NCBI GenBank assembly: GCA_017859955.1
Contig: JAFNAB010000001.1
Coordinates: 1 to 64,000 of the forward strand
Direction of reading: 5' to 3'
Source of the DNA: Holophagaceae bacterium
Lineage (GTDB): Bacteria > Acidobacteriota > Holophagae > Holophagales > Holophagaceae
DNA length: 64,000 nt
Shown here: positions 1 through 64,000 of the stretch, in pieces
How the letters are laid out: each line of letters opens with the position of its first letter
How positions within the stretch are numbered: the first letter of the stretch is position 1
Notes under the pieces: generated by a model
Told to the model about the DNA's origin: nothing
Databases searched by the model: none
What the model saw: the letters and a program-made list of their open reading frames with translations, nothing else
Program-made: the position numbers and the translations under genes

Positions 1-422
1 GGCGAGGGGGGCAAGGGTTTGGGAGCCGGAGCTTGAGGCGCAGGATTGGGCTGCGGACTTTCCTGAGGCTTGACTTGGGGAGGCGGCGCCGGGGGCTCCC
101 AGGGTTTACTGAAGTCCCAGCGGGCCAGCAACTTGCCAGTCCCATTCCGGAGCTCCACGATCTCCCCCTTGGGGGGAAGATAGCGCTCCCAGCGAACGGG
201 TCCGAATTCCACATGGCGGGAGTCGTGAACGAATTGCCCATCCAGGAAGAGGTCCGTGGGGCAATCCACTTCACCCTCGATCACCACAATGCCCCCCAGG
301 ACGTGATAGGACCAAGGTGCAAGCTCCACCGCAGGGGGTGGAGGCGGGGGCGGAGGCACGTGCTTTTCGCAGGCCAGGGTCAGCAGAAGGGCACAACCAA
401 CCAGGGTGGAGCGAACCCTCAT
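1..422 (-). CDS. Proline-rich lipoprotein (3' end outside window)
   Basis: The reading frame opens with a basic start, a hydrophobic stretch and a lipobox ending at Cys18 (LTLAC), so the product is probably a lipid-anchored envelope protein. A run of prolines follows at residues 23-30, then a short folded segment of about 80 residues, then a second Pro/Gln/Ala-rich stretch still open at the window edge. The ATG overlaps the TGA of the upstream pterin-synthase-like gene in an ATGA arrangement, suggesting translational coupling. I do not recognise the family. Proline-rich linkers are common in proteins that span the periplasm, but no function can be assigned. The gene is truncated by the window, not by mutation. 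Confidence 0.75.
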   Translation of the reverse strand, partial: MRVRSTLVGCALLLTLACEKHVPPPPPPPPAVELAPWSYHVLGGIVVIEGEVDCPTDLFLDGQFVHDSRHVEFGPVRWERYLPPKGEIVELRNGTGKLLARWDFSKPWEPPAPPPQVKPQESPQPNPAPQAPAPKPLPPS

Positions 423-766
423 GCCCGCTCCAGACAAGCGGCCCAATAATTGGCCTTTTCGCGGATACGAACCCGACGGGGACGGAACCCAGCAGCCTCC
501 AGATGCTCAAAGGCCCATTGGGCGAGCAGTTCAGCCGTGGGGTTCTTGCCATTAAGCCAGGCGTGATCATTGAGCAGGGTGTAGTCGAGGATCGCCACCC
601 AGGCATCCAGAGCCTTGGCGAAATCGGCCTCGGAGGCCGTGCCCTCCTGGATCACTTCCGCCTCCACGGCCCAGTTGTGGCCATGCCTGGGCTCCACAAA
701 GCCAGGCAGGTCATGGAAGTGGTCTGAGACGAAAGATCGTTGGAGGGTCAGGGTGAACTGGGACAC
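419..766 (-). CDS. 6-pyruvoyl-tetrahydropterin synthase / QueD family protein, PTPS-III-like
   Basis: 115-residue member of the PTPS/QueD (COG0720) family. Zinc ligands are visible as His16, His28 and His30 (HGH), and a C-terminal Glu in the REK segment matches the pterin-anchoring acid. The catalytic Cys of QueD (CxxxHGH) is absent. In its place the protein reads E25-P-R-H28-G-H30, the ExxHGH pattern I recall for PTPS-III enzymes, which cleave dihydroneopterin triphosphate to 6-hydroxymethyl-dihydropterin for folate synthesis. The usual LDH motif is LDY, so the catalytic His also appears replaced. A queC gene lies about 4.7 kb away, so an unusual QueD in the queuosine pathway remains possible. 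It overlaps the downstream lipoprotein gene by 4 bases. Confidence 0.8.
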   Translation of the reverse strand: MSQFTLTLQRSFVSDHFHDLPGFVEPRHGHNWAVEAEVIQEGTASEADFAKALDAWVAILDYTLLNDHAWLNGKNPTAELLAQWAFEHLEAAGFRPRRVRIREKANYWAACLERA

Positions 767-881
767 GAGGCCAGTGTATAAGCGAAATGCGAAAAGACGA
801 GATCGGAATATCGGGGAGCAGAGCCCAGCTCCGGCACGGGCGCATTGACGCTCAGGCCGGGGGCTCCTGTCTTTTATCGTC

Positions 882-1004
882 GTTCATCGCCGTCCATCGC
901 TGGCCCATCGCTTTGCTTTTCACTGCAAGGAGATGGGCATCGGCCTTGGCGTGCTCCCTCAGCCCTTCGGCAAGCCTTTCAGCCAGCGATGAACGGCGAT
1001 GGAC
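882..1004. repeat. Large imperfect palindromic intergenic element
   Basis: Arms at 882-903 and 983-1004 are inverted copies matching at 20 of 22 bases, built from repeated CATCG-type words. Between them lie further short complementary segments, such as CCCATC near 904 against GATGGG near 931. The element fills most of the 285-base gap between two minus-strand genes. It has no T-tract, so it is not an obvious terminator. It resembles REP/BIME-type extragenic elements, but I saw no second copy in this window. Confidence 0.6.
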
Positions 1005-1051
1005 AGCGATGGGGAGGCCGATTCAGGGAACCTTAGCGCCTTCAGGGGCTG

Positions 1052-1702
1052 TCATCCCAGCTCCTCCTTGAGCCCCTCCAGGTAGCCCAGCATCCTGTCG
1101 TTTCTCCGCTTCGCCTCCCGTCGGCCCGCCTGGGTGTTCATCCCGTCAGCGAGCTTGAGGAGTTTCTTCTCAAAGTGATCCAGGCTGTAGCGCTTGTCGT
1201 CCAACTCACGATCCAGGCCCCAGGGGTCCGCCTCATCCCACATCCCCGCTCCCATGGAACCACCGGTGGCGAAGACCCGGGCGATGCCGATGGCCCCCAG
1301 GGCATCCAGGCGGTCGGCGTCCTGGAGCACGGCCCCCTCAAGACTCCGGGGCGCCTTGCCACCAGAAAAACTGTGGGTTTCCACGGCCTCGGCCACCGCT
1401 TCCGCATGGGGAGCAAGGTCCGGGTATTCCAGACACCACTCCCGGGCTTCCAGGGCAGACAGCTCGGCGGTGCGTGGCGAGTCCGGATGATTCTTGGGCA
1501 GGTAGACCAGGTCATGGAGCAGGGCCGCCGTCCCGCAGACGAACATCAAAGCCCCCTCCTCCCGGGCCAAGCCCATGGAAAGCCGGGCAACCCGCAGGAC
1601 GTGACCCAGGCCGTGGGCGCCATCGCGCTGCTCCTGGGCGATCCTCTGGGTCAATCGCCTCACAAGGCGAGGGTCAGGGGACTGGGCATCGAATATCATC
1701 AT
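1052..1702 (-). CDS. HD-domain metal-dependent phosphohydrolase (YedJ-like)
   Basis: 216-residue single-domain HD protein. The metal site is visible in order: His34 (HGLGHVLRV), His63-Asp64 (LLHDLV), His110, and Asp130 in QDADRLDALGAIG. The DADRLDALGAIGIAR signature and the total length match the YedJ-type group of HD hydrolases. The cellular substrate is not established by sequence; nucleotide or phosphate-ester hydrolysis is the family-level expectation. The gene is divergent from dsbD with a 16-base gap between the two start codons, so they may share a promoter region. The N-terminus has two adjacent ATGs and only a weak ribosome-binding site. Confidence 0.85.
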   Translation of the reverse strand: MMIFDAQSPDPRLVRRLTQRIAQEQRDGAHGLGHVLRVARLSMGLAREEGALMFVCGTAALLHDLVYLPKNHPDSPRTAELSALEAREWCLEYPDLAPHAEAVAEAVETHSFSGGKAPRSLEGAVLQDADRLDALGAIGIARVFATGGSMGAGMWDEADPWGLDRELDDKRYSLDHFEKKLLKLADGMNTQAGRREAKRRNDRMLGYLEGLKEELG

Positions 1703-1718
1703 CAGGCGAGGTTAACCG

Positions 1719-3446
1719 ATGCGTGTGCTCCGTTGGATGCTCTTCCTGGTCCTGGCGGCCCTGGTGCCCCTGGCGGCCAGAGCCCCCCAGTCCTTCGATC
1801 CCGAGAGGGACGTCTCCGTCGTCTTCCTAAGAGGCGCGTTGAGGCTGGGGGTTCCCGAAGGAGCTCACCTGAAGAAGGCCTTCATGCAGGTCACCCCCAA
1901 GCCGGGCACCCCCGGAAAGCTCAGCCTGGGCAAGCTGCCGGCGGCCAACGGGAAGGATGAGCTCGGCGATCCCATCTGGCGGGGCACCGTGGCCATTCCC
2001 CTCCACGGAGAGGGATTGAAGGGCGAGGTGGAGGTCACCGTAACCTATCAGCCTTGCACCGAAGGCGAGGGTGGAGTCTGCTTCCCCCCCACCGACCGCG
2101 TCATCAAGATCAAGGCGACGGATATCCCCGTGGCGCGCAAGGAAGCCCGCCCTTCCATCCAGGGAGCGAAGCCCCAGGCGCCACCCCAAGCGCTGGTGCC
2201 CACGCTCCCCCCACCTCCCCCGGCGATAGCCCCTCCGGCCTGGCGAGGCTTCCTGTGGAGCCTGCTCCTGGCTTTCGGCTTCGGGCTCCTGGCTTCGCTC
2301 ACCCCCTGCGTCTATCCCATGATCTCCATCACCATGGCCATCATCGGGGCCAAGGGGGGGGGAAAGCTGCGTGGCTTTGCTCTGTCCCTGGTCCTGGTGC
2401 TTGGGATGGCGGTGACCTATACCCTCCTGGGGGTCCTGGCTGCCCGCACCGGGGGCGTTTTCGGCGCCGCCGCCCAGCGCCCCGCCTTTCTGATACCGGT
2501 CTCCATTCTCTTTGCCCTTTTCGCCATCAGCCTTTTTGGAGCCTTTGAAATCCGCCTGCCGGACGCGATCCAGTCGCGGCTCCAGGGAGGTCCGAGGCGG
2601 GGATGGCTGGGGGCCTTCCTCATGGGTCTGGTCCTGGGGCCCCTGGCCGCTCCCTGCGTAAGTCCCTACCTGGGCACCGTCCTGCTGACCGCAGCCCAGA
2701 ACGGCCATGTGGTCTCCGGCGCCCTCCAGCTCTTCACCTTTGCCCTGGGCATGGGCGTGCTATTCGTGGCGGCCGGCACCTTCACCGCCGCCCTGCCCCG
2801 GAGCGGGGAGTGGCTGGTTCGGCTCAAGGCCTTCATGGGTCTGGTGATCCTGGGCTTCGCGGTCTGGAATCTCCGAATTCTCCTGCCCACCTGGGCCAAT
2901 CAGGCCCTCTGGTCCCTCACCCTCCTGATCGGCGCCCCCATCCTGGGAGCCTTCCGCGCGGCCGAGGACCTCAGCGCGGGACTCCAGAAGGGCCTGGGCA
3001 TCCTGGCCTTGAGTCTGGCGATCCTGCTGGGGGTCCGCTCCGTGGAACAGGGCCTTGGCCTGGAACTGCTGCCCCGGGCCAGCGTCGCCGCCCCTGCCCA
3101 GCCAAGCCTCTGGATGGCCCAGGATCTGGAAGGAGCCACTGCCAGGGCCAAGGCGGAAAGGAAGCTGGTCCTGGTGGATACCTATGCGGAATGGTGCGCC
3201 CAGTGCAAGGAGCTGGATGAGAAGACCTGGCCTGACGCGCGAGTGCAGGCCTGGATCCAGGAACATGCTGTAGCGGTGCGAATCGACACGGACCGGGTCC
3301 GCAAGGATCTGGTCAGCCGGCTGGGCATCCGGGGTTATCCCACGGTTCTACTCTTGGATGCCGAGGGACGCGAGCTCCGGCGCAGCGATGGATTTCAGGG
3401 TCCGGAGGCCATGCTGGCCTTTCTCCAGGAAAAGGGACGTTCCTGA
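1719..3446 (+). CDS. dsbD: Thiol:disulfide interchange protein DsbD
   Basis: 575-residue three-domain electron conduit that moves reducing equivalents from cytoplasmic thioredoxin to the periplasm. A signal peptide (about 1-21) precedes the periplasmic alpha domain with its Cys pair at 113 and 121. The eight-helix beta domain has its two redox cysteines in TPCVYP (C197) and APCVSP (C313). The C-terminal thioredoxin-like gamma domain carries W-C493-A-Q-C496. All six redox cysteines of canonical DsbD are therefore present. A proline-rich linker (about 155-173) separates the alpha and beta domains. The reduced periplasmic pool would support cytochrome c maturation, relevant to the haem proteins encoded elsewhere in the window. 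Confidence 0.93.
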   Translation: MRVLRWMLFLVLAALVPLAARAPQSFDPERDVSVVFLRGALRLGVPEGAHLKKAFMQVTPKPGTPGKLSLGKLPAANGKDELGDPIWRGTVAIPLHGEGLKGEVEVTVTYQPCTEGEGGVCFPPTDRVIKIKATDIPVARKEARPSIQGAKPQAPPQALVPTLPPPPPAIAPPAWRGFLWSLLLAFGFGLLASLTPCVYPMISITMAIIGAKGGGKLRGFALSLVLVLGMAVTYTLLGVLAARTGGVFGAAAQRPAFLIPVSILFALFAISLFGAFEIRLPDAIQSRLQGGPRRGWLGAFLMGLVLGPLAAPCVSPYLGTVLLTAAQNGHVVSGALQLFTFALGMGVLFVAAGTFTAALPRSGEWLVRLKAFMGLVILGFAVWNLRILLPTWANQALWSLTLLIGAPILGAFRAAEDLSAGLQKGLGILALSLAILLGVRSVEQGLGLELLPRASVAAPAQPSLWMAQDLEGATARAKAERKLVLVDTYAEWCAQCKELDEKTWPDARVQAWIQEHAVAVRIDTDRVRKDLVSRLGIRGYPTVLLLDAEGRELRRSDGFQGPEAMLAFLQEKGRS

Positions 3447-3531
3447 ATCCAAGGAAAAAACACCGATTCACCAGCAATTTTACCAACCGCCGAGCTAAGC
3501 TGATGATCTAAGGATTCAAGCGGAGGACGGC

Positions 3532-3936
3532 GTGGCCCTGATGAACTGGTCCAAGGATCTGGAAGTGAATTTCCCGAAGGTGGATGATCAGCACCGCTCC
3601 CTGGTGGATATCGTCAACAACCTCCACGACGCCATGAAGCTGGGCAAGGGACGGGACGAAGTGGGCAAGGTGCTGCACTTTCTCGCGGACTACACCACCA
3701 GCCATTTCAAGGCCGAAGAAGAGCTGATGACCCGCCATGCCTACCCTGAGTTCTCCACCCACAAGCAGATCCACACCGAACTCCTGAAACAGGTGGGAGA
3801 TCTGGTCAAACAGTTCGACGGCGGCCAAGCCGTCCTCACCCTCAAGGTCATGAGCTTCCTCCAGGAGTGGCTCACCAAACACATCAAGGTGGAAGACCTG
3901 AAAATGGCTTCCTTCCTTCGGACCCGGGTGGCATAG
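3532..3936 (+). CDS. Bacteriohemerythrin
   Basis: 134-residue single-domain hemerythrin. The seven di-iron ligands can all be placed: His21, His58 and Glu62 (HFKAE), His77 and His81 (HKQIH), His117 and Asp122 (HIKVED). Such proteins bind O2 reversibly and act in oxygen sensing, storage or scavenging in microaerophiles and anaerobes. The GTG start at 3532 is chosen because a GGAGG sequence lies a few bases upstream. The next gene (Hsp33) starts 24 bases downstream of the stop, so the two could be co-transcribed; both fit a theme of oxidative-stress handling. Confidence 0.93.
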   Translation: MALMNWSKDLEVNFPKVDDQHRSLVDIVNNLHDAMKLGKGRDEVGKVLHFLADYTTSHFKAEEELMTRHAYPEFSTHKQIHTELLKQVGDLVKQFDGGQAVLTLKVMSFLQEWLTKHIKVEDLKMASFLRTRVA

Positions 3937-3960
3937 CTCCGCTTCCGATAGAATGGAAGC

Positions 3961-4809
3961 ATGACGGAACTCGCCCCATCCGCCCGCGTCCTTCGGGCCC
4001 TGACATCTGACCACCTGATCCGGCTCGCGGCCATCGACGCCTCGCCCCTGTGGGATGGCGTGCGCCGGGGCCACCCCGGCCTGGAGGCCGAGGCCTGCGC
4101 CAGTCTCGTGGAAACCCTGACCTCCGCCCTGCTCCTCCAGTCCCGGAGCTTCTTTTCTGAGCGCCTCCAGATCCTCATCAAGGGCTCCGGAAGGGCCAAA
4201 GCCCTGGTGGCCGACTCCTGGCCTGAAGGGGATATCCGCGGAATCCTCGATCTTTCCCCGGACGTGCTCCAGGGCGATTGGCTCCTGGCACCGGGCCTGC
4301 TCTCGGTGATGCGCTCCAACCCCGGTGGAAGCCCTTACAACGGCAACCTGGAACTGGTGGAGGGCCCCATCGCCACCCAGATCGAGGCCTACCTCCAGCA
4401 GTCCGAGCAGGCCCAGGCCAGCGTGACCCTCTGGTGTGACCCGGCGACCGGCGAAGCCGGTGGCCTCCTGGTGGAGCCCCTGCCGGGCTGCCCGCGGGAA
4501 CGCCTTCAGGCCCTGGTCCACGCCATCGAAGGCCTGGAGGTCGTGCCCCATTGGGAGCGGACTCCCGACTTCCTGGTGCGCTGGATCAACCAGGGAGAAG
4601 GCGCCGAAATCCTGGCTTCCACCGAGGTCCGCTACCAGTGCCGCTGTGCCAAGGATTCCCTGGTGGGCACCCTGGCCGCCTGCTCCTCCGAGCGGATCGA
4701 AGAACTCTTTCACGGCCTCGATGCGGTGGAAGTGCACTGCGACTACTGCGGCAAGGCCTTCCAGATCCAACGTTCTGAACTGGGAGACGCCGCCCATGGC
4801 CAGGATTGA
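3961..4809 (+). CDS. hslO: Redox-regulated chaperone Hsp33
   Basis: 282 residues, the usual length for Hsp33, a holdase activated by oxidation and unfolding. The C-terminal redox switch is intact: C227-x-C229 and C260-x-x-C263, the zinc-binding CxC/CxxC pair. The N-terminal region has the family's substrate-binding core features, including the GPIATQIEAYLQQSEQ segment. The 3' end overlaps the next gene by 14 bases, indicating an operon. The neighbouring hemerythrin is consistent with a shared role in oxygen or peroxide stress, although that link is inference. Confidence 0.93.
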   Translation: MTELAPSARVLRALTSDHLIRLAAIDASPLWDGVRRGHPGLEAEACASLVETLTSALLLQSRSFFSERLQILIKGSGRAKALVADSWPEGDIRGILDLSPDVLQGDWLLAPGLLSVMRSNPGGSPYNGNLELVEGPIATQIEAYLQQSEQAQASVTLWCDPATGEAGGLLVEPLPGCPRERLQALVHAIEGLEVVPHWERTPDFLVRWINQGEGAEILASTEVRYQCRCAKDSLVGTLAACSSERIEELFHGLDAVEVHCDYCGKAFQIQRSELGDAAHGQD

Positions 4810-5509
4810 GATTGTCCAACGGGGCCGCCCTCTGGGCTCCCCCTTCTCCATGTGGATGAACTATCGAATGGTGCCCTTCTTCGCGGCCCATCTCATCAAG
4901 CTCCTGGCTTACACCTGGAGGGTGAAGCGTCTGAATTTCGAGCCCGTCGCGGAGCTCGTGGCCTCGGACACACGCTTCATCCTGACGTTCTGGCACCGAC
5001 GCCTGATTGCCATGCCCCTGGCCTACCCCTTCAAGCGGAAAGGCCCCATGGGCGAGACCCTTGGCGTTGCAGCTCTCCAGAGCGACAGCAAGGATGGGGA
5101 ACGCAGCACCGCCACCTTCCGCTGGTTCGGCGTCGAGGCCGTTCGGGGCAGCGCGGGCAAGACCGGCACCCAGGCCCTGGTGCGCATGATCCAGGCGGTC
5201 AAGCAGGGCTGGGACCTGGGCATCACACCCGACGGCCCCCGGGGCCCTCGACAGGAGGCCAAGCCCGGCACCATGTCCGTGGCCCGGAAGACCGGGGCCT
5301 GGGTCGTCCCCGTCTGTGTCGCCTTCGATCGGGCCTGGACCCTCAAGAGCTGGGACCGGATGCTGGTAGCCAAACCCTTCGCCAAGGTGACCGTGCGCTA
5401 TGGGCAGCCCTACCAGGTGGGTCCTGGCGAGGAAGAAAGCCTGCGATTGGCATTGCAGGAAGAACTCAATGAAATGGAAAATTGGGCAGAGGAGGTCCAG
5501 CATGGCTGA
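4796..5509 (+). CDS. Lysophospholipid acyltransferase family protein (DUF374)
   Basis: 237 residues beginning at the ATG inside the 3' end of hslO. The FWHRR segment and the TPDGPRGPR motif are characteristic of DUF374 proteins, distant relatives of the LpxL/PlsC-type acyltransferases that act on lipid A or phospholipids at the inner membrane. A hydrophobic N-terminal stretch (about 24-38) may anchor it. It overlaps queC by 8 bases at the other end, so hslO, this gene and queC form a tightly packed operon without obvious functional unity. The acceptor lipid cannot be deduced. Confidence 0.82.
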   Translation: MARIEIVQRGRPLGSPFSMWMNYRMVPFFAAHLIKLLAYTWRVKRLNFEPVAELVASDTRFILTFWHRRLIAMPLAYPFKRKGPMGETLGVAALQSDSKDGERSTATFRWFGVEAVRGSAGKTGTQALVRMIQAVKQGWDLGITPDGPRGPRQEAKPGTMSVARKTGAWVVPVCVAFDRAWTLKSWDRMLVAKPFAKVTVRYGQPYQVGPGEEESLRLALQEELNEMENWAEEVQHG

Positions 5510-6200
5510 TCTTGCAATCGTTTCGCTCTCCGGCGGGCTCGATTCATGCGTCACAGCCGCCATCGCCAAGTCCGAAGGCTATGACTTGGCGCTGCTCCAT
5601 GCGGACTACGGCCAGCTCACGGAAGCCCGGGAACACAAGGCATTCCTGGACATCGCCGACTTCTTCGAGGTTCCCCAGGAACGCCGCCTGGTCATCAGTT
5701 TCGACTACCTGCGCCACATCGGCGGCTCGGCCCTGACAGACCCTCGGATCGCCCTCCCCGAGGGTGACCTGGAACGCCGAGGAGTGCCTTCCAGCTATGT
5801 CCCCTTCCGGAACGCCCATCTGATGGCCACCGCCACGAGCTGGGCCGAGGTCCTGGGGGCCAGCCACATCTTCGTGGGCTTCGTGGAGGAGGATTCCAGC
5901 GGCTATCCCGACTGCCGTGAGGTCTTCCTCAAGTCCTTCGAGCAGACCGCCAACCTGGGCACCCGCCCCGAGACCCGGCTCCGCTTCCAGGCCCCTTTGA
6001 TCCACATGGACAAGGGCCAGATCGTCCGCCGTGGTCTGGGGCTCGAAGCCCCCCTGCACCTCACCTGGAGCTGCTACCAGACCGAAGACAAGGCCTGCGG
6101 CAGATGCGACTCCTGCCTCCTGCGCCTCCGGGGATTCAAGGAGGCGGAAAGCCCAGACCCCATCCCCTACACCTTCATCCCCGACCAGTTGAAGGTCTAG
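5502..6200 (+). CDS. queC: 7-cyano-7-deazaguanine synthase QueC
   Basis: 232-residue enzyme that converts 7-carboxy-7-deazaguanine to preQ0 with ATP and ammonia, in the queuosine pathway. The N-terminal PP-loop S10-G-G-L-D-S15 binds ATP. Four zinc-binding cysteines near the C-terminus are C191, C199, C202 and C205 (ACGRCDSC). The start is set at the ATG of MADLAIV because GGAGG precedes it inside the upstream gene; a longer in-frame extension has no family support. A strong terminator hairpin follows the stop directly. A QueD-family gene exists at 419-766 but is atypical, so the pathway partner is uncertain. Confidence 0.95.
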   Translation: MADLAIVSLSGGLDSCVTAAIAKSEGYDLALLHADYGQLTEAREHKAFLDIADFFEVPQERRLVISFDYLRHIGGSALTDPRIALPEGDLERRGVPSSYVPFRNAHLMATATSWAEVLGASHIFVGFVEEDSSGYPDCREVFLKSFEQTANLGTRPETRLRFQAPLIHMDKGQIVRRGLGLEAPLHLTWSCYQTEDKACGRCDSCLLRLRGFKEAESPDPIPYTFIPDQLKV

Positions 6201-6229
6201 AAAAAGGGCGCCATTCGGCGCCCTTTTTC
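6201..6229. terminator. Bidirectional intrinsic terminator
   Basis: AAAAAGGGCGCC, a short loop, then GGCGCCCTTTTT gives a GC-rich stem with a T-run on either strand. It lies between the convergent queC and the MFS gene ending at 6247 and can serve both. A near-copy occurs at 7695-7723 after the paralogous MFS gene. Confidence 0.9.
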
Positions 6230-6246
6230 TTTGGGGAAACAGCCGA

Positions 6247-7521
6247 CTAGCAGCGGAAGGCCTTGGGGGGCTTGAGCCACTGAGCAATAATGGCACCTAC
6301 AACCGCAATGGCCGTCACGACATAGATGGAGGCGTGGTAGTTGCCGGTCTTGGTCAGGAGCGCGGAGCCGATCCCGATGGCAGGGACACCGGCAAAGAGG
6401 CCAATGCCGAACCAGAGACCGATCATCTTGCCGACCAAGTGGGCAGGGTAATGGAGGGTCACAAAGGCGATGCAGACAGGAACGACCCAGGCGAGGAAGA
6501 ACCCTGCAATGCCAAGGACCGGGTAGAGGATCTTCATATTGGTGTAGACGAAGGGCTGGCTAATGGAAAAGATGAAGACCGCGAAGACCAGGAAAGCAAC
6601 GGTTACCGTGACCCGGGCATTCTCCCGGAAGATCTTCTCAAAGATGGGTGCAACGGCAGCGGCACCCAGCATGAAAAGAACCTGGAGGGTGGTCATGAGC
6701 TTGCCCGCGATGACGGGGCCGTAGCCTACGCCCATGGGCTTGCTCACGGCGAAGTAGCCGGGGGTCAGATCGTTGGTGGACACAAAGCACCAACACATGA
6801 ACAGCATGACGAGGATGCCCACATAGAAGACGGGCTCGCTCGTGGCCAATTTCCAATCCCTGGCCATGGAGGCTTCGTCCTGATGGCTCTCCTTGGCCTT
6901 GGGGGGCTTGGGGCCGAAGGGAATCACCAGGGTCATGATGAGGGCGATGATGGGCACGATGGCCATGCAGGCCATCATGGCCAGCCAATTCTTGTTGGTG
7001 GCGAGGTAGGCCGCGGGAGCCGCGCCAAAACCAATGGCCACACCCAGGGAGGTGGCAAAGCCCTGTAGGCCTGCCACCATGCTGCGCTGGGCAGGGGGGA
7101 ACCAGATGGCCGCCAGCACAGGCGCGGTGGCGTAAATGGGACCCACGCCCAGGGGCTGGAGCACCCGGAGAACGATGACCGCCGGCAGGTTGTTGCCCAC
7201 CACCGGGTAAAGGAGACTCGGAATGATGAGCAGGGCGCAGCCCAGCAGGAACATCCGGGTGATGCCGACCCGGTAGACGAAGAAGCCCGCGACGATGGTC
7301 CCCGCAGGTCCCACGAGATTCCAGGTGGCCATCATGAGGGCGGTGGTGGGACCCACACCGATGTGAAGATCCTTGGCGATGAACTCCACCATGGAGGCCG
7401 GGGCGATCATGACGACCGTCTGGGCCGCCGTGGCCACCAGCATCACCAGCATCAGGTACCAGCGGAAAGCTGGATAACTGATGGAGGGTTCGCCTGTGGG
7501 ATTGAGGGCGTGCTCACTCAT
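6247..7521 (-). CDS. MFS transporter, paralogue A
   Basis: 424-residue integral membrane protein with about 12 hydrophobic segments and a central charged loop (PKPPKAKESHQDE). It is a major facilitator superfamily permease, possibly for an organic anion, but no substrate-specific motif was recognised. It is about three-quarters identical by eye to the protein encoded immediately upstream (7746-9035), including the C-terminus WLKPPKAFRC/WLKPPKSFRC. The start ATG (MSEHAL) is chosen because AGGAG sits 7 bases upstream; an ATG two codons earlier lies too close to that site. Each copy is followed by its own terminator. Confidence 0.85.
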   Translation of the reverse strand: MSEHALNPTGEPSISYPAFRWYLMLVMLVATAAQTVVMIAPASMVEFIAKDLHIGVGPTTALMMATWNLVGPAGTIVAGFFVYRVGITRMFLLGCALLIIPSLLYPVVGNNLPAVIVLRVLQPLGVGPIYATAPVLAAIWFPPAQRSMVAGLQGFATSLGVAIGFGAAPAAYLATNKNWLAMMACMAIVPIIALIMTLVIPFGPKPPKAKESHQDEASMARDWKLATSEPVFYVGILVMLFMCWCFVSTNDLTPGYFAVSKPMGVGYGPVIAGKLMTTLQVLFMLGAAAVAPIFEKIFRENARVTVTVAFLVFAVFIFSISQPFVYTNMKILYPVLGIAGFFLAWVVPVCIAFVTLHYPAHLVGKMIGLWFGIGLFAGVPAIGIGSALLTKTGNYHASIYVVTAIAVVGAIIAQWLKPPKAFRC

Positions 7522-7694
7522 CGGCATTCTCCTAATTTGGCTGGGGGCAACCCACGCCGAAGGGGTCCGGGCCTTGGGGCCCATCACAATTGGCAGGCTC
7601 TAAAAGCCTGAGGAAAAAGACTTGGGAGGAGATCTGACCGCAGGCTACCACCGAATCCGCCTCACAATCATCAATTTTTCGCATCGCCAAGATC

Positions 7695-7723
7695 AAAAAG
7701 GGCGCCTGATCGGCGCCCTTTTT
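7695..7723. terminator. Intrinsic terminator after MFS paralogue B
   Basis: The AAAAAGGGCGCC stem with a short loop and matching GGCGCCCTTTTT arm lies downstream of the minus-strand MFS gene ending at 7746. It is almost the same sequence as the terminator at 6201-6229, so the duplicated unit appears to include the terminator. Confidence 0.88.
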
Positions 7724-7745
7724 AGTTTCGTCACGACTCAACCGA

Positions 7746-9035
7746 CTAGCAGCGGAAGGATTTGGGGGGCTTGAGCCACTGGGCCACGATGGCGCCCACG
7801 ATGGCCACACAAGTCACCACGTAGATCGAGGCGTGGTAGTTGCCAGTCTTGACCAACAGGCTCGCTCCTACGCCGATGGCGGGAACCCCCGCAAAGAGGC
7901 CGATGCCAAACCAGAGGCCGATCATCTTACCGGTCAGGTGCGTGGGGTAGTTCAGGGTCACGAAGGCGATGCAGGTGGGGATGATCCAGGCCAGGAAGAA
8001 GCCCGCAATAGCCAGGACGGGGTAGAGGATCTTGAAGTTCGTGTAGACGGCGGGCTGGCTGATGGAGAAGATCGCCGCAGCGAAGACCACGAAGGCCACC
8101 GTGACCGTGCCCCGGGCATTCTCCTTGAAGATCTTCTCGAAGATGGGGCCCAAGAGGGCAGCACCCACCATGAAGGAGACCTGCACAGTCTGCATGAGGT
8201 GGCCGGCGACCACCGGTCCATAGCCCACACCCAGGGGCTTGCTCACTGCGAAGTAGCCAGGAGTCAGGTCATTGGTGGACACGAAGCCCCAGCACATCAG
8301 GAACATTACCAGGATGCCAATGTAGAACACGGGTTCCTTGGTCGCCATGGACCAATCCTTCTTCATGGCGGCCTCATCCAGGTGTTCTGCCTTAGCCCGG
8401 GGGGGCTTGGGACCAAAGGGCACCACCAGGGTCATGAAAAACGCCAAGGCCGGCACTACGGCCATGCAAGCCATCATGGCCAGCCAGTTATTGTGCATGG
8501 CATGGTAGGCGGCCGGAGCAGCCCCGAAACCGATGGCCACGCCCAGAGAGGTTGAAAAGCCCTGAAGACCCGCCACGGCAGCCCGCTCCTTGGCAGGGAA
8601 CCAGGAGGCAGCCAGGATGGGGGCGATGGAGTAGATGGGGCCAACGCCCAGGGGCTGGATCACCCGAAGGATAAGGACCGGCACCAAGTGATTGCCAACC
8701 ACGGGATAGAGCAGACTGGGGATAATGAGGAGGGCGCAGCCCAGGAGCAGCATCCGGGTGATGCCGACCCGGAAAACGAAGAATCCTGCCACGATGGTGC
8801 CCGCCGGGCCCACCAGGTTCCAGGTTGCCATCATGAGGGCCGTCGTGGGTCCCACGCCAATATTAAGGTCCTTGGCGATGAACTCCACCATGGAGGCGGG
8901 CGCGATCATGACCACGGTCTGGGCCGCCGTGGCCACCAGCATCACCAGCATCATGTACCAGCGGAAGGCCGGATAGCTGAGGGAGCTTTCAGCGGCCTTT
9001 TCAAGGGCCGGGTTTTCAAGCACACTTTCGTTCAT
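7746..9035 (-). CDS. MFS transporter, paralogue B
   Basis: 429-residue MFS permease with about 12 membrane segments. Long blocks are shared with the downstream paralogue, for example PASMVEFIAKDL, GVGPTTALMMATWNLVGP and GKMIGLWFGIGLFAG. The N-terminus is slightly longer and charged (MNESVLENPALEKAAES). The ATG at 9035 is preceded by AGGAGG with good spacing. The 5' flank carries two overlapping palindromes (9069-9103) that could regulate it. Substrate unknown. The tandem arrangement suggests either dosage or split specificity between two related substrates; neither can be decided from sequence. Confidence 0.85.
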   Translation of the reverse strand: MNESVLENPALEKAAESSLSYPAFRWYMMLVMLVATAAQTVVMIAPASMVEFIAKDLNIGVGPTTALMMATWNLVGPAGTIVAGFFVFRVGITRMLLLGCALLIIPSLLYPVVGNHLVPVLILRVIQPLGVGPIYSIAPILAASWFPAKERAAVAGLQGFSTSLGVAIGFGAAPAAYHAMHNNWLAMMACMAVVPALAFFMTLVVPFGPKPPRAKAEHLDEAAMKKDWSMATKEPVFYIGILVMFLMCWGFVSTNDLTPGYFAVSKPLGVGYGPVVAGHLMQTVQVSFMVGAALLGPIFEKIFKENARGTVTVAFVVFAAAIFSISQPAVYTNFKILYPVLAIAGFFLAWIIPTCIAFVTLNYPTHLTGKMIGLWFGIGLFAGVPAIGVGASLLVKTGNYHASIYVVTCVAIVGAIVAQWLKPPKSFRC

Positions 9036-9068
9036 TATCTTCCTCCTAAAATGGTAATAAAAAGACAT

Positions 9069-9103
9069 GTTAAGACATGCAAAGCCATGCCTTAACAGGC
9101 ATG
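9069..9103. promoter_or_regulatory. Overlapping palindromes upstream of MFS paralogue B
   Basis: A 28-base inverted repeat (9069-9096) has arms GTTAAGACATG and CATGCCTTAAC, matching at 10 of 11 positions. A second perfect inverted repeat, CATGCCT-taac-AGGCATG (9086-9103), shares its left half with the first, so the two structures are mutually exclusive if they form in RNA. They lie about 35-70 bases upstream of the start codon, suitable for an operator or an RNA switch. Confidence 0.55.
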
Positions 9104-9253
9104 AGGTTCGGACTCGGAGTGATTGCGAGGCCCAGGCTATCACCAAATCCTAGATGACCGTCATCGAATCTATACATACTTCCATAAACCCATTCGATCA
9201 CCTTATGAATGCCATTGACAACCAGCAGGAGACCATCTCAGGAAGCACCGGGC

Positions 9254-9286
9254 AAAAAAAGAGGACACCCAAAAGAAGGTGTCCTC
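9254..9286 (-). terminator. Intrinsic terminator
   Basis: GAGGACACC and GGTGTCCTC form a 9-bp stem around an 8-base loop. Read on the minus strand the stem is followed by seven Ts (the A-run at 9254-9260). It ends the SurA-like lipoprotein gene at 9309. Confidence 0.88.
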
Positions 9287-9308
9287 GGGACCTGAAGGCG
9301 GAAAGGAG

Positions 9309-9962
9309 CTACTTCGCCTTTTCAGCGGGGGGGGCCGGCTGGGGCACAGGCGCCTGGGGAGCCTGGCTCACGGGCAGGGGCTTGTAACCCTCAGCATAGG
9401 TGACGGGGGACTTCTGCTGAGCCTCCTTCAGCAGGGTGTCCACCAGGGTCTGCATCTTGTCCTGACGCCAGAGGTTGACGAGCTGGGGTTTGACGGCCTC
9501 GAAGGGGGGCATCTGGGGCGCGGGCTTGCCGGGCTCGGCCTGGGACTTCATGAGCTTCTCCAGCATGGCCTTCAGTTCGGCATCGCTGGGCTCGCCAGCG
9601 CGCTTCTCGATGAGGGACTGCATGAAGACGCGGGCCGTGACCTGCTCAAGCTGGGCCTTCACCTTGGGGTCCTGGTCCAGGCCCTGGGACTTGGCCAGGG
9701 CGATGACCGCCTTATCCTGGGCCAGGGACTCCAGGAAGCGGTTGCGCTGCTCGCGCATGGCTTCCCCGGTCAGGACTTCCTTGGTCTTGGCATCGTCGCC
9801 CGCGGCGGCCCTTACCAGAGTGGTGAACTGATTGAGAGTGATCTTCTCCCCGCCAACGCTGGCCAACACCTGGCTCGTGTCCTTGGAGACCTTGCCGCAC
9901 CCAAGGGCCAGCAGGACCGCGAGGCCTGCCATTCCGGCCATATGCGCCATGCGAATATTCAT
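9309..9962 (-). CDS. SurA N-terminal-like lipoprotein
   Basis: 217 residues with a signal peptide and lipobox (LLALGC), then a helical region resembling the SurA/PrsA chaperone N-terminal domain (VLASVGGEKITLNQF, REQRNRFLESLAQDKAVIALAKSQGL). No parvulin-type prolyl isomerase domain is present between the helical parts, so it would be a chaperone-only or structural relative. The C-terminus is Pro/Ala/Gln-rich. The ATG is selected over an upstream TTG because AGGAG sits 7 bases before it. The gene is divergent from mreB. A role in outer-membrane protein folding or cell-envelope assembly is inference. Confidence 0.75.
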   Translation of the reverse strand: MNIRMAHMAGMAGLAVLLALGCGKVSKDTSQVLASVGGEKITLNQFTTLVRAAAGDDAKTKEVLTGEAMREQRNRFLESLAQDKAVIALAKSQGLDQDPKVKAQLEQVTARVFMQSLIEKRAGEPSDAELKAMLEKLMKSQAEPGKPAPQMPPFEAVKPQLVNLWRQDKMQTLVDTLLKEAQQKSPVTYAEGYKPLPVSQAPQAPVPQPAPPAEKAK

Positions 9963-10060
9963 GCTCAACTCCTTTGCATTAGACGATCCAGGATGACAGC
10001 CTACGGTGTTTTGTGGGAACCCCAGTTCCGTGGCATCCTTGAAGGTCCCTTGGAGTTGAC

Positions 10061-11104
10061 GTGCCCAACCCTTTTCAGACTCAATTCTGGTCGAACCTTT
10101 TCACCTCAGATCTCGCCATCGATCTGGGTACGGCCTCGGTGCTGGTGCATACCAAGCAGTCGGGGAGGATTGTAATCTATGAACCTTCAATCGTAGCCCT
10201 CAACACTGCCACCCACGAAGTGGAAGCTGTGGGCGATGAGGCCAAGCAGCTCCTGGGGCGTGCCCCCCAGGGTGTGATCACCATCCGCCCCATGAAGGAC
10301 GGCATGATCTATGAGGTGGATGCCGCCGAGAAGATGCTGGCCGCCTTCATCAAGAAGGCCCGCCCCAATCGCGGCCTGGCCCGCACCCGCATCGTCGTGA
10401 GCGTCCCGCCCCGGGCCCACCAGGTGGCCCGTCGGGCCGTCAAGCAGGTCTGCTACGACGCCAAGGCCGGCGAGGTCTTCCTGGTGGATCAGACCATGGT
10501 GGCCGCCATCGGCGCCGGTCTGGCCATCAACGAGAAGCGGGGCTGCATGATCGTGGATGTGGGCGGCGGCACCACGGACGTGGCTGTCATCTCCTACAAC
10601 GGCAAGGTCTTCTCGGACTCTCTCCTCATCGCGGGCGACGAGATGGACGAAGCGATCATCACCTACATCCGTGAGAAGTACAACGTCCTGATCTCCGAAG
10701 CCGCGGCGGAAGAGGTCAAGTGGAACCTGGGCTCAGCCTTCCCTTCGGACAAGAGCCGCACCATGACCGTTTCCGGCCGCGACCAGTTCGAAGGCCTGCC
10801 CAAGACCCTCACCCTCAACGACAACGAGATCCGGGAAGCCCTGGCGGATCCCATCAGCGCCATTGTCGATCTGGTCCGCAAAGCCCTCAACGAGACCCCT
10901 CCCCAGCTGGCGGCGGATCTCATCGAGCGCGGCATCTGCCTCACCGGCGGCGGCTCCAAGATCCAGGGGCTGGACATCCGCATCAGCAAGGAAACCCACC
11001 TTCCCTGCTACCGAGCCGAGAATCCCGAGACGGCCGTGGTCCGTGGCACCGCAGTGCTCCTGGAGGACATCCCCTTCCTGAGGCGCATCCAGATCCTGGA
11101 CTGA
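10061..11104 (+). CDS. mreB: Rod-shape-determining protein MreB
   Basis: 347-residue bacterial actin that forms membrane-associated filaments guiding lateral cell-wall synthesis. Nucleotide-binding motifs are visible: phosphate-1 loop DLAIDLGTASVLVH (about 17-30), phosphate-2 loop VDVGGGTTDVAV (about 167-178) and the C-terminal adenosine segment LTGGGSKIQGL. The N-terminal MPNPFQTQFWSNLF stretch is hydrophobic, like the amphipathic membrane anchor of Gram-negative MreB. A GTG start with GGAG upstream is used. It is the first gene of a five-gene elongasome operon extending to 15460. Confidence 0.97.
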   Translation: MPNPFQTQFWSNLFTSDLAIDLGTASVLVHTKQSGRIVIYEPSIVALNTATHEVEAVGDEAKQLLGRAPQGVITIRPMKDGMIYEVDAAEKMLAAFIKKARPNRGLARTRIVVSVPPRAHQVARRAVKQVCYDAKAGEVFLVDQTMVAAIGAGLAINEKRGCMIVDVGGGTTDVAVISYNGKVFSDSLLIAGDEMDEAIITYIREKYNVLISEAAAEEVKWNLGSAFPSDKSRTMTVSGRDQFEGLPKTLTLNDNEIREALADPISAIVDLVRKALNETPPQLAADLIERGICLTGGGSKIQGLDIRISKETHLPCYRAENPETAVVRGTAVLLEDIPFLRRIQILD

Positions 11105-11153
11105 GGGCCATGACGCTTAGTCGATTCTGTCGCCGCCCCTCAGGGCCAGCCTC

Positions 11154-12023
11154 ATGAGGCCGCGCCCCTGGGGCTGGAACCCTGTCGGAAGGCGCCGATA
11201 CGCCATCCTGGTCCTGTATGTGGGCCACCTGGGGTGGATCACCCTCGGCCATGGTCACGGCAGCCGCTGGCAGGCCATGCTGGAAACCCTCTCCTGGCCG
11301 GTTCAGAAGATTTCGGCGCCCCTCCTCCGGAGCCGCGCCCAGCGGGCCGAGCGGGCCGGATCCCTGCAGCGGGCCCAGTACGAACTTGCCATGCTCCGCC
11401 AACGGCTCGAGAGCATTCAGAAGGAGAACGCCCAGCAGGCCCCCCGACTGATTGAAGCCGAGGAGGCCATCCGCACGCTGGCGCTCAAGAAGCAAGTGCC
11501 CCTGGAGATGAAGGCTGCCCGGGTGCTCGTCAATGTTCGTTCTGCGCCCTTCGGGGGCATGATTCTGGATCAGGGCCTGGATGCCGGACTGGTCCGGGAC
11601 CAGGGCGTCTTCTGCCCCGAGGGCGTGGTGGGGCGCATCTGGGAGGTCTCCCAGCGGGAGTCAAGCCTCCTTCCCCTGGATGCCTACAACGCCTCCACCG
11701 CCGTCATGCTGGCCCAGAGTCGCGCCACCGGCGTACTCCAGGGTGTGGGACCAGGCCGGGCCGAGATCCGCTATATCGGCGGCCAGGAGGTGGTCCAGAT
11801 AGGCGAGCCGGTGTACACCTCTGGCCTGGACCGGGTTTTCCCGAGGGGACTCCTGGTGGGTCACGTGGTCGGCACCCGCCCCCAGGGTGCGGAGCTCCAG
11901 GTGGACGTTGCACTGGCTGCCCCCCTGAACCGGGTACATCAGGTCCTTATCCTCCCACCCCAGCCCAGAATTGACCTCGCCGTGCCCGCCGCCCCTCCCA
12001 AAGAAGGGAAGGTCAAGCCATGA
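11154..12023 (+). CDS. mreC: Rod-shape-determining protein MreC
   Basis: 289 residues: a short cytoplasmic part, one membrane helix (about 17-35), a coiled-coil region (about 60-105, rich in Arg/Glu/Gln), then the periplasmic beta-barrel domain of MreC (VNVRSAPFGGMILDQGLDAGLVRDQGV and PVYTSGLDRVFPRGLLVGHV are typical). MreC dimerises and activates PBP2 in the elongasome. The 3' end overlaps mreD (ATGA). The tail after about 265 is Pro/Ala-rich. Placement between mreB and mreD is canonical. Confidence 0.95.
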   Translation: MRPRPWGWNPVGRRRYAILVLYVGHLGWITLGHGHGSRWQAMLETLSWPVQKISAPLLRSRAQRAERAGSLQRAQYELAMLRQRLESIQKENAQQAPRLIEAEEAIRTLALKKQVPLEMKAARVLVNVRSAPFGGMILDQGLDAGLVRDQGVFCPEGVVGRIWEVSQRESSLLPLDAYNASTAVMLAQSRATGVLQGVGPGRAEIRYIGGQEVVQIGEPVYTSGLDRVFPRGLLVGHVVGTRPQGAELQVDVALAAPLNRVHQVLILPPQPRIDLAVPAAPPKEGKVKP

Positions 12024-12502
12024 GCCAGCCTGCCGCCATGCCCACCCTCTGGCGCTGCATCCTCGGCGCAGCCTGTTTCGGTGCCATTCTCCTCTCCAGC
12101 CCCTGGCCTGGCCCCCAGGCGGTCTTCCATGCTTTCCTGGTCCTGGCCCTGGCCTCAGGCTTCGAGTCCCCGCTGGCTGCCATGCTGTGGGCAGCCGCAG
12201 GGGGCTGGATCCTGGAGGGAAGCCTTCGGATGTACCCCCACCTGGGAGGCACGGCGCTCGCCAACATGACGCTTTGCCTTCTCGCGCAGTGGCATTTCCG
12301 GAACCGGCCTCCGGACAGCCGCACGGCCTACTGGGGTCAATTGGCCGCCTTTTCGCTTGGACATTTCGTCCTCATCCACCTCCTGGTGCGCCTTGCCGCA
12401 GGCCCCCACGCCTGGGGCTGGGGCTGGCTTTGGACCCTTGTGACCATTCCCGTCTGGGGCACCCTCTCCCTGCGCATGCACCTTCCCGCCCGGCGGAGGT
12501 GA
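12020..12502 (+). CDS. mreD: Rod-shape-determining protein MreD
   Basis: 160-residue, strongly hydrophobic protein with about five membrane helices, in the position expected for MreD between mreC and the PBP2 gene. Sequence conservation in MreD is low, so the assignment rests on length, topology and operon position. It starts inside the last codons of mreC and ends 4 bases before the PBP2 start, so translation of the operon is tightly coupled. MreD is an inner-membrane component of the elongasome. Confidence 0.85.
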   Translation: MSQPAAMPTLWRCILGAACFGAILLSSPWPGPQAVFHAFLVLALASGFESPLAAMLWAAAGGWILEGSLRMYPHLGGTALANMTLCLLAQWHFRNRPPDSRTAYWGQLAAFSLGHFVLIHLLVRLAAGPHAWGWGWLWTLVTIPVWGTLSLRMHLPARRR

Positions 12503-12506
12503 CCCC

Positions 12507-14375
12507 TTGGATGCCCGCGGACGTCATATCATTCTCAAGCGCCTGGAACTAGGCAAGGCCGCGGCCTGGGTCATGATCCTGGGTCTGCTGGGGGCCTATG
12601 GCTGGGTCCAGCTTGTGAAGCGCAGCGAGATGCGTGAAATGGCCGACCGCCAGGCCATCAAGACCCGCACAAGTCCGGCCCCCCGGGGACTCGTATACGA
12701 CCGCAACGGCAATAAGCTGGTGGACAATCGCCGCGCCCTCCATCTGGTCATCCAGGCCGAGGAACTCCCCAAGGATCCAAGCCAGATCGAAGCCCTGGCC
12801 ATGGCCTTGCAACGGGAGCCTGCGGACTTGAAGCGCCGAATCCAGGCCAGCCGCCAGGCCGGGGGCAACCGGATGGTCATCCTCCAGGACAACCTGGATG
12901 AATCAGGCTTGGCCCAGGCAGAGCTCCTGAGGGCCAGATTCCCCTTCCTGAGCATCGAGGCCGCCCCCAGGCGGGTCTATCTCGGCCAGGACCTGGCCGG
13001 TCACCTGCTGGGGTACGTGGGCGAGGTGGACGAGAACCTGATGAAGAAGGTCCCGGGGAAGTTCCAGCTGGGGGAAATCATCGGCAAGACGGGCCTGGAG
13101 GCCAGTCACAACGAAACCCTCAAGGGCGTGGATGGCGAACGACGCACCGTAGTGGACCACCTGGGCCGCGAGGTCGCCCTCCGGGACATGGTGGAGTCAG
13201 TGCCGGGCAAGAGCGTGTACCTCACGGTGGATGCAGGTCTCCAGCGGGTGCTCCAGGAAGCCTTCGGCAAGGAGAACGGTGCTGGCGTGGTCATCGACCT
13301 CAGGGACGGGGGCATCCTCGCCATGTACTCCAGCCCCTCCTACGACCCCAACATCTTCCTGAACCGTCTCACCCAGGACCAGGTGAAGGAGTTCTGGCAG
13401 AACCCGGTGCGCCCCATGCTGAACCGCGCCATCCAGGGCCTCTACCCCCCCGGTTCCACCTTCAAGCTTCTGACGGCGCTGGCCGCACTGGACAAGGGCA
13501 TCGTCACCCCCAGCACCCGCTTCTCCTGCAGCGGCCATAAGAACTTCTATGGGCGGGACTTCCGATGCGACGGCGTCCACGGCTCCCTGGATCTGGTCCA
13601 GGCCATCGCCGTGAGTTGCGATATCTACTTCTACGAACTGGGCCAGCGCCTGGATATCGACGAGATCCATGCCGCCGCCGTGAAATACGGCCTAGCCGAC
13701 CGCACTGGCATCGATTTGCCCCATGAGTCCGCCTCCCGGGTACCCAGCCGGGAGTGGGCCAGGAAGGCGCGCCCTAAGGACCCGAAGTGGTACGCCGGCG
13801 AAACCATCAGCGTATCCATTGGCCAGGGGGCGAACGGCGTCACCCCCCTCTCCCTGGCCCGCTTCTACGCCGCCCTGGCCACCCGGGGCAAGCTCCTGAC
13901 CCCCCACCTGCTCTACGGGATGCGGGACGAGGCCACGGGCAAGCTGGTGACCTTACCCCCCCCCGCCGTCCAGGACTCCGGCATGGATCCAAAGCACTGG
14001 GAGGTCCTGGACCAGGGCCTGTCCGAGGTGGTCCGCAGCGGCACCGCCAAGGGCATCGCCCTCCCCAATCTCGCCATCGCAGGCAAGACCGGTACAAGCC
14101 AAGTCACCGCCTTCGTGGACCGCTCACACTATGCCGGGCTGGCCAAGAAGCTCAGGGATAACGGGCTGTTCGCAGGCTATGCCCCCCACGACAAGCCTGA
14201 GATCGCCTTTGCGGTGGTGGTGGAGAACGCAGGATTCGGCGCCAGCAGCGCGGCCCCCGTCGCCAAGAAGCTCTGCGAGTACTGGTTCCTCCAACGTCCC
14301 GTAAAGCCCCTGCCTCCACCCGCCGTCAAACCCTTCTCCACCTTCCAGTCAGAAACGGAAGGAGAGATGCCATGA
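12507..14375 (+). CDS. mrdA: Penicillin-binding protein 2 (elongation transpeptidase)
   Basis: 622-residue class B PBP that cross-links peptidoglycan during elongation. A membrane anchor lies at about 19-36, followed by the PBP dimerisation/pedestal domain and the transpeptidase domain with S317-T-F-K320 (active-site Ser), S370-C-D372 and K527-T-G-T530. The start is TTG at 12507, supported by GGAGG 6 bases upstream; no ATG fits the N-terminus. The last codons overlap rodA (ATGA), matching the functional pairing of PBP2 with the SEDS polymerase RodA. Confidence 0.95.
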   Translation: MDARGRHIILKRLELGKAAAWVMILGLLGAYGWVQLVKRSEMREMADRQAIKTRTSPAPRGLVYDRNGNKLVDNRRALHLVIQAEELPKDPSQIEALAMALQREPADLKRRIQASRQAGGNRMVILQDNLDESGLAQAELLRARFPFLSIEAAPRRVYLGQDLAGHLLGYVGEVDENLMKKVPGKFQLGEIIGKTGLEASHNETLKGVDGERRTVVDHLGREVALRDMVESVPGKSVYLTVDAGLQRVLQEAFGKENGAGVVIDLRDGGILAMYSSPSYDPNIFLNRLTQDQVKEFWQNPVRPMLNRAIQGLYPPGSTFKLLTALAALDKGIVTPSTRFSCSGHKNFYGRDFRCDGVHGSLDLVQAIAVSCDIYFYELGQRLDIDEIHAAAVKYGLADRTGIDLPHESASRVPSREWARKARPKDPKWYAGETISVSIGQGANGVTPLSLARFYAALATRGKLLTPHLLYGMRDEATGKLVTLPPPAVQDSGMDPKHWEVLDQGLSEVVRSGTAKGIALPNLAIAGKTGTSQVTAFVDRSHYAGLAKKLRDNGLFAGYAPHDKPEIAFAVVVENAGFGASSAAPVAKKLCEYWFLQRPVKPLPPPAVKPFSTFQSETEGEMP

Positions 14376-15460
14376 AGATCTCCCTCAACACCCTGGACCG
14401 TCGGCTCCTTGTCGCCATGGGCCTCCTGACCTTCATGGGGCTCCTGACCATCTTCTCGGCCGGACGCGGGAGCGTCAGCCAAGGACACCTCTGGATCAAG
14501 CAGGGAGGATGGATGATCCTGGGCTTCGCCGCCATGGTCGGGGTGGCCCACATGAACCCCGCACGGATGTTCCGCAGCAGCGCAATCCTATACGCATTGG
14601 GCATTCTCAGCCTCCTGGCGGTCTTCGCCATCGGCAGGAAGCTGGGGGGTGCCCAGCGCTGGATCATGATGGGGGGGCTCACCTTCCAACCTTCGGAACT
14701 CATGAAGTGGCTGGCTCTGCTTTTTGTAGCCCACCGCCTGGGCACCAAGCCTCCTACAGAGATCCTGACCTGGGAGCTTTTCGGCGTGGCAGGCCTCGTC
14801 TTCTTTCCCATGCTCCTGGTCCTCAAGCAACCCGACCTGGGGATGGCCATCAGCTTTCTCCCCATCCTGCTCCTGGTCCCCCTGATCCGTGGTCTGAAGG
14901 CCAAATGGGTGGCCCTGGGACTCGTGGCCATCGGACTCCTGGGAGTTTTCGCCTGGCAGAAAGTCCTCAAGCCCTACCAGAAGCAGCGGGTCATGACCTT
15001 CCTGAACCCGGAGGCGGACCTCCAGGGCAAGGGCTACCAGATCAATCAGAGCCGAATTGCCATCGGGGCAGGTGGATTCCTGGGCAAAGGATTCACCAGC
15101 GGCACCCAGACCCAACTCAACTTCCTCCCCGTTAAGACCACGGATTTTGTCTTCTCCGTCTGGGCCGAGGAGCGTGGATTCCTGGGGGTTCTGATCGCAT
15201 TGGGGCTCTTTGGACTCCTGTTGAACCGCATCCTGGATATTGCCCGCGCGGCGAGAAAGGCTTCAGAAGTCTATTTCTGCGTAGGGGCCGCAGGCATCTT
15301 CGCGCTGCACATCTTCGTAAATGTAGGCATGGTCATCGGAATCCTCCCCAACAAGGGCATGGTTCTGCCCTTTTTCAGCGCAGGCGGCAGTAGCACCATC
15401 AGTTATTTCCTGGCCCTGGGCGTTGTCATGGGCATCCACCGCAGATCCCTTGGGCAATAG
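14372..15460 (+). CDS. rodA: SEDS peptidoglycan polymerase RodA
   Basis: 362 residues with about ten membrane helices. SEDS-family signatures are seen, including GGAQRWI, QPSELMKWLALL, KQPDLGMA and the C-terminal GMVLPFFSAGGSS. RodA is the glycosyltransferase partner of PBP2 and polymerises lipid II in the elongasome. The region from DFVFSVWAEERGFLG matches the conserved extracytoplasmic loop. It is the last gene of the mreB-C-D-mrdA-rodA operon. Confidence 0.96.
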   Translation: MKISLNTLDRRLLVAMGLLTFMGLLTIFSAGRGSVSQGHLWIKQGGWMILGFAAMVGVAHMNPARMFRSSAILYALGILSLLAVFAIGRKLGGAQRWIMMGGLTFQPSELMKWLALLFVAHRLGTKPPTEILTWELFGVAGLVFFPMLLVLKQPDLGMAISFLPILLLVPLIRGLKAKWVALGLVAIGLLGVFAWQKVLKPYQKQRVMTFLNPEADLQGKGYQINQSRIAIGAGGFLGKGFTSGTQTQLNFLPVKTTDFVFSVWAEERGFLGVLIALGLFGLLLNRILDIARAARKASEVYFCVGAAGIFALHIFVNVGMVIGILPNKGMVLPFFSAGGSSTISYFLALGVVMGIHRRSLGQ

Positions 15461-15614
15461 ACACTATTTTCCAAAGTGGACGATATGGTTCTTGAATCCG
15501 CTCTTACCTAATTGTAAAATCCCCAAGCCATCTAAAAAAATTCATGTCCACCGACCTCGCAGTCGATGGATGATTCGTATCGGCAGCGTTGCCACATGCC
15601 AGGAGGTACCCATC

Positions 15615-16583
15615 ATGGCCATGTCATTTCTACGCAGAAGCCTTACTCCCCTAGTCCTGGGCCTTGTCAGCCTAACCATCGCCCAAGCCCAGACGCCCCA
15701 GCCCCTTGTGGCCAAAGGGTTCCAAGGCATGTTCTACATCTCCGCGGTCCTGACCGGAGCCTTTGCCAGCAAGAACCCTGGCGTTGCTCCGGATGTCCAG
15801 ATCACCGGTGAGTCCCAGGCCATGAGGGAGCTTACGGAGGGCAGCACCCAGATCGCCCTCATGGGAAGAGACCTCCAGCCCGAGGAGGAGGCCGCCTTCA
15901 TCGCCAAGTGGGGGTACCCCCCCACTCGCGTCGCCATCGCCATGGACGCACTGGTGGTGCTGGTCAACAAGAACAATCCCATCAAGGAGATCAAGGTCGA
16001 GCAACTGGACGCAATCTACAGCATCGACCGGCGGCAGGGCTGGCCCAAGGACGTCATCACCTGGGGTGACCTCGGGCTCAAACAAGGTGCCTGGGAGAAC
16101 CGCCCCATTGAGCGCTTCGGACGCCCCGCCGACTCCGGCAACTACTGGCTCCTCAACGAATCCCTCACCCTGAAGGGGCGGCCCCGCCTCCCAATCCGGG
16201 GAAACATGGACGCCACGACCCTTACCGAGGAGCTGGCGGCCAATCAGGCAGCCATCGCCTACGGCAACATGGTCGAAAAGTTCTCTTCCACCCGGATCGT
16301 GCCCCTGGTGCCCAAGGGCTCCAAGGATGCCGTGGAAGCCAACGCAGCCACCGTCACCTCCGGGGAGTACCCACTCTGTCGCTTCCTTTACGCCTACATC
16401 AACAAGGACCCCAAGAAAGGGACCTCCCCGCTACTCAGGGGATTCCTCTCCTTCGTCCTCTCCCCTGCCGGACAGGGCATCATCAAAGAGTGCGGCCAGG
16501 TGCCCCTCCAGCCTGATATCAATGCCCTGAACCGTCTCAAGGTGACCGACCGCTTCGACGGCGATTCCAGCACTCTGCGCTGA
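15615..16583 (+). CDS. PstS-like phosphate-type periplasmic substrate-binding protein
   Basis: 322 residues beginning at an ATG with AGGAGG 9 bases upstream. A signal peptide of about 25 residues (SLTIAQAQ) is followed by a periplasmic binding-protein fold of the PBP-like/PstS group. Typical elements include GSTQIALMGRDLQPEE, VLVNKNNPI, WGDLGLKQGAW and the C-terminal YAYINKDPKKG...FLSFVLSPAGQGII. The classical TGSGA phosphate loop is not obvious, so the ligand may be phosphate or another oxyanion. No pstCAB genes lie nearby in this window. It has its own terminator. Confidence 0.75.
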   Translation: MAMSFLRRSLTPLVLGLVSLTIAQAQTPQPLVAKGFQGMFYISAVLTGAFASKNPGVAPDVQITGESQAMRELTEGSTQIALMGRDLQPEEEAAFIAKWGYPPTRVAIAMDALVVLVNKNNPIKEIKVEQLDAIYSIDRRQGWPKDVITWGDLGLKQGAWENRPIERFGRPADSGNYWLLNESLTLKGRPRLPIRGNMDATTLTEELAANQAAIAYGNMVEKFSSTRIVPLVPKGSKDAVEANAATVTSGEYPLCRFLYAYINKDPKKGTSPLLRGFLSFVLSPAGQGIIKECGQVPLQPDINALNRLKVTDRFDGDSSTLR

Positions 16584-16602
16584 GCGCCGGCTGGATCAAA
16601 GA

Positions 16603-16643
16603 AAGGCCCGGGACGCCCAAGGCTCCCGGGCCTTTTGTTTTTT
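16603..16643 (+). terminator. Intrinsic terminator
   Basis: An AAGGCCCGGGA / TCCCGGGCCTT stem (16603-16633) is followed by TTTTGTTTTTT. It lies 20 bases after the PstS-like gene. Confidence 0.92.
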
Positions 16644-16723
16644 CGCTTGGGCTATAGCCTTCCCCGTGATCTTCTATACCATTGCGCTCAGCGTTTCCAT
16701 GAACGCCGGGCTAGGAGGACACC

Positions 16724-17947
16724 ATGGCAAGACTGAACAAGTCCTGGAAGGCCGAGACCGATGGAACGGCCCTGGCGACGGAACTGCACACGATCCTGGA
16801 GGTGAGTCACCGCCAGGCCAAGGGCATCATTGATGCGGGCATGGCCAAGGTGAACGGCGAGGCAGTCCGCGCCGCCGGGCATCGCCTCAAGGTCGGTGAC
16901 GAACTGGCCGTGGCCTTTGACCCCGATACGGCCTATTCGGCCATCCCCAAGCCCCGGAAGCGGGGTCCCGGGGGGGATGTGGAGATCCTCTGGGAGGACA
17001 AGCACCTGATCTTCGTCAACAAGCCCGCCGGGCTGTTGACGGTTCCCACGGAGCGCACCCACGAGGCCTGCCTGGCGGATTCCATCACGGATCTCTACCG
17101 GCGACGAGGATTCAAGCGATTCCATCTCTACATCGCCCATCGCCTGGACCGCTTCACCTCAGGGGTCCTGGTCTTCGCCAAAACCCCTGAGTCCCTGAAC
17201 GGCCTCAAGAACCTGTTTGAAGAACATAAATTGAACCGGGTATACAAGGCGATCCTGGTGGGTGAGCTCCCGGAGAATGCAGGAACCCTCACGGGCAAGC
17301 TGGTGGAGCACAGCAAGAGCCTCAAGATGTCCGTCGTCCAGCCCAAGAAGGGCGAGACCAAGGGCGCCAAGCACGCCATCACCCACTATCGCGTCCTGGA
17401 GCGGCTCCCGGGCTACACCGTCGTGGAAGTCCGCCTGGAGACCGGGCGACGCAACCAGATCCGCGTCCAGTTCGCGGACCGGGGCTTCCCCATCCTGGGG
17501 GACCAGGTCTACGGCGAACCCAGCCCCCTCATCGACCGCCAGGCCCTGCACGCCGAGCTGCTTGGGATCCGCCATCCCGTCACCGACGAAAGCGTCACCG
17601 TCACCGCCCCCATTCCCAGCGATATGGAAAAGGCCTTGAAGGCCCTGAGAAATATCCATCGGGTTGTGCGGGCCGAGGCCGGGGTCAAAGGCGAGGAAGG
17701 CATCTTCAAGCCCAAGATCACCCGGGAACGGAAAGAGGCCCGGGTGGACCGGGCCGAGCGGTACACGGCCCCTAAGGGGGACCGCCCTGCGGAACCCCGA
17801 CGTGAGCGAGCCGACGCTTCATCCAAGCCAAGGACTTCTTTCGGACGCCCCCGCCCCGCTCGCCCAGGCGAAGCGGAACCCAAGCGTTCCCCTCGCAAGC
17901 CCTCTGAGGGCAGGCCTGCCAGAACCCCGGCCAAACCCAAGAAGTAG
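16724..17947 (+). CDS. RluA-family pseudouridine synthase with basic C-terminal tail
   Basis: 407 residues. An N-terminal S4-like RNA-binding segment (about 18-68) is followed by the pseudouridine synthase domain. The catalytic Asp is D142 in HRLDRFTSG, and the ETGRRNQIRVQFA motif confirms the RluA/RluD fold. After about residue 310 the protein has a roughly 95-residue Arg/Lys/Pro/Glu-rich tail that looks disordered and could bind RNA. The target uridine in rRNA or tRNA cannot be assigned. A second family member (25761-26738) lies in the window and is closer to RluD. AGGAGG precedes the ATG. Confidence 0.88.
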   Translation: MARLNKSWKAETDGTALATELHTILEVSHRQAKGIIDAGMAKVNGEAVRAAGHRLKVGDELAVAFDPDTAYSAIPKPRKRGPGGDVEILWEDKHLIFVNKPAGLLTVPTERTHEACLADSITDLYRRRGFKRFHLYIAHRLDRFTSGVLVFAKTPESLNGLKNLFEEHKLNRVYKAILVGELPENAGTLTGKLVEHSKSLKMSVVQPKKGETKGAKHAITHYRVLERLPGYTVVEVRLETGRRNQIRVQFADRGFPILGDQVYGEPSPLIDRQALHAELLGIRHPVTDESVTVTAPIPSDMEKALKALRNIHRVVRAEAGVKGEEGIFKPKITRERKEARVDRAERYTAPKGDRPAEPRRERADASSKPRTSFGRPRPARPGEAEPKRSPRKPSEGRPARTPAKPKK

Positions 17948-17960
17948 GCTCCACGCCTGA

Positions 17961-18001
17961 CGAGAAGGCCCTTTGCCCCCATGGGGTAAGGGGCCTTCTC
18001 G
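17961..18001 (+). terminator. Terminator-like hairpin
   Basis: CGAGAAGGCCC and GGGCCTTCTCG form an 11-bp perfect stem around a long loop, 13 bases after the pseudouridine synthase stop. The trailing sequence is only moderately T-rich (TATATTG). Confidence 0.75.
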
Positions 18002-18246
18002 TATATTGCTAGCCTAAAATTACTTAAAATCATCAACAAAACCGATGGGTATCATTGCCAGAAACCATTAGTCTCTTGCCGGAGACAGGTTTAGGGTCTA
18101 ATCACACCATTGCCCATTGGGCCAGTCCCCAAAGCCGATCAGATAGCACCCCTTAGCCGGGGGTAGGCTTTGCTTGGCCACTCGTGAGCGACGCATTCCA
18201 CCCATGGCCCCCGGGCCATCTGCCAACCCACCCCAGGAGGTGAACC

Positions 18247-19035
18247 GTGCCTATCAAGTTGATGGCCGCATCCCGCAAGCGCCCCGGCCTCACCCGGGCC
18301 GAGTACCAGCGCTACATCGAGTTCTATCACGGCACCATTGCCCGCCAGGAGCGTTTCAAGATCGACTCCTACGTCCAGAACCACGTCATCGACGGTGCCT
18401 TCGGCCTCCTGAGTGATGCCGACCACCAGAACAAGGTTGTGGATCGCGATGCCGTGGTGGAGATCAGCTTCAAGAATTTCCGCGAAATGATGGAGACTCT
18501 GGAGCCTGCCGTTCCCTCCGCCGCTTCCCAGGACGGCAAGTTCTTCGCCAACGAAAGCACCAACATCATCGTCATGGCTGAGGAGGAGGAGATTCCTGTC
18601 CCCACCCCCCTGACCACGTTCAACCCGGGCCTGGGCATCGTCAAGGGCGTGGGCGCCATGAAGGTCCTGCAATACATCATGCGGGACGAGGATGTCTATC
18701 CCGAGGACTACAAGAAATATTGGCGCATGGCCCACGAGGAGGCCGTGGAGAAGGCCCCCTACTACAAGGAACAGGCCCGCCGGGTCCAGGCCAACTGGCG
18801 CTGCCGCGCCAACGACAACGACGGCGCCGCCCGCAAGCACTTCAAGATGGTCGATCCCCCGGTCTACGACCTAGTGGTCACCCACTGGTTCGACACCATG
18901 GAGCAGGTGGGCGCATTCCGCCAGTATGTGGAAGCCATGCAGAACAGCGCAGGCCCCAAGTTCGCCAACTGGTCCAAGTCCTTCTATCTCTATACCAAGC
19001 AGATCGTGATCATCCGCGATACGCCCCTGAGCTGA
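18247..19035 (+). CDS. Tandem EthD-like (dimeric alpha/beta barrel) protein
   Basis: 262 residues beginning at GTG with AGGAGGTG 5 bases upstream. Two ferredoxin-like halves are visible, each with the EthD pattern of a short strand, a helix entered by Y..YW/YI and a conserved His. In half one this is RKRPGLTRAEYQRYIEFYH28; in half two PEDYKKYWRMAHEE. The second half ends with DLVVTHWFDTMEQVGAF. EthD-like and related barrels host varied chemistry on aromatic polyketides and phenolics. Bacterial chalcone isomerase also has this general two-domain fold and a catalytic His at a similar place (recalled, unverified). The next gene, a PhlG-like C-C hydrolase, starts 25 bases downstream, so they form an operon and probably act on one pathway. 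Confidence 0.75.
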   Translation: MPIKLMAASRKRPGLTRAEYQRYIEFYHGTIARQERFKIDSYVQNHVIDGAFGLLSDADHQNKVVDRDAVVEISFKNFREMMETLEPAVPSAASQDGKFFANESTNIIVMAEEEEIPVPTPLTTFNPGLGIVKGVGAMKVLQYIMRDEDVYPEDYKKYWRMAHEEAVEKAPYYKEQARRVQANWRCRANDNDGAARKHFKMVDPPVYDLVVTHWFDTMEQVGAFRQYVEAMQNSAGPKFANWSKSFYLYTKQIVIIRDTPLS

Positions 19036-19060
19036 GCCCATCGAACGACAAGGAGCCCAC

Positions 19061-19948
19061 ATGTCCACGCCCGAAACCAAGCAGTACACCTACAAAGAGT
19101 GGTACCCCACCACCAAGGCCAAGGCCCAGCAGCCGGACCTCAGCCCCGAAGAGAAGGCCCGCCCCTTCGCCAAGTATTACTACGAAGAGATCCCCCAGCC
19201 CGACCCTGCCCACTACGCCATGATGGAAAAGCCCTGCGACCCCGCCAAGGCCCTCTACCCTGAGCAGATGAACGATCTGCTCAACCCAGGCTACCTCGAC
19301 GTGGAGATCGGCTGGTGCAATCTGGCCAACGGCGCCGGTTTCATTGCCAACAAGATCGTCTACCCCGGCGTCACCGCCGAGATGATCGACTGGTGGTTTG
19401 CCTGGCACCCCCTGGAGGATCTCCGCTACCGCATCTGGTATCCCCCCCAGCACGGCGGCATCCACCTGAGCCCCGAGGGCCGCAAGCGGATCCTGGATGA
19501 GAGCATTCCCATGTCCGAGCGCAACTGGGGCGTGGTGCACCACGTCACCGAGAACTGCGACTGCGGCATGGAGAACATCACCATCAGCTTCTTCTCCCCC
19601 AAGGACTACGGCTTCGACATGACCCGCTTCAAGCAGCCCTTCGTCTCCACCTTCGCCGGTGGCCAGGGCTGGGCCGTCACGGTCGACAAGAACGATGAGT
19701 CCATCACGGCCCCCGCCATGATGTGCCACATCTTCCGCGACACTCCCGAGGGCCTGGAGCACCGCACCCGCTTCTGGCTGGGCTACCGCCTTTCCAACGG
19801 CGTCCCCGAGTGCACCCTGCCCCCCGGCGTGGCGGTACCCCAGGTCGCCGTCCAGGGCCTGGCCCGGCACAACGTGAAGGAATTCACCCGATTCAAGCAC
19901 TTCCTGCCCCGCATCTATGCTGAATTCGGCGGGAAGATGATCGTCTGA
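19061..19948 (+). CDS. PhlG / phloretin hydrolase family C-C hydrolase
   Basis: 295 residues resembling the 2,4-diacetylphloroglucinol hydrolase PhlG and phloretin hydrolase family, zinc enzymes that cleave the C-C bond between a phloroglucinol ring and an acyl chain. Metal ligands known in the family are two His and two Glu, the first pair 31 residues apart and the second as HxxxE. Here H116 (WWFAWH) and E147 are 31 apart, and H270-N-V-K-E274 gives HxxxE. The conserved WFAWHPLEDLRY..W.PP..H block is present. No signal peptide, so it is cytoplasmic. It sits second in an operon with an EthD-like protein and is followed by a strong terminator shared with the convergent LysR gene. The acyl group is unknown. 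Confidence 0.85.
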   Translation: MSTPETKQYTYKEWYPTTKAKAQQPDLSPEEKARPFAKYYYEEIPQPDPAHYAMMEKPCDPAKALYPEQMNDLLNPGYLDVEIGWCNLANGAGFIANKIVYPGVTAEMIDWWFAWHPLEDLRYRIWYPPQHGGIHLSPEGRKRILDESIPMSERNWGVVHHVTENCDCGMENITISFFSPKDYGFDMTRFKQPFVSTFAGGQGWAVTVDKNDESITAPAMMCHIFRDTPEGLEHRTRFWLGYRLSNGVPECTLPPGVAVPQVAVQGLARHNVKEFTRFKHFLPRIYAEFGGKMIV

Positions 19949-19967
19949 ACCTAAGTTCCACAATGCG

Positions 19968-20004
19968 AGAAGCCGCGGCCTTCCCCTGGGAGGCCGCGGC
20001 TTCT
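19968..20004. terminator. Bidirectional terminator hairpin
   Basis: AGAAGCCGCGGCCT pairs with AGGCCGCGGCTTCT across a short loop, a 14-bp perfect stem. It separates the convergent PhlG-like and LysR genes. The T-tract is weak on both strands. Confidence 0.8.
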
Positions 20005-20021
20005 GGCTGGAGACAGCCAGT

Positions 20022-20933
20022 TCAGGAAAGCGCCACCACCGGGGAGGCTTCAGGGTGGATGCCCAGGCTCTTCAGGAACAGCGGGATCGCCGCATTCCCG
20101 GTTTCAGGATTCCAGGCGATGCACCCCTTTAGGGTCCGCTTCCAGTCCTCAATCTCTTTGAAGACCAGGTTCGGATGGGCGTTCTGATCGAACATGTACC
20201 GGGGCAGCAGCGAAAGCCCGACACCCGACTCCACCAGCATGAACAGCGTGCCGAAATCCTGAGGACGCTGCACCACGTGGGCCTGCCCCCCCAACCTCGC
20301 CCAGAACTCCTGGTGCGTGGTCAGCGAGGGGGGCGCGAGACTGGCTGCGGGTTCCACGAAGGCCTCCTCAGCGAGGTCCTCGAGCCTGAGGGATCGCCCC
20401 ACCTTGGGGTGATCGTTCCCCATAATGACGCCGATGGGCGCCTCAAAAAGCTGGACCGCCTTGAGGCCCGGAAGGTCGGCCACGGCCCGGGCGTGGGTGA
20501 AGACCACGTCCAGGGTGCCTTCCACGAGCTGCGCCCGCAAATCTTTGAGGGAGTAGTGGGCAATCAGAACCTTGATCCCCGGGCATTCACGCTTGAAGCG
20601 CTTCATGAAGAGGGGCAGAATCCGCTCTTCGTAGCCCCCCAGAAAGCCGATACGGAGCTCACCGGAAGCCCCCAGCCCAATGCTCCGGGTGCTTTGGAGC
20701 AGCCCGCCATAGCTTGCGAGGATCGGCTTGATCTGCCGGAGGAAGTGTTCTCCAGCCGCTGTCAGCCTGACGGAGCGGGAGTTACGGTCGAATAGCCTGG
20801 TGCCGATCTCGCTCTCCAGGGCCGCCACTTGGTAGCCCACCGCGGAATGGGTCAGCCCGAGCTCCTTGGCCGCCTTGGTGAAACTCAGGTGTTCCGCGAC
20901 CCCAAAGAAGCATCTGAGCTGTCGCGTATCCAC
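20022..20933 (-). CDS. LysR-family transcriptional regulator
   Basis: 303 residues. The N-terminal winged HTH (about 1-62) has the typical LysR pattern: LRCFFGVAEHLSFTKAAKELGLTHSAVGYQVAALESEIGTRLFDR. The effector-binding domain follows (LRIGFLGGYEERILP onward). The GTG at 20933 is preferred, with GAGGGGAT upstream, over a longer TTG-started form. The gene lies between the EthD/PhlG operon and the divergent ene-reductase gene, so it is the likely local regulator, responding to a pathway substrate. The 250-base AT-rich divergent region should hold its operators; I did not find an unambiguous T-N11-A box. Confidence 0.93.
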   Translation of the reverse strand: MDTRQLRCFFGVAEHLSFTKAAKELGLTHSAVGYQVAALESEIGTRLFDRNSRSVRLTAAGEHFLRQIKPILASYGGLLQSTRSIGLGASGELRIGFLGGYEERILPLFMKRFKRECPGIKVLIAHYSLKDLRAQLVEGTLDVVFTHARAVADLPGLKAVQLFEAPIGVIMGNDHPKVGRSLRLEDLAEEAFVEPAASLAPPSLTTHQEFWARLGGQAHVVQRPQDFGTLFMLVESGVGLSLLPRYMFDQNAHPNLVFKEIEDWKRTLKGCIAWNPETGNAAIPLFLKSLGIHPEASPVVALS

Positions 20934-21184
20934 CCTTTGATCCCCTCGAACCAAGACCGGCCCTCAAGGATAGCCGCCGATCTGTAAAATTTTTCGTCCG
21001 CTCTGGCAAAAGTTTTAATTATTTTTCAAATTCGCGGAACCCATTACCCTGAATGGAGTTCATACGAAATTGGCGGCATTGGACAGAGCAGTTGCCATCA
21101 GAAAGCCATCAGTGGCGTCTGGGCCAGATCGCTCAATTTCAATAAATAAACCTCGATATGCCCCAATCCAGAAGGAGTATGCCT

Positions 21185-23209
21185 GTGACATCCTATCCCC
21201 ACCTCAACAGTCCCATCAAGGTCGGCAAGTTCACCTACCGGAACCGCATCGAGGGCGCCCCGACCATCTTCTCCAGCCTGGCCCTGGTTCCCTTCCTGAC
21301 CGACAAGATCCTGCGGATGCAGGAGGATCGGGCCAAGGGAGGTTGCGCCGCCGTCGTGAACGGCGAGATCTCCGTCAACTTCGACGACTCCCTGCGCCCC
21401 ATCGTGGCGGGCGAGGGCAAGATGATCAGCCTCAAGGTGGACTACAAGGACTTCAGCTCCCCGGCCTTCGCCATCTTCCAGAAGAACGCCCAGGTCATCA
21501 AGAAACACGGCGCCGTTGCGGTGGCCGAACTCTCCCACTTCGGCATCGAGAAGCCCCTCCTGGAGGACGGCATCCAGCCCCTGGGACCCGTGGCCTACAC
21601 CAAGCCCGATGGCACCCCCGTCCGCGCCTTCGATGCCGAGAGCATGGCCAAGGTCGCCCAGGACTTTGCCGAGTCCGCCGCCTTCATGCAGGCCGCGGGT
21701 TTCGACGGCGTCTTCGTCCACTGCGGCCACGGCTGGATGATCGGCCAGTTCCTCTCCCCCCGGAACAACACCCGCACAGACGAGTTCGGCGGCAGCATCG
21801 AGAACCGGGGCCGCTTCCCCCTGCAGATCCTCAAGGCCATCCGGGAGCGCTGCGGCCAGGACTTCCTCATCGAGATCCGCCTCAGCGGCCAGGAGAACCT
21901 CCCCGGGGGCATCACCCTGGAAGACACCGTGGGCTTCTGCAGGCTGCTTGAAGGGACCGGACTGGTGGATCTGATCCACATCTCCGCCGGCCACTACTAT
22001 AGCCCCGCCCGCTCCAACGAGTTCTCCACCATCTTCCGCCCCCACGCCTTGAACGCGGACTACGCCGCCGCCGTGAAGCAGGCCGTCAGCATCCCCGTGG
22101 CTGTCGTGGGTGGCATCACCACCGCCGAGGACGCCGAGCGGGTCATCGCCGAGGGCAAGGCCGATATCGTCTCCATGGGCCGCCAGATGATCGCCGACCC
22201 CGCCTTCGCCAACAAGGCCGCCGCCGGGAAGGGTGATGAGATCCGCGCCTGCCTGCGCTGCTGCATCTGCTACCCCGGCCCCTCCGGCGAGCACAGGACC
22301 GACCCTCCGGGCCGCCATTTCCCGGGCCTGGGCTCCTGCACCATCAACCCCTATAACGTGAACTCATTCTCCCACCACAAGGTGCTGCCCGAAGACATGC
22401 CCAAGCCCACGGGCTCCCGCAGGGTCCTCATCGTGGGCGGCGGCCCCGGCGGCATGCAGGCGGCCATCGACGCCTGCGACCGCGGCCACAAGGTGACCCT
22501 GATCGACAACTCCGAGCGCCTGGGCGGCACCCTGCGCCTGACGGACTGCGACTTCTACAAGCAGGACCTCTTCCAGTTCAAGGAACTCCTGGTGCGGGAA
22601 GTCAGCAAGCGCCCCATCACCGTCACCCTCAATACCCAGGTCACGCCTGCCACGATCAAGGAATTCGCCCCCGAAGCCCTGATCCTCGCCATCGGCGCCG
22701 ATCCCGCCATGCCCCCCATCCCCGGCATCGAGAAGGCCGTGAAAGCCTTCGACACCTACTTCCTGCCAGACACCCAGATCGGGAAGAAGGTGGTGATGGT
22801 GGGTGGCGGCCTGGTGGGCTGCGAAGTGGGCCTGGAGCTGGTCAAGAAGGGCCACGAAGTGGTGGTCATCGAGATGCTGGAGCGCCTGGTGAATGAAGCC
22901 ATCGGCATTCACCGCACCGCCCTCCTGGACAAGATGGATGAGGTGGGCATCCGTTCCATGGTCAAGACCCAGTGCAAGGCCATCCAGGACGATGGCGTCC
23001 TCGTCGTGGACGCCGAGGGGAAGGAGAGCTTCCTCTCCGCCGACACCGTTGTCATTGGTCTGGGCTACAGGGCCCGCACCGAGGCCGCCAAGGCCCTGGG
23101 CGAAGCCGCCGGCGGGATCCCGGTCTTCGAGATCGGCGACTGCCTCAAGGCCGCCAAGGTCGGGGAAGCCATTCAGCAGGGCTACACGGCGGCCATGTCG
23201 ATCGTTTAA
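21185..23209 (+). CDS. OYE-type NADH:flavin oxidoreductase / ene-reductase (FMN, Fe-S, FAD)
   Basis: 674 residues, same architecture as 2,4-dienoyl-CoA reductase, enoate reductases and BaiCD-type enzymes. The N-terminal FMN TIM barrel includes H179-C-G-H182 and RTDEFGGSIENRGRF; Fe-S cysteines follow; then an FAD/NAD(P)H region with GGGPGG (418-423) and a second GGGLVG Rossmann motif. Such enzymes reduce activated C=C bonds, including cinnamate-type, chalcone-type and enoate substrates. The cysteine set is C356, C359, C360, C362 and C385, so the last ligand lies about 22 residues on, versus about 11 in FadH. The GTG start is chosen because AAGGAG is 7 bases upstream. It is divergent from the LysR gene and near the PhlG-like hydrolase. 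Confidence 0.9.
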   Translation: MTSYPHLNSPIKVGKFTYRNRIEGAPTIFSSLALVPFLTDKILRMQEDRAKGGCAAVVNGEISVNFDDSLRPIVAGEGKMISLKVDYKDFSSPAFAIFQKNAQVIKKHGAVAVAELSHFGIEKPLLEDGIQPLGPVAYTKPDGTPVRAFDAESMAKVAQDFAESAAFMQAAGFDGVFVHCGHGWMIGQFLSPRNNTRTDEFGGSIENRGRFPLQILKAIRERCGQDFLIEIRLSGQENLPGGITLEDTVGFCRLLEGTGLVDLIHISAGHYYSPARSNEFSTIFRPHALNADYAAAVKQAVSIPVAVVGGITTAEDAERVIAEGKADIVSMGRQMIADPAFANKAAAGKGDEIRACLRCCICYPGPSGEHRTDPPGRHFPGLGSCTINPYNVNSFSHHKVLPEDMPKPTGSRRVLIVGGGPGGMQAAIDACDRGHKVTLIDNSERLGGTLRLTDCDFYKQDLFQFKELLVREVSKRPITVTLNTQVTPATIKEFAPEALILAIGADPAMPPIPGIEKAVKAFDTYFLPDTQIGKKVVMVGGGLVGCEVGLELVKKGHEVVVIEMLERLVNEAIGIHRTALLDKMDEVGIRSMVKTQCKAIQDDGVLVVDAEGKESFLSADTVVIGLGYRARTEAAKALGEAAGGIPVFEIGDCLKAAKVGEAIQQGYTAAMSIV

Positions 23210-23220
23210 GGCTCCAATCT

Positions 23221-23260
23221 CCATGAAAATGGCCACCCACTGAGGTGGCCATTTTCATGG
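23221..23260. terminator. Intrinsic terminator
   Basis: CCATGAAAATGGCCACC pairs perfectly with GGTGGCCATTTTCATGG across a 6-base loop (17-bp stem). The T-run is inside the stem arm. It separates the convergent ene-reductase and aminotransferase genes. Confidence 0.85.
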
Positions 23261-23272
23261 ATCAAGGCCGTT

Positions 23273-24463
23273 TCAGCCCTTTGCCAGCACCTTTTTGATG
23301 GCCGCCACCACCTGGTCCTGATCCTCCTCCTTCAGCCCCGGCCACAGGGGCAGAGAAAGGAGCCGCTCACCACTCCAGTCCGTGTGGGGCAGACCGTCCT
23401 TGGGAAGGGCGTGGGGGTGCCGGGCGTAGAAGTCCTGGTAGTAGCTGTGCTGGTGGGTGGGCTTGTAGTGGATGCCCGTGCCGATGTTCTCCTCCTTGAG
23501 GGCGGCCACGAAGGCGTCCCGGTCCATGCCCGCCTTCTCGGGCCGGATACGGGCCACGAAGAGGTGATAGCAATGGGCGTGGGCCTCATCGCCCTCCCAG
23601 GGCATCACCAGCTCCTCCACGTCCTTGAAAAGCTCCAGGTAGCGATTGAAGAGCTGGCCCCGGCGAGCGTTGAAGCCGTCCAGCTTCTTGATCTGGTGGA
23701 GCCCCATGGCGGCCTGGAGATCCATGAAGTTGGCCTTGCGGGCGGGCTCCACCACGTCGATGTGGGGGCTGCCCTCCTTGCTGGCCCGCTTCCAGGCGTC
23801 CCGCTCGATGCCATGGAAGCGCAGGCGCTGGATACGCGGCGCATAGGCGGCATCGTGGAAGGCCAGGGCCCCTCCCTCGCCGGTGGTCATGTTCTTGTTG
23901 GGATGGAAGCTGTACGCGGTCATGACGGAACGGGGGTCGCTGCCGATCTTCCGACCCTTGTAATGCGCACCCATGGCCTGGGCGGCGTCCTCCACCACCC
24001 AGAGTCCGTGCTTCTCGGCAATGGCCCAGATCTCATCCATGGGACAGGGCAGCCCCGTGAGGTGCACCGGGATGATGCCCTTGGTGCGAGGCGTGATGGC
24101 CGCCTCGAGCTTGGCCGGGTCGAGGTTGAGCGTCTTGGGGTCGATGTCCACCAGCACGGGGATACCCCCCTGGAGGATGACGGTCGACAGGGTGGAAACC
24201 CAGGTGAGGGAAGTGGTGATGACCTCGTCGCCGGGCTGGAGCCCCAGCACCTGCATGGAGATCTCCTGGCCGGTGGTGGCGCTGTTCATGGCGAAGCAGT
24301 GGGGCACGCCGTTGTAGGCCTTGAGTTCCTCCTCAAAGCGGGCAGCCTTGGGCCCGGTGGTGATCCAGCCCGACTGAATGGAGTCGATGATCTCCTCGAT
24401 CTCCTCCTGGCCCACCATGGGGCGGGTAAAGGGCAGGAACTCGGAACGGCGGGTGTAGGACAT
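23273..24463 (-). CDS. DegT/DnrJ/EryC1/StrS aminotransferase, ArnB-like
   Basis: 396-residue PLP enzyme of the sugar-nucleotide aminotransferase family. The PLP lysine is K190 (SFHPNKNMTTGEGG) and the cofactor-binding Asp is D159 (VVEDAAQAMG). Long stretches resemble E. coli ArnB as I recall it (EFLPF.RP, SGWITTGPK, GDEVITTSLTWVSTL, AAITPRTKGIIPVH), an enzyme making 4-amino-4-deoxy-L-arabinose for lipid A modification. No other arn genes are nearby, so it may act on another surface sugar. The 17-base gap after the HIT-like gene suggests co-transcription. Confidence 0.88.
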   Translation of the reverse strand: MSYTRRSEFLPFTRPMVGQEEIEEIIDSIQSGWITTGPKAARFEEELKAYNGVPHCFAMNSATTGQEISMQVLGLQPGDEVITTSLTWVSTLSTVILQGGIPVLVDIDPKTLNLDPAKLEAAITPRTKGIIPVHLTGLPCPMDEIWAIAEKHGLWVVEDAAQAMGAHYKGRKIGSDPRSVMTAYSFHPNKNMTTGEGGALAFHDAAYAPRIQRLRFHGIERDAWKRASKEGSPHIDVVEPARKANFMDLQAAMGLHQIKKLDGFNARRGQLFNRYLELFKDVEELVMPWEGDEAHAHCYHLFVARIRPEKAGMDRDAFVAALKEENIGTGIHYKPTHQHSYYQDFYARHPHALPKDGLPHTDWSGERLLSLPLWPGLKEEDQDQVVAAIKKVLAKG

Positions 24464-24480
24464 GGAAACTCCGTGGCCCT

Positions 24481-24921
24481 TCAGGATAGCGCGGCCCGGA
24501 GCCGCGTCAGGATCTCCCCGACGGTAGGCGCCTGGGCGGGTAGTGCTTCGGGGTCCAAGTAGGTGGTCCGCGCCCATTCGAAGAGCAGCGGCCCGTTGGC
24601 CGGGCCAGCCTGGCATTCTCCATGCTGCTCCCAGTAGTCCAGGAGCATCCACCGGGTGCGGGGGAAGAGGTGAACATGGAAGCGCCGATCCATTTCGGCG
24701 AAGACCAGGGTGTAGACCCGGTCCGCCCCGGCGACCTCCTCGATGGCCTTCACGGTTCTGGCATAGAGCTGGCCGTAGCGGCCCGCCTCCTCCGGGGAGA
24801 ATTCGCCGATGGAAGTGGCGCCACTCTTGGCCCGCAGGATCAGGTACCCGGGGATGGCGCAGTAGTCCGCCCCATCGATGGTGAAGAACTCATCTTCGAA
24901 GACTCTATGCGCCGGACTCAT
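24481..24921 (-). CDS. HIT-like family protein
   Basis: 146 residues with a histidine-triad-like fold. The C-terminal half carries DRRFHVHLFPRT, where the usual HxHxH triad has two His with Phe at the third place. This suggests altered or reduced nucleotide hydrolase/transferase activity. The N-terminal EDEFFTIDGADYCAIPGYLILRAK segment matches HIT/Ap4A-hydrolase-type strands. The ATG at 24921 is preferred because GGAGG lies 5 bases upstream. It is divergent from lgt by a 44-base gap and upstream of the ArnB-like gene. Confidence 0.75.
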   Translation of the reverse strand: MSPAHRVFEDEFFTIDGADYCAIPGYLILRAKSGATSIGEFSPEEAGRYGQLYARTVKAIEEVAGADRVYTLVFAEMDRRFHVHLFPRTRWMLLDYWEQHGECQAGPANGPLLFEWARTTYLDPEALPAQAPTVGEILTRLRAALS

Positions 24922-24965
24922 GCCTGCCTCCATACCAACTACAATGAAACCTCACGAGGAGCTTC

Positions 24966-25757
24966 ATGCACCCCATTCTCTTCCGCATCGGCAACTTTCC
25001 CATCGGGACCTATGGCCTCATCCTGGTCATCGCCTTCTTCTCCGCCCTGGCCCTGGCCAAGCGGCAGGGACGCATGGACGGGCTTCCAGGGGATGCCCTC
25101 GTGGATCTCAGCATCACCATGCTGCTGGCTGGCGTGGTGGGAGCCAAGGTCCTCATGGTGGTCGTAGACGTATCCGGCGGCGCGAGGCTGGCGGACGCCT
25201 TCAGCCTGGACACCCTGCGGGCGGGGGGCGCGGTCCACGGCGGCATCATCGCCGGAGCCATCGCCCTCTTCTGGCGGGCCCGGAAGCTCAAACTGAACCT
25301 CCCCCTCACTCTGGACGCCTGCGCTCCCGCCGCGTCCCTGGGCCAGGCCATCGGGCGCCTGGGCTGCTTCTCTGCCGGCTGCTGCTACGGGAGTGAATCC
25401 CACGGACCGCTGTCCGTGATCTTCACCAGCCATGACGCCAGCCTGCTCTCGGGCACTCCCCTGGGCCTGCCCTTGCACCCCGTCCAGCTCTACACCTTTT
25501 GCATGAATCTCGTGGTGATGGCCCTGCTCCTGCTGATCCGCAAGCATCGCCGCTTCAAGGGACAGGTCCTGGCCTCCTACTTCATCCTGGAAGGCCTGGG
25601 ACGGGCCCTCATGGAGACTTGGCGCGGGGATCTCGACCGCGGGGTCTGGTTTGCGGGACTCTCCACCGGAAGGGTCACTGCCCTCCTTTTCATTCTCGCC
25701 GGAATCGTTCTCGGGTTCTGGTTCCACCGCAGCAACGCGGCCCCTAAGGAGGCTTGA
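24966..25757 (+). CDS. lgt: Prolipoprotein diacylglyceryl transferase
   Basis: 263-residue inner-membrane enzyme with about seven helices that transfers diacylglycerol to the lipobox Cys of prolipoproteins. Recognisable family segments are GAVHGGIIAG, the GRLGCFSAGCCYG stretch and HPVQLY near the middle. Lipoproteins encoded nearby (1-422 and 9309-9962) would be substrates. The stop is 3 bases before the start of the RluD-like gene, so the two are co-transcribed. Confidence 0.93.
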   Translation: MHPILFRIGNFPIGTYGLILVIAFFSALALAKRQGRMDGLPGDALVDLSITMLLAGVVGAKVLMVVVDVSGGARLADAFSLDTLRAGGAVHGGIIAGAIALFWRARKLKLNLPLTLDACAPAASLGQAIGRLGCFSAGCCYGSESHGPLSVIFTSHDASLLSGTPLGLPLHPVQLYTFCMNLVVMALLLLIRKHRRFKGQVLASYFILEGLGRALMETWRGDLDRGVWFAGLSTGRVTALLFILAGIVLGFWFHRSNAAPKEA

Positions 25758-25760
25758 GCC

Positions 25761-26738
25761 TTGAAGATCATCCTGGAACAGGATTACGCACGACTGGACC
25801 GCTTCCTTACCGAACGCTTCCCCGAAATTCCCCGCTCCCAGTGGGACCTCTGGATCCGTTCCGGCAAGGTCGCCGTGAAGGGACAGCCCGTCACCAAGAG
25901 CGGCACCAAGCTCCGGACCGGGGATGAAGTTGAGACCGAGGTCCCGGATATCACGCCCCCCGGGGTCCATCTGCTGCCGGAAGACTTCGATCTGCCCACC
26001 CTCTATGAGGACGAGCGGATCTGGATCCTGGACAAGCCCGCCGGGGTCGTCGTCCATCCCGGACCCGGCCACCCCACGGGCACCGTGGCCAATGCCCTCC
26101 TGGGGCGCCTCCACAAAGAGGCCCTGGCCCTCCAGGCAACCCAGGAGGCCGAAGATGACGACGAGGAAGCTGCGCCCCTGTGGCCGGGCCTCGTCCACCG
26201 CCTGGATCGCTACACCACCGGCTGCCTGGTCACCGCCAAGGACGCCCAGGCCCAGGCTTCCCTCCAGGCCCAGTTCAAGGCCCGCACCGTGGACAAGCGC
26301 TACCTGGCCCTGGTCCGCAACTCCCGCCGCCTGCCGGAACTAGGGAGCTTCCTCATCGACGAACCCATCGGACGCCATCGCCTGGACCGCCTCAAGATGT
26401 GCATCACGGGGTCCGGACGCTCCGCCCAGACCAGGGTGAAGGTTCTGGCCCGGGTGGCTGGTCTGGCCCTGGTGGAATGCGAGCTCCTGACGGGCCGCAC
26501 CCACCAGATCCGGGTCCACCTCGGGCATTTAGGCGCCCCCATCCTGGGCGACCCCCTTTATGGCGGGCCCACCCGCTGGCAGGACGAGGAGAAGCGCGCC
26601 ATCACATGCGAGCACCCCATGCTCCACGCCTGGAAGCTTTCCCTGGACCACCCGGGCAGTGGCGAACGGATCGCGGTGGCGGCTGCCCTGCCCGAGCCCT
26701 TCCGCACCCTCCTGGATCGCCTTGGGATAGAGCTGTAA
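25761..26738 (+). CDS. RluD-type pseudouridine synthase
   Basis: 325 residues: an S4 domain (about 8-60), then the pseudouridine synthase domain with catalytic D149 in HRLDRYTTG and the LLTGRTHQIRVHL signature. Size and layout fit RluD/RluC-type enzymes that modify 23S rRNA. An acidic insert (about 129-137, EAEDDDEEA) sits before the catalytic motif. It uses a TTG start with AGGAGG 9 bases upstream and follows lgt by 3 bases. Its exact uridine target is not deducible. Confidence 0.9.
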   Translation: MKIILEQDYARLDRFLTERFPEIPRSQWDLWIRSGKVAVKGQPVTKSGTKLRTGDEVETEVPDITPPGVHLLPEDFDLPTLYEDERIWILDKPAGVVVHPGPGHPTGTVANALLGRLHKEALALQATQEAEDDDEEAAPLWPGLVHRLDRYTTGCLVTAKDAQAQASLQAQFKARTVDKRYLALVRNSRRLPELGSFLIDEPIGRHRLDRLKMCITGSGRSAQTRVKVLARVAGLALVECELLTGRTHQIRVHLGHLGAPILGDPLYGGPTRWQDEEKRAITCEHPMLHAWKLSLDHPGSGERIAVAAALPEPFRTLLDRLGIEL

Positions 26739-26837
26739 GGACTTGACAAGGCAGGTGGCGTGAAAGCGCCACTTGGCAAAGGTGAAAAAATTCCCATCAT
26801 TGGTTCAGGATCTCCAAACTCTTATGAGGAAGGCACG

Positions 26838-27350
26838 ATGTTGAACCAATCGGTGGCGTTGTTGGCCCAGGCACAGCCCTGGTGGGAGGAGTCTGGTTCG
26901 CTCCACCCAGGCCTCCTGATCCCCCTGGGATTCACAGGAATCGTGGTCCTGGTCATTCTCTATCTCAAGCTGCGGGAATTGCCTTCGGACATGAGGGCCC
27001 GCAAGGCCCCTACCATGACCCCCCTGCAGTTGGAGGCCCTCATGCTGGGCTCCCCACCAAGGATCCTGGATCTGCGCCCGCGTGAGATCTATGACGGCCC
27101 TGGGGGGCACATCCGGGGAGCCATGAACATCCCCTTGGCGGAACTCCGGACCCGGCTTTCCGAACTGGATGCCCAGCAGCGGGACGCCATTATCCTTGTG
27201 GACGACACCGACGAGCTCTCCCATCTGGCCCTCCCCCTGATCGCCGGGGAAGGCCACACCTGGGTTTATGCCCTGCGGGGAGGCATGCGAGCCTGGCGGC
27301 GGGCCAAGCTGCCGGTCTATACCTCAAAGACCAAGCCGCAGTCCAAGTAA
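26838..27350 (+). CDS. Membrane-anchored rhodanese-like protein lacking cysteine
   Basis: 170 residues. An N-terminal hydrophobic helix (about 25-44) anchors a rhodanese-like domain (RILDLRPREIYDGPGGHIRGAMNIPLAEL, then ALRGGMRAWRRAKLPV). The sulfur-carrying loop reads VDDTDELS, with Asp where the catalytic Cys belongs, and the whole protein contains no cysteine. It cannot be a classical sulfurtransferase; such domains often serve as binding modules. The ATG is preceded by GAGGAAGG. The gene stands alone between the RluD-like gene and convergent kdpE. Confidence 0.85.
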   Translation: MLNQSVALLAQAQPWWEESGSLHPGLLIPLGFTGIVVLVILYLKLRELPSDMRARKAPTMTPLQLEALMLGSPPRILDLRPREIYDGPGGHIRGAMNIPLAELRTRLSELDAQQRDAIILVDDTDELSHLALPLIAGEGHTWVYALRGGMRAWRRAKLPVYTSKTKPQSK

Positions 27351-27381
27351 TACATCACAATAAAACATTAATTCACTCCAA

Positions 27382-28068
27382 CTAAAGTCTCAGGCGGTAA
27401 CCCACTCCGGGCTCCGTAATGAGGTGCTTGGGCCTTGCGGGTTCCAGCTCCAGCTTCTGCCGGAGCTGAGCCATATAGACCCGCAAGTAATGGGGCTGGG
27501 CACCGGCCACATCGCCCCAGATTTCCTTGAGCAACTGGGTGTGGGTGAGCACCTTGCCCGCATGGGCCACCAGGGTGGCCAGGAGCTTGTATTCGTTGGG
27601 CGTGAGGTGGACCCGCTGGCCGGACACCGTCAGTTCCCGGCGAACCCTGTCGAGTCGCCATTGCTCCAGCTCGAAGATGGGTTCCTCGACGGGAGCCTGG
27701 CCGTGGACCCTGTGACGCAGTGCCACCCGGATCCGGGCCAACAGCTCGCCGGTGCCAAAGGGTTTGGTCAGGTAGTCATCCGCCCCGGCATCCAGAGCCT
27801 GGATCTTGTCCTCCTCCTGGCCCCGGGCGCTGATGACGATGATGGGAGAGGAACAGGTCTCCCTCAGGGTGCGTGTCAGTGCCAGCCCATCCCTGTCCGG
27901 GAGGCCCAGGTCCAGCAGGATCACATCCGGGCGCCGAAGGCCCACGGCCTCCTCAGCTTCCCGGGCCGTGCAGGCTTCAGCCACATCGTAGCCATGGGTG
28001 CCAAGCGAGGCGCGCAGGTAGCGCACCATCTGCGGCTCATCGTCCACCACCAGGATCAGGTTAGGCAT
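27382..28068 (-). CDS. kdpE: KdpE-type response regulator
   Basis: 228-residue OmpR/PhoB-type regulator: a receiver domain with the phosphorylatable Asp in VILLDLGLPD (about residue 52) and Lys in YLTKPFG, then a winged-helix DNA-binding domain (RRELTVSGQRVHLTPNEYKLLATLVAHAGKVLTHTQLL). It overlaps the kdpD stop by 8 bases, so the two are translated together. In other bacteria KdpE activates the kdpFABC potassium-uptake operon under K+ limitation; those genes are not in this window. Confidence 0.92.
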   Translation of the reverse strand: MPNLILVVDDEPQMVRYLRASLGTHGYDVAEACTAREAEEAVGLRRPDVILLDLGLPDRDGLALTRTLRETCSSPIIVISARGQEEDKIQALDAGADDYLTKPFGTGELLARIRVALRHRVHGQAPVEEPIFELEQWRLDRVRRELTVSGQRVHLTPNEYKLLATLVAHAGKVLTHTQLLKEIWGDVAGAQPHYLRVYMAQLRQKLELEPARPKHLITEPGVGYRLRL

Positions 28069-30751
28069 GGGCGGGCCCCTCCGTCGGCGGCTGGGGCGGC
28101 TGAGCCGCCAGCGGAAGACTCATGAGGAACTGAGCACCCCCCCCAGGGCGGTTGCTGGCCTGGATGCGACCCTCGTGGGCGTCCATGATCCCTTTGCAGA
28201 TGGCCAGCCCCAGACCAGCCCCGGGGCGGGAGCCCGGCTGATTGAGCCTCACCAGTTTCTCGAAGATCCGCTCCTCCTCACCCGGGGGAATGCCCGGCCC
28301 CAGATCGAGAATCGCCAGGGTCACGGACTTTTCCGTGGCCCAGGCCCGGACCTCGATGGGCTGTTCCAGCGGTGAATACTTGTGGGCATTCTCCAGCAGG
28401 TTGATGAGCGCCTGGGCGGCAAGGATCGGGTCCACCGGAACCAGGGGCAGGTTCTTTGGAAAGACCAGCCTGACCTCCCGGGAACCCAGAACCGGGCCCA
28501 GGCTGTCCAGGGCAGATCCCACCAGCTCCTCCACGGGCACCCACTCCTTCCGGAGTTCCATGACACCGGATTCAATGCGGGTCACATCCAGCAGGTTGGA
28601 CACGAGACGATGGAGGCGCTGGGCCTCTTCGTGAATGGTTTCCAACAGCTCCCGCCGGTTCTCCTTCGTCAGCCGCCCTTCGTCTTCCAGGAGGGTGCTG
28701 GCGGCCCCGGTGATCCCTCCCAGGGGAGTGCGGAGGTCGTGGGATACGGAGGACAGGAGCGCGTTGCGCAGGTGCTCCCGATCCGCCTGTCGCTGATTCT
28801 CCACCGAACGTTCAGCCAGCAGGATGCGCTCCAGGGCCAAGGCCGTCTGATTGCTGAAGGCTTCCAGGAGGTGCCGCTGGTCAGGCTCGGTCCAGCGCGG
28901 GACATCCTCCGGCAGAACCCCCATGACCCCGATAGGGCCCTTGGCCCCGGTCAAGGGGAGGTAGAGGGCCCGGGCACTCGACAGGGTATCGGTCTCCAGG
29001 CCCGCCACTTCATGGTGATCAAAGGCCCATTGGGCGACCCCCAGTTCCTCCGGACGGAACTTGGCGGCCAGATCGGCCGGGGGCCACTTGAGGCGCCCCT
29101 GGGCATCCGGGAGGAAGATCAGGACATGGCTCTGGAACTGGGCCGCCACGCTGCGGATGGCCTGGGACACCATGCGGGCCGAGTTGCCGCTCCGCGCGAG
29201 ATCCGCACTGAGCTTGAAGAGGGCCAGAGTGCGCTGCTCCCGGAAGCGGGCCAGCTTGGCCTGCTGTCGGATCCGTTCGGTCAGGTTTCCAATCACGACC
29301 CCCATCACCAGCATCACCAGGAAGGTGGCGCCATGGCGGGGATCACTGACCACCAGGGAATATTTGGGAGGGACGATAAAGAAGTCGAGAGCCAGGGCGC
29401 TCAGGATCGCGGCCAGGAGGCTGGGGAGGCGACCCACCCTGGAGGCCACCACCAGGATGGCCAGGATGTACACCATGATCACATCGGCCAGTTCAAAGTA
29501 CCGGGCCATGAGGACCGCCAGGCCGGTGGCCACCGCCACCACCCCGAAGCTCCACATGAAGTGGCTGAGGGGCGTGCGCCCGGCATTGCGTCGCGCAGGC
29601 TTGGTCCCAGCCGTCTCCCCCTCTCCGGCGATGACATGGATATCGATGGCACCGCTGGCCCGGATCAGATCATTCAGGAGGGAACCCGCGAAAAACTCGA
29701 CCCAACGAGGCTTGGAGGGCTTGCCCACGAGGATCTTGGTGACATTGCGACGGAGGGCCAGGGCTACCAGATCCTCCGCCAGGGCTAGGCTTCCCTGGAG
29801 CACTACGGTTTCGGCCCCCAGGCGCTCCGCCTGCCGCAGGTGTTCCTCGATCTGGACCCGGCTGGCTTCCGAATAGCTCAGGTACCTGGGGGATTCGATA
29901 TAGGCGACGATCCAGGGGGCATCCAGGGATTCGGCCATGCGCTTGGCCGCACGGATGAGGCGGGCGGACTCGGGCCGGGAGCTGACGCAGACCATCAACC
30001 GCTCGCCGGCAGCCCAGGTCTTGCCGATCCCCTCGGCCGTCATGTAGCGGCGCATGTCCGCATCCACCTGTTCGGCGGTACGCCGCAGGGCCAGTTCCCG
30101 GAGGGCCAGCAGGTTGCCCCGTCGGAAGAAGCGGTCATTGGCATGACGGGCCTGTTCCGGAACGTAGACCTTGCCCTCCTTGAGACGCTCAATAAGCTCC
30201 TCGGGGGGAATATCCACCAACTCGATCTGGTCCGCCCGACTCAGGAGCTTGTCCGGAATGTTCTCCCGCACCAGCACGCCCGTGATCTGGGCCACCACAT
30301 CCCGGAGGCTTTCCAGGTGCTGCACATTCAAGGTGGTGTGGACATCGATGCCCGCATCCAGGAGGTCCCAGACATCCTGCCACCGCTTTGCATGGAGGGC
30401 ACCCGGGGCATTGGTGTGGGCGAGATCATCCACCAGGATGAGCTTGGGGCGCCGGGCCAGGGCCGCCTCGAAATCGAATTCCTCGAGATAGGCCCCCCGG
30501 TATGGATAGGGCTTGCGGGGAAGCAGTTCCAGGCCAGCAGTCAGAGCCTGCGCCTCGGGGCGCCCATGGGTGTCCACGAAACCCGCCACCACATCCACAC
30601 CATCCATGAGCAAGCCCTGGGCTTCGGAGAGCATGGCGTAGGTCTTTCCGACCCCCGGGGCGGCTCCGAAGAAGATCTTGAGGCGGGCCCGGGATTTCCG
30701 AGCCGCTTCATCCTTCGTCTGCTCCGTGGCTTCATCGGGACGGGTATCCAT
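28061..30751 (-). CDS. kdpD: Sensor histidine kinase KdpD
   Basis: 896 residues, close to the classical KdpD length. The N-terminal KdpD domain has the Walker-like GAAPGVGKTYAML (29-41) and VDDLAHTNAPG. A USP-like domain follows, then four membrane helices (about 390-490), a GAF-like region, the HisKA dimerisation domain (SSVSHDLRTPLGG) and the HATPase domain (NLLENAHKYS, DLGPGIP, GAGLGLAI). The chosen ATG is internal to a longer open frame whose extra 65 residues have no family support. It is divergent from the copper operon, with about 145 bases between start codons. kdpFABC structural genes are absent from the window. Confidence 0.93.
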   Translation of the reverse strand: MDTRPDEATEQTKDEAARKSRARLKIFFGAAPGVGKTYAMLSEAQGLLMDGVDVVAGFVDTHGRPEAQALTAGLELLPRKPYPYRGAYLEEFDFEAALARRPKLILVDDLAHTNAPGALHAKRWQDVWDLLDAGIDVHTTLNVQHLESLRDVVAQITGVLVRENIPDKLLSRADQIELVDIPPEELIERLKEGKVYVPEQARHANDRFFRRGNLLALRELALRRTAEQVDADMRRYMTAEGIGKTWAAGERLMVCVSSRPESARLIRAAKRMAESLDAPWIVAYIESPRYLSYSEASRVQIEEHLRQAERLGAETVVLQGSLALAEDLVALALRRNVTKILVGKPSKPRWVEFFAGSLLNDLIRASGAIDIHVIAGEGETAGTKPARRNAGRTPLSHFMWSFGVVAVATGLAVLMARYFELADVIMVYILAILVVASRVGRLPSLLAAILSALALDFFIVPPKYSLVVSDPRHGATFLVMLVMGVVIGNLTERIRQQAKLARFREQRTLALFKLSADLARSGNSARMVSQAIRSVAAQFQSHVLIFLPDAQGRLKWPPADLAAKFRPEELGVAQWAFDHHEVAGLETDTLSSARALYLPLTGAKGPIGVMGVLPEDVPRWTEPDQRHLLEAFSNQTALALERILLAERSVENQRQADREHLRNALLSSVSHDLRTPLGGITGAASTLLEDEGRLTKENRRELLETIHEEAQRLHRLVSNLLDVTRIESGVMELRKEWVPVEELVGSALDSLGPVLGSREVRLVFPKNLPLVPVDPILAAQALINLLENAHKYSPLEQPIEVRAWATEKSVTLAILDLGPGIPPGEEERIFEKLVRLNQPGSRPGAGLGLAICKGIMDAHEGRIQASNRPGGGAQFLMSLPLAAQPPQPPTEGPAHA

Positions 30752-30852
30752 GGACTCAAGCATGGAGTGATAAGCGGCCGGATGCCAGTCACCCGAAAAG
30801 GATTTCAATGCGGGTGCACCCCATTGACGAGGGGAGAGAGCGGGCCCATCCT

Positions 30853-30882
30853 TATACCCCACCCCCCCTGGGGTGGGATATA
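30853..30882 (+). promoter_or_regulatory. CsoR-type operator palindrome upstream of copZ
   Basis: TATACCCCACCCC, a 4-base spacer and GGGGTGGGATATA form an inverted repeat with arms matching at 12 of 13 positions. It abuts the AGGAG ribosome-binding site of copZ. GC-rich palindromes flanked by ATA are typical binding sites of CsoR/RcnR-family repressors, and a csoR-like gene is second in this operon. Confidence 0.7.
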
Positions 30883-30895
30883 AGGAGAATCCCCC

Positions 30896-31099
30896 ATGAT
30901 CCGTCTCAAAATCGAAGGAATGACTTGCGGCCACTGCGTCCAGCACGTGAAGACGGCCCTGCTGGGAGTGCCCGGCGTCCAGGCCGCGGAGGTGGATCTC
31001 AAGTCCGGCAGCGCCCAGGTGACGGGCCTGGCGGACCCCACGGCCCTTATCGCCGCGGTGGTGGAGGAGGGCTACGAGGCCTCCCAGGAGGCCCTCTGA
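30896..31099 (+). CDS. copZ: CopZ-like copper chaperone (HMA domain)
   Basis: 67-residue heavy-metal-associated domain with the metal-binding GMTCGHC motif at about residues 8-14, a beta-alpha-beta fold pattern and nothing else. Such small HMA proteins bind Cu(I) in the cytoplasm and hand it to P1B-type ATPases. The stop overlaps the start of the csoR-like gene (ATGA). The copA-type ATPase follows, so the three genes form a copper export operon. Confidence 0.9.
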   Translation: MIRLKIEGMTCGHCVQHVKTALLGVPGVQAAEVDLKSGSAQVTGLADPTALIAAVVEEGYEASQEAL

Positions 31100-31386
31100 T
31101 GGCCTGCTGCCGGGGCCTCAACCTGGACACCGAGGTCCGGGAGGATGTCCGCCGTCGCCTGCTGTCCGTGAAAGGGCACGTGGAGGGCGTGCTGCGGATG
31201 CTGGAGACCGACCAGGTTTATTGCGTGGATGTCCTCAAACAGCTCAAGGCCGTGGGGGGCGCCCTGGGGAAGGTCGGCGACCAGGTCCTCCAGAGCCACC
31301 TCAAGAACCACGTCGTGACAGCCCACGAGCGGGGGGACGAAGACCTCATCGTGTCCGAACTGATGGAAATCCTGAAATACCGATAG
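31099..31386 (+). CDS. CsoR/RcnR-family metal-responsive repressor
   Basis: 95-residue all-helical DUF156 repressor. The metal site can be placed: C42 (VYCVDVLKQL), H67 and H71 in S-H-L-K-N-H. Copper-sensing CsoR normally has Cys-His-Cys; here the third ligand is His, as in the Ni/Co sensor RcnR (C35/H60/H64 as I recall). Two N-terminal cysteines (C3, C4) are unusual and might supply a fourth ligand. Position between copZ and copA still argues for copper. It presumably represses its own operon through the palindrome at 30853-30882 and releases on metal binding. Confidence 0.88.
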   Translation: MACCRGLNLDTEVREDVRRRLLSVKGHVEGVLRMLETDQVYCVDVLKQLKAVGGALGKVGDQVLQSHLKNHVVTAHERGDEDLIVSELMEILKYR

Positions 31387-31425
31387 CCCCCCAGAGTGAA
31401 TCTTTTGGCAGGAAGGGAATACCGC

Positions 31426-33519
31426 ATGAGCATCATGAGCTTCCGGGTCGAGGGCATGAGCTGCGCCAGTTGCGTGCGACGGGTGGAGAAGGCCCTGGCT
31501 TCCGCACCTGGGGTGACCCAGGCCCAGGTGAACCTGGCCACGGAAGAGGCCCGGGTGGAGGGGACCGATCTCACTCTTGAGGCTTTGGCCCAGGTGCTGC
31601 AGGCCCGGGGTTACCGTCTCGTCCCCCCCAGCGCCGGACCGGAACCGGAGGCCACCCGAGGCGCCCTGCTGCGCCTCTGCCTGGCCTGGTGCCTGACCCT
31701 GCCCCTCATGCTGCCCATGCTGCCTGGCATGCACCTGCACCTGTCCTGGCCCCTTCAGGCCCTCCTCTCGGCCGGAGCGGTCTTCGGAGCGGGATGGCCC
31801 TTCTTCAAGCGGGCCTTCGGCCAGCTCCTGAAGCTGGAGACCACCATGGACACCCTGGTGGCCCTGGGGGCCCTGGTGAGTTGGGGCTTCGGCCTCTTCG
31901 AGGGATGGCGGGGAAGTCCCCATCCGCCCTTTGAAACGGCCGCAGCCCTGGTGGCCTTCCTCCTGGTGGGGAAATACCTCGAAGCCAGGGCCAAGCACCG
32001 GGCCACCCACAGCCTGGAGGCCCTGTTGAAGCTGGCTCCTGCCACGGCCTCCCGGCTCAGTGAGGACGGGCAGGAGGAAGAGGTTCCAACCCGTCTCCTA
32101 ATGCCCGGGGACCGGGTCAGGGTCCGGCCGGGGTCCGCCATCCCGGTGGATGGCACCGTCCTGTCGGGGTGGGCGGAGGTGGAGGAGGCCCTGCTTACGG
32201 GTGAACCCCTCCCGGTGCCCAAGGGGCCGGGAGATGGGGTCCAGGTGGGGGCTATGGTCCACGGGGGAGCCCTGGAGATCGAGGTCCAGGGCGTAGGCCA
32301 GGGCACTTGGCTGGCGCGCCTGGCCCGTCAGGTGGCGGAAGCCCAGGGCAGCCGGGCCCCCATCCAGGAAGTCGCGGACCGGGTCTCGGCGATTTTCGTC
32401 CCCGCCATCCTGCTCCTCGCCGCCTTCACCCTGCTGGGCTGGTGGCTGGCCACGGGCAGCCTCCTCCATGCCTGGCGTCCAGCGGTAACGGTCCTGGTGA
32501 TCGCCTGCCCCTGCGCTCTGGGCTTGGCAACCCCGGTGGCCATGGCAGCCGCCCTGGGGAGCGCGGCAAGGGGCGGCCTTCTGGTCCGTCGGGCCGAAGC
32601 CATGGAGCGCCTGGCGGAGGTCAGCGATCTGGTCTTCGACAAGACCGGCACCCTGACCCTGGGGCGCCCCACCCTCAAAGAGACCCTCGCCATCCGACTC
32701 CCCCAGGAGGAGGTCCTGAGACTGGCCGCTGCCCTGGAGCTGGGTTCGGAGCATCCCTTGGCCCGTGGCATCCGGGATGGTGCCCGCGCCCTTCCCCTGC
32801 CCGATGTCCAGGACTTCAGGGCCTTTCCCGGGGGTGGAGTGGAAGGGCTGCTGGAAGGCCGTCGCCTGCGGCTTGGCAACGAATCTTTTCTGAACACACC
32901 CTTTCCTACGATCCCCGAGGGCAGCGTTGCCGTGGGTCTCGCCGAGGGTTCCAGCCTACTGGGCCTGCTCCTCCTGGAAGACGCCCTCCGCCCCGAGACA
33001 CCCCGGGTGCTCGCAGCCATGAGGGAGCTGGGCCTGCGGATCCATCTCCTGAGCGGGGACCGGCCGGAGGCAGCGAAGCGCCTGGGGGTTCAGCTCGGTA
33101 TCGAGGAGGCCCGGGGTGGCTGCAAGCCCGAAGACAAGCAGGCCAGGATCCGGGAGCTTCAGGCAGCGGGAGCCGTGGTGGCCTTCGTGGGGGACGGGGT
33201 CAACGATGCCTCAGCCCTGGCCCAGGCCGATGCCGGGATCTCCCTTCCCGGACTCGAAGCCACCCAGGCCGCGGCGCCTCTGAACCTCCTCCGGGAAGGC
33301 CTCGAGCCCCTGCTCCAGGCCCATCGCCTAGCCCGTCGCACCCGAAGGGTCGTTCGCCAGAACCTGGCCTGGGCCTTTGGCTACAACCTGGTCCTGGTGC
33401 CCCTGGCAGCCTTCAACCTCCTGGACAGGTTCGGTGGTCCCGCCCTGGCCGGGGCTGCCATGGGGCTCAGCTCCCTGACGGTCGTTCTCAATGCCCTGCG
33501 TTTGAGAAGCAGACAGTGA
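31426..33519 (+). CDS. copA: Cu(I)-translocating P1B-type ATPase
   Basis: 697 residues. One N-terminal HMA domain has its metal site at C13-A-S-C16. The membrane part contains the CPC permeation motif ([11 protein letters not shown]). Catalytic motifs follow: TGE in [10 protein letters not shown], phosphorylation site [11 protein letters not shown]-motif SEHPLA and [10 protein letters not shown]. The last two helices carry [13 protein letters not shown] and [15 protein letters not shown], the YN and MxxSS-type residues of the Cu(I)-exporting group. It pumps Cu(I) out of the cytoplasm and is fed by copZ. The ATG is chosen because AGGAAGGG lies upstream; a GTG ten codons earlier lacks support. 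Confidence 0.94.
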
Positions 33520-33584
33520 CGCCATGATCCTTATGGTCTCCCCACGAAAGCCGAAAATCAGATAATGGGGCTCTGGAGGCAGTC

Positions 33585-34628
33585 GTGACCCTTTCCGCGT
33601 TCTTCGCCTGCATGCTGGCCCTGGCCGATCCTGCGGCGTCCACGGCCATTCAGCGCCCGGGGTGGATCGAACAGCTGCCAACCGGGCCAGGGCGGATCTA
33701 TGCGCTGGGGACGGCGGATCTTAGCCCGAGCAGCCCGGAAGGCCGGGCCCTGGCCCAGGCCTCGGACCGTGCCCGCCTCGAAGTCATCGCTCGCCTTCGG
33801 GTAAGCGTAAAGGGCGAGACCAGCACCACGGCCAGAACCACCCAGCTGGGCTCAGGTGGTCGTTCCTACGGCTACGGAGACCGAAGCAGCAGGGATACGG
33901 TCAAAGTGGGCACCCAGGCGGAGGATCTCCCGGGGCTTTCCGTGGAACAGACCTACGTGGACGCCTCAAGCCACACGGCCTACGCCCTGGCGGTTCTGGA
34001 TCTGGGGCTGGCCGAAACCTCGCTGCAGGTGCGCCTTCGGGGCCTGGAGAACAGTCGCCGGAACCTGGAGGGGGAGCGGAGCCGTCCAGCCCGTTGGCGC
34101 CTTCGCAGACTTCAGGGCGATCTGAGCCGCCTGGCGGAACTGGCCTCGCTCCTGGCCCTGGAGGCCATGGGAGACCGGATTCAGTCGGAACGGACCATGG
34201 TGGAGAAGCGTCTTGCCGCTCTGGAAGCGGAGGAGCTCCCGCCCCTTGACCTCGCCAAGTGCGCCATGGCTCTGCGTCCCAACATCACCCTCCCTCCGGC
34301 CCTGGATGCCTTCCTCAGCAGCCGCATCACCGAAACGGGGCTCAAGCTCCGGGATGCTGGCGCAGATTTCCGGCTGGAACTGACCTTCAACGGCCCCTCC
34401 CAGGGACCGGCCCTCATCTTTGCCGAGCCCCAATTCGTCGGCACCATCCTCTATCGCATCGAGGCCTCGGCCCAGATCACGGACGCCGGAGGTGTGGTCC
34501 TGGCCAAGGCCCCACCCATTTCCCTGTGCCAGGAGGGAAGTGCCGAAGGCCTGACCACCCAGTTCCAGCGGCAGTTCGAACGGCGATGGGGCATGCTGAT
34601 GGACCAGCTTCTGGGCGAACTGAAATAG
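33585..34628 (+). CDS. LPP20-domain secreted protein
   Basis: 347 residues with a short signal-peptide-like start (no clear lipobox), then RPGWIEQLPTGPGRIYALGTADLSPSSPEGRALAQASDRARLEVIARLRVSVKGE, which has the PGWI ... Y-x-x-G-x-A ... AR.E...LRV layout of LPP20-type lipoproteins. The middle is Gly/Ser/Tyr-rich (GSGGRSYGYGDRSSRD) and a later stretch (about 145-215) is helical and charged. The function of this group is unknown. GTG start with GGAGG upstream. It stands 65 bases after copA and may be independent of it. Confidence 0.7.
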   Translation: MTLSAFFACMLALADPAASTAIQRPGWIEQLPTGPGRIYALGTADLSPSSPEGRALAQASDRARLEVIARLRVSVKGETSTTARTTQLGSGGRSYGYGDRSSRDTVKVGTQAEDLPGLSVEQTYVDASSHTAYALAVLDLGLAETSLQVRLRGLENSRRNLEGERSRPARWRLRRLQGDLSRLAELASLLALEAMGDRIQSERTMVEKRLAALEAEELPPLDLAKCAMALRPNITLPPALDAFLSSRITETGLKLRDAGADFRLELTFNGPSQGPALIFAEPQFVGTILYRIEASAQITDAGGVVLAKAPPISLCQEGSAEGLTTQFQRQFERRWGMLMDQLLGELK

Positions 34629-34632
34629 TTCG

Positions 34633-35397
34633 CTACATCCGGCGCTGAAAGGACTCACAGCAGTTGCGGAGCGCTTTGGCCAGGTTCTCGTGATCGGCCT
34701 TGAAGCGTCGGGTAGGGGATAGGATGGAAACGGCCGCCATCTCGCCGTCATGGCCGCGCAGAGCCATACCAAGGGAACAGATCCCGACGATGTTCTCTTC
34801 CCGGTCATAAGCGACCTGGGTCTCCCGGATCGAAGCAAACTCTTGTTCCAGGCCATCCCAGGTCGTCTGGGTGTTCTTGGTCAGGGGATTCAGCACGATC
34901 TGATGACGGAGGGCCTCCAGGTCCCGGCTGGGGAGCGCCGCCAGCATGGCTTTTCCGATTGCCGTCGCGTGCAGGGGAAGGGAACTGCCCACCGCGCTGA
35001 TCACCCGGAGTGGATGGATTCCATGGATCTGGGCTACCACCACGGCACTGCCATGGGAAAGGATGGATAGCTCCACGGTCTCCCCGGTCTCCCCAGCCAA
35101 TCCGACTAGAGAGGGCTGCAGCATCTTCACGAGATCGAAGGGCCGCACGGAGTCCGCGAGGAGGGTCAGCGCTGGCCCCAACCTGAAGCCGCTTTTCGCC
35201 GAAGCAGCAATCACCAGGTTGGATTCTTCCAGCGTTTTCACAATGCGCTGCACGGTGGAACGCGGCAGGTCCATGATCTGGGCCAGGGCCGCCAGGGTCA
35301 GGCCATCGGGATGGCGAGCCAGGACAAAGAGCGCATCTGCGGCACGGGCGACCACCTGGATCACTGGACATCCGGCCTTTTTGACTGGGGGAGGCAT
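34633..35397 (-). CDS. IclR-family transcriptional regulator
   Basis: 254 residues. The N-terminal winged HTH (LTLAALAQIMDLPRSTVQRIVKTLEESNLV) is followed by the IclR effector domain (SSLPLHATAIGKAMLAALP, typical). IclR proteins often control catabolic genes for aromatic or small organic acids. No obvious target operon adjoins it: it is convergent with the LPP20 gene and lies downstream of an XRE-type regulator. It resembles the second IclR protein in the window (62124-62903) in several blocks, including RPFD and SLPLHATA.GKA.LAALP. Confidence 0.9.
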   Translation of the reverse strand: MPPPVKKAGCPVIQVVARAADALFVLARHPDGLTLAALAQIMDLPRSTVQRIVKTLEESNLVIAASAKSGFRLGPALTLLADSVRPFDLVKMLQPSLVGLAGETGETVELSILSHGSAVVVAQIHGIHPLRVISAVGSSLPLHATAIGKAMLAALPSRDLEALRHQIVLNPLTKNTQTTWDGLEQEFASIRETQVAYDREENIVGICSLGMALRGHDGEMAAVSILSPTRRFKADHENLAKALRNCCESFQRRM

Positions 35398-35461
35398 CGA
35401 GATTCAATCCTTGGGAAATGCGCGAAAAACCCGACTCGCCGACTACCCTATCCTAAGCAGA

Positions 35462-35486
35462 AAAAGCCCTGAAATTCAGGGCTTTT
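35462..35486. terminator. Bidirectional intrinsic terminator
   Basis: AAAAGCCCTGAA and TTCAGGGCTTTT form a 12-bp stem with a one-base loop and T-runs on both strands. It follows the XRE-type gene ending at 35508 on the minus strand. Confidence 0.88.
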
Positions 35487-35507
35487 CTTCGCAGCAGGAG
35501 CAGAGGG

Positions 35508-35969
35508 TTACTCCATCACCACCCAGACGCGGCGGCCATCCTTGACCCCCTGAACCAGGACCATCATGGCTTCGGAGAGCTGCTTGCTCTTGGAGGAACC
35601 ATCCTTGAGGTCAACGATGGAGATGACATCGTCTTCCTTGATGGGGGGCAGAGCGACGCTACGAGGGATCTCGCCCCGGGTGGGCTTGGCATTGGGATCC
35701 ATCTTGGAGGGGGGATCAGGCACCACAAAGCCCTCACCCTTTTCCAGCGCGTCAACACTGGTGCGGAAAAGGGCGGCCAGGGCCACCATGGCGGACCCGG
35801 AGGGAACGATCTTGTCGCGTTCCCAGAAGGAGATGGAGGCCTGGTCCACACGCAGGGCCTCAGCCATCTCTTCCTGGGACCAGCGCCATGTCACGCGAAC
35901 AGCCTTGATGCGGCCACCCAGGGAGTCAAGGGAAATGGGGTTTTCGGGACTGGATTCAGCGCGTCTCAA
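35508..35969 (-). CDS. XRE-type helix-turn-helix regulator
   Basis: 153 residues. An N-terminal Cro/C1-type HTH (IKAVRVTWRWSQEEMAEALRVDQASISFWERDKIVPSGSAMVALAALF) is followed by a charged linker and a C-terminal segment without a known domain (DDVISIVDLKDGSSKSKQLSEAMMVLVQGVKDGRRVWVVM). The TTG start at 35969 is supported by AGGAGG 7 bases upstream. Its regulon is unknown; it stands next to an AT-rich segment and a decayed permease remnant. Confidence 0.85.
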   Translation of the reverse strand: MRRAESSPENPISLDSLGGRIKAVRVTWRWSQEEMAEALRVDQASISFWERDKIVPSGSAMVALAALFRTSVDALEKGEGFVVPDPPSKMDPNAKPTRGEIPRSVALPPIKEDDVISIVDLKDGSSKSKQLSEAMMVLVQGVKDGRRVWVVME

Positions 35970-36338
35970 AGGAAGTCCTCCTGTATGAAGAATGCGACAA
36001 AGTATGCAGAAATTGCAATCACGAATTCATGAGGCCCATTCAATTTATAGGTCCAACTCGTAGAAAAACACCCTTTTCGACATGCTCCACCCAACCTCGA
36101 TCAGGAAAAAACAAGGGCCAACCCATGAGCAATATAGGCTCTTTTCCCAAGGGCGCTCGCAAAGTAATGCACCAGACAAAGGCATAAGGCAACTCCAGTG
36201 AGTTCACAAGATAAGGATCACTAATAGATTCCATCCCATTCAGCAATGCCGATAACGGATCCAGCCAACCACGTCTCTTTTATACTAATGCACAGCTTTC
36301 AAGAAAATGATACACATGTCCCATTGGACGGTATTCCG
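35970..36338. other. AT-richer intergenic stretch, no gene recognised
   Basis: This stretch is visibly richer in A and T than its neighbours. It contains the XRE-type gene's 5' flank. The short open frames in it resemble no family and lack ribosome-binding sites. The remnant of a permease gene begins at 36339. Confidence 0.55.
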
Positions 36339-36497
36339 ACCGAACAGAAGTGCCGGGACGAACGCCACGGTCCATGCCACAGCCAGACCTATGCAATTCG
36401 CCGTCAGCCCGGAAGAAAAGTTCGCCCAAGGGGCCGGACCTGTCGCAGCAGCCTGGAACACCCGGGCGGAAGCTCCCAGAGAGCGATCGCCAGCACC
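36339..36497 (-). pseudogene. C-terminal remnant of a duplicated ABC permease
   Basis: Read on the minus strand this stretch encodes a segment ending GLAVAWTVAFVPALLFG. It aligns without gaps over 48 residues to the C-terminal region of the intact permease next door (SLGAFAG...GLAVAWIVALVLALLFG), with 28 identities by hand count. Homology ends before the final RLSPMEAMR motif. The remnant begins immediately after the stop of the intact gene. It has lost its 5' part and its own start, so it looks like the tail of an old tandem copy. Confidence 0.75.
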
Positions 36498-36499
36498 TC

Positions 36500-37741
36500 C
36501 TAACGCATGGCTTCCATGGGGCTTAGGCGCATGGCCCGCAAGGCAGGGTAAAGACCGAACAACAGCGCCAGGACGAGCGCCACGATCCACGCCACAGCCA
36601 AGCCGACGAAATTCACCGGAAGACCGAAGGGGAAGTTCGCGGAAAGGGCCTGGCAGACCGCAGCCCCCGCCAGGGTCCCGGCAAAAGCCCCCAGGGAGGC
36701 CATCACCAGCGCCTCCAGCAGGAACTGCAGGAAGATCTGGTGGTCCGAAGCCCCCAGGGCCTTCCGCAGACCGATTTCATACCGGCGCTCCGAGAAGGAG
36801 ATGAGCATGACGCTGAGCACCCCCACGCCTCCGACCAGGAGGACGGTGCCCGCCAGACTCAGGAGCACCACCCGCCAGCCGTGCATCTGGGACTGGAACT
36901 GGCGGTATCCCTTGGCCGCCTCGGCCCCCAGGTCCAAAATCTCCGTGTCCTCGATCCCGTGGTGAGCCTGCTTGGCGCGCCCCAGCATAAGGGCCGAGAC
37001 ATCCTTGATGTCACGCATCGCCTTGAGCTTGACCCCCACCTGGCTGAGCTTATGAGTGGGATCCAGGCGGTCCATGTAGGCTTCCAGGGGCACCAGGATG
37101 CCGTTGGAGTCGATGTAGGTGTCCTCACTGAAGATCATCTGGGGCGCCAGCACCCCCACCACCCGAAGCTGGACGCCGTCGACCTTGACATCCCTGCCGA
37201 CAGGGTCGGCCCCTCCCATAAGCTTGGAAGCCATGCTGGCCCCCAGCACCGCCACGGCACTGCGCCGCCGCTGGTCGTCCTCCGTGAGCCCCCGGCCACT
37301 GGAAATCTTGCGGTTCATGGTGGGCAGGTACTCCGGCGTAATTCCCGCCACAAAGACCCGCTCTGTCCCGCCCGCGACCTTGACACTCACCTGCTTGGTG
37401 GCCCTGGGCATGAAAGCCGCGACCTTGTCATAGGGCGCAGTGAGACGTGGCACATCCTCCATGCGCAGCCCGGGGCTCATAACGAAGCGCTGCTGCTCCT
37501 CGGAAGTCACCGCCTCCTTGGGGGCCAGAACCACCGTGCCGTCCCAGCTCATGCCCTCGAAGCCCGTGCCCACCTTGTCCACGAGGCCATCCAGCACCGA
37601 GGTCATGACCACCAGAGCGAAGACCCCCAGCATGAGCAGCGTGAGCGTCAGCAGGGAGCGGGTCTTGTGGGCCCAGATCTCATGAAGGCTGCTGGTGACC
37701 ACCTCCCAGCCGAGGGCGAGACGCCGCAACACCCTATTCAT
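36500..37741 (-). CDS. ABC transporter permease, MacB/FtsX type (second permease)
   Basis: 413 residues with the MacB-like layout: one N-terminal helix (about 29-50), a large periplasmic domain, then three C-terminal helices separated by the conserved SERRYEIGLRKALGA segment and ending LYPALRAMRLSPMEAMR. It starts 8 bases inside the end of the preceding permease gene. Together the two permeases, one ATPase and one adaptor protein form a MacAB-like exporter in which two different half-permeases may pair. Substrate unknown; antibiotics, peptides or lipoproteins are common for the family. Confidence 0.88.
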   Translation of the reverse strand: MNRVLRRLALGWEVVTSSLHEIWAHKTRSLLTLTLLMLGVFALVVMTSVLDGLVDKVGTGFEGMSWDGTVVLAPKEAVTSEEQQRFVMSPGLRMEDVPRLTAPYDKVAAFMPRATKQVSVKVAGGTERVFVAGITPEYLPTMNRKISSGRGLTEDDQRRRSAVAVLGASMASKLMGGADPVGRDVKVDGVQLRVVGVLAPQMIFSEDTYIDSNGILVPLEAYMDRLDPTHKLSQVGVKLKAMRDIKDVSALMLGRAKQAHHGIEDTEILDLGAEAAKGYRQFQSQMHGWRVVLLSLAGTVLLVGGVGVLSVMLISFSERRYEIGLRKALGASDHQIFLQFLLEALVMASLGAFAGTLAGAAVCQALSANFPFGLPVNFVGLAVAWIVALVLALLFGLYPALRAMRLSPMEAMR

Positions 37742-38981
37742 AGCGGAGCGCCTCCATGGGCGAGAGGCGGCTGGCCTTGAAGGCAGGATAGAGGGCGAAG
37801 AGGAAACCGAAGGCTCCCGCCAGGACGAAGGCCCAGAGGAAACTGGAAGCCCGCATATAGAGGGGCACGTCGAGGCTGGCGGTGATGATCCAGGAGAAGA
37901 TCACGCCCGTCACCATGCCCATGGCACCACCCAGCACCGTGAGCAGCAGGGCCTCGGTCATGAAACCCTTGAAGACCTCCCGGCCCGAGGCTCCGATGGC
38001 CATCTTGAGGCCCACGTCGTGGATGCGTTCCCGCAGCGAGGCCAGCTGGATGTTCACATTGACCAGACCGCCCCCCAGGAGGGCCAGGACCCCGGAGAGC
38101 ATGAAGACCAGGTTGTAGACCTGCCCCTGGCTGCGGGCACGGCGTATCCGGGCCGCCACATCATCCAGGCGGAAGTCCTCCTGCAATCGATGGTTGGCCT
38201 TGACCAGGGAGTTCAGACCGCCGGTGAAGTCCGCCATGGCCTGGAGGTTGGGGATCTTGAAAGTCACCCGGTCCACCTTCTCGAAGGCATCCCCCTGCAT
38301 CCGCCGCTGCACCAGGAGGGCAGGAAGGACGATGAAGCGGTTGCGCCAGGCGAAGACATTCTCGCCCTTTTCCTGGAAGCGGAAGACCCGTTCCTTGAAG
38401 ACGCCGATGACCGTGGTGGGCACATCTCCCACCCGCAGGGTCTGGCCCACCACCTCCCCGCTGGGAAAGAAGGTAGCGGCGGCCTGGGAACCCAGAAGGG
38501 CCACGGGAGCGGCCTGGGCGAGATCCGCGGAGGAGAAGGCCCGCCCATATTCGATCTCGAAGCCCTCCAGGGGCATCCAGTCCGCACCGGCCCCGACGAC
38601 CTGGCGGTCCTGGTCCGCCCAGGGAGAGCGCACCCGGGCCTTGATATTCTTCCGGCTGGCGGTGGCCAGGATGCCTTCGCCACCGAGTCGGGTCCCGTCC
38701 ACCGCATCCTTGTGGGTCAGTCCCCGGTTGGCCGCCTGAAGGGCGCCGATGTTGCCTTCCTTCACACTGGCGTTGGGCTGGATGTTCAGCTTGTCGAGCC
38801 CGCCGATCTTGACGTAAAGATCATCGGAACGCCGTCGCATGGAGTCGGAAATGGAGAATCCCCCCAGCACCGAGGCCACGCCCAGCACCACGCCAATGGC
38901 CTGGAGCACAGAGCGCCCCAGGTTCTCCCGGATTTCGACCCAGGCTTCCTCCAAACGCTGACGGAAGGCCCCGCTGAGCAT
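37734..38981 (-). CDS. ABC transporter permease, MacB/FtsX type (first permease)
   Basis: 415 residues, the same topology as the next gene: N-terminal helix (about 25-45, SVLQAIGVVLGVASVLGG), periplasmic domain, three C-terminal helices with RERIHDVGLKMAIGAS and the terminal LYPAFKASRLSPMEALRYE. The two permeases are divergent in their periplasmic domains, suggesting a heterodimeric transporter. The start abuts the ATPase stop at 38981. Confidence 0.88.
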   Translation of the reverse strand: MLSGAFRQRLEEAWVEIRENLGRSVLQAIGVVLGVASVLGGFSISDSMRRRSDDLYVKIGGLDKLNIQPNASVKEGNIGALQAANRGLTHKDAVDGTRLGGEGILATASRKNIKARVRSPWADQDRQVVGAGADWMPLEGFEIEYGRAFSSADLAQAAPVALLGSQAAATFFPSGEVVGQTLRVGDVPTTVIGVFKERVFRFQEKGENVFAWRNRFIVLPALLVQRRMQGDAFEKVDRVTFKIPNLQAMADFTGGLNSLVKANHRLQEDFRLDDVAARIRRARSQGQVYNLVFMLSGVLALLGGGLVNVNIQLASLRERIHDVGLKMAIGASGREVFKGFMTEALLLTVLGGAMGMVTGVIFSWIITASLDVPLYMRASSFLWAFVLAGAFGFLFALYPAFKASRLSPMEALRYE

Positions 38982-39658
38982 CAGGCCCCCTCGGCCATTT
39001 CGCCATCCCGGATCACGACCCGGCGCGCCGCCTGCTGGGCGATGCCCTGATCGTGGGTCACCAGGATGACGGTATTGCCCTGGCGGTTGAGCTCCCGGAA
39101 GAGCTCCAGGATCTCGGAGCCGGTCTTGGAATCCAGGGCGCCCGTGGGTTCATCCGCCAGGAGGATGGCCGGGTTGTTGGCCAGGGCCCGGGCCACGGAA
39201 ACGCGCTGTTTCTGGCCCCCGGAGAGTTCCCCCGGCAGCTTCTGGGCCTTGTCCAGGAGCCCGACGCGCTCCAGGAGCGTCAAGGCCCGCTCCTTCCGTT
39301 CCCGCCGCCCCACCCCGGCGTAGAGCATGGGCAGCTCGACATTCCGGAGCACGGTGGCCTTGGGCAGGAGGTTGTAGGCCTGGAAGACGAAACCCACCTT
39401 GAGGTTCCGGATGGCCGCCAGTTCCGCTCCCGAGAGACCCTGGACCTCAACGCCGTCCAGCTTGTAGATCCCATCCGTGGGGCGGTCCAGGCAGCCCAGG
39501 ATGGCCATGAGGGTGGATTTCCCGGAACCCGACGGCCCGATGAGGGCCAGGAACTCCCCCCGCGCCACCTCCAGGTCGATCCCCCGCAGGGCATGGACCG
39601 CGTTGCTGTTGCTGCCATAGACCTTGGTGATGCGCTGGGTTTGGATGACCGGGGACAT
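38981..39658 (-). CDS. ABC transporter ATPase, MacB/LolD type
   Basis: 225-residue nucleotide-binding subunit with Walker A GPSGSGKST, signature LSGGQKQRVSVARAL, Walker B ILLADEPTGALD and a switch His in VTHDQ. The LADEPTGALDSKTG wording is typical of the MacB/LolD/FtsE group serving MacB-type permeases. The start overlaps the end of the adaptor gene at 39658. It energises the two following permeases. Confidence 0.93.
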   Translation of the reverse strand: MSPVIQTQRITKVYGSNSNAVHALRGIDLEVARGEFLALIGPSGSGKSTLMAILGCLDRPTDGIYKLDGVEVQGLSGAELAAIRNLKVGFVFQAYNLLPKATVLRNVELPMLYAGVGRRERKERALTLLERVGLLDKAQKLPGELSGGQKQRVSVARALANNPAILLADEPTGALDSKTGSEILELFRELNRQGNTVILVTHDQGIAQQAARRVVIRDGEMAEGA

Positions 39659-40872
39659 CAGATGTTGTCCTCATCCTTTTCCACCTTCTTGCGGGTCGGG
39701 TCCTCCAGGCAGACCTGATCCTCGGCCTTGAGGCCTTCCAGGATCTCCACCCGCTCCAGGGTCGCCACCCCGGCTTTCACCGGCACCACCTCAAAGTAGT
39801 CCTTCCAGTGATCCGCCAGCCACACAAACTTGCCCCTGCCCTGGAGCCCGGCCTTGGCCAGGTCCGTGGCCTGCTTGCTGATACCCGGCTTCAGGCGGTA
39901 GACCACCGGCTGCCCGTCCTTGCGCTGCAGCGCCTCCAGGGGCACAGAGAGGACCTTGCTGCGGCGCTCCCCCAGAATCTCAACATTGGCGCTCATGCCG
40001 GTCCGGAAGGCCTCGGCGAGAGTGTCCAGGGCCACTTCGACCTCGAAGACCTTGATCTTTTCCACCACCTTGGCGGCCGGGGCCACAAAGCGCACCTTGC
40101 CCGTGAAGGTCTTCTGGGGATAGGCATCCAGACTGACGCGGACCTCCTGGCCCACTTTGACCTTGGCGATATCCACCTCGTTGAGGTTCACGCGGATGAT
40201 GAGGGAGGCCAGATCCGCCACCGTGAAGACCACGGTGCCCGCACTGTAGCTGTTCACACCACTGGTGATGGTGTCGCCCAGCTCCACGCCCTTCTTGATG
40301 ACCACGCCATTCATGGGGCTGGTGACCCGGGCCCGCTGGGTGCTGGCGTTGCCGCTGATGGGGATGCCCCGGTCCTCGACGATCTGGTAGCGGGTCTGGG
40401 CAGCCTTGTAGTTTTCCTGGGCGAGATCGCGGGTGGTTTTGGCACCCCGGTAGGCCTGCTCGGAGATCAGCCCTTCTTTAAAGAGGGCGGCCTGCTGCTG
40501 AAAGTCCTTATCGGCGTTGTGGAAGCTGAGTCGGGCCTGGGCAACGCTGCCCTGCACATCCGACAGGCTCTGGGCCTGGTTCACATCGGGTTCGACCTCG
40601 GCCATGACGGAACCGGCCTGCACCTGGTCCCCCTCCCGCACTTTGAGACCCACGATGCGTCCGGATACGGAGGCCTTCACGTCCACCTTGCTGACGGGAT
40701 CCACCACGCCCACCTCGCGGACACTCACCTGGAGGTCCTCAGCCTGGACCTTGGAGAGGCGGAAGGGCGAAGCCTGCTCGCCCCCCTTGTCCTTCCCATG
40801 GGCGCGCACCAGCACAGCCCCCACTACCACCGCGAGAGCCGCGGCTCCAAGAATCCACCAGCGCTTCTTCAT
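39658..40872 (-). CDS. Periplasmic adaptor (membrane fusion) protein, MacA-like
   Basis: 404 residues: an N-terminal anchor helix (about 5-22), a biotinyl-lipoyl-like hairpin region (VDVKASVSGRIVGLKVREGDQVQAG), a coiled-coil hairpin (about 105-150), then beta-barrel and membrane-proximal domains (LIIRVNLNEVDIAKVKVGQEVRV). It would link the inner-membrane ABC exporter to an outer-membrane TolC-like channel, none of which is in the window. First gene of the four-gene operon. The ATG at 40872 is chosen over a GTG three codons earlier; the ribosome-binding site is weak. Confidence 0.9.
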   Translation of the reverse strand: MKKRWWILGAAALAVVVGAVLVRAHGKDKGGEQASPFRLSKVQAEDLQVSVREVGVVDPVSKVDVKASVSGRIVGLKVREGDQVQAGSVMAEVEPDVNQAQSLSDVQGSVAQARLSFHNADKDFQQQAALFKEGLISEQAYRGAKTTRDLAQENYKAAQTRYQIVEDRGIPISGNASTQRARVTSPMNGVVIKKGVELGDTITSGVNSYSAGTVVFTVADLASLIIRVNLNEVDIAKVKVGQEVRVSLDAYPQKTFTGKVRFVAPAAKVVEKIKVFEVEVALDTLAEAFRTGMSANVEILGERRSKVLSVPLEALQRKDGQPVVYRLKPGISKQATDLAKAGLQGRGKFVWLADHWKDYFEVVPVKAGVATLERVEILEGLKAEDQVCLEDPTRKKVEKDEDNI

Positions 40873-40955
40873 GCCCTGCACCCCAGTACGAGATCCGTAT
40901 ATGCCGGATCTATAACGCTACGCTGCAACAGGAGCCTCGTCTATAGAGGTATGAC

Positions 40956-42356
40956 TCAGACAGCGAGGGGCATTGCCTTCCGCGCGGCCCCCCGGGCCAG
41001 GGAGGCGAAGACACCGACAAAATTCAGGATGGCGAAAACAATAAAGCTGGCCTTCATCCCCAGCAGGAAGTGCCCAGAGTAGCCTGCGCTTCCCACGGTC
41101 CGGGCGCCCACGAAGTGCGTGGTGATCAGGGAGACGATCGCCATGCTCAAGGCCTGGCCCACCACCCGGGCCGTGCCCATGGCCGAGGAGGCGACACCGT
41201 ACTGGTTGCGATCCACCGAGCCCATGATGGCGTTGGTGTTGGGTGCGGAGAAGAGGGCATAACCCAGGCCGATGAAGGCTAGGTTGGCCATGATCAAAGC
41301 CAGGCCGGAGCCCTCCCCGAGGAACACGAAGATCAGGAGGCCCGCGGTGTTGACCCCCATGCCGAGGGAGGAGAGGATCCTGGGTTCGATGCGGTCCGAT
41401 AGCTTGCCGACGATGGGCGAGAGGATCGCCATCACCACAGGCTGCACCAGGAGGATTCCCCCCGCAGAACGCAGGGGCACCCCGCGAACCGTCTGCAGGT
41501 AGAAGCTGAGCAGGAAGGGCATGGCGAAGATGGAGCTGTAATTGATCACCGACGAGAGGTTCGAGAAGGCGAAGACCCGGTTGTGCGTAAAGAGGCTGAT
41601 GGGGAGGATGGGGTGGGCCGCCTTTGCCTCATGGACCACAAAGGCCACCAGGAGGGCCAACCCGAGAAATGTGAGGCCCCAATAGGCCGAAGACAGCGAA
41701 AGACTGCTGGACCCATAGAGGAAGAACACCAGGCCCAGGATGCAAAGCAGGCTCCCGAGGGGGTCCATCTGGGAGAAGCCGGGCCTGGTCCAGGGCCCAT
41801 GGAGTTTCAGAAGCGTCATGACCAATACCGCCAGGGCGATGATCGCCAGGAAGACAAAGATCCCCTGCCACCCGAACCAGCTGCAGATCGCACCTCCCAG
41901 GATCGGGCCTGCGGAGTAGGCAAAATAGACGATGCCCACATTGATCCCCATGGCCTTTCCCCGCTCCTGGGGAGGCACGACCACGGTCAGCAGGGCCACG
42001 GCGGTGGAAAAGATCATTGAGGCCCCGATACCCTGCACGACCCTGAAGGCGATGAGCCAAAGGATCGTCGGCGCGAGGACAGAAGCGACCGAACCGATGA
42101 GGAAAAAGGTGAGTCCCAGTTTGAAGATCCTGACCCGCCCCGTCAGATCCGCCAGCTTGCCCATGGGCAGCAGCAGGGACCCGGTCACCAGGAGGAAGGA
42201 GGCCGCGACCCAGTTGAGCAGGTACTGGCTGCCATGGAAGGCGAGGCCAATGGATGGCATCGCCAGGTTTAATGAGCTAATCATAAATGGCACAAGAAAG
42301 GAGGTCACCATGCAGATGGCATAGACCCACTTGGCTTCTTTACTGGCAAGCGACAT
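40956..42356 (-). CDS. MFS drug-efflux type transporter (DHA2, about 14 helices)
   Basis: 466 residues with about 14 hydrophobic segments and DHA2/EmrB-type motifs: GKLADLTGRVRIFKLGL after the second helix and RVVQGIGASMIFSTAVALL. The motif-C-like FAYSAGPILGGAICSWFGWQGIF is typical of drug:H+ antiporters. The ATG is placed at 42356 (MSLASKEAKW) after GGAGAAGG. It is unlinked to the neighbouring ABC exporter except by position and orientation. Substrate unknown. Confidence 0.88.
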   Translation of the reverse strand: MSLASKEAKWVYAICMVTSFLVPFMISSLNLAMPSIGLAFHGSQYLLNWVAASFLLVTGSLLLPMGKLADLTGRVRIFKLGLTFFLIGSVASVLAPTILWLIAFRVVQGIGASMIFSTAVALLTVVVPPQERGKAMGINVGIVYFAYSAGPILGGAICSWFGWQGIFVFLAIIALAVLVMTLLKLHGPWTRPGFSQMDPLGSLLCILGLVFFLYGSSSLSLSSAYWGLTFLGLALLVAFVVHEAKAAHPILPISLFTHNRVFAFSNLSSVINYSSIFAMPFLLSFYLQTVRGVPLRSAGGILLVQPVVMAILSPIVGKLSDRIEPRILSSLGMGVNTAGLLIFVFLGEGSGLALIMANLAFIGLGYALFSAPNTNAIMGSVDRNQYGVASSAMGTARVVGQALSMAIVSLITTHFVGARTVGSAGYSGHFLLGMKASFIVFAILNFVGVFASLARGAARKAMPLAV

Positions 42357-42455
42357 CACCTTCTCCCTGGTCGGTTGAGTTTCCAGACTAAGGAGTACCG
42401 CTGCAGGATGGAAAAGGGAAATCGAAGCTTTGGGTTGCCGTGACAACTTTGGCGG

Positions 42456-44231
42456 TTATCGGCATCCTTCCAGGATCCTTGCGATCATCCCGACCCGGTT
42501 GAAGGGGGTCATGAAGTAGAATCCGTCCACGTGGGGCCTGAGCCGCCGGGCGGTCTCCACCGCCAACTCGACTCCGACGGCCTCCGCCTCCTCCTTCGGC
42601 ATATCCGGATGGAAACGCTCGATGGAGGCCTGGGGGACCTGGATGCCGGGCATCTCATTGTTCAGGAACTGGGCATTGCGGTAGCTCACCAGGGGCAGGA
42701 TGCCTCCGAGGATCCGGACCCCTTCGGGCCTGGGCATGACCGCCAGATAGTCGACCACCTCCTGGGAATAGATGGGCTGGGTCAGGAAGAAGGTGGCCCC
42801 CCGGGCGGCCTTGGTGGCCATGCGGGCGACTTCGGCGTCCCGGTTGGCCGCGTTCAGGTTGAGGGCCCCCCCGATGAGGAAGGGATCCCCTTGGAATGGA
42901 CCCCGGTTGAGTTCGGCCAGGAATTCGATGAGCCGAAAGGAGTTGAGGTTGAAGACGGCCTTGATCTCCGCCCGGTCCCCCGCCGGGATGGCATCCCCCG
43001 TCACCGCCAGCAGGTTGCGGAGTCCCTCAATGTGCCCCGCCAGGAAGCCGGACTTGAGGGCGTTCAGATTCTTGTCCCGGCAGCAGACATGGGGCATGGT
43101 CTGGATGCCCACCTCCCGCTGTACCTTGGCGGCCATGGCGAGGGAATCCACCCGGGCCCGGGCCATTGGGGAATCGGCGATGGTCAGGAGGTCCACACCC
43201 ACCTCCCGGCAGCGCCGGGCCCCCTCCATAAGCTTGCTGGCATCGGTATCGAAGGGGGGGTCCAGCTCCACCGCCACCACGAAGTCGCCACGCTGGAGCT
43301 TTTCCGCGAAGGCATTGGAAGCGGCGGCGGGCTTGGCTACCTGGATCTCGGCGCCCCGGAAGGCCACCCGTTCCACCGGAGCGCGACCCATCAGTTCCGC
43401 CAGGGCCCGGATATGGGCGGGGGTAGACCCGCAGCAACCGCCGAGGATCCGGGCCCCGAGGCGGTGGATATCCCTCATCCGTTCGGCGAAGTACGCGGGA
43501 TTGGGGTGGTAGATGGTGCGCTCGTTGACCAGTTCGGGGTAACCGGCATTGGGCATGACCGAGACCAGGTCCTCCCCCAGATCCAGCCGCTGCAGGGTCC
43601 TCAGGAGGTGGGTGGGCCCGATCCCGCAGTTGAAGCCGTAGGCATCAAGGGTGCCGAGGGCCTTCAGCTCGAGGATCAGCCGCTCGTTGGGGACGCCCTT
43701 GCGGCTCAGGCCTTCGGGCGTCGTGGCGAACTGGGCCAGGACGAAGACCTGCGGGCAGCGTTTCCGAAGGTAGGCCGTGACTTCCTTGAGGGGCTCCAGG
43801 CTGCTGAAGGTCTCGAATACGAAGTGCTCCACACCCTCTTCCAGGAGGGTGTCCACCATGAAGCGGTATTCCGCCTGCGTGTCCACTGGCCCCCCGTCCA
43901 GGCTCAACTCCGGGATGGGGCCCACGCTGGCCGCCACCAGCACCCCGGTCCCCTGGGCGGCCCGGCGGGCGATCGCCACCCCGGCCCGGAGGATGCGAGC
44001 AGCCTCGTCCCGGGAGCACCCGAGGGCGAGACTGCTGGCTCCGAAGGTGTTGGTGCGGATGAGGCGGGCACCGGCGGCGATGTACTCGGCGTGGATGCCC
44101 TGGATCAGTTCCGGGCGGTCCAGGTTCGCCCTCTCCACGGCGCCGCTGTCCTCCCCCGTGAGCTGGGTGAAGTAGGTACCCATGGCACCATCGGCGATCA
44201 GGAAAGGCTCGGCGCCCAGAATCCGCTGCAT
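42456..44231 (-). CDS. Bifunctional homocysteine S-methyltransferase / methylenetetrahydrofolate reductase
   Basis: 591 residues, a fusion of two enzymes. Residues about 1-290 are a homocysteine methyltransferase domain with zinc ligands C202 (GFNCG) and C266-C267 (GGCCGSTP). From about 308 a MetF-type FAD-containing TIM barrel follows (GDFVVAVELDPP, PHVCCRDKN, FLTQPIYS). The layout matches the YitJ-type fused proteins of Bacillus. It lacks cobalamin- and SAM-activation domains, so it is not MetH. The MTHFR half could also feed or drain methyl-tetrahydrofolate in a methyl-transfer pathway. It is divergent from the cobalamin riboswitch operon, about 100 bases from the aptamer. Confidence 0.93.
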   Translation of the reverse strand: MQRILGAEPFLIADGAMGTYFTQLTGEDSGAVERANLDRPELIQGIHAEYIAAGARLIRTNTFGASSLALGCSRDEAARILRAGVAIARRAAQGTGVLVAASVGPIPELSLDGGPVDTQAEYRFMVDTLLEEGVEHFVFETFSSLEPLKEVTAYLRKRCPQVFVLAQFATTPEGLSRKGVPNERLILELKALGTLDAYGFNCGIGPTHLLRTLQRLDLGEDLVSVMPNAGYPELVNERTIYHPNPAYFAERMRDIHRLGARILGGCCGSTPAHIRALAELMGRAPVERVAFRGAEIQVAKPAAASNAFAEKLQRGDFVVAVELDPPFDTDASKLMEGARRCREVGVDLLTIADSPMARARVDSLAMAAKVQREVGIQTMPHVCCRDKNLNALKSGFLAGHIEGLRNLLAVTGDAIPAGDRAEIKAVFNLNSFRLIEFLAELNRGPFQGDPFLIGGALNLNAANRDAEVARMATKAARGATFFLTQPIYSQEVVDYLAVMPRPEGVRILGGILPLVSYRNAQFLNNEMPGIQVPQASIERFHPDMPKEEAEAVGVELAVETARRLRPHVDGFYFMTPFNRVGMIARILEGCR

Positions 44232-44334
44232 GTCGTCCCTCCCAGAATCGAAAGTCTACCCATGGGACTGCTTAGATGTAGTCCGACGAGAGGGCAAGCC
44301 CCTTCCTTGCCTTGGAACCCGATTCGTGGAATTC

Positions 44335-44520
44335 TGGTCATACAACACGTGCTGGTTAACGGGAAACAGGTGCGAAACCTGTGCTGCCCCGCAACGGTAT
44401 GCACCTCGGCGCAAGCCGGGAGACTAATCCGGAACCACTGGGACTGCGATCCCGGGAAGGTTTCAGGGGGCCTGAAAAGGACCCGTCGCGTGCGAGCCCG
44501 GAGACCGATCCAGCATTCCC
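44335..44520 (+). ncRNA. Cobalamin riboswitch
   Basis: The leader of the btuB-like gene contains the conserved blocks of the cobalamin aptamer. These are GGGAAACAGGTGCGAAACC and GCTGCCCCGCAACGGTA near 44360-44399, CCACTGGGA with CCCGGGAAGG near 44436-44460, and the B12-box-like AGCCCGGAGACCG near 44495-44507. The aptamer ends about 80 bases before the btuB ATG, leaving room for an expression platform that blocks translation or transcription when B12 is plentiful. Boundaries are approximate. Confidence 0.93.
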
Positions 44521-44602
44521 CAACACCCGCCGTGGGAGCGGGAAGGGACGGCGGCTTCTGCCCCCTTCCTCCACTCCACGGACCCATGCGTGGAGGCATG
44601 AG

Positions 44603-46645
44603 ATGGGCCAGACCCGAATTGCACTGCTGCTCGCCCTGGGGGCGACGCTCATGGGAGCCAACGCCGCCAACGAAGGCGAGGCGCCCAAGACCAAGGCTGA
44701 AGCCAGCGCCACGGTGACCGTGACCGCTGAGGCCAGCCCCGTTGAACTGGTGAAGACCCCGAATCCTGTGACGGTGGTGACGACGGAAAAGCTCGAAACC
44801 ATCGGCGCGAGCAACCTTTCCGACCTCCTGCAGGCCGTCTTCCCGGGTCAGGTGAGCCGCACGGGCGGCATCGGCAGCACCTCCTCCTTCATGCTGGGTG
44901 GCGCCCGCCCCCAGGATGTGGCCGTGATGGTGGACGGGATCCGGGTCAACGACGCCTCCGGCCTGGTGGGAGCCAACGCCAGCCTGGTGAACCTGGTCGG
45001 CATCGACCGGGCGGAAATCCAGCAGGGGCCCTGCTCGGCACGCTTCGGTTCCAGCGCGATGGGTGGCACAGTGGCGCTCTACTCGGCTGGTTCCACCAAG
45101 GATGGCTTCAGCGGCGATTTCCGCCTGAAGGGCGGCACCCAAGGCATCGTGGGCACCACTTTCGCCCCGGCCTACAGCTGGGGGAGTGGCTGGGTCCGCA
45201 CCAGCGTGGATCTCCAGCAGCAGGACTCCAACCTCGAATCCCAACTGGACTACCGCTCCACCGGAATCTTCCTGGGCGGCGGACAGCAGATCGACAACTG
45301 GGGCCTGGCCACCTTGAGCTACCGGAACGCCTATACCGGCACGCCGGTCCCCATCGTCTATGCCTCCATCGGAACCTCCCGGTACCCGGACTCCTACTAC
45401 GACGAGACCCGCGAAACCCGTAGCCGGGACCAGGTGCTGAGCGCTTCCCTCCAGGCTGTCATCCTGCCCACCCTCAAGGGTTCCGTCACCCTCGGCGGTC
45501 ATGAACTCAACCGGTGGGAACCCGGTATGTACACCGGGGCCGCCCCGGTCCCCTTCCTCAGCCGCAACAAGCAGGCCACGGGCAACCTGACCTGGGATCC
45601 CACCCGCATCTTTTCCCTGAACGTGTCCATGGAAGCCCTCGACTCCCTGGCCAAGGCGCCGGATCTCGACGGCACGGCAACCCTGGTGGGCAAGGACAAA
45701 CACTTCGCCACCACCACCGATGTCCAGGTGGAGATCGCCTCGATTCTGCGACTCGTGGGCTCTGTCCGCTGGGAGCACGACACCCAGAATGTCCCCATCG
45801 ATTCCGATGGGAACAGCATCGAGCGCGCCTCCTCCCAGTACACCGGCAAGGGGGGCTTCAACCTGCTCCTGCCCGCCGGATTCCGCATCTATGGTTCCGC
45901 CGGTTGGGGCTTCAGCAACCCCCAGCTCTACCATTCCATCTTCAACGCTCGCTACGGCGGCGAAGCCCTCGAGAACGAGAAGAGCAAGTTTGTCCAGGCC
46001 GGGGCCAGCTATGAGCAGGGCCCCTGGAAGGCCAAGCTGGAACTCTCCAGGACCCTCTTCTCCAGCCTGGTCTACTACGATGGGAACGGCGGCGTCCCGG
46101 TGGAATCCTGGGGCGGTTGGCTTTCCGGCATCTATCTGAACGGCAGGGGCATCCGCATCCAATCCGCCCAGATCTCCGGTGGCTACGAATCCAAGCACTG
46201 CGGCCTCACGGGCTTCTACCGGAACCAGGAAGCCCGGGACACCGGCGCGGCTGAAGGTCAGCAACTTTCCTCCTCCGCCGTGCTCCGACGCCCCTTCCAG
46301 AGCCTGGGCCTGGCCACCTATTGCGTTGTGGGGGATGTGCGCCTGGACGCACGCTGGTCCTGGACCGGTTCCCAGTACGAAGCCGGAGGCAGTGATCCGG
46401 TCACCTATGCCTACACGCCTAACTTCGCCTACCGCACCCACTACAACGACTTGAGCCTCTCCGCTGCCTGGGCCGTCCAGAAGAACCTGACCTTCATCCT
46501 GAGGGGCGACAACTTGATGCAGCCCCACGCCAACAAGGAAGCCTGGATGTCCCGGGTCAACGACTTCCGGAACGATGCCTCCCAGGTCTACGGCTATCCG
46601 GCACAGTCTCCTAGCGCCACTGCGGAACTGCGCTACCGTTTCTAG
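44603..46645 (+). CDS. btuB: TonB-dependent outer-membrane receptor, BtuB-like
   Basis: 680 residues: signal peptide (about 1-25), a TonB-box-like ATVTVTAE segment, a plug domain (NPVTVVTTEKLETIGASNLSDLL ... MLGGARPQDVAVMVDGIRVND ... VGIDRAEIQQGPCSARFGSSAMGG) and a beta-barrel ending in aromatic Phe (AELRYRF). The plug and the upstream cobalamin riboswitch identify it as a corrinoid receptor. It is 2 bases from a BtuF-like gene, with permease and ATPase following. The ATG at 44603 follows GGAGG; a longer upstream frame would run into the riboswitch and is not real. Confidence 0.92.
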   Translation: MGQTRIALLLALGATLMGANAANEGEAPKTKAEASATVTVTAEASPVELVKTPNPVTVVTTEKLETIGASNLSDLLQAVFPGQVSRTGGIGSTSSFMLGGARPQDVAVMVDGIRVNDASGLVGANASLVNLVGIDRAEIQQGPCSARFGSSAMGGTVALYSAGSTKDGFSGDFRLKGGTQGIVGTTFAPAYSWGSGWVRTSVDLQQQDSNLESQLDYRSTGIFLGGGQQIDNWGLATLSYRNAYTGTPVPIVYASIGTSRYPDSYYDETRETRSRDQVLSASLQAVILPTLKGSVTLGGHELNRWEPGMYTGAAPVPFLSRNKQATGNLTWDPTRIFSLNVSMEALDSLAKAPDLDGTATLVGKDKHFATTTDVQVEIASILRLVGSVRWEHDTQNVPIDSDGNSIERASSQYTGKGGFNLLLPAGFRIYGSAGWGFSNPQLYHSIFNARYGGEALENEKSKFVQAGASYEQGPWKAKLELSRTLFSSLVYYDGNGGVPVESWGGWLSGIYLNGRGIRIQSAQISGGYESKHCGLTGFYRNQEARDTGAAEGQQLSSSAVLRRPFQSLGLATYCVVGDVRLDARWSWTGSQYEAGGSDPVTYAYTPNFAYRTHYNDLSLSAAWAVQKNLTFILRGDNLMQPHANKEAWMSRVNDFRNDASQVYGYPAQSPSATAELRYRF

Positions 46646-46647
46646 AT

Positions 46648-47475
46648 ATGAAACGCCTCCTCTGCCTCCTCGCCCTGATGCCCGCCCTCCTCTGGGGGCG
46701 GCCACTCAGGGTGGTGAGTCACACAGTGGGCACGGATGACCTGCTGCTGGCGGTGGCGGATCCGGGGCAGATCGCCGCCCTGAGCCACCTCAGCCGGGAT
46801 CCGAAATTCTCCGTGCACGCCAAGGAGAACCAGCGCTTCCCGGTGATCCGGGACAGCGAAGCCGAGAGCATCCTGCGCTACAAGCCGGATCTGGTGCTGG
46901 TCACCAACTACTCCCGGCCCGAAGTGGTGGAGCTGCTCAAACGCTCCGGCATCAAGCTCATGCTCTTCGACCGCTTCGAGTCCCTGGAGGACGCCTACGC
47001 CAACTTGCGGCGTCTGGGCCAGACCATGGGCCACCCGGAGCGGGCCGAGGCCATCATCCAGCAGACCCGGACCCGGGTAGCCGAACTGGAGCGTCGCCTG
47101 GCCGGGGTCAAGCCCCGCCGGGTGATGTCCGCCGCCGTCTACCCCTTCGTGGCGGGGGCGGACACGACCTTCCATGACATCTGCCTTCATGCCGGAGCCA
47201 TCAATGTGGCCGCCGAAGCTGGCCTCAGGGGGCACCAGCCCATCCCCACGGAACAGGTACTCCGCTGGAACCCCGAGGTCCTGGTGGGCCCCAAGGATGA
47301 GGAAAAGGACCTGGCCTCCATCCTGCGCCAGACCCCGCCCTACAAATACCTGCCAGCCCTGAAGTACGGCAACCTCATCCTCATCCCCGGAGCCCTCCTG
47401 GCCAGCACCACCCACACCCGGGTGGATGCCTACGAATGGATGGCCCGAGCCCTGCATCCTGAGCGTTTCCGATGA
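46648..47475 (+). CDS. btuF: Periplasmic cobalamin-binding protein, BtuF-like
   Basis: 275 residues, a class III binding-protein fold: signal peptide (about 1-18), then AVADPGQIAALSHLSRDPKF and SILRYKPDLVLVTNYSRPEVVELLKRSGIKLMLFDRFESLED, typical of BtuF/FhuD-like proteins joined by one long helix. It would shuttle corrinoid from BtuB to the inner-membrane importer. Its stop overlaps the btuC-like start. Other ligands of this fold (siderophores, haem) are made unlikely by the riboswitch. Confidence 0.88.
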   Translation: MKRLLCLLALMPALLWGRPLRVVSHTVGTDDLLLAVADPGQIAALSHLSRDPKFSVHAKENQRFPVIRDSEAESILRYKPDLVLVTNYSRPEVVELLKRSGIKLMLFDRFESLEDAYANLRRLGQTMGHPERAEAIIQQTRTRVAELERRLAGVKPRRVMSAAVYPFVAGADTTFHDICLHAGAINVAAEAGLRGHQPIPTEQVLRWNPEVLVGPKDEEKDLASILRQTPPYKYLPALKYGNLILIPGALLASTTHTRVDAYEWMARALHPERFR

Positions 47476-48449
47476 AGCGCTGGCCGGCTCCCACCCTCTT
47501 CCTGACCCTGGTCCTCCTGGTGGCGATCCTTGCCTCCCTGGGGATTGGCGAGATGGGCTTCTCCCCCCGAGAGATCCTTCTGGCCCTGACGGGACGGGGG
47601 GATGAACTGACCCGCACGGTGCTTTGGGATGTCCGCATGCCCAGAACCTTGGTGGGCATGGTCGCAGGTGCTGGCCTGGCGGCTTCCGGCGTGGCCATGC
47701 AGGCCTTCTTCCGCAACCCCCTGGCCAGCCCCGGCCTCCTGGGAGTCAGTAGCGGCGGGGCCATGGGGGCCGTGCTGGTGCTGGCCTTCGGCATCGGACA
47801 GGCCTCCCTCTTCACGGTGCCCCTCGCATCCATCCTGGGGGCCTTCCTGGCCACTGGGGCGGTGATGGCCCTGGCCCACCGCGGGGCCACCACCGAGCAC
47901 CTTCTTCTGGCGGGCGTTGCCCTCAACGCCCTCTTCGGGGCCGTCACCAGCTTCCTGCTCAGCCTCACCGCAGGCCAGTTCCAGGTCAGCGGACAGATCC
48001 TCTTCTGGCTCATGGGGGGCATCGAGAACCGCACCTGGGGGCACGTCTGGATGGGTCTGCCCGGGATTGTCCTGGGCTGCCTCCTCATGCTGCCCCTGGG
48101 TAAGCGCCTCAACATCTTCTCCCTTGGAGAGGCCAGCGCCCAGAGCCTGGGGGTGGACGTCAAGCGCCTCCGCTGGGAACTCATCGCCCTTTCCACCATC
48201 CTTACCGCCCTGGCCACCGCCGTGGCAGGAGTCGTGGGCTTCGTTGGCCTGGTGGTGCCCCACCTCCTGCGGCTCCTCTTCGGCCCGGACCACCGCCAGC
48301 TGGTGCCCCTTTCCATGGTGGGCGGTGCGGCCTTCGTGCTCATCTGCGACCTTCCCACCCGCTACCTCTCTTCGGGGATGCGACTGGGGGTGGTCACAGC
48401 CATTGCCGGTGGCCCCTTCCTCCTCTACCTGCTGCGGAGGCGGGCATGA
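47472..48449 (+). CDS. btuC: FecCD-type permease, BtuC-like
   Basis: 325 residues with about ten helices. Family motifs include RMPRTLVGMVAGAGLAASGVAMQAFFRNPLASPGLLGVSSG near the N-terminus and GVVGFVGLVVPHLLRLLFGPDHR, the coupling region for the ATPase. It overlaps the neighbouring genes by 4 bases at each end. As the permease of the btuFCD-like set it imports cobalamin across the inner membrane. Confidence 0.92.
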   Translation: MKRWPAPTLFLTLVLLVAILASLGIGEMGFSPREILLALTGRGDELTRTVLWDVRMPRTLVGMVAGAGLAASGVAMQAFFRNPLASPGLLGVSSGGAMGAVLVLAFGIGQASLFTVPLASILGAFLATGAVMALAHRGATTEHLLLAGVALNALFGAVTSFLLSLTAGQFQVSGQILFWLMGGIENRTWGHVWMGLPGIVLGCLLMLPLGKRLNIFSLGEASAQSLGVDVKRLRWELIALSTILTALATAVAGVVGFVGLVVPHLLRLLFGPDHRQLVPLSMVGGAAFVLICDLPTRYLSSGMRLGVVTAIAGGPFLLYLLRRRA

Positions 48450-49159
48450 TGGCCATTGAAGCCACGGGCCTGACCGTGGGAGAGCGCCTCAAGTCGCTGG
48501 ATCTGGCGCTGCCCAAGGGCTGCCTCGCCGCGGTGATGGGGCCCAACGGCGCAGGCAAGTCCACCCTGCTCCAGGCCCTGGCCGGTCTCCTGCCCGCCAA
48601 GGGCAGGGTCCACTGGCAGGGCCGCGACCTCCGGAAGATCCCCATCCTGGACCGGGGCCGCCTCCTGGCCTGGCTCCCCCAGGAGTCCCATGCGGAGTTC
48701 GCCTTCCCCGTGCGGGATGTGGTGGTCCAGGGGCGCTATGCCTGGGACGACGAAGACCAGGGTGTGGACCGGGTCCTGGAGCGCCTGGATCTCTGCCATC
48801 TGGCCCAGCGGCCGGTCACCCGCCTTTCGGGTGGCGAACGCCAGCGGGTCTTCCTGGCCCGGGCCCTGGCCACCGAAGCCCCCATCCAGCTCTGGGACGA
48901 ACCCGTGAGCCAGTTGGACGCCCGCCATGCCCTGGAGGTCCTGCGCATTGGCCGTCAGCTCGCCGACCAGGGGGCCACGGTCCTCATGTCCGTCCACGAC
49001 CTGCGCCTGGTGCGCTTCATGGACCAGGTCCTGGTCCTGAAGAATGGCGACCTGCGGGCCTGCGGCGCCCCGGACAGCGTCTTCACCCCCGAGCTCATCC
49101 TGGAGGTCTTCGGCGTCCAGGCCCGCTGGGAGACCGCCATGGTGCTGGAACTCCCCTGA
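48446..49159 (+). CDS. btuD: ABC transporter ATPase, BtuD-like
   Basis: 237 residues: Walker A GPNGAGKST, Q-loop LPQESHAEFAF, signature LSGGERQRVFLARAL, Walker B IQLWDEPVSQLD and a switch His in SVHDLRL. It energises the BtuC-like permease. It is the last gene of the riboswitch-controlled operon btuB-F-C-D, followed directly by a terminator hairpin. Confidence 0.92.
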   Translation: MMAIEATGLTVGERLKSLDLALPKGCLAAVMGPNGAGKSTLLQALAGLLPAKGRVHWQGRDLRKIPILDRGRLLAWLPQESHAEFAFPVRDVVVQGRYAWDDEDQGVDRVLERLDLCHLAQRPVTRLSGGERQRVFLARALATEAPIQLWDEPVSQLDARHALEVLRIGRQLADQGATVLMSVHDLRLVRFMDQVLVLKNGDLRACGAPDSVFTPELILEVFGVQARWETAMVLELP

Positions 49160-49167
49160 TTGAGAAA

Positions 49168-49188
49168 GGGCCCGTCAGAGACGGGCCC
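49168..49188. terminator. Terminator hairpin between convergent genes
   Basis: GGGCCCGT and ACGGGCCC pair around a 5-base loop. The 3' flank reads CTCCTTTA on plus, and the other flank offers TTTCTCA on minus, so it may act for both the btuD-like gene and the flavoprotein gene. Confidence 0.75.
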
Positions 49189-49208
49189 CTCCTTTAGCTG
49201 CCAACGTC

Positions 49209-50711
49209 CTACTTCCCGAGGGCCTTCAAGGCAGCTGCAGCGGCCATGCGCCCGGAATTGACCGCGAACCCGTATGTGGTTCCCGGAACGTCCAGGGGGT
49301 AGGTGTCGCCGAAGAGACCACCCACGGCATCATTGCCCACCACATAGAGACCGGGGATCACGTCCCAGTTCTTGTCCAGGGCCTGAAGCTTGGGATTGAC
49401 GGTGACGCCCCCCAGGGAGGTCAGGTAGTAGGGATCCAGCTTGACGGCGTAGAGCTTGCCGCTGAACCTGCGCATGATTTCCTTGGGCTTCAGGAAATCC
49501 GCATCGTAGTGGGTATCCACCGCGCGGTAATAGGAGTCCATGGTGGCCTTCAGGGTGGTGGCAGGAACCCCCATCTTGGTGGCCAGTTCATCCAGGCTGT
49601 TGGCCTCCACGAAGTTCTTGCCTTTGAGGGCTGTCTGACAATCCTCTTCCAGCTTGGGAATGGGAACGGCGTGCTGGACCAGCACCCCGATGCCCCAGTC
49701 GGGACCATCGTTCTTGACGTGTTGACGCATGGTCTCGTCGAAAATACTCCAGCCGAAGCCCTGACGACGGATGGCGTTACCGGCGATGCTGAAGTTGCGG
49801 AGGATCTCTTCGTTGCAGAATCGCTCACCCCGCTTGTTCACCAGGATGTTGGTGGGCTGCCAGCCGAGGCAGCTCACGGTCAAGGGCGTGGTCTTGGGAT
49901 CGGCGGCCGGGAACCACTGCATGTGGGACATGCCTTCCACCGCCGCACCAGCCTCCATGGCCATGCGGATGCCGTCTCCGGTCTTGTTGAAGGGTACGGC
50001 CGCCCCAGCGCCGGCATCCCCGCAGTACTTGGTGACCCACTCCCGGTTCTCGGCATAACCGCCGGTAGCGATGATCACGGCTCCAGCCCCGATGCGGATG
50101 GCTTTGCCCGTCTTGTCCTTGGCCACCACGCCCACGACCTTCTTGCCGTCCATGATGAGTTCCTGGCCGGGGGTCTGCATCATGATGGTGATGTTCTTGT
50201 TGGCTTTGGCATTGCCGAAGAGGACCTTCACCAGGGTGTGGCCCTTGCCCTCGATCAGGTGCCAGGTGCGCAGTCCCCTGGCCTCCGGGGCCGTGGTCCC
50301 GGTGGTGACGAAGGGCACCCCCTGCTTGCGGCGGAGCCAGGAGAAGGTCCGGTCGGATTCGTTGATATAGGCCCGGATCAGGGGGGCATTACCCTGCCAG
50401 TGGTTGGAATCCTCCATTTCGATGCGGAAGACCTCATCCTTGGTATTGAGGATGAGCTGTTCCCGCTGCATCTCGGTCTCGGCGCCGAAGATGCCTTCCG
50501 CTGCGTTGGAGGTGCCACCGGGGAAGGGGTTCTTCTCGAGAAGCACCACCTTGGCGCCCCCCTCGGCGGCGGTCAGGGAAGCGCAAAGCCCCGCACCACC
50601 GGAACCCACTACCACGATATCGGTCTGGGTATCAAAGGCCGGGGCGGCGAAGCCCCATACACCGGCCACCGCCAGAGCGACCAGCCGTCCCACTGAAGAA
50701 ATGCGTGTCAT
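49209..50711 (-). CDS. Periplasmic FAD-dependent reductase, flavocytochrome c flavoprotein subunit
   Basis: 500 residues: a signal-peptide-like start (about 1-24), FAD-binding VVVGSGGAGLCASLTAAEGGAKVVLLEK with GTSNAAEG, and C-terminal IPGLYVVGNDAVGG of the fumarate reductase/succinate dehydrogenase flavoprotein family. The tetrahaem cytochrome gene just upstream suggests a two-subunit flavocytochrome c. Classical fumarate-reductase residues are missing: the HPT loop reads QWFPA, the RGxGA segment with the proton-donor Arg reads LGWQPTN, and the C-terminal HxxMGG and NRLGG regions are YYLTSLGG and TYPLDVPG. The acceptor is therefore probably not fumarate. AGGAGG precedes the start. Confidence 0.88.
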   Translation of the reverse strand: MTRISSVGRLVALAVAGVWGFAAPAFDTQTDIVVVGSGGAGLCASLTAAEGGAKVVLLEKNPFPGGTSNAAEGIFGAETEMQREQLILNTKDEVFRIEMEDSNHWQGNAPLIRAYINESDRTFSWLRRKQGVPFVTTGTTAPEARGLRTWHLIEGKGHTLVKVLFGNAKANKNITIMMQTPGQELIMDGKKVVGVVAKDKTGKAIRIGAGAVIIATGGYAENREWVTKYCGDAGAGAAVPFNKTGDGIRMAMEAGAAVEGMSHMQWFPAADPKTTPLTVSCLGWQPTNILVNKRGERFCNEEILRNFSIAGNAIRRQGFGWSIFDETMRQHVKNDGPDWGIGVLVQHAVPIPKLEEDCQTALKGKNFVEANSLDELATKMGVPATTLKATMDSYYRAVDTHYDADFLKPKEIMRRFSGKLYAVKLDPYYLTSLGGVTVNPKLQALDKNWDVIPGLYVVGNDAVGGLFGDTYPLDVPGTTYGFAVNSGRMAAAAALKALGK

Positions 50712-50731
50712 GACTCCTCCTTGGAGTTGGG

Positions 50732-51076
50732 TTATTTGCGTTCGAATTTCAGATCGATATGGCAGGTGCTGCAGTACAGCTCGAAGGGTTTGTGGCCCTT
50801 GTGACAGAAGCCGCAGTCAAGGTCGATCATGTGGTTGTCGTGGGGATTAGGCTTCAGGCCCTTGGTCCGTTCCGCGACCTTGGCGTAAGACTCGTGGCAC
50901 TGAAAACACTGGGCCGCCTCCACGGGTTTCCTGGGCCCCTTGCCGTGGCAATCTTCGCAAGCCATGCCCTTGGCCTTGTGGCTGTCCGCCAGGGGGACCG
51001 GGGCCGTGGCGACGGCCCCAAGCTGAAGGAAGCTCAACAAGGCAAGCGCACTAGCAATCAAGATTTTTTTCTTCAT
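50732..51076 (-). CDS. Periplasmic tetrahaem cytochrome c
   Basis: 114 residues with a signal peptide (about 1-24) and four CxxCH haem sites: 40-44 (CEDCH), 57-61 (CFQCH), 88-92 (CGFCH) and 102-106 (CSTCH). Additional His residues in the loops could be distal ligands. The length matches the cytochrome domain of Shewanella-type flavocytochrome c3, here as a separate protein 20 bases upstream of its flavoprotein partner. It would pass electrons from the quinol pool, through a membrane quinol dehydrogenase not in the window, to the FAD subunit. Confidence 0.93.
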   Translation of the reverse strand: MKKKILIASALALLSFLQLGAVATAPVPLADSHKAKGMACEDCHGKGPRKPVEAAQCFQCHESYAKVAERTKGLKPNPHDNHMIDLDCGFCHKGHKPFELYCSTCHIDLKFERK

Positions 51077-51186
51077 TTACCCTGCTCCATACCCCCGAGA
51101 CTCTAAGGGGTCTCCTTCGTCAAATGGCCACAGCGCGAACCAGAACTCGATCCGAAGCCCATTCGACGGTTTCAGCACGCCCAATC

Positions 51187-51215
51187 GCGAGGGGCTTCTG
51201 ACAGAAACCCCTCGC
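51187..51215 (-). terminator. Hairpin after the URO-D-family gene
   Basis: GCGAGGGG and CCCCTCGC flank a 13-base centre that itself contains TTCT/AGAA pairing. It lies 19 bases downstream of the minus-strand stop at 51234. There is no T-tract, so it may be weak or may be a processing structure. Confidence 0.5.
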
Positions 51216-51233
51216 AGCCGGGTGATATAGGGA

Positions 51234-52349
51234 CTACTTACCGGTCGCCGCCGAGATCATGGCTTTGACGTTCTCCACCTTGGCGTTCGGGGGGCAGGAG
51301 CAGCCACAGGAGAGGATGAAGCCGGGCCCGTTGGCCTTGATCATGTCGGTGCAGTATTTGTGGACCTGGTCAGGATTGCCCAGGACCAGCATGCCCGCCG
51401 GAACATCCCCTTTAATGGCGACGTGGCCCCCGAGCTTTTCGCGGATCTTGGCCATGTCCGTCACACCGTCGGACTCGAAGATGACGGAGCCTGGCTTGAA
51501 GGCCCGGAAGTAGTCAAGATCCCGCTCCCAGTTGCCATCCGCATGGATATCGCAGACGTACCCCTCCTCATTGACCATGTCCACCGTCTCCTTGATGAAC
51601 CGGAAGACAAAGCGTTCCCATAGCTTGGGGGAGTAGAACTCGCTGGCACCGCGCGCCGGGGACACGAAGACCACCGGCGACTTGCCCTTGCTCGCGCGGA
51701 TCATGCCGCGGAGCTGTTCAAGGTTCTCCTTCTGGATCACATTCAGGACCTCTTCCACCTTGTCGGGCATGGTGAAGATGTCCCGCATGAACTTGCCCAT
51801 GGAGCGGCCACCGCTCAGGTATTCGTTGACGGTGATGGTCACCAGTTCGGAATAGACATACATCCCGTTGGCTTCAAATTTCTGGACCGCGGTGCCCGCA
51901 TTGGCCAGATCCGCGCCCAGAGTCGGGAGATCGACGCCAAGGCGACCCATCACATAGCCCGGCATGAAGTTGTTCCAGCCCCCGGCCAGGATGGTGTCGT
52001 AGTCGGCCTGGGTCATCACTTCACGCTCGTCCAGCTGCCAGAGGGCATCGTCGGGAAGCTCACGTCCCGGGAGCTTGACCTTGGTCATGAAGATCAGCGG
52101 GAAGAGGGGGCCGGCCGGGAACGCTGAGTTCACGCCATCCAGGTCGCCGCCCAGGGCCACCGCAGACTCACACATGATGTCGCTGGCCAGATCTATGCCC
52201 TTGCAGAGATCCGCAATCTTTCGACCTCGCTCCTTGGCAAAGAATGAGTCAGCCATGAGCACCACGGGGGTGCGGTCGGTCTTCTCGAGCCTGATGGTCT
52301 TCTTGAGACGGTCCAGCCGTTCGTTCAGGAGTTCTTCCGGGGTCTTCAT
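51234..52349 (-). CDS. URO-D superfamily protein (candidate corrinoid methyltransferase)
   Basis: 371 residues of the uroporphyrinogen decarboxylase/MtaA-CmuA superfamily TIM barrel. It lacks features of true HemE. A His-x-Asp (CDIHADGNW) replaces the HxC zinc motif of MtaA-type methyltransferases, and a Cys cluster near the C-terminus (GFILSCGCSCPPNAKVEN) supplies possible ligands. Such proteins in anaerobes often transfer methyl groups between organic substrates and corrinoid proteins. No corrinoid protein gene is adjacent. GGAGGAG precedes the ATG. A sigma-54-type promoter lies about 80 bases upstream and a sigma-54 activator gene is divergent, so expression is probably induced by a specific substrate. 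Confidence 0.8.
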   Translation of the reverse strand: MKTPEELLNERLDRLKKTIRLEKTDRTPVVLMADSFFAKERGRKIADLCKGIDLASDIMCESAVALGGDLDGVNSAFPAGPLFPLIFMTKVKLPGRELPDDALWQLDEREVMTQADYDTILAGGWNNFMPGYVMGRLGVDLPTLGADLANAGTAVQKFEANGMYVYSELVTITVNEYLSGGRSMGKFMRDIFTMPDKVEEVLNVIQKENLEQLRGMIRASKGKSPVVFVSPARGASEFYSPKLWERFVFRFIKETVDMVNEEGYVCDIHADGNWERDLDYFRAFKPGSVIFESDGVTDMAKIREKLGGHVAIKGDVPAGMLVLGNPDQVHKYCTDMIKANGPGFILSCGCSCPPNAKVENVKAMISAATGK

Positions 52350-52427
52350 AGACAGGTCTCCTCCAAAGGGGGTGGCAGGCCGCAGGGCCTGGATGGTGAG
52401 AATGGAATTGAGGATGATTCGGGAGAT

Positions 52428-52443
52428 GGCAACAGGGATGCCA
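52428..52443 (-). promoter_or_regulatory. Sigma-54 (-24/-12) promoter
   Basis: The minus strand reads TGGCATCCCTGTTGCC, matching TGGCAC-N5-TTGC with GG and GC exactly 10 bases apart. It points towards the URO-D-family gene starting at 52349, giving a leader of about 65-70 bases. A sigma-54 activator is encoded divergently about 160 bases away. Confidence 0.8.
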
Positions 52444-52564
52444 AACCCGGTTCTCCCCGGCGATGAACGTATAAAGAATGGCAATACCAACAAGGTAGGC
52501 ATTTGAAGCCACACGACCGGTGGTGGCGACAAAAAACGCTCTTCGGATTTTTTTGTTCAATTCC

Positions 52565-52590
52565 GTACCAGATCCGCGCATTCTTGGTAC
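52565..52590. promoter_or_regulatory. Candidate activator-binding inverted repeat
   Basis: GTACCA and TGGTAC are separated by 14 bases. The site is about 125 bases upstream of the sigma-54 promoter and just before the activator gene, a typical place for an enhancer-like binding site and for autoregulation. Confidence 0.5.
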
Positions 52591-52602
52591 AAACCAGAAC
52601 AA

Positions 52603-54612
52603 ATGAGGGACATGATGCTCCCGCCCCCAGTCTCCGGAATAAACCTGGAAATGGAGTCCAAGCTCCGCCTTGAGGTGGCAGCCTCCTGGATGCGCTGCCA
52701 AGCGGCGGGTCTGGACCCCCAGGTCCTCGGCGATCCCCTCGACTTGTCGGATGCTGAGGTCCTGGACCTCATCGGGAAGAAGGCCGAACTAATCCGACAT
52801 GCCCGCCCCTTCATGGTCCAGCTGCATAAGTTCCTCACAGGCACCAGCTTCGTCCTTCTGCTCTTCGACGAAACCGGACATCTGCTGGAGACCGTGGGGG
52901 ATGCCAGAATGCTGCGGGGCACCCGCCACTTCGCCCGGGGCGCCTCCTGGGCCGAGTCCAGCCTCGGTACCAATGCCGCCGGAATGACCCTGACCAACGG
53001 CCACCCCTTCCAGGTCTCTGGCTCAGAGCATTTCCATCGCCTTCTGCAGAGCTGGACGAGCTCCGCCGCCCCCATCTTCAGCGAGGGGGGGAAGCTGGTG
53101 GGTATTCTGAGCCTCGTCGGGCCTGCTCCCGAGGCCCATGCCCACACCCTGGGAATGATCCTGGCGTCGGCCAAGGCCGTTGAACGGGAGCTCAGGGTCC
53201 GCCTCAAACACAATGAAATGGTCCTGCTGGACAACCACTTCTCCAGCATCCTCCTCACGGTGTCCGATGCGGTGATCGTGCTGGATGTGGATGGCATCAT
53301 CCTCCAGATCAACCCCGTGGCCGAGCGGCTCCTGGGCACCACCAATCGCAATGTGGTGGGAAACCGGATGGACGATCTCACCCGAGACAGCCTCCCCATC
53401 CATGGCCTCCTGGGGCGGGGGGTGGAATTCAACGACCGCGAGATGGAGCTCCACTGGGGTCGGGGCCGCTACAACTGTCTGGCCAGCGGACGCCCTATCC
53501 GGGATGAGTCCTCCACCGTCATCGGGGGCGTCTTCTTCTTCAACCCCATCCACAAGATCAAGCAGCTCGTGAACCGCTTCAGCGGTGCCGAGGCCACCTT
53601 CCGGTTCGAGGACATCCTGGGTGAGGCCAAGGTCCTGAAGAAGGCCATCCAGCTTGGACAGCTGGCCTCCCAGAACAACAGCAATGTCCTGCTGACCGGC
53701 GACAGCGGCACCGGCAAGGAGATGTTCGCCCAGGCCATCCACAACCGCTCCAGACGGGCCGGGGGACCCTTCATCGCCGTGAACTGCGGCGCCATTCCGC
53801 GGGAACTCATCGCCAGTGAGCTCTTCGGCTACCAGGAGGGCTCCTTCACAGGAGCCAACAAGGGAGGCCGACCCGGAAAATTCGAGCTGGCCAGTGGAGG
53901 CACCCTATTCCTGGATGAAATCGGGGACATGCCCATCGAGCAGCAGGTGGCCCTGTTGAGGGTGCTTCAGGACCGCACCATCACACGCATCGGCGGGGAG
54001 GGCCCCCTGGCCGTGGATGTCCGCATCATCTGCGCCACCAACAAGGATCTCCCGGGAGCCATCCAGAAGGGTACCCTCCGCGAGGACCTCTACTACCGCC
54101 TCAATGTCTCCCCCATCCCCCTGCCCTCCCTCAAGGAGCACCTGGAGGACATCCCCCTTCTGGTAAAGGCATTCCTGAACAAGCTGGCCCCCCAGCCCAA
54201 GGGACTGTCCCATGTGGTGGATCCGGCCGTCGTCGAAACCCTTCAGGCTTACTCCTGGCCCGGAAATGTCCGGGAACTCCAGAATGCCGTGGAGCGCATC
54301 GCCCACGCAGCCAATGGGAGTCAGATCACCCTGGAGCACCTGCCGGAAGAGTTCCTATCCCGTCTCCACCCTGCGCCCGAACACCCGGCCCCTCCCCCTT
54401 TGGCCCAGCCCCTGGGATCGGGCACCCTTCGCCAGCAGCTGGATCATCAGGAAAAAACCGAGCTGATGTCCGTTCTCATGCAACAGAAGGGATGCCTCAC
54501 CAAGTGTGCAGCAGCACTGGGCATAAGCCGTAACACCCTCTATCGGAGGCTGAATTACCACGGCATCGAGATGGGAAAACGGAAAGGCGCCCAGGCCTCC
54601 GCCATGGAATGA
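52603..54612 (+). CDS. Sigma-54-dependent transcriptional activator (AcoR-like: GAF-PAS-AAA-Fis)
   Basis: 669 residues. An N-terminal SWxRC segment and GAF-like sensor (about 60-200) are followed by a PAS-like domain (about 212-320), the AAA+ domain with Walker A G366-DSGTGKE, the sigma-54 contact loop GSFTGA (413-418, a GAFTGA variant) and DEIGD, and a C-terminal Fis-type HTH ([21 protein letters not shown]). It should bind upstream of the divergent URO-D gene and open the sigma-54 promoter on effector binding. The exact start is uncertain because several ATGs lie close together and no strong ribosome-binding site is seen. Confidence 0.92.
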
Positions 54613-54804
54613 GATCGGTGTAGCAAACCGGGTACGTCGATCAAGCAAAATGTCGCTGCATTCATTTTTAAACGCCGATTATTTGCAATTCAAATTGACG
54701 ATGGCCACCTCGCCAATTAGAGTATTCAATGTTTTAAACATCAATTTCACGAAAAACAATCCGACAAACTGCGACAAATACGACACACATGCATAGGGCC
54801 ATTC

Positions 54805-55125
54805 ATGGATTACGATTCCCTTCGCCTGGCATTCCATCCAGCCGTCCTGCGAGGAAGCCCCGCCGAAGAATTGCTGCTCGGAACCCTTTCGAAGTTCATC
54901 CGATCCGTCCCTAGGCCCGGTGAAGTGGCGCTGGTGGTGAACCACCCTGACGAGATCTTCCTCTCTCTCGAATTCCGCCTGATACCCGGCCCCGAAACGG
55001 ATATCGCCCAACGGACCCGGGACCTACGGGACTTCATCCACCTGGAACTGGCACCGTTGAAGGCTGGGGTCTACACCCTCCCCGCTGAAGCCATGTGCCC
55101 CAAAGTCATCCATGAATTGCAGTAA
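54805..55125 (+). CDS. Small hypothetical protein upstream of fliO
   Basis: 106 residues, mostly soluble, without signal peptide, membrane helix or recognised motif (MDYDSLRLAFHPAV ... LVVNHPDEIFLSLEFRLIPG). It has the base composition of a real gene and ends 49 bases before fliO in the same orientation, after an AT-rich 190-base leader. It may be a flagellar accessory protein by association only. No function is assigned. Confidence 0.6.
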   Translation: MDYDSLRLAFHPAVLRGSPAEELLLGTLSKFIRSVPRPGEVALVVNHPDEIFLSLEFRLIPGPETDIAQRTRDLRDFIHLELAPLKAGVYTLPAEAMCPKVIHELQ

Positions 55126-55174
55126 GTCCTGGCATAACCCTCGCTCCTGACTGGGTCGCTGTCAGGAGAATGTC

Positions 55175-55687
55175 GTGGTCCGCCGTGCCTTGATCTGTTT
55201 CGGAATGCTGCTGGGAATGGGACTTTGGGCCGAGGCGCCCACTCCACCCCCCTCTCCGGCTCAACAGGAATTGCAGCAGAAGTTCACCCTGGATGACGGG
55301 AAACCGACGCAGGGCCAGAGCGCCCCCCCTTCCCAACCGTCGGGCTGGCGGGCCATCGGCTCCACCGTCTTCGTCCTGGCCCTCATGGGTGGCGGTCTTT
55401 GGGCTTTCCGAAAGTGGGGGGTGCGGCACATTCCGGGCACCGGAGGCACCCGCCTCAAGCTGGAGGAGACCCTGGCCCTGGGGGACAGACGTCATGTCTC
55501 CATCCTGCGCGCAGATGACGAGCATTTCCTCATCGCCATGACCCCCCAGGGAGTGAGCCTCCTGGCGCGGCTGGACGGGGTGAACACCGCCGCCACCTTC
55601 GACCAGGCCATGGACCGTGACCTGAGCATGGAGGCCCCCATGCCTATCCGCGAAATGGAAGCGCGGCTGAAAGGTGAAGGGCGATGA
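55175..55687 (+). CDS. fliO: Flagellar biosynthesis protein FliO-like
   Basis: 170 residues: a signal-like N-terminus (MLLGMGLWAE), a Pro/Gln-rich periplasmic stretch, one membrane helix (about 64-80, TVFVLALMGGGLWAF) and a cytoplasmic domain with LKLEETLALGDRRHVSILRADDEHFLIAMTPQGVSLLARL, the FliO pattern. FliO assists assembly of the FliP ring of the flagellar export gate. GTG start with AGGAG upstream; the stop overlaps fliP by 4 bases. Confidence 0.88.
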   Translation: MVRRALICFGMLLGMGLWAEAPTPPPSPAQQELQQKFTLDDGKPTQGQSAPPSQPSGWRAIGSTVFVLALMGGGLWAFRKWGVRHIPGTGGTRLKLEETLALGDRRHVSILRADDEHFLIAMTPQGVSLLARLDGVNTAATFDQAMDRDLSMEAPMPIREMEARLKGEGR

Positions 55688-56439
55688 AGCGCCTCCTCCG
55701 CCTCCTGCCCCTCTTCCTGCTGCTGATCCTGGCGGGTACCGCCCTCCACGCCCAGCAATCAGGCCTTCCCTCGGTGACCGTGGACTTTGGCAAGACCCCC
55801 CAGGGGCCCGCCCTAAGTTCCACCCTCCAGGCCGTGCTGGTGCTCACGGTCCTGACCCTGGCCCCTACCATCCTCATGACCGCCACATGCTTCACCCGGA
55901 TCCTGGTGGTGCTCCACTTCCTCCGGCAGGGCCTGGGCACCCAGACGGCCCCCTCGAACCAGGTGCTCCTTAGCCTGACCCTGGTCATGACCTTCTTCGT
56001 CATGGCGCCCGTGGGCAGGGAGATCAATCAGACAGTGCTCCAGCCCCTGAACCGCAACGAATTGTCGGTGGACCAGGCCATGGACCGTACGGCGGCCCCC
56101 CTTAAGGTCTTCATGCTCCGGCATACCCGCAAGAAGGACATCTCGCTCTTCCTCAAGATCGCCAAGGCCCCGGCCCCCCAGACCAAGGCCGATGTGCCCC
56201 TTGAAGTGCTGGCCCCGGCCTTTCTCATCAGCGAGCTCAAAACCGCCTTCGAGATCGGGTTCATGATCTTCCTCCCCTTCCTCATCGTGGATATGGTCGT
56301 AGCCTCCATCCTGCTCAGCATGGGCATGATGATGCTCCCCCCGGTGGTGATCTCCCTGCCCTTCAAGGTCCTGCTCTTCGTCCTGGTGGACGGCTGGTAC
56401 CTGATTGTCGGATCCCTGGTGCGGGGGTACACCGGATGA
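55684..56439 (+). CDS. fliP: Flagellar export gate protein FliP
   Basis: 251 residues with a cleavable-signal-like start (about 1-23), four membrane helices and FliP signatures: RILVVLHFLRQGLGTQTAPSNQVLLSLTL near the middle and LIPAFLISELKTAFEIGF-like text (LAPAFLISELKTAFEIGFMIFLPF). Conserved GMMMLPPVVISLPFKVLLFVLVDGW is present. It forms the FliPQR export pore. It overlaps its neighbours by 4 bases on each side. Confidence 0.97.
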   Translation: MKRLLRLLPLFLLLILAGTALHAQQSGLPSVTVDFGKTPQGPALSSTLQAVLVLTVLTLAPTILMTATCFTRILVVLHFLRQGLGTQTAPSNQVLLSLTLVMTFFVMAPVGREINQTVLQPLNRNELSVDQAMDRTAAPLKVFMLRHTRKKDISLFLKIAKAPAPQTKADVPLEVLAPAFLISELKTAFEIGFMIFLPFLIVDMVVASILLSMGMMMLPPVVISLPFKVLLFVLVDGWYLIVGSLVRGYTG

Positions 56440-56714
56440 ACGAACTCATCATTGTCCAGATCGCCCGGGAGGCCGTGCAGACCGCCATCTATGTGGCGGG
56501 CCCGGCCCTTATCGTCTCCATGGCCGTGGGTCTGGTCATCTCCATCTTCCAGGTGGTCACCAGCCTCCAGGACGCCACGGTGGCCTTCGTGCCCAAGGTC
56601 ATGGCGGTCATGCTCGTGATCGTCATCAGCTTTCCCTGGATGATGCGGGTGATGGTCCAATTCACCACCAAGATGTTCACGGACTTCAACTTCGTCGTGC
56701 AGAACATCCCATGA
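56436..56714 (+). CDS. fliQ: Flagellar export gate protein FliQ
   Basis: 92 residues, two membrane helices separated by the conserved SIFQVVTSLQDATVAFVPK loop. Matches FliQ/SctS in length and pattern. Part of the FliP5Q4R1 export gate. Overlaps fliP and fliR by 4 bases. Confidence 0.97.
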   Translation: MNELIIVQIAREAVQTAIYVAGPALIVSMAVGLVISIFQVVTSLQDATVAFVPKVMAVMLVIVISFPWMMRVMVQFTTKMFTDFNFVVQNIP

Positions 56715-57496
56715 ACACGATCATTTCCAACCCCGCCACTTGGGTCCTCACCCAGGGCCGGGTGCTGGTGTGGGTCATGGTACTCATGCGCATGACCGGG
56801 CTCATGGCCTCCATGCCCGGGCTGGGACAGGAGCGGGTGCCCGTGGTGATGCGGGCGGCCCTGGCCATTCTCATGAGCGTGATCATCGCCCCGGTGGTGC
56901 CCCTTCCCAAGGTTCTCCCGGTGGGGATTTGGGATGCGGTGGGCTTCATGACCGCCGAACTGGCAGCGGGCGTCATGATGGGCCTCATGGTGGCCTGGAT
57001 CATGGACGCCGTGGCCTTTGGCGGGCAGCTCATGGATACCCAGATGGGCTTCTCCTTCGTGCAGATCATGGACCCGGCGACCTCCCAATCGGTCTCGGTT
57101 TCAGCCACCCTCATGATGCAGCTCACCATGCTTTTCATCTTCACCTCGGGACTGCACCACACCATGATCCTGGCCCTGGTGGAGAGCTACCGCATCCTGC
57201 CCATGGGCCAGGGCATGCCCGTCAAGGCACAGGAAGTCGTGGCGGTCACCGGCCTGATCCTGGTCAAGGGGCTGCAACTGGCGGCCCCGGTTCTCCTGAC
57301 CCTCTTCCTGGTGGACGTGCTCCAGGGCATCTCCGCCAAATTCATGCCCCAGCTCCAGCTCATCCAGCTCACTTTCCCCCTCAAGATCGCCCTGGGCCTC
57401 GTGGTCGTGGGCTTTGTCATGCGTGAACTGGGGCCTTGGCTGAGCCCCCTCTTCGAAGCCGCGCCCCTTAACGCGCTGCGACTGCTGCACCCATGA
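56711..57496 (+). CDS. fliR: Flagellar export gate protein FliR
   Basis: 261 residues with about six membrane helices and FliR text such as RMTGLMASMPGLGQERVPVVMRAALAILMS and GGQLMDTQMGFSFVQIMDPAT. The start is the ATG overlapping the fliQ stop (ATGA); a longer in-frame extension runs through fliQ and is not plausible. The stop overlaps flhB (ATGA). Confidence 0.96.
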   Translation: MNTIISNPATWVLTQGRVLVWVMVLMRMTGLMASMPGLGQERVPVVMRAALAILMSVIIAPVVPLPKVLPVGIWDAVGFMTAELAAGVMMGLMVAWIMDAVAFGGQLMDTQMGFSFVQIMDPATSQSVSVSATLMMQLTMLFIFTSGLHHTMILALVESYRILPMGQGMPVKAQEVVAVTGLILVKGLQLAAPVLLTLFLVDVLQGISAKFMPQLQLIQLTFPLKIALGLVVVGFVMRELGPWLSPLFEAAPLNALRLLHP

Positions 57497-58569
57497 AGGA
57501 ACCGGGCCGCACCGAAAAGGCGACTCCCAAGCGCCGGGCGAAGGCCCGGGAAGACGGGATGATCCTGAAGGTCCCGGACATGGATGCAACCCTCCTGCTC
57601 TGGGGCAACTTCTTTCTCTTCCTGGGATTGTGGGGGAGCACCCTGACGGTCCTGACCAGTCAAACGGCCTATTTCCTGCGGAAGGCCACGGACCCCAGCT
57701 ATCTCATGGACGGCAACATGTCTAGCCTTGGGACCGACCTGCTGAGCATCGTCCTGCGCATCCTGCTCCCCTTCCTGGGATTGAACTGGCTCATCGCCCT
57801 CGCCATCCAGTTCGCCCAACACGGCTTCCAGCCGACCTTCGGCATGCTCAAGCTCAAGTTCGACCGCCTCAACCCCTTTTCCGGGATGAAACGCCTCCTC
57901 TCCTTCAGATCCCTTATGGAAACGATCAAGAGCCTGGCCAAGTTCGGGATCATGGCCTGGGCCGCCTACGGGGTCCTGGGCCCCCGCATGGGGCAGATCC
58001 TGTCCACTCTCCAGCTACCCCTGGGGCAGACCCTCGCGCTCATGCAGGACACCCTCTTCGCCCTCTACCGCAACGTCATGCTCGCCATGCTGGTAATCGC
58101 TGCCGTGGACTTCGCCTACCAGCGCTACACCTTCGAAGACAACCTGAAGATGACCAAGCAGGAGGTCAAGGACGAGGCCAGGGATGCCGACGGTAACCCG
58201 GAAATCAAGGGAAGGCAGAAATCCATGATGGTGGCGGCCCTCATGCGCCGCATCCGGACCGCAGTCCCCAAGGCCAGCGTAGTCATCACCAACCCCACCC
58301 ATTTCGCGGTAGCCCTGAAGTATGAACCGGGTTCCCTTGCCCCGGTGTGCGTCGCCAAGGGCCTGGACCACATCGCCCTCCAGATCCGGCAGATCGCCAA
58401 GGAGAACAACGTCACCATCGTGGAGAATGTCCCCCTGGCTAGGGCCCTCTACCGCAGCGTCGACGTGAACAAAGCCATCCCGCCCGATCTCTACCAAGCC
58501 GTGGCCCAGGTGCTCGCCTATGTCTACCGGCTGAAGGGCAGCCTCGGGCAGGGCGTAAAGCTGAACTAG
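57493..58569 (+). CDS. flhB: Flagellar export switch protein FlhB
   Basis: 358 residues: a basic N-terminus (GRTEKATPKRRAKAREDG), four membrane helices, then the cytoplasmic domain with the autocleavage motif NPTH (VVITNPTHFAVALKYE). Cleavage between Asn and Pro switches export from rod/hook to filament substrates. It is last in the fliO-P-Q-R-flhB cluster and is followed by a strong terminator. flhA and other flagellar genes are not in the window. Confidence 0.97.
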   Translation: MKEPGRTEKATPKRRAKAREDGMILKVPDMDATLLLWGNFFLFLGLWGSTLTVLTSQTAYFLRKATDPSYLMDGNMSSLGTDLLSIVLRILLPFLGLNWLIALAIQFAQHGFQPTFGMLKLKFDRLNPFSGMKRLLSFRSLMETIKSLAKFGIMAWAAYGVLGPRMGQILSTLQLPLGQTLALMQDTLFALYRNVMLAMLVIAAVDFAYQRYTFEDNLKMTKQEVKDEARDADGNPEIKGRQKSMMVAALMRRIRTAVPKASVVITNPTHFAVALKYEPGSLAPVCVAKGLDHIALQIRQIAKENNVTIVENVPLARALYRSVDVNKAIPPDLYQAVAQVLAYVYRLKGSLGQGVKLN

Positions 58570-58582
58570 TACGACTCCAACC

Positions 58583-58622
58583 GAAACGAAGGGGAGCGCC
58601 CTGGGACGCTCCCCTTCGTTTC
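58583..58622. terminator. Bidirectional intrinsic terminator
   Basis: GAAACGAAGGGGAGCG pairs perfectly with CGCTCCCCTTCGTTTC across an 8-base loop (16-bp stem). It separates convergent flhB and the second URO-D-family gene. Confidence 0.9.
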
Positions 58623-58641
58623 TAGCAGGATGACCCAGGTA

Positions 58642-60012
58642 TCAGAAGATCCAGTTCCAGAGCCAGAGGAAGGCCATATCCTCAATGGACTCCCATGGCT
58701 TTTGGATGAGGACCTCGTCACCCGGAATGCCGCCAAACTCGGCCTTCTTCATGGACCAGGGCGTGAGCATACCCTTGTCGCCCATATCCGGGGCCCCCCC
58801 TAGGATGGGGAGAAGGGGTTGGGGCTTGGGTTTGAGGTTCCGGTCGTACCAACCGTATTTCATCGCCGCATCGACCATGGCCTTGTAGTTCTCAGGCTTG
58901 GTGTTGGAGGGGATGTAGCAACTCCCGCTCAGGATGTACCCTCCGCCGGGCATGCACTCCTCGCAGAGCCGCTTCACCCGGGCATCCATCTCATCGGGGG
59001 TGCCGAGGATGAACTGGGTGCTGGCGATGCCGCCCGCGAGGCACATGTGGTGGCCGATCTCCTTCTTGGCCTTGAAGATGTTGTCGGCCGGATCATCGAT
59101 ATCCAGGAGGATGCTGCCCTTGGGGAGTTCCAGGAAGTGGTGCCAGTGGGCTGACCAGTCGCCCTCCAGGTAGCAGCGCACCTTGTGGCCCGCCGCGATG
59201 ATCCCCTCCAGGGTCTTCTTGAAGGAAGGCCAGTAGAAGGTGTCGAACTGTTTGGGGGACATGAAGGTGGGCTTGTGGGTCGGGACGAAGATCGGGTAGC
59301 GGCGGAAGGGGTCCGCCGTGGCCAGGGCAAAGCGGATCATGATGGGGGTCATGACTTCGCAGGCTTCCAGTAGCTTGTCCGGATTCCGTCGGGTGTCCTT
59401 CAGGATGCCCACCATGCCCCGCATGACATCTCCCAGAGCATCGAGGGGAGCCAGGAAGGCGCCCGTGGCGGGCTGGGGCATACCACACTGGGTCTGCAAC
59501 TGAATACTGCGGTTCCGCATGACCTCCCCCAGCTTGGCCTGGGCCAAGCCAGCTTTGAGGAAGGCGAAGTGGGAGCGTGCGGAATCCTGCCCCATTTCCC
59601 CGAAGATCCTCGGAAGGAACTTCTCCATCATGTAGCGGGCGGGTGAGGCGATGAAATCGTCGTACTCGTCTGCCCGCATGTATTCGTCCTCCACGAACTG
59701 GAGGGCACCGTCCAGGGGCAGGTTGCGTCCCGGGAACTTGTAGGTCTTGAGGTCCACCACGTCGTAGAGCGGGACCCAGAAGCGGTTGTTGCGGAGCACA
59801 TCCACTTCAGGGAAGTCCTGACAGAACTTGATCTCGCTCGACAGCCACTTGGCAGGGTCGTAGACGACCTCCTGCTTGGTAATCCCACCATAGGTCTCCG
59901 CGAAGGTGTTGGATCCCACCGCAATGGGCACGCGGTCTACGGGTTCAAGAGCGATGGCTCCCTGGTAGCGGCCAAGCCGCTCTTCGAAGAGTTGTTCATT
60001 TGTGCGTTCCAT
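58642..60012 (-). CDS. URO-D superfamily protein (candidate aromatic O-demethylation methyltransferase)
   Basis: 456 residues, a second URO-D/MtaA-CmuA superfamily TIM barrel, longer than the first by a C-terminal extension rich in Pro and Trp (about 400-456). The MtaA HxC zinc motif is replaced by E-G-D (CYLEGDWS), with a Cys in the C-terminal GYILSGSCYIPSNTKPEN. It lies 28 bases downstream of an aromatic-acid transporter gene on the same strand, and an IclR regulator is divergent. A role in demethylating or otherwise processing an imported aromatic acid is inference from this context. No corrinoid-protein gene is adjacent. Confidence 0.78.
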   Translation of the reverse strand: MERTNEQLFEERLGRYQGAIALEPVDRVPIAVGSNTFAETYGGITKQEVVYDPAKWLSSEIKFCQDFPEVDVLRNNRFWVPLYDVVDLKTYKFPGRNLPLDGALQFVEDEYMRADEYDDFIASPARYMMEKFLPRIFGEMGQDSARSHFAFLKAGLAQAKLGEVMRNRSIQLQTQCGMPQPATGAFLAPLDALGDVMRGMVGILKDTRRNPDKLLEACEVMTPIMIRFALATADPFRRYPIFVPTHKPTFMSPKQFDTFYWPSFKKTLEGIIAAGHKVRCYLEGDWSAHWHHFLELPKGSILLDIDDPADNIFKAKKEIGHHMCLAGGIASTQFILGTPDEMDARVKRLCEECMPGGGYILSGSCYIPSNTKPENYKAMVDAAMKYGWYDRNLKPKPQPLLPILGGAPDMGDKGMLTPWSMKKAEFGGIPGDEVLIQKPWESIEDMAFLWLWNWIF

Positions 60013-60040
60013 TTCGACTGCGCTCCAAGTCTTGTTCAGG

Positions 60041-61357
60041 CTAGGCGACCGACTTCTTCTGGGTGAAGAAATCCGTCGTGAAGGATGCCAGGATGGCCCC
60101 GATGATGAGGAAGATGGCGAAGAACATCATGTTGTAGCCCACAGGCAGCTTCTTGGCCAAGAGGATGCCGCCGATCATGGGTCCGATGGTGCCGCCGATG
60201 CGACCCACGCCGTAGCACCAGGTGGCACCGGTGGCGCGGAAGGACGCGGGATAGGACTGCGTGATGTAGGAGCCCAGGGCTCCAGAGCAACCGTGCTGGC
60301 AGGCCCCGGTGAGGAAGAGGAGGGCCGTGAGCAGGTAGGGGTTATTGATGAACCCGAGGATCGAGATGAGAACCGCTAGGATCACCCAGCAGACCTGGAG
60401 GGTCCGCTTGCCGCCAAACTTGTCCTGGAGCCAGCCGAAGAGGGGGATGCCCAGGATGAAACCGAGGTTCCAGGTCATGGTGAAGAAAAGGCCGCCCTTG
60501 ATACTGAAGCCCTTCATCGTCATGAGTTTGGGCAGCCACATGAGGATGCCGTAGATGAAGATGTAGCTACTGAGGAACATCAACAGGAACAGGATGGTGT
60601 TCTTGGCAAAGCCATCCTTGAAAAGGTTGGCGACGGTGCCCTTGCCGGGATCCTTCTTGGCCAGCTGGTAGTCATCCTCATCCGTCGGCGTGAAGGAGGG
60701 GCTGATCCGCTGGAGGATGCGGCCGATCTGCTTGTTCTGGCCCTTGCGCTTGAGGTAGGCGATGGACTCCGGGAGGAAAAACCCCTGGGCGATCAGTAGC
60801 AGGACAGCGATGGAAGAGACGTAGAACATCGAGCGCCAGCCGTAGGGCCCAATGAGGGCAATGCCCACAACAGCAGCGATGACCGTGCCGATGGCCATGC
60901 CCGAGGTGGACCAGACGGTCACCCGGCTGCGGATAGCCTTGGGTGAGTATTCCGAGGCGATTACACCCGCGAGGGGAAAGACGCCTGCGAGGGCGAATCC
61001 GGCGAGGAACCGGAATACGGCAAAAACGGTGAAGGAGTTTACGAATCCGCAGGCCGTCGTGAACGCGATATACATGGCCGTGCCAACCATAATCGCGTGC
61101 TTCTTTCCGATGGTATCCGCCAAAGGGCCGAATACGAGAGAACCGAAGATCATGCCGAACATCCCCCAGCTGGCCAGGATGCCCATTTGGGTTGGCTGGA
61201 TTTGCCAGTCCTTCATCAGGCTCGGAATAATGAGCCCGAAAATATTCAAATCGAAGCCATCACAAATGGTGGTGGCCATACAGATAGCAAGGATGGATTT
61301 AAAAAATCCGTTGAATTTCGCATTATCAACGATATTACCAACATCAATTTGCCTCAT
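60041..61357 (-). CDS. MFS transporter, aromatic acid:H+ symporter (AAHS) type
   Basis: 438 residues, 12 helices. AAHS-family signatures are seen: DGFDLNIFGLIIPSLMKDW in helix 1, GPLADTIGKKHAIMVGTAMY after helix 2, and ASEYSPKAIRSRVTVWSTSGMAIGTVIAA. The family (PcaK, VanK, BenK and relatives) imports hydroxy- and methoxybenzoates, protocatechuate and similar acids. First gene of a two-gene operon with the URO-D-family protein; the long upstream region is shared with the divergent IclR regulator. Confidence 0.9.
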   Translation of the reverse strand: MRQIDVGNIVDNAKFNGFFKSILAICMATTICDGFDLNIFGLIIPSLMKDWQIQPTQMGILASWGMFGMIFGSLVFGPLADTIGKKHAIMVGTAMYIAFTTACGFVNSFTVFAVFRFLAGFALAGVFPLAGVIASEYSPKAIRSRVTVWSTSGMAIGTVIAAVVGIALIGPYGWRSMFYVSSIAVLLLIAQGFFLPESIAYLKRKGQNKQIGRILQRISPSFTPTDEDDYQLAKKDPGKGTVANLFKDGFAKNTILFLLMFLSSYIFIYGILMWLPKLMTMKGFSIKGGLFFTMTWNLGFILGIPLFGWLQDKFGGKRTLQVCWVILAVLISILGFINNPYLLTALLFLTGACQHGCSGALGSYITQSYPASFRATGATWCYGVGRIGGTIGPMIGGILLAKKLPVGYNMMFFAIFLIIGAILASFTTDFFTQKKSVA

Positions 61358-62123
61358 ATCTTGTTCTCCAGATGGGGCCGATGGGTGGCATTTGCTCCTT
61401 GGGATGCGCGCGAGCTCGGGATTCCACCCATAAGAGGTGGATCACTTCCGTGTTTGTGTACAAGAAAACTGTACATAAATCCTCACAGCCAAAAACCCAG
61501 TGTGTTTACTAGCAAATACAGCAATATACGTTCGGCAACGAAATTCCGACCTGGAACCCTTCACAAAAAGTGTGTTTTGAGTTCGAAGCGGTCTTATGAC
61601 ATTCGGCGAATGTACCTCCTGGTGGGATCGATGTACCAAATCTATCCCTGAGACTTTTCCGAGGCAAGATTTTTTTTGACCACATTCTGGCCAACATATG
61701 GCCGATATGCGGCCATTTCTTCAAGCCAAATTCCCCCCCCTTCCATCGTTCTCGCCGAAGGGGCGGGCAGGCGATTCTTGCACCTGGCACTACAATGTGC
61801 ATTAAAACTACAGTTAAGAAATCAACCTTAGCCAAATCATGCAACAACAGAGTTGTGATATTACAATATGATCAATGCTTTAGAGACAAATAGTAACAAT
61901 TGGATCATCAACCCTGGCAAAAAAAACTCCGACCAACCCCAAATCCATCCCCAACCAGTGTCAAGGTGGCACCTGCACCCGGCGGATCAGGACACCCACG
62001 CCAATGAAGCCCGAACCTCGATCCCCGCCAGTCCACATCTGCCCCTTCGTGGCCCTAGCAAAGTCGTTATGCTCATTACTAAACGTCACCTAAGATCGCC
62101 CCTCACATCTGCTTGAGCGAACC
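61358..62123. promoter_or_regulatory. Long AT-rich divergent regulatory region
   Basis: 766 bases between the AAHS transporter (minus) and the IclR gene (plus), visibly richer in A/T than its surroundings. It holds a perfect palindrome ACATTC-ggc-GAATGT (61599-61613) and ATGGCC-gatatgc-GGCCAT (61698-61716), candidate operators. Short open frames inside have no ribosome-binding sites or recognisable family. The size is generous for a simple divergent promoter. Confidence 0.55.
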
Positions 62124-62903
62124 ATGGAATTGAAAAGCAAAAGTCCAGCACCCACTAAAAAACACGGCGAGAAGCTCCAAGTCCTTTTTCGATCCAACGA
62201 TGTGCTGATGGCACTCAATAACCACCCGGAAGGGCTGTCCATCCGGGAAATCGGGCACTATGTCAAGCTGCCCCGCTCCACCGTCCGCCGAATCCTGGAC
62301 ACCTTTGAAGAACTGAATATTGTCATCACCTCCCCCTCCACGAACGCCTACAGGCTCGGCCCCACCCTGGCCTTGTACGCCTCGAACATCCGCCCCTTCG
62401 ATATCGCGAAGATCGCTCGGCCAACGCTCATGCAGCTGGCGGGGAGAACCGATGAAAGCGTTTATCTGTGCGTCATGGCCCATGGGATGGCGGTTGTGGT
62501 GGACCTGATCCCGGGTGTCTATCCCATCCACACCGTCACCACCATGGGAACCTCGCTTCCCCTGCACGCGACGGCCTGCGGCAAGGCCCTGTTGGCAGCC
62601 CTGCCTGAGGAAGAACTCGATTCGCTGCGGACCCAACTGAAGCTTGTCGCCCTGACCAAGAACACCATCACTGACTGGGAAAGGCTCGACCGTGAGCTGG
62701 AGACCATCCGGAACCAAGGATTTGCCATTGATCTGGAGGAGCACCAGATGGGCACCATCGGCATCGCCCTGCCGATCATGGGCCCCAGCCGCGAAATTGG
62801 CGTCATCAGTATTCCCATGCCAACCGAGCGCTATCACATTATCGGCGAGCAGCTGATCCAGTTCCTTCAGCACGGGACCCAGAATTTGCGCTGGCAGAGA
62901 TAG
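62124..62903 (+). CDS. IclR-family transcriptional regulator
   Basis: 259 residues: winged HTH (LSIREIGHYVKLPRSTVRRILDTFEELNIV, about 37-68), then the IclR effector domain with TSLPLHATACGKALLAALPEEEL. Divergent from the AAHS transporter/URO-D operon, which is its likely target with an aromatic acid as effector (inference). It shares blocks with the other IclR protein at 34633-35397, so they may be paralogues. Confidence 0.92.
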   Translation: MELKSKSPAPTKKHGEKLQVLFRSNDVLMALNNHPEGLSIREIGHYVKLPRSTVRRILDTFEELNIVITSPSTNAYRLGPTLALYASNIRPFDIAKIARPTLMQLAGRTDESVYLCVMAHGMAVVVDLIPGVYPIHTVTTMGTSLPLHATACGKALLAALPEEELDSLRTQLKLVALTKNTITDWERLDRELETIRNQGFAIDLEEHQMGTIGIALPIMGPSREIGVISIPMPTERYHIIGEQLIQFLQHGTQNLRWQR

Positions 62904-62940
62904 CACGCGGAGCCAGCCTTCACCCGTGATCACTCATGCA

Positions 62941-62983
62941 GAAGCGGCGTGTGAGCCCGTTGTACCCGTGCACACGGCGCTTC
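62941..62983. terminator. Hairpin between convergent IclR and thiC genes
   Basis: GAAGCGGCGTGTG and CACACGGCGCTTC pair at 12 of 13 positions around a 17-base loop. No T-tract follows, so termination strength is uncertain. Confidence 0.55.
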
Positions 62984-63010
62984 CAGTGGAAGGGTCCAGG
63001 GGACCTTTGA

Positions 63011-64000
<990 letters not shown>

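Follow-up and report, generated by a model that had tools for sequence, protein, structure and literature searches.

A gene at the left edge of the window, the 64,000-nucleotide stretch of Holophagaceae DNA that was analyzed as a whole, raises the question of which pathway is served by a protein that automatic annotation would call QueD. Judged from its sequence and from the genes found elsewhere in the genome, the protein is most likely a FolB substitute.

419..766, minus strand: PTPS-III-like gene (COG0720/PF01242), 115 aa, GTG start

The window protein matched PF01242 (PTPS) at 50.5 bits in the Pfam search, compared to a cut-off of 22.4, and PTPS was its sole Pfam match at E values up to 0.1; a FolB/DHNA identity was rejected, since there was no PF02152 match. 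The best NCBIfam model was the QueD equivalog TIGR03367, at 33.7 bits compared to a cut-off of 89.25. The fold predicted by AlphaFold (mean pLDDT, 94.8) is that of PTPS. Its best solved match was Escherichia coli QueD (4ntk; Z 15.8, rmsd 2.1, 110 residues, 24% identity), and the other matches included PH0634 (2dj6; Z 15.6, rmsd 2.1, 108 residues), human PTPS (Z 15.4), Plasmodium PTPS (Z 12.3 to 12.6, with P. vivax PTPS at 12.6), and FolB-type DHNA (near Z 10). Because QueD, PH0634, and human PTPS rank within 1 Z unit, the fold has no say on the subfamily.

The initial annotation had described a QueD-family protein with neither catalytic Cys nor catalytic His, in which ExxHGH replaces CxxxHGH and LDY replaces LDH, and the residues are exactly as it claimed. 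The motif is E25-P-R-H28-G-H30, there is no Cys before HGH or at the QueD Cys position (the only Cys, C111, lies near the C terminus), and L60-D61-Y62 stands where QueD has LDH, with Y62 in the place of the QueD His. From the roles of the corresponding QueD/PTPS residues, we take H16, H28, and H30 to be the Zn ligands, E25 to be the catalytic base, and E103 to be the pterin anchor; H18 is an extra invariant His. A PTPS-II (biopterin) identity was rejected because the CxxxxxHGH motif is absent. The assignment of ExxHGH to PTPS-III in the initial annotation agrees with the signature given for PTPS-III in PMC5041015.

The reading frame is more than chance, given its conservation across 33 loci. 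Among the genomes of 60 relatives, 37 of which belong to the same family (Holophagaceae, Acidobacteriota), a window-type gene was read in 33 of the 37 family members, the exceptions being G011, G020, G026, and G029. The frame was kept in the 33 Holophagaceae loci, and E25, H16, H28, and H30 were present in every one of them. When the window sequence was aligned with 24 others, 25 columns were invariant (F12, D15, H16, H18, P21, F23, E25, R27, H28, G29, H30, W32, W56, L65, N66, N75, P76, T77, E79, L81, L89, E103, K104, W108, and A109), and Y62 was conserved in more than 90% of the 25 members. Of 62 named loci, 59 matched at 50 to 67% identity, including those of Geothrix fermentans, G. paludis, G. 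terrae, and G. rubra, although the names on a few records differ; the remaining three were a Holophagales copy with an insertion (L164, 38%) and partial matches in Phycisphaerales and Streptomyces loci (37 to 38%). In the phylum sample, 38 of 39 Holophagaceae genomes matched the window-type profile at 159 bits or more, compared to 55 bits for the best match outside the family.

Two features of the genome bear on the choice between QueD and PTPS-III. First, the genome that contains the window (3.76 Mb, 95% complete) has three PTPS genes, and one of them, on contig C210, is a second, canonical QueD (KCRNMHGH ... LDHH); it has CRNM at this position and is therefore without the Glu of the CExxHGH hybrids described below. 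A TGT gene is on contig C38, and QueC lies inside the window. The finding that would have refuted the initial annotation, a queuosine-making genome in which this is the sole QueD, was therefore not obtained.

5502..6200, plus strand: QueC (profile matches), 4.7 kb from the PTPS-III-like gene and on the opposite strand

The initial annotation had mentioned that queC is nearby. The gene is there, but its presence has no evidential weight, because it is on the other strand, 4.7 kb off, and several ORFs lie in between (the HD hydrolase, DsbD, a hemerythrin-like protein named by eye, Hsp33, and DUF374). QueC was also absent among the named shared neighbors of the window-type gene in the Holophagaceae neighborhoods.

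Second, the PF02152 profile found no FolB match in the window's own genome (an assembly 95% complete) or in 36 of the 37 Holophagaceae genomes, as expected for PTPS-III. FolB matches were found in 3 of the 60 relatives: G055, G057, and a single Holophagaceae genome, G009, which has FolB and the window-type gene and no FolK match. MptD (PF04038) was rejected as a FolB substitute, with matches in 0 of the 60. FolK was found in 54 of the 60 relatives, including the window's own genome (contig C91), and in 33 of the 37 Holophagaceae (not in G003, G007, G009, and G026); G003 and G007 do carry the window-type gene. FolE was found in 57 of the 60, in 54 of them over the cut-off. The FolE match in the window's own genome is just a 32-position piece, below the cut-off, at the edge of contig C212, and FolE is full-length in G001, the complete genome of a member of the same genus. 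In the sister family, f2, a canonical QueD was read in six genomes and a Cys-less ExxHGH protein in six; in a further family, f3, CExxHGH hybrids were read in two genomes. FolB was matched in none of nine f2 and seven f3 genomes. Both features, with a canonical QueD elsewhere and FolK present without a FolB match, favor PTPS-III over QueD. In this genome the folate and queuosine routes both look needed, with QueD accounted for and the FolB step left without FolB.

It is quite probable, on these grounds, that the product of the window gene is a dedicated PTPS-III, which makes 6-hydroxymethyl-7,8-dihydropterin from 7,8-dihydroneopterin triphosphate (DHNTP) and so replaces FolB, ahead of FolK in folate synthesis. 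We infer the substrate, the product, the zinc, and the residue roles of such an enzyme as follows. Within the PTPS fold, Zn2+ on His16, His28, and His30 would polarize the side chain, the pterin would be anchored by Glu103, and Glu25 alone would act as the general base. In QueD and PTPS, an Asp-His pair activates the Cys. Because a Glu carboxylate needs no activation, this pair would be dispensable in the window enzyme, where its His has been replaced by Tyr. The gene is thus a candidate for taking the place of FolB in Geothrix and its relatives, a bacterial family in which FolB was found in 1 of 37 genomes.

The PTPS of Plasmodium falciparum (a PTPS-III; PDB 1Y13) likewise combines the PTPS fold with ExxHGH (FRETLHGH), and according to PMC2229834 its Glu in place of Cys is essential for forming 6-hydroxymethyl-dihydropterin and the enzyme can replace FolB. 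Compared to the 181-residue chain of 1Y13 (Z 12.3, 19% identity), the window protein is bacterial, is 66 residues shorter, and has the extra invariant His18. In the window protein, Y62 stands at the place of the triad His. PH0634 of Pyrococcus horikoshii is also a Cys-less ExxHGH protein (WEDVHGH), but it keeps LDH and has no HxH, that is, no His two residues past the first zinc ligand. E. coli QueD, a PTPS-I, shares the fold, the zinc histidines, and a Glu near the C terminus, whereas the Cys and the Asp-His pair that it shows in the alignment are represented in the window protein by neither a Cys nor that His.

The loss of the catalytic His along with the Cys was then followed through 163 Acidobacteriota PTPS domain rows, chosen by matches to the window-type profile and PF01242 and not at random (56 Cys-less ExxHGH, 42 CExxHGH, 34 CxxxHGH, 7 CxxxxxHGH, 7 other, and 17 without HxH); the comparison of Cys and His used the first three groups. 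The catalytic His was missing in 55 of the 56 Cys-less ExxHGH rows, where the pair equivalent to DH was DY (43 rows), HY (3), HD (2), HN (1), NY (1), DE (1), xG (4), or DH itself (1, L229); E103 was present in all 56. The CExxHGH rows, which are PTPS-I/III hybrids of other Acidobacteriota (for instance, L012 and L182 to L190), have the Glu at the same position as the window protein, but they keep the Cys, and 39 of 42 keep DH, the three without it being L037 (a window-type orthologue, CEPRHGH), L230, and L095. Such hybrids can serve folate, according to PMC5041015. DH was kept in all 32 CxxxHGH rows; this count replaces the 32 of 34 given by the script, because the motif in L106 and in the second L107 domain is in fact CxxxxxHGH (KCNN[FK]HGHGH). 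With the script's labels, DH was found in 1 of 56 Cys-less rows compared to 71 of 76 others (Fisher p, 5e-30), in rows that are related and chosen, 32 of the 56 being from Holophagaceae.

Beyond Holophagaceae, the Cys-less rows came from 11 genome families, only one of which keeps DH. Mapping the Cys-less label onto a tree built from 111 rows takes five changes, and well-supported branches force at least four. Therefore, single ancestry alone is insufficient to explain the label. The association between Cys and His probably had more than one origin; in this tree the branch of the Holophagaceae clade is long, and its placement is uncertain. The double loss is not peculiar to the window gene but is what most of the sampled Cys-less PTPS of the phylum show, a point that the initial annotation had not foreseen; this covariation and the presumed leaderless promoter described below are additions of the present analysis. 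The loss of His after LD offers a second mark separating dedicated PTPS-III from QueD and from the CExxHGH hybrids. The Glu alone does not force the loss, because PH0634 and L229 keep LDH. Why the catalytic His is retained in some Glu-type enzymes but missing from most of the sampled ones thereby becomes a question open to testing.

A different split was found in tandem proteins. Two PTPS domains occur in one frame next to folE in L104, L105, and L107 (fused, family f2) and also in L106, and two-domain PTPS frames were likewise listed at G057 C143 and G059 C31. In the fused proteins L104, L105, and L107, the first domain has DH without the Cys, and the second is CxxxxxHGH (PTPS-II type) without DH; the PTPS-II second domains of L104 to L107 all keep the Cys and have lost the His. 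This split is consistent with an active site to which two subunits or domains contribute, and an intersubunit triad is named in the title of a paper cited by PMC2229834.

A more detailed account of these losses is possible, and we offer it tentatively, as one that is less likely than not to hold. The Cys-His half of the active site would have been dismantled repeatedly once Glu replaced Cys, in a graded series that in Acidobacteriota would run from CExxHGH with LDH (the hybrids) through ExxHGH with LDH (L229) to ExxHGH with LDY, LHY, or LHD. In the class Holophagae (Holophagaceae and f2), a new His two residues past the first zinc ligand would have taken over. On this account, the window enzyme would use the PTPS scaffold for a one-base, FolB-like cleavage, and its substrate might be a dephosphorylated one that the neighboring HD hydrolase provides. 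The extra His was found in 33 of 33 Holophagaceae loci (DHFHDLP) and in six f2 proteins (ASHKHYGE, ASHIHNGE), and it was absent from the 18 other Cys-less rows. That it was recruited in place of the lost catalytic His is a guess from this distribution.

The surroundings of the gene bear on its expression and on its substrate. The features next to it are the following.

1052..1702, minus strand: HD-domain phosphohydrolase gene, upstream on the same strand
773..778, minus strand: presumed -10 hexamer TACACT, ending 6 nt before the GTG start
3..422, minus strand: start of a downstream gene that the window edge truncates, proline-rich and lipoprotein-like, with an ATGA overlap at the PTPS stop

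The common order in Holophagaceae is DsbD (divergent; 27 of 33 neighborhoods), the HD hydrolase (17 of 33, all in one cluster that includes the window), the PTPS gene, a deacetylase-like gene, and an FtsK-like gene (25 of 33), with the last two named by eye and several of the 33 neighborhoods cut by contig ends. The gene at 3..422 is a fragment without a Pfam match, and the version in relatives is about 500 aa long and deacetylase-like by eye. In one locus (L042:4981-6618, G007), the PTPS frame continues without a stop into the deacetylase-like gene, either through fusion or as an artefact of assembly. Clustering with folate genes is treated in the literature as support for PTPS-III, although not as part of its definition. 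The Holophagaceae neighborhoods showed no folate gene beside the window-type gene, and none was found beside other Cys-less members among 20 neighbor proteins from 12 of 22 loci.

Upstream of the start codon (assigned by script), a TANA[ACT]T box ending at a distance of 5 to 9 nt is present in 64 of 66 distinct Holophagaceae sequences (window included), and the distance is 5 or 6 nt in 57 of those 64; these are not 64 independent cases, because the relatives share ancestry. The same box was found before 0 of 19 QueD genes, 0 of 10 HD genes, and 110 of 9025 ATGs of any kind in the same loci. A Shine-Dalgarno-like stretch was present in 2 of the 66 upstream sequences. PMC3160421 describes bacterial leaderless genes, among them those of Acidobacteria, as having this layout, with a -10 element directly before the start, and the layout suggests that the window-type gene has a leaderless mRNA. 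Against the presumed -10 hexamer of the window stands a scan of positions 300 to 1100 for full -35/-10 consensus promoters, which found none.

The HD gene is also the basis of the alternative that survives best. The window enzyme could be a FolB-like aldolase acting on dihydroneopterin monophosphate or dihydroneopterin, after the adjacent HD phosphohydrolase has stripped the phosphates from DHNTP. The HD gene lies directly upstream in the 17 neighborhoods of the cluster and was also seen by eye in L036, some archaeal PTPS-III members may use the monophosphate according to PMC5041015, and the loss of the triad His would make the site unlike that of a DHNTP-using PTPS. However, a conserved -10-like box of its own precedes the PTPS gene, so that co-transcription with the HD gene is not required, and purified P. 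falciparum PTPS formed the product from DHNTP only, as reported in PMC2229834. We therefore regard this alternative as improbable compared to a PTPS-III acting on DHNTP.

Somewhat less probable still is that a transaldolase-family protein (FolB2) performs the FolB step, with the window gene making another pterin or having drifted. FolB2 was predicted from the clustering of some transaldolases with folK (PMC1971073), and a small transaldolase was matched in 56 of the 60 relatives, the window's own genome included. However, this transaldolase is single-copy in most genomes and is present in the FolB-bearing G055 and G057 as well, as expected for a role in sugar metabolism. The positions in the complete genome G001 are 337972 for the transaldolase and 3606366 for folK, and separate contigs carry them in the window's own genome. 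Nor does a transaldolase immediately precede folK in G001 or G006, where that place is taken by QueF and a GSP_synth protein, respectively.

It is very improbable that the protein is an inactive paralogue that serves in binding or regulation. The absence of both the Cys and the triad His could be read in this way, and a degenerate PTPS without metal histidines does occur in the same genome; but the window protein, unlike that paralogue, retains its metal histidines and Glu25 across 33 loci and its Glu103 across all 25 sequences of the alignment, and a dead enzyme would leave the transaldolase as the only candidate for the FolB step. Last, a second QueD (6-carboxytetrahydropterin synthase) is the least probable reading and was rejected, since its top fold match to E. 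coli QueD and top NCBIfam model TIGR03367 are set against a score under the cut-off of that model, the absence of both catalytic residues, and the canonical QueD on C210.

The degenerate paralogue is the third PTPS gene of the genome, on contig C209 (L003:1348-1764; VFPSADGRWEGHDY). It adjoins dprA and, by eye, ETF-QO-like and signal-peptidase-like genes. Paralogues of this type, with EGHDY and without metal histidines, were read in 10 Holophagaceae genomes (L076 to L085), and similar degenerate PTPS of a KGDRF type were found in four f2 genomes (L074, L086 to L088).

Across the phylum, an ExxHGH DNA pattern (followed by N, S encoded by AGY, D, or G) was found in 185 of 283 FolB-less genomes compared to 42 of 113 FolB-bearing ones, which is a weak test: the counts were made by hand and include chance hits (reversed-pattern controls hit too), TCN serine codons are missed, 2 of the 113 FolB matches are below the cut-off, and the genomes share ancestry. 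At least 14 FolB-bearing genomes of family f47 have one pattern match each, and nearly every f47 genome has one; the FolB matches there (for example, in G151 and G223) lie in frames of 409 to 431 aa, which suggests a longer protein with FolB as one part. Should the f47 pattern match be a PTPS, it would speak against FolB and PTPS-III simply excluding each other.

Some further observations concern neighboring subjects. ExxHxH PTPS in which the Gly of HGH is replaced (HVH, HSH, HAH, or HRH) were seen in L093, L197, L199, L204, and L075, and two such genes (L255 and L258 regions) adjoin a CDP-alcohol phosphatidyltransferase gene. In G001, queF directly adjoins folK (L266:4522-5516), which joins a queuosine gene and a folate gene. 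Finally, the window contains two tandem and very similar ORFs, at 6247-7587 and 7746-9146 on the minus strand, which by eye resemble MFS transporters.

Follow-up and report, generated by a model that had tools for sequence, protein, structure and literature searches.

A tandem EthD-domain protein with a phloretin hydrolase-like partner as a putative enzyme of flavonoid catabolism in a Holophagaceae bacterium

Introduction

Anaerobic breakdown of flavonoids is relevant to peat and soil carbon as well as to gut polyphenol metabolism, and the enzymes known for it (CHI, FLR, Fcr, and Phy) leave some of its steps without an assigned enzyme. CHI is a chalcone/flavanone isomerase that possesses a mobile lid and forms a D3 hexamer. 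The enzymes of family PF18089 are hydrolases that detach an acyl group from a phloroglucinol ring by breaking the C-C bond that joins them. They include phloretin hydrolase, described in PMC11868195, and PhlG, a zinc-dependent DAPG hydrolase (PMC8003664). For flavonols, cleavage of alphitonin to phloroglucinol and arylpyruvate has been proposed, with no enzyme named in the part of the source considered here (PMC11170127). In anoxic wetland soil fed with condensed tannin, a Holophaga MAG was seen to express CHI, FCR, and PHY (PMC8084988), and CHI-like sequences from Holophaga-type bacteria have already been reported (PMC8361940). The gene content of the bacterium described here suggests that it belongs to this group.

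Here, we describe a gene pair in a 64,000-nucleotide stretch of a Holophagaceae bacterium (assembly GCA_017859955.1, contig JAFNAB010000001.1, positions 1 to 64,000), referred to as the window. The product of the first gene is at present annotated merely as an "EthD domain protein", and the original prediction suggested that this label hides a CHI-like enzyme. We consider it, with a probability of about 0.6, to be a putative acid-base isomerase or ring-opening enzyme that feeds a phloretin hydrolase-like partner in flavonoid catabolism, beside CHI. The pathway itself is not new; what a search limited to open-licence PMC papers did not find is the tandem EthD component, the constancy of its pairing, and the fact that it coexists with CHI.

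The tandem EthD gene and its surroundings

The ORF of the tandem EthD gene (Table 1) is genuine. The Pfam EthD profile (PF07110) matched this protein twice (48.4 bits, above the curated cut-off) and was matched by all 14 members of its family; NCBIfam contained no model naming the protein. The residues His28, His46, and His163 are conserved in the family alignments, with H28 invariant in 14/14 members. As in the EthD family (PF07110; TIGR02118 "EthD family reductase"), both halves match PF07110 and carry the common histidine of helix 1; unlike that family, the protein has both EthD domains in a single chain and has a constant PF18089 partner gene.

Table 1. Features of the locus, with positions in the window.
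Feature	Position	Strand	Description and evidence
Shine-Dalgarno-like AGGAGG	18231..18236	+	5' of the tandem EthD gene; seen in CCCAGGAGGTGAACCGTG; position +/- few bases
Tandem EthD gene	18247..19035	+	262 aa, GTG start; ORF and translation, two Pfam EthD matches, structure model, family alignments
Hydrolase gene	19061..19948	+	C-C hydrolase of the phloretin hydrolase/PhlG family (PF18089), predicted Zn-dependent, 295 aa; Pfam E = 8e-72
GC-rich inverted repeat	19969..20003	.	GAAGCCGCGGCCT-9 nt-AGGCCGCGGCTTC, 3' of the hydrolase gene; read directly
LysR-family regulator	20022..20954	-	start 20933 or 20954; Pfam HTH_1/LysR_substrate; divergent from the reductase gene
Three-domain reductase	21158..23209	+	old-yellow-enzyme type (FMN/FAD/NAD(P), Cys-rich linker); start 21158 or 21179; PDB, NCBIfam

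The hairpin that follows the hydrolase gene probably marks the end of a two-gene unit. The consensus scan, which looks for a T run and does not accept loops longer than 8 nt, missed it. Beyond the LysR gene, the reductase matched NCR (PDB 6qkg, E = 2e-69) and also dienoyl-CoA reductase (PDB 1ps9), and its best NCBIfam profile was BaiCD, under the cut-off. We regard it as a candidate flavanone/flavanonol-cleaving reductase, which can be likened to E. ramulus Fcr by the old-yellow-enzyme three-domain type only. The order of the pair, LysR, and reductase genes is kept in the sister genome G316 (locus L019).

A constant pairing with a PF18089 hydrolase

The hydrolase gene begins 25 bp downstream of the tandem EthD gene, and its product is a clear member of the phloretin hydrolase/PhlG family. 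In the PDB, it matched phloretin hydrolase (5xe5, E = 8e-37, 130 bits) and PhlG (3hwp, E = 1e-28, 103 bits); its score with the NCBIfam PhlG model was 102 bits, far under the 600-bit cut-off. The His/Glu/His positions of the family are conserved: H131, E164, and H270, which, following the PhlG literature, we take to be metal ligands, are invariant in 14 sequences.

This arrangement recurs in all orthologous loci that we identified. A PF18089 gene lies directly downstream of the tandem EthD gene in 11/11 of them, with gaps of 13-41 bp: two in the genome studied here, three in a sister species, and the remainder in six other genomes (Bryobacterales, two Rhodobacteraceae, another alphaproteobacterium, a gammaproteobacterium, and Castellaniella). 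The pairing thus spans Acidobacteriota and alpha-, beta-, and gamma-proteobacteria. The two proteins co-diverge, their pairwise distances being correlated (r = 0.94, 45 pairs), and are under purifying selection (dN/dS of about 0.1-0.15 among close pairs). The paired hydrolases form one clade (support 100/99), apart from the other PF18089 genes of the same genome, which have no EthD neighbour. One of the two pair copies in this genome is split, its hydrolase gene starting where contig C119 ends, with the continuation most likely on C56. The complete genome G316 contains two near-identical copies (at least 99%; L019 and L020), which are a recent duplication, and a third at 60%. The EthD partner distinguishes these loci from the two-gene neighbourhoods of phloretin hydrolase and PhlG, for neither of which our search of open-licence PMC papers found such a partner.

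Because the constant neighbour is an enzyme of a flavonoid-cleaving type, the tandem EthD protein probably represents an overlooked step of plant-polyphenol breakdown. Since PF18089 also includes DAPG hydrolases such as PhlG, the substrate could instead be another acylphloroglucinol, so that the module would degrade a non-flavonoid compound (e.g., DAPG-like antibiotics) and the tandem EthD protein would act on this compound or its product. We consider this quite unlikely: the partner is nearer to phloretin hydrolase than to PhlG by the scores given above, and the genomes that carry the pair also have CHI-family genes.

Predicted structure and fold comparison

The better of two structure models of the tandem EthD protein, built from 14 relatives, is of only medium confidence (pLDDT 78, pTM 0.81). 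Its first half is composed of a strand (residues 3-10), a helix (17-34), two strands (41-52 and 67-75), a helix (78-85), and a strand (106-116), and the second half repeats this order (strand 138-144, helix 152-169, strands 179-183 and 209-215, helix 218-232, and strand 246-257). These two predicted beta-alpha-beta-beta-alpha-beta units bear out the two ferredoxin-like halves of the original prediction.

A Foldseek search of the PDB with the first, poorer model ranked E. ramulus CHI first (E = 5.3e-7). This ranking was weakened with the better model, for which coproheme decarboxylases were top by E-value (1.7e-7); CHI chains followed at E = 8e-7 and reached the highest TM-score among the matches listed (up to 0.55). 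The bacterial CHI structure 4C9S is among the fold matches. The original prediction named a best match to haem-degrading or unrelated EthD barrels with no shared active site as evidence against itself; with coproheme decarboxylases leading by E-value, this outcome is half realised. Judged from the models, CHI and the coproheme decarboxylases, which bind haem, share the top of the ranking, and because the latter lead by E-value with the better model, the fold alone does not discriminate: it places the protein in the CHI/chlorite dismutase/EthD group without a choice inside this group.

Chlorite dismutases and coproheme decarboxylases bind haem with a proximal histidine, and Foldseek assigns them (PF06778) the same overall two-domain fold as the tandem EthD protein. 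That the protein is itself haem-binding and of this kind, as the leading E-value would have it, is nevertheless very improbable. No PF06778 match was found in the members of the tandem EthD family, no PF06778 gene in the genome itself, and none in its relatives; TM-scores to these structures are lower than to CHI, and the gene context is unrelated, with no haem gene nearby and an aromatic C-C hydrolase as the constant neighbour. An anthrone oxidase-like protein and the monooxygenase PenE were weaker fold matches and raise the alternative of a cofactor-free oxygenase acting on phenolics, like other EthD-fold monooxygenases. We regard this alternative as very unlikely. The host genus is probably Holophaga-like, a kind described as anaerobic flavonoid users (PMC8084988), in which an O2-dependent step is unlikely, although some proteobacterial carriers may respire oxygen.

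Sequence comparison with chalcone isomerase

The tandem EthD protein resembles E. ramulus CHI (PF18232; PDB 4C9S/4D06) in its two ferredoxin-like domains, length, and helix-1 histidine, and CHI is among its best fold matches and belongs to the same kind of pathway. The CHI motif LQRWIYKVH, from which the original prediction argued, is correct, as checked residue by residue against PDB 4D06; our CHI query is identical to this entry over 283 residues. H28 in YQRYIEFYH is placed like the catalytic His33 of CHI, and the two motifs have 4/9 letters in common. This register, however, is not specific to CHI. A histidine at the end of helix 1 is also present in a single-domain EthD protein (FQHYWREVH, locus L035), in a Novosphingobium EthD protein (YSRYAEQVH), and in distant CHI-like proteins, where it lies in the second domain, these other proteins and domains showing 1-3/9 motif identities. 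It occurs in both halves of the tandem EthD protein itself (H28 and H163), and E. ramulus CHI lacks the EthD histidine that the second domain retains. Because the residue is superfamily-wide and general in EthD domains, H28 is no CHI signature. The lengths are indeed similar (262 versus 282 aa), as would be expected of any two-domain EthD or chlorite dismutase-like protein.

Direct alignment of the two proteins is hardly better than that of shuffled sequences, which scored as well in 58/500 local and 14/500 global comparisons and, for the N-termini, in 232/1000. The CHI profile PF18232 (Chalcone_N), with which E. ramulus CHI scores 167 bits, was matched by 0/14 members of the tandem EthD family even at E <= 10. 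Iterative HMM searches from either family did not reach the other, and no CHI was returned when the PDB was searched by sequence, whether the query was the single protein, only the N-terminal half, or a profile of 11 members. The hhalign probability against CHI alone was 0.3%. Profile-profile comparison of the second domains with the CHI family gave 12-24%, in register, versus at most 0.5% for unrelated controls, which is compatible with a remote common origin but suggestive only. In a hand-anchored alignment, the CHI pocket residues Tyr48, Gln69, Thr71, and Gln101, which are conserved contacts of the A-ring and the carbonyl (PMC8361940), have no evident counterparts, Tyr48 falling at H46. On these sequence comparisons, the tandem EthD protein is not a CHI.

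Distribution and coexistence with chalcone isomerase

The tandem EthD family is rare. It was found in 2/396 sampled genomes of the phylum, both of one genus, and had a single close member among 399 Pseudomonadota, in the genome used as the centre of that sample. Viral contigs contained no relative; on plasmids there was one distant relative, which adjoins a Rieske oxygenase in Novosphingobium.

The genome studied here also has a genuine CHI gene outside this locus, at a contig end (C14, E = 7e-54), and encodes a distant CHI-like protein on C122; the sister genome has an intact CHI of 278 aa. CHI-family proteins are present in 6/8 carriers of the tandem EthD gene, which were chosen solely for this gene and are not independent (two belong to one genus), versus 0/58 relatives from other genera, a baseline that is not a base rate for Pseudomonadota. 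PF18089 and PF18232 each occur in 2/60 relatives, both of the same genus, and in two Rhodobacteraceae, a CHI gene lies about 4 kb or less from the EthD-hydrolase pair. Because the two families coexist in the same genomes, CHI and the tandem EthD protein appear to serve one pathway, with neither replacing the other.

These data bear on whether the protein is a functional CHI acting through His28, perhaps with a stereopreference opposite to that of the CHI of the genome or with another B-ring range. The top TM-scores, rank 1 with the first model, the equally placed histidine, and neighbouring phloretin hydrolase-like and old-yellow-enzyme-type reductase genes that fit the CHI-Fcr-Phy pathway (PMC11868195, PMC11170127) are in line with such a role. 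Nevertheless, we consider it unlikely in view of the missing PF18232 match, of the pocket residues without evident counterparts, of the CHI that the genome already has, and of the separate CHI-family protein in most carriers; moreover, those CHI branch B proteins that had altered catalytic domains were inactive (PMC8361940). The proposal that the generic EthD label hides a CHI is therefore not supported, but the label does conceal a connection with flavonoid breakdown, evident from the PF18089 neighbour and the presence of CHI in the fold search.

Proposed role in flavonoid catabolism

We therefore favour the reading of the tandem EthD protein as an isomerase or ring-opening enzyme, for which the genomic data are the strong part of the evidence. 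Since PF18089 enzymes cleave an acyl-phloroglucinol C-C bond, they depend on an enzyme acting before them to deliver a ketone in open-chain form, and CHI-type histidine chemistry (proton abstraction and ring opening) is a natural analogue, which makes an acid-base isomerase acting through H28 or H163 the likeliest solution. We infer that H28 (or H163) serves as the catalytic base, that a flavonoid is the substrate, and that the reaction takes place before the C-C bond is cleaved. The protein would carry out a cofactor-free, acid-base isomerisation or ring opening of the flavonoid and pass an open-chain acyl-phloroglucinol to its partner, which would cleave it to phloroglucinol and an aryl acid.

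As a specific guess, the substrate may belong to the auronol/flavanonol branch. If the cyclic hemiketal of an auronol (e.g., alphitonin) were opened, the product would be a 2,4,6-trihydroxyphenyl ketone, which a phloretin hydrolase-like enzyme could split into phloroglucinol and arylpyruvate. The gene is a direct candidate for one of the steps that have no assigned enzyme, in carriers that mostly have CHI already. More tentatively, and with considerable doubt, tandem EthD proteins might constitute a second, hitherto unrecognised family of flavonoid ring-opening isomerases with dedicated phloretin hydrolase-like partners, acting on this branch or a related class that has no assigned enzyme.

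Related loci

A second branch of tandem EthD proteins, about 20% identical, occurs in other arrangements. In Castellaniella, its gene overlaps a PF18089-like gene, and a 107-aa CHI-related fragment, the tandem EthD gene, and the small PF18089-like gene stand in a row (L034:752-2627). In a gammaproteobacterium, the overlap is between a CHI-family gene and the start of the tandem EthD gene (L033:1369-2999). Two loci of the genome studied here (L022:5186-7092 on C90 and L023:8184-10215 on C214) encode second-branch proteins of 295 aa (about 16% identical) adjoining genes for flavodoxin-like FMN reductases, the family type to which the flavone reductase FLR belongs.

Nine PF18089 genes are present in this genome (contigs C93, C135, C23, C56, C166, C11, C53, C197, and C205; loci L038-L045 and L057) and seven in the sister species, versus none in 58 other relatives; this expansion at the level of the genus suggests flavonoid specialists. 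A cluster of ferredoxin, FAD flavoprotein (fumarate reductase-like, about 560 aa), and PF18089 genes recurs and also occurs in Bryobacterales (L056:6835-9730, L075:4210-7095 in G316, L015:2688-5608, and partly L055:7004-9683); it possibly couples a reductive step to C-C hydrolysis. On a plasmid of Novosphingobium sp. EMRT-2, a CHI-like gene lies between those of a PQQ-dependent dehydrogenase and a CoA ligase (L066:6971-11300), which is an unusual context for a relative of CHI. Finally, the window encodes two related proteins of 371 and 456 aa (51234-52349 and 58642-60012 (-)) that, judged by eye, look like corrinoid/uroporphyrinogen-decarboxylase-type methyltransferases. Such genes would be expected where methoxylated aromatics undergo O-demethylation, and similar ones flank other PF18089 genes at L051, L055, and L057.
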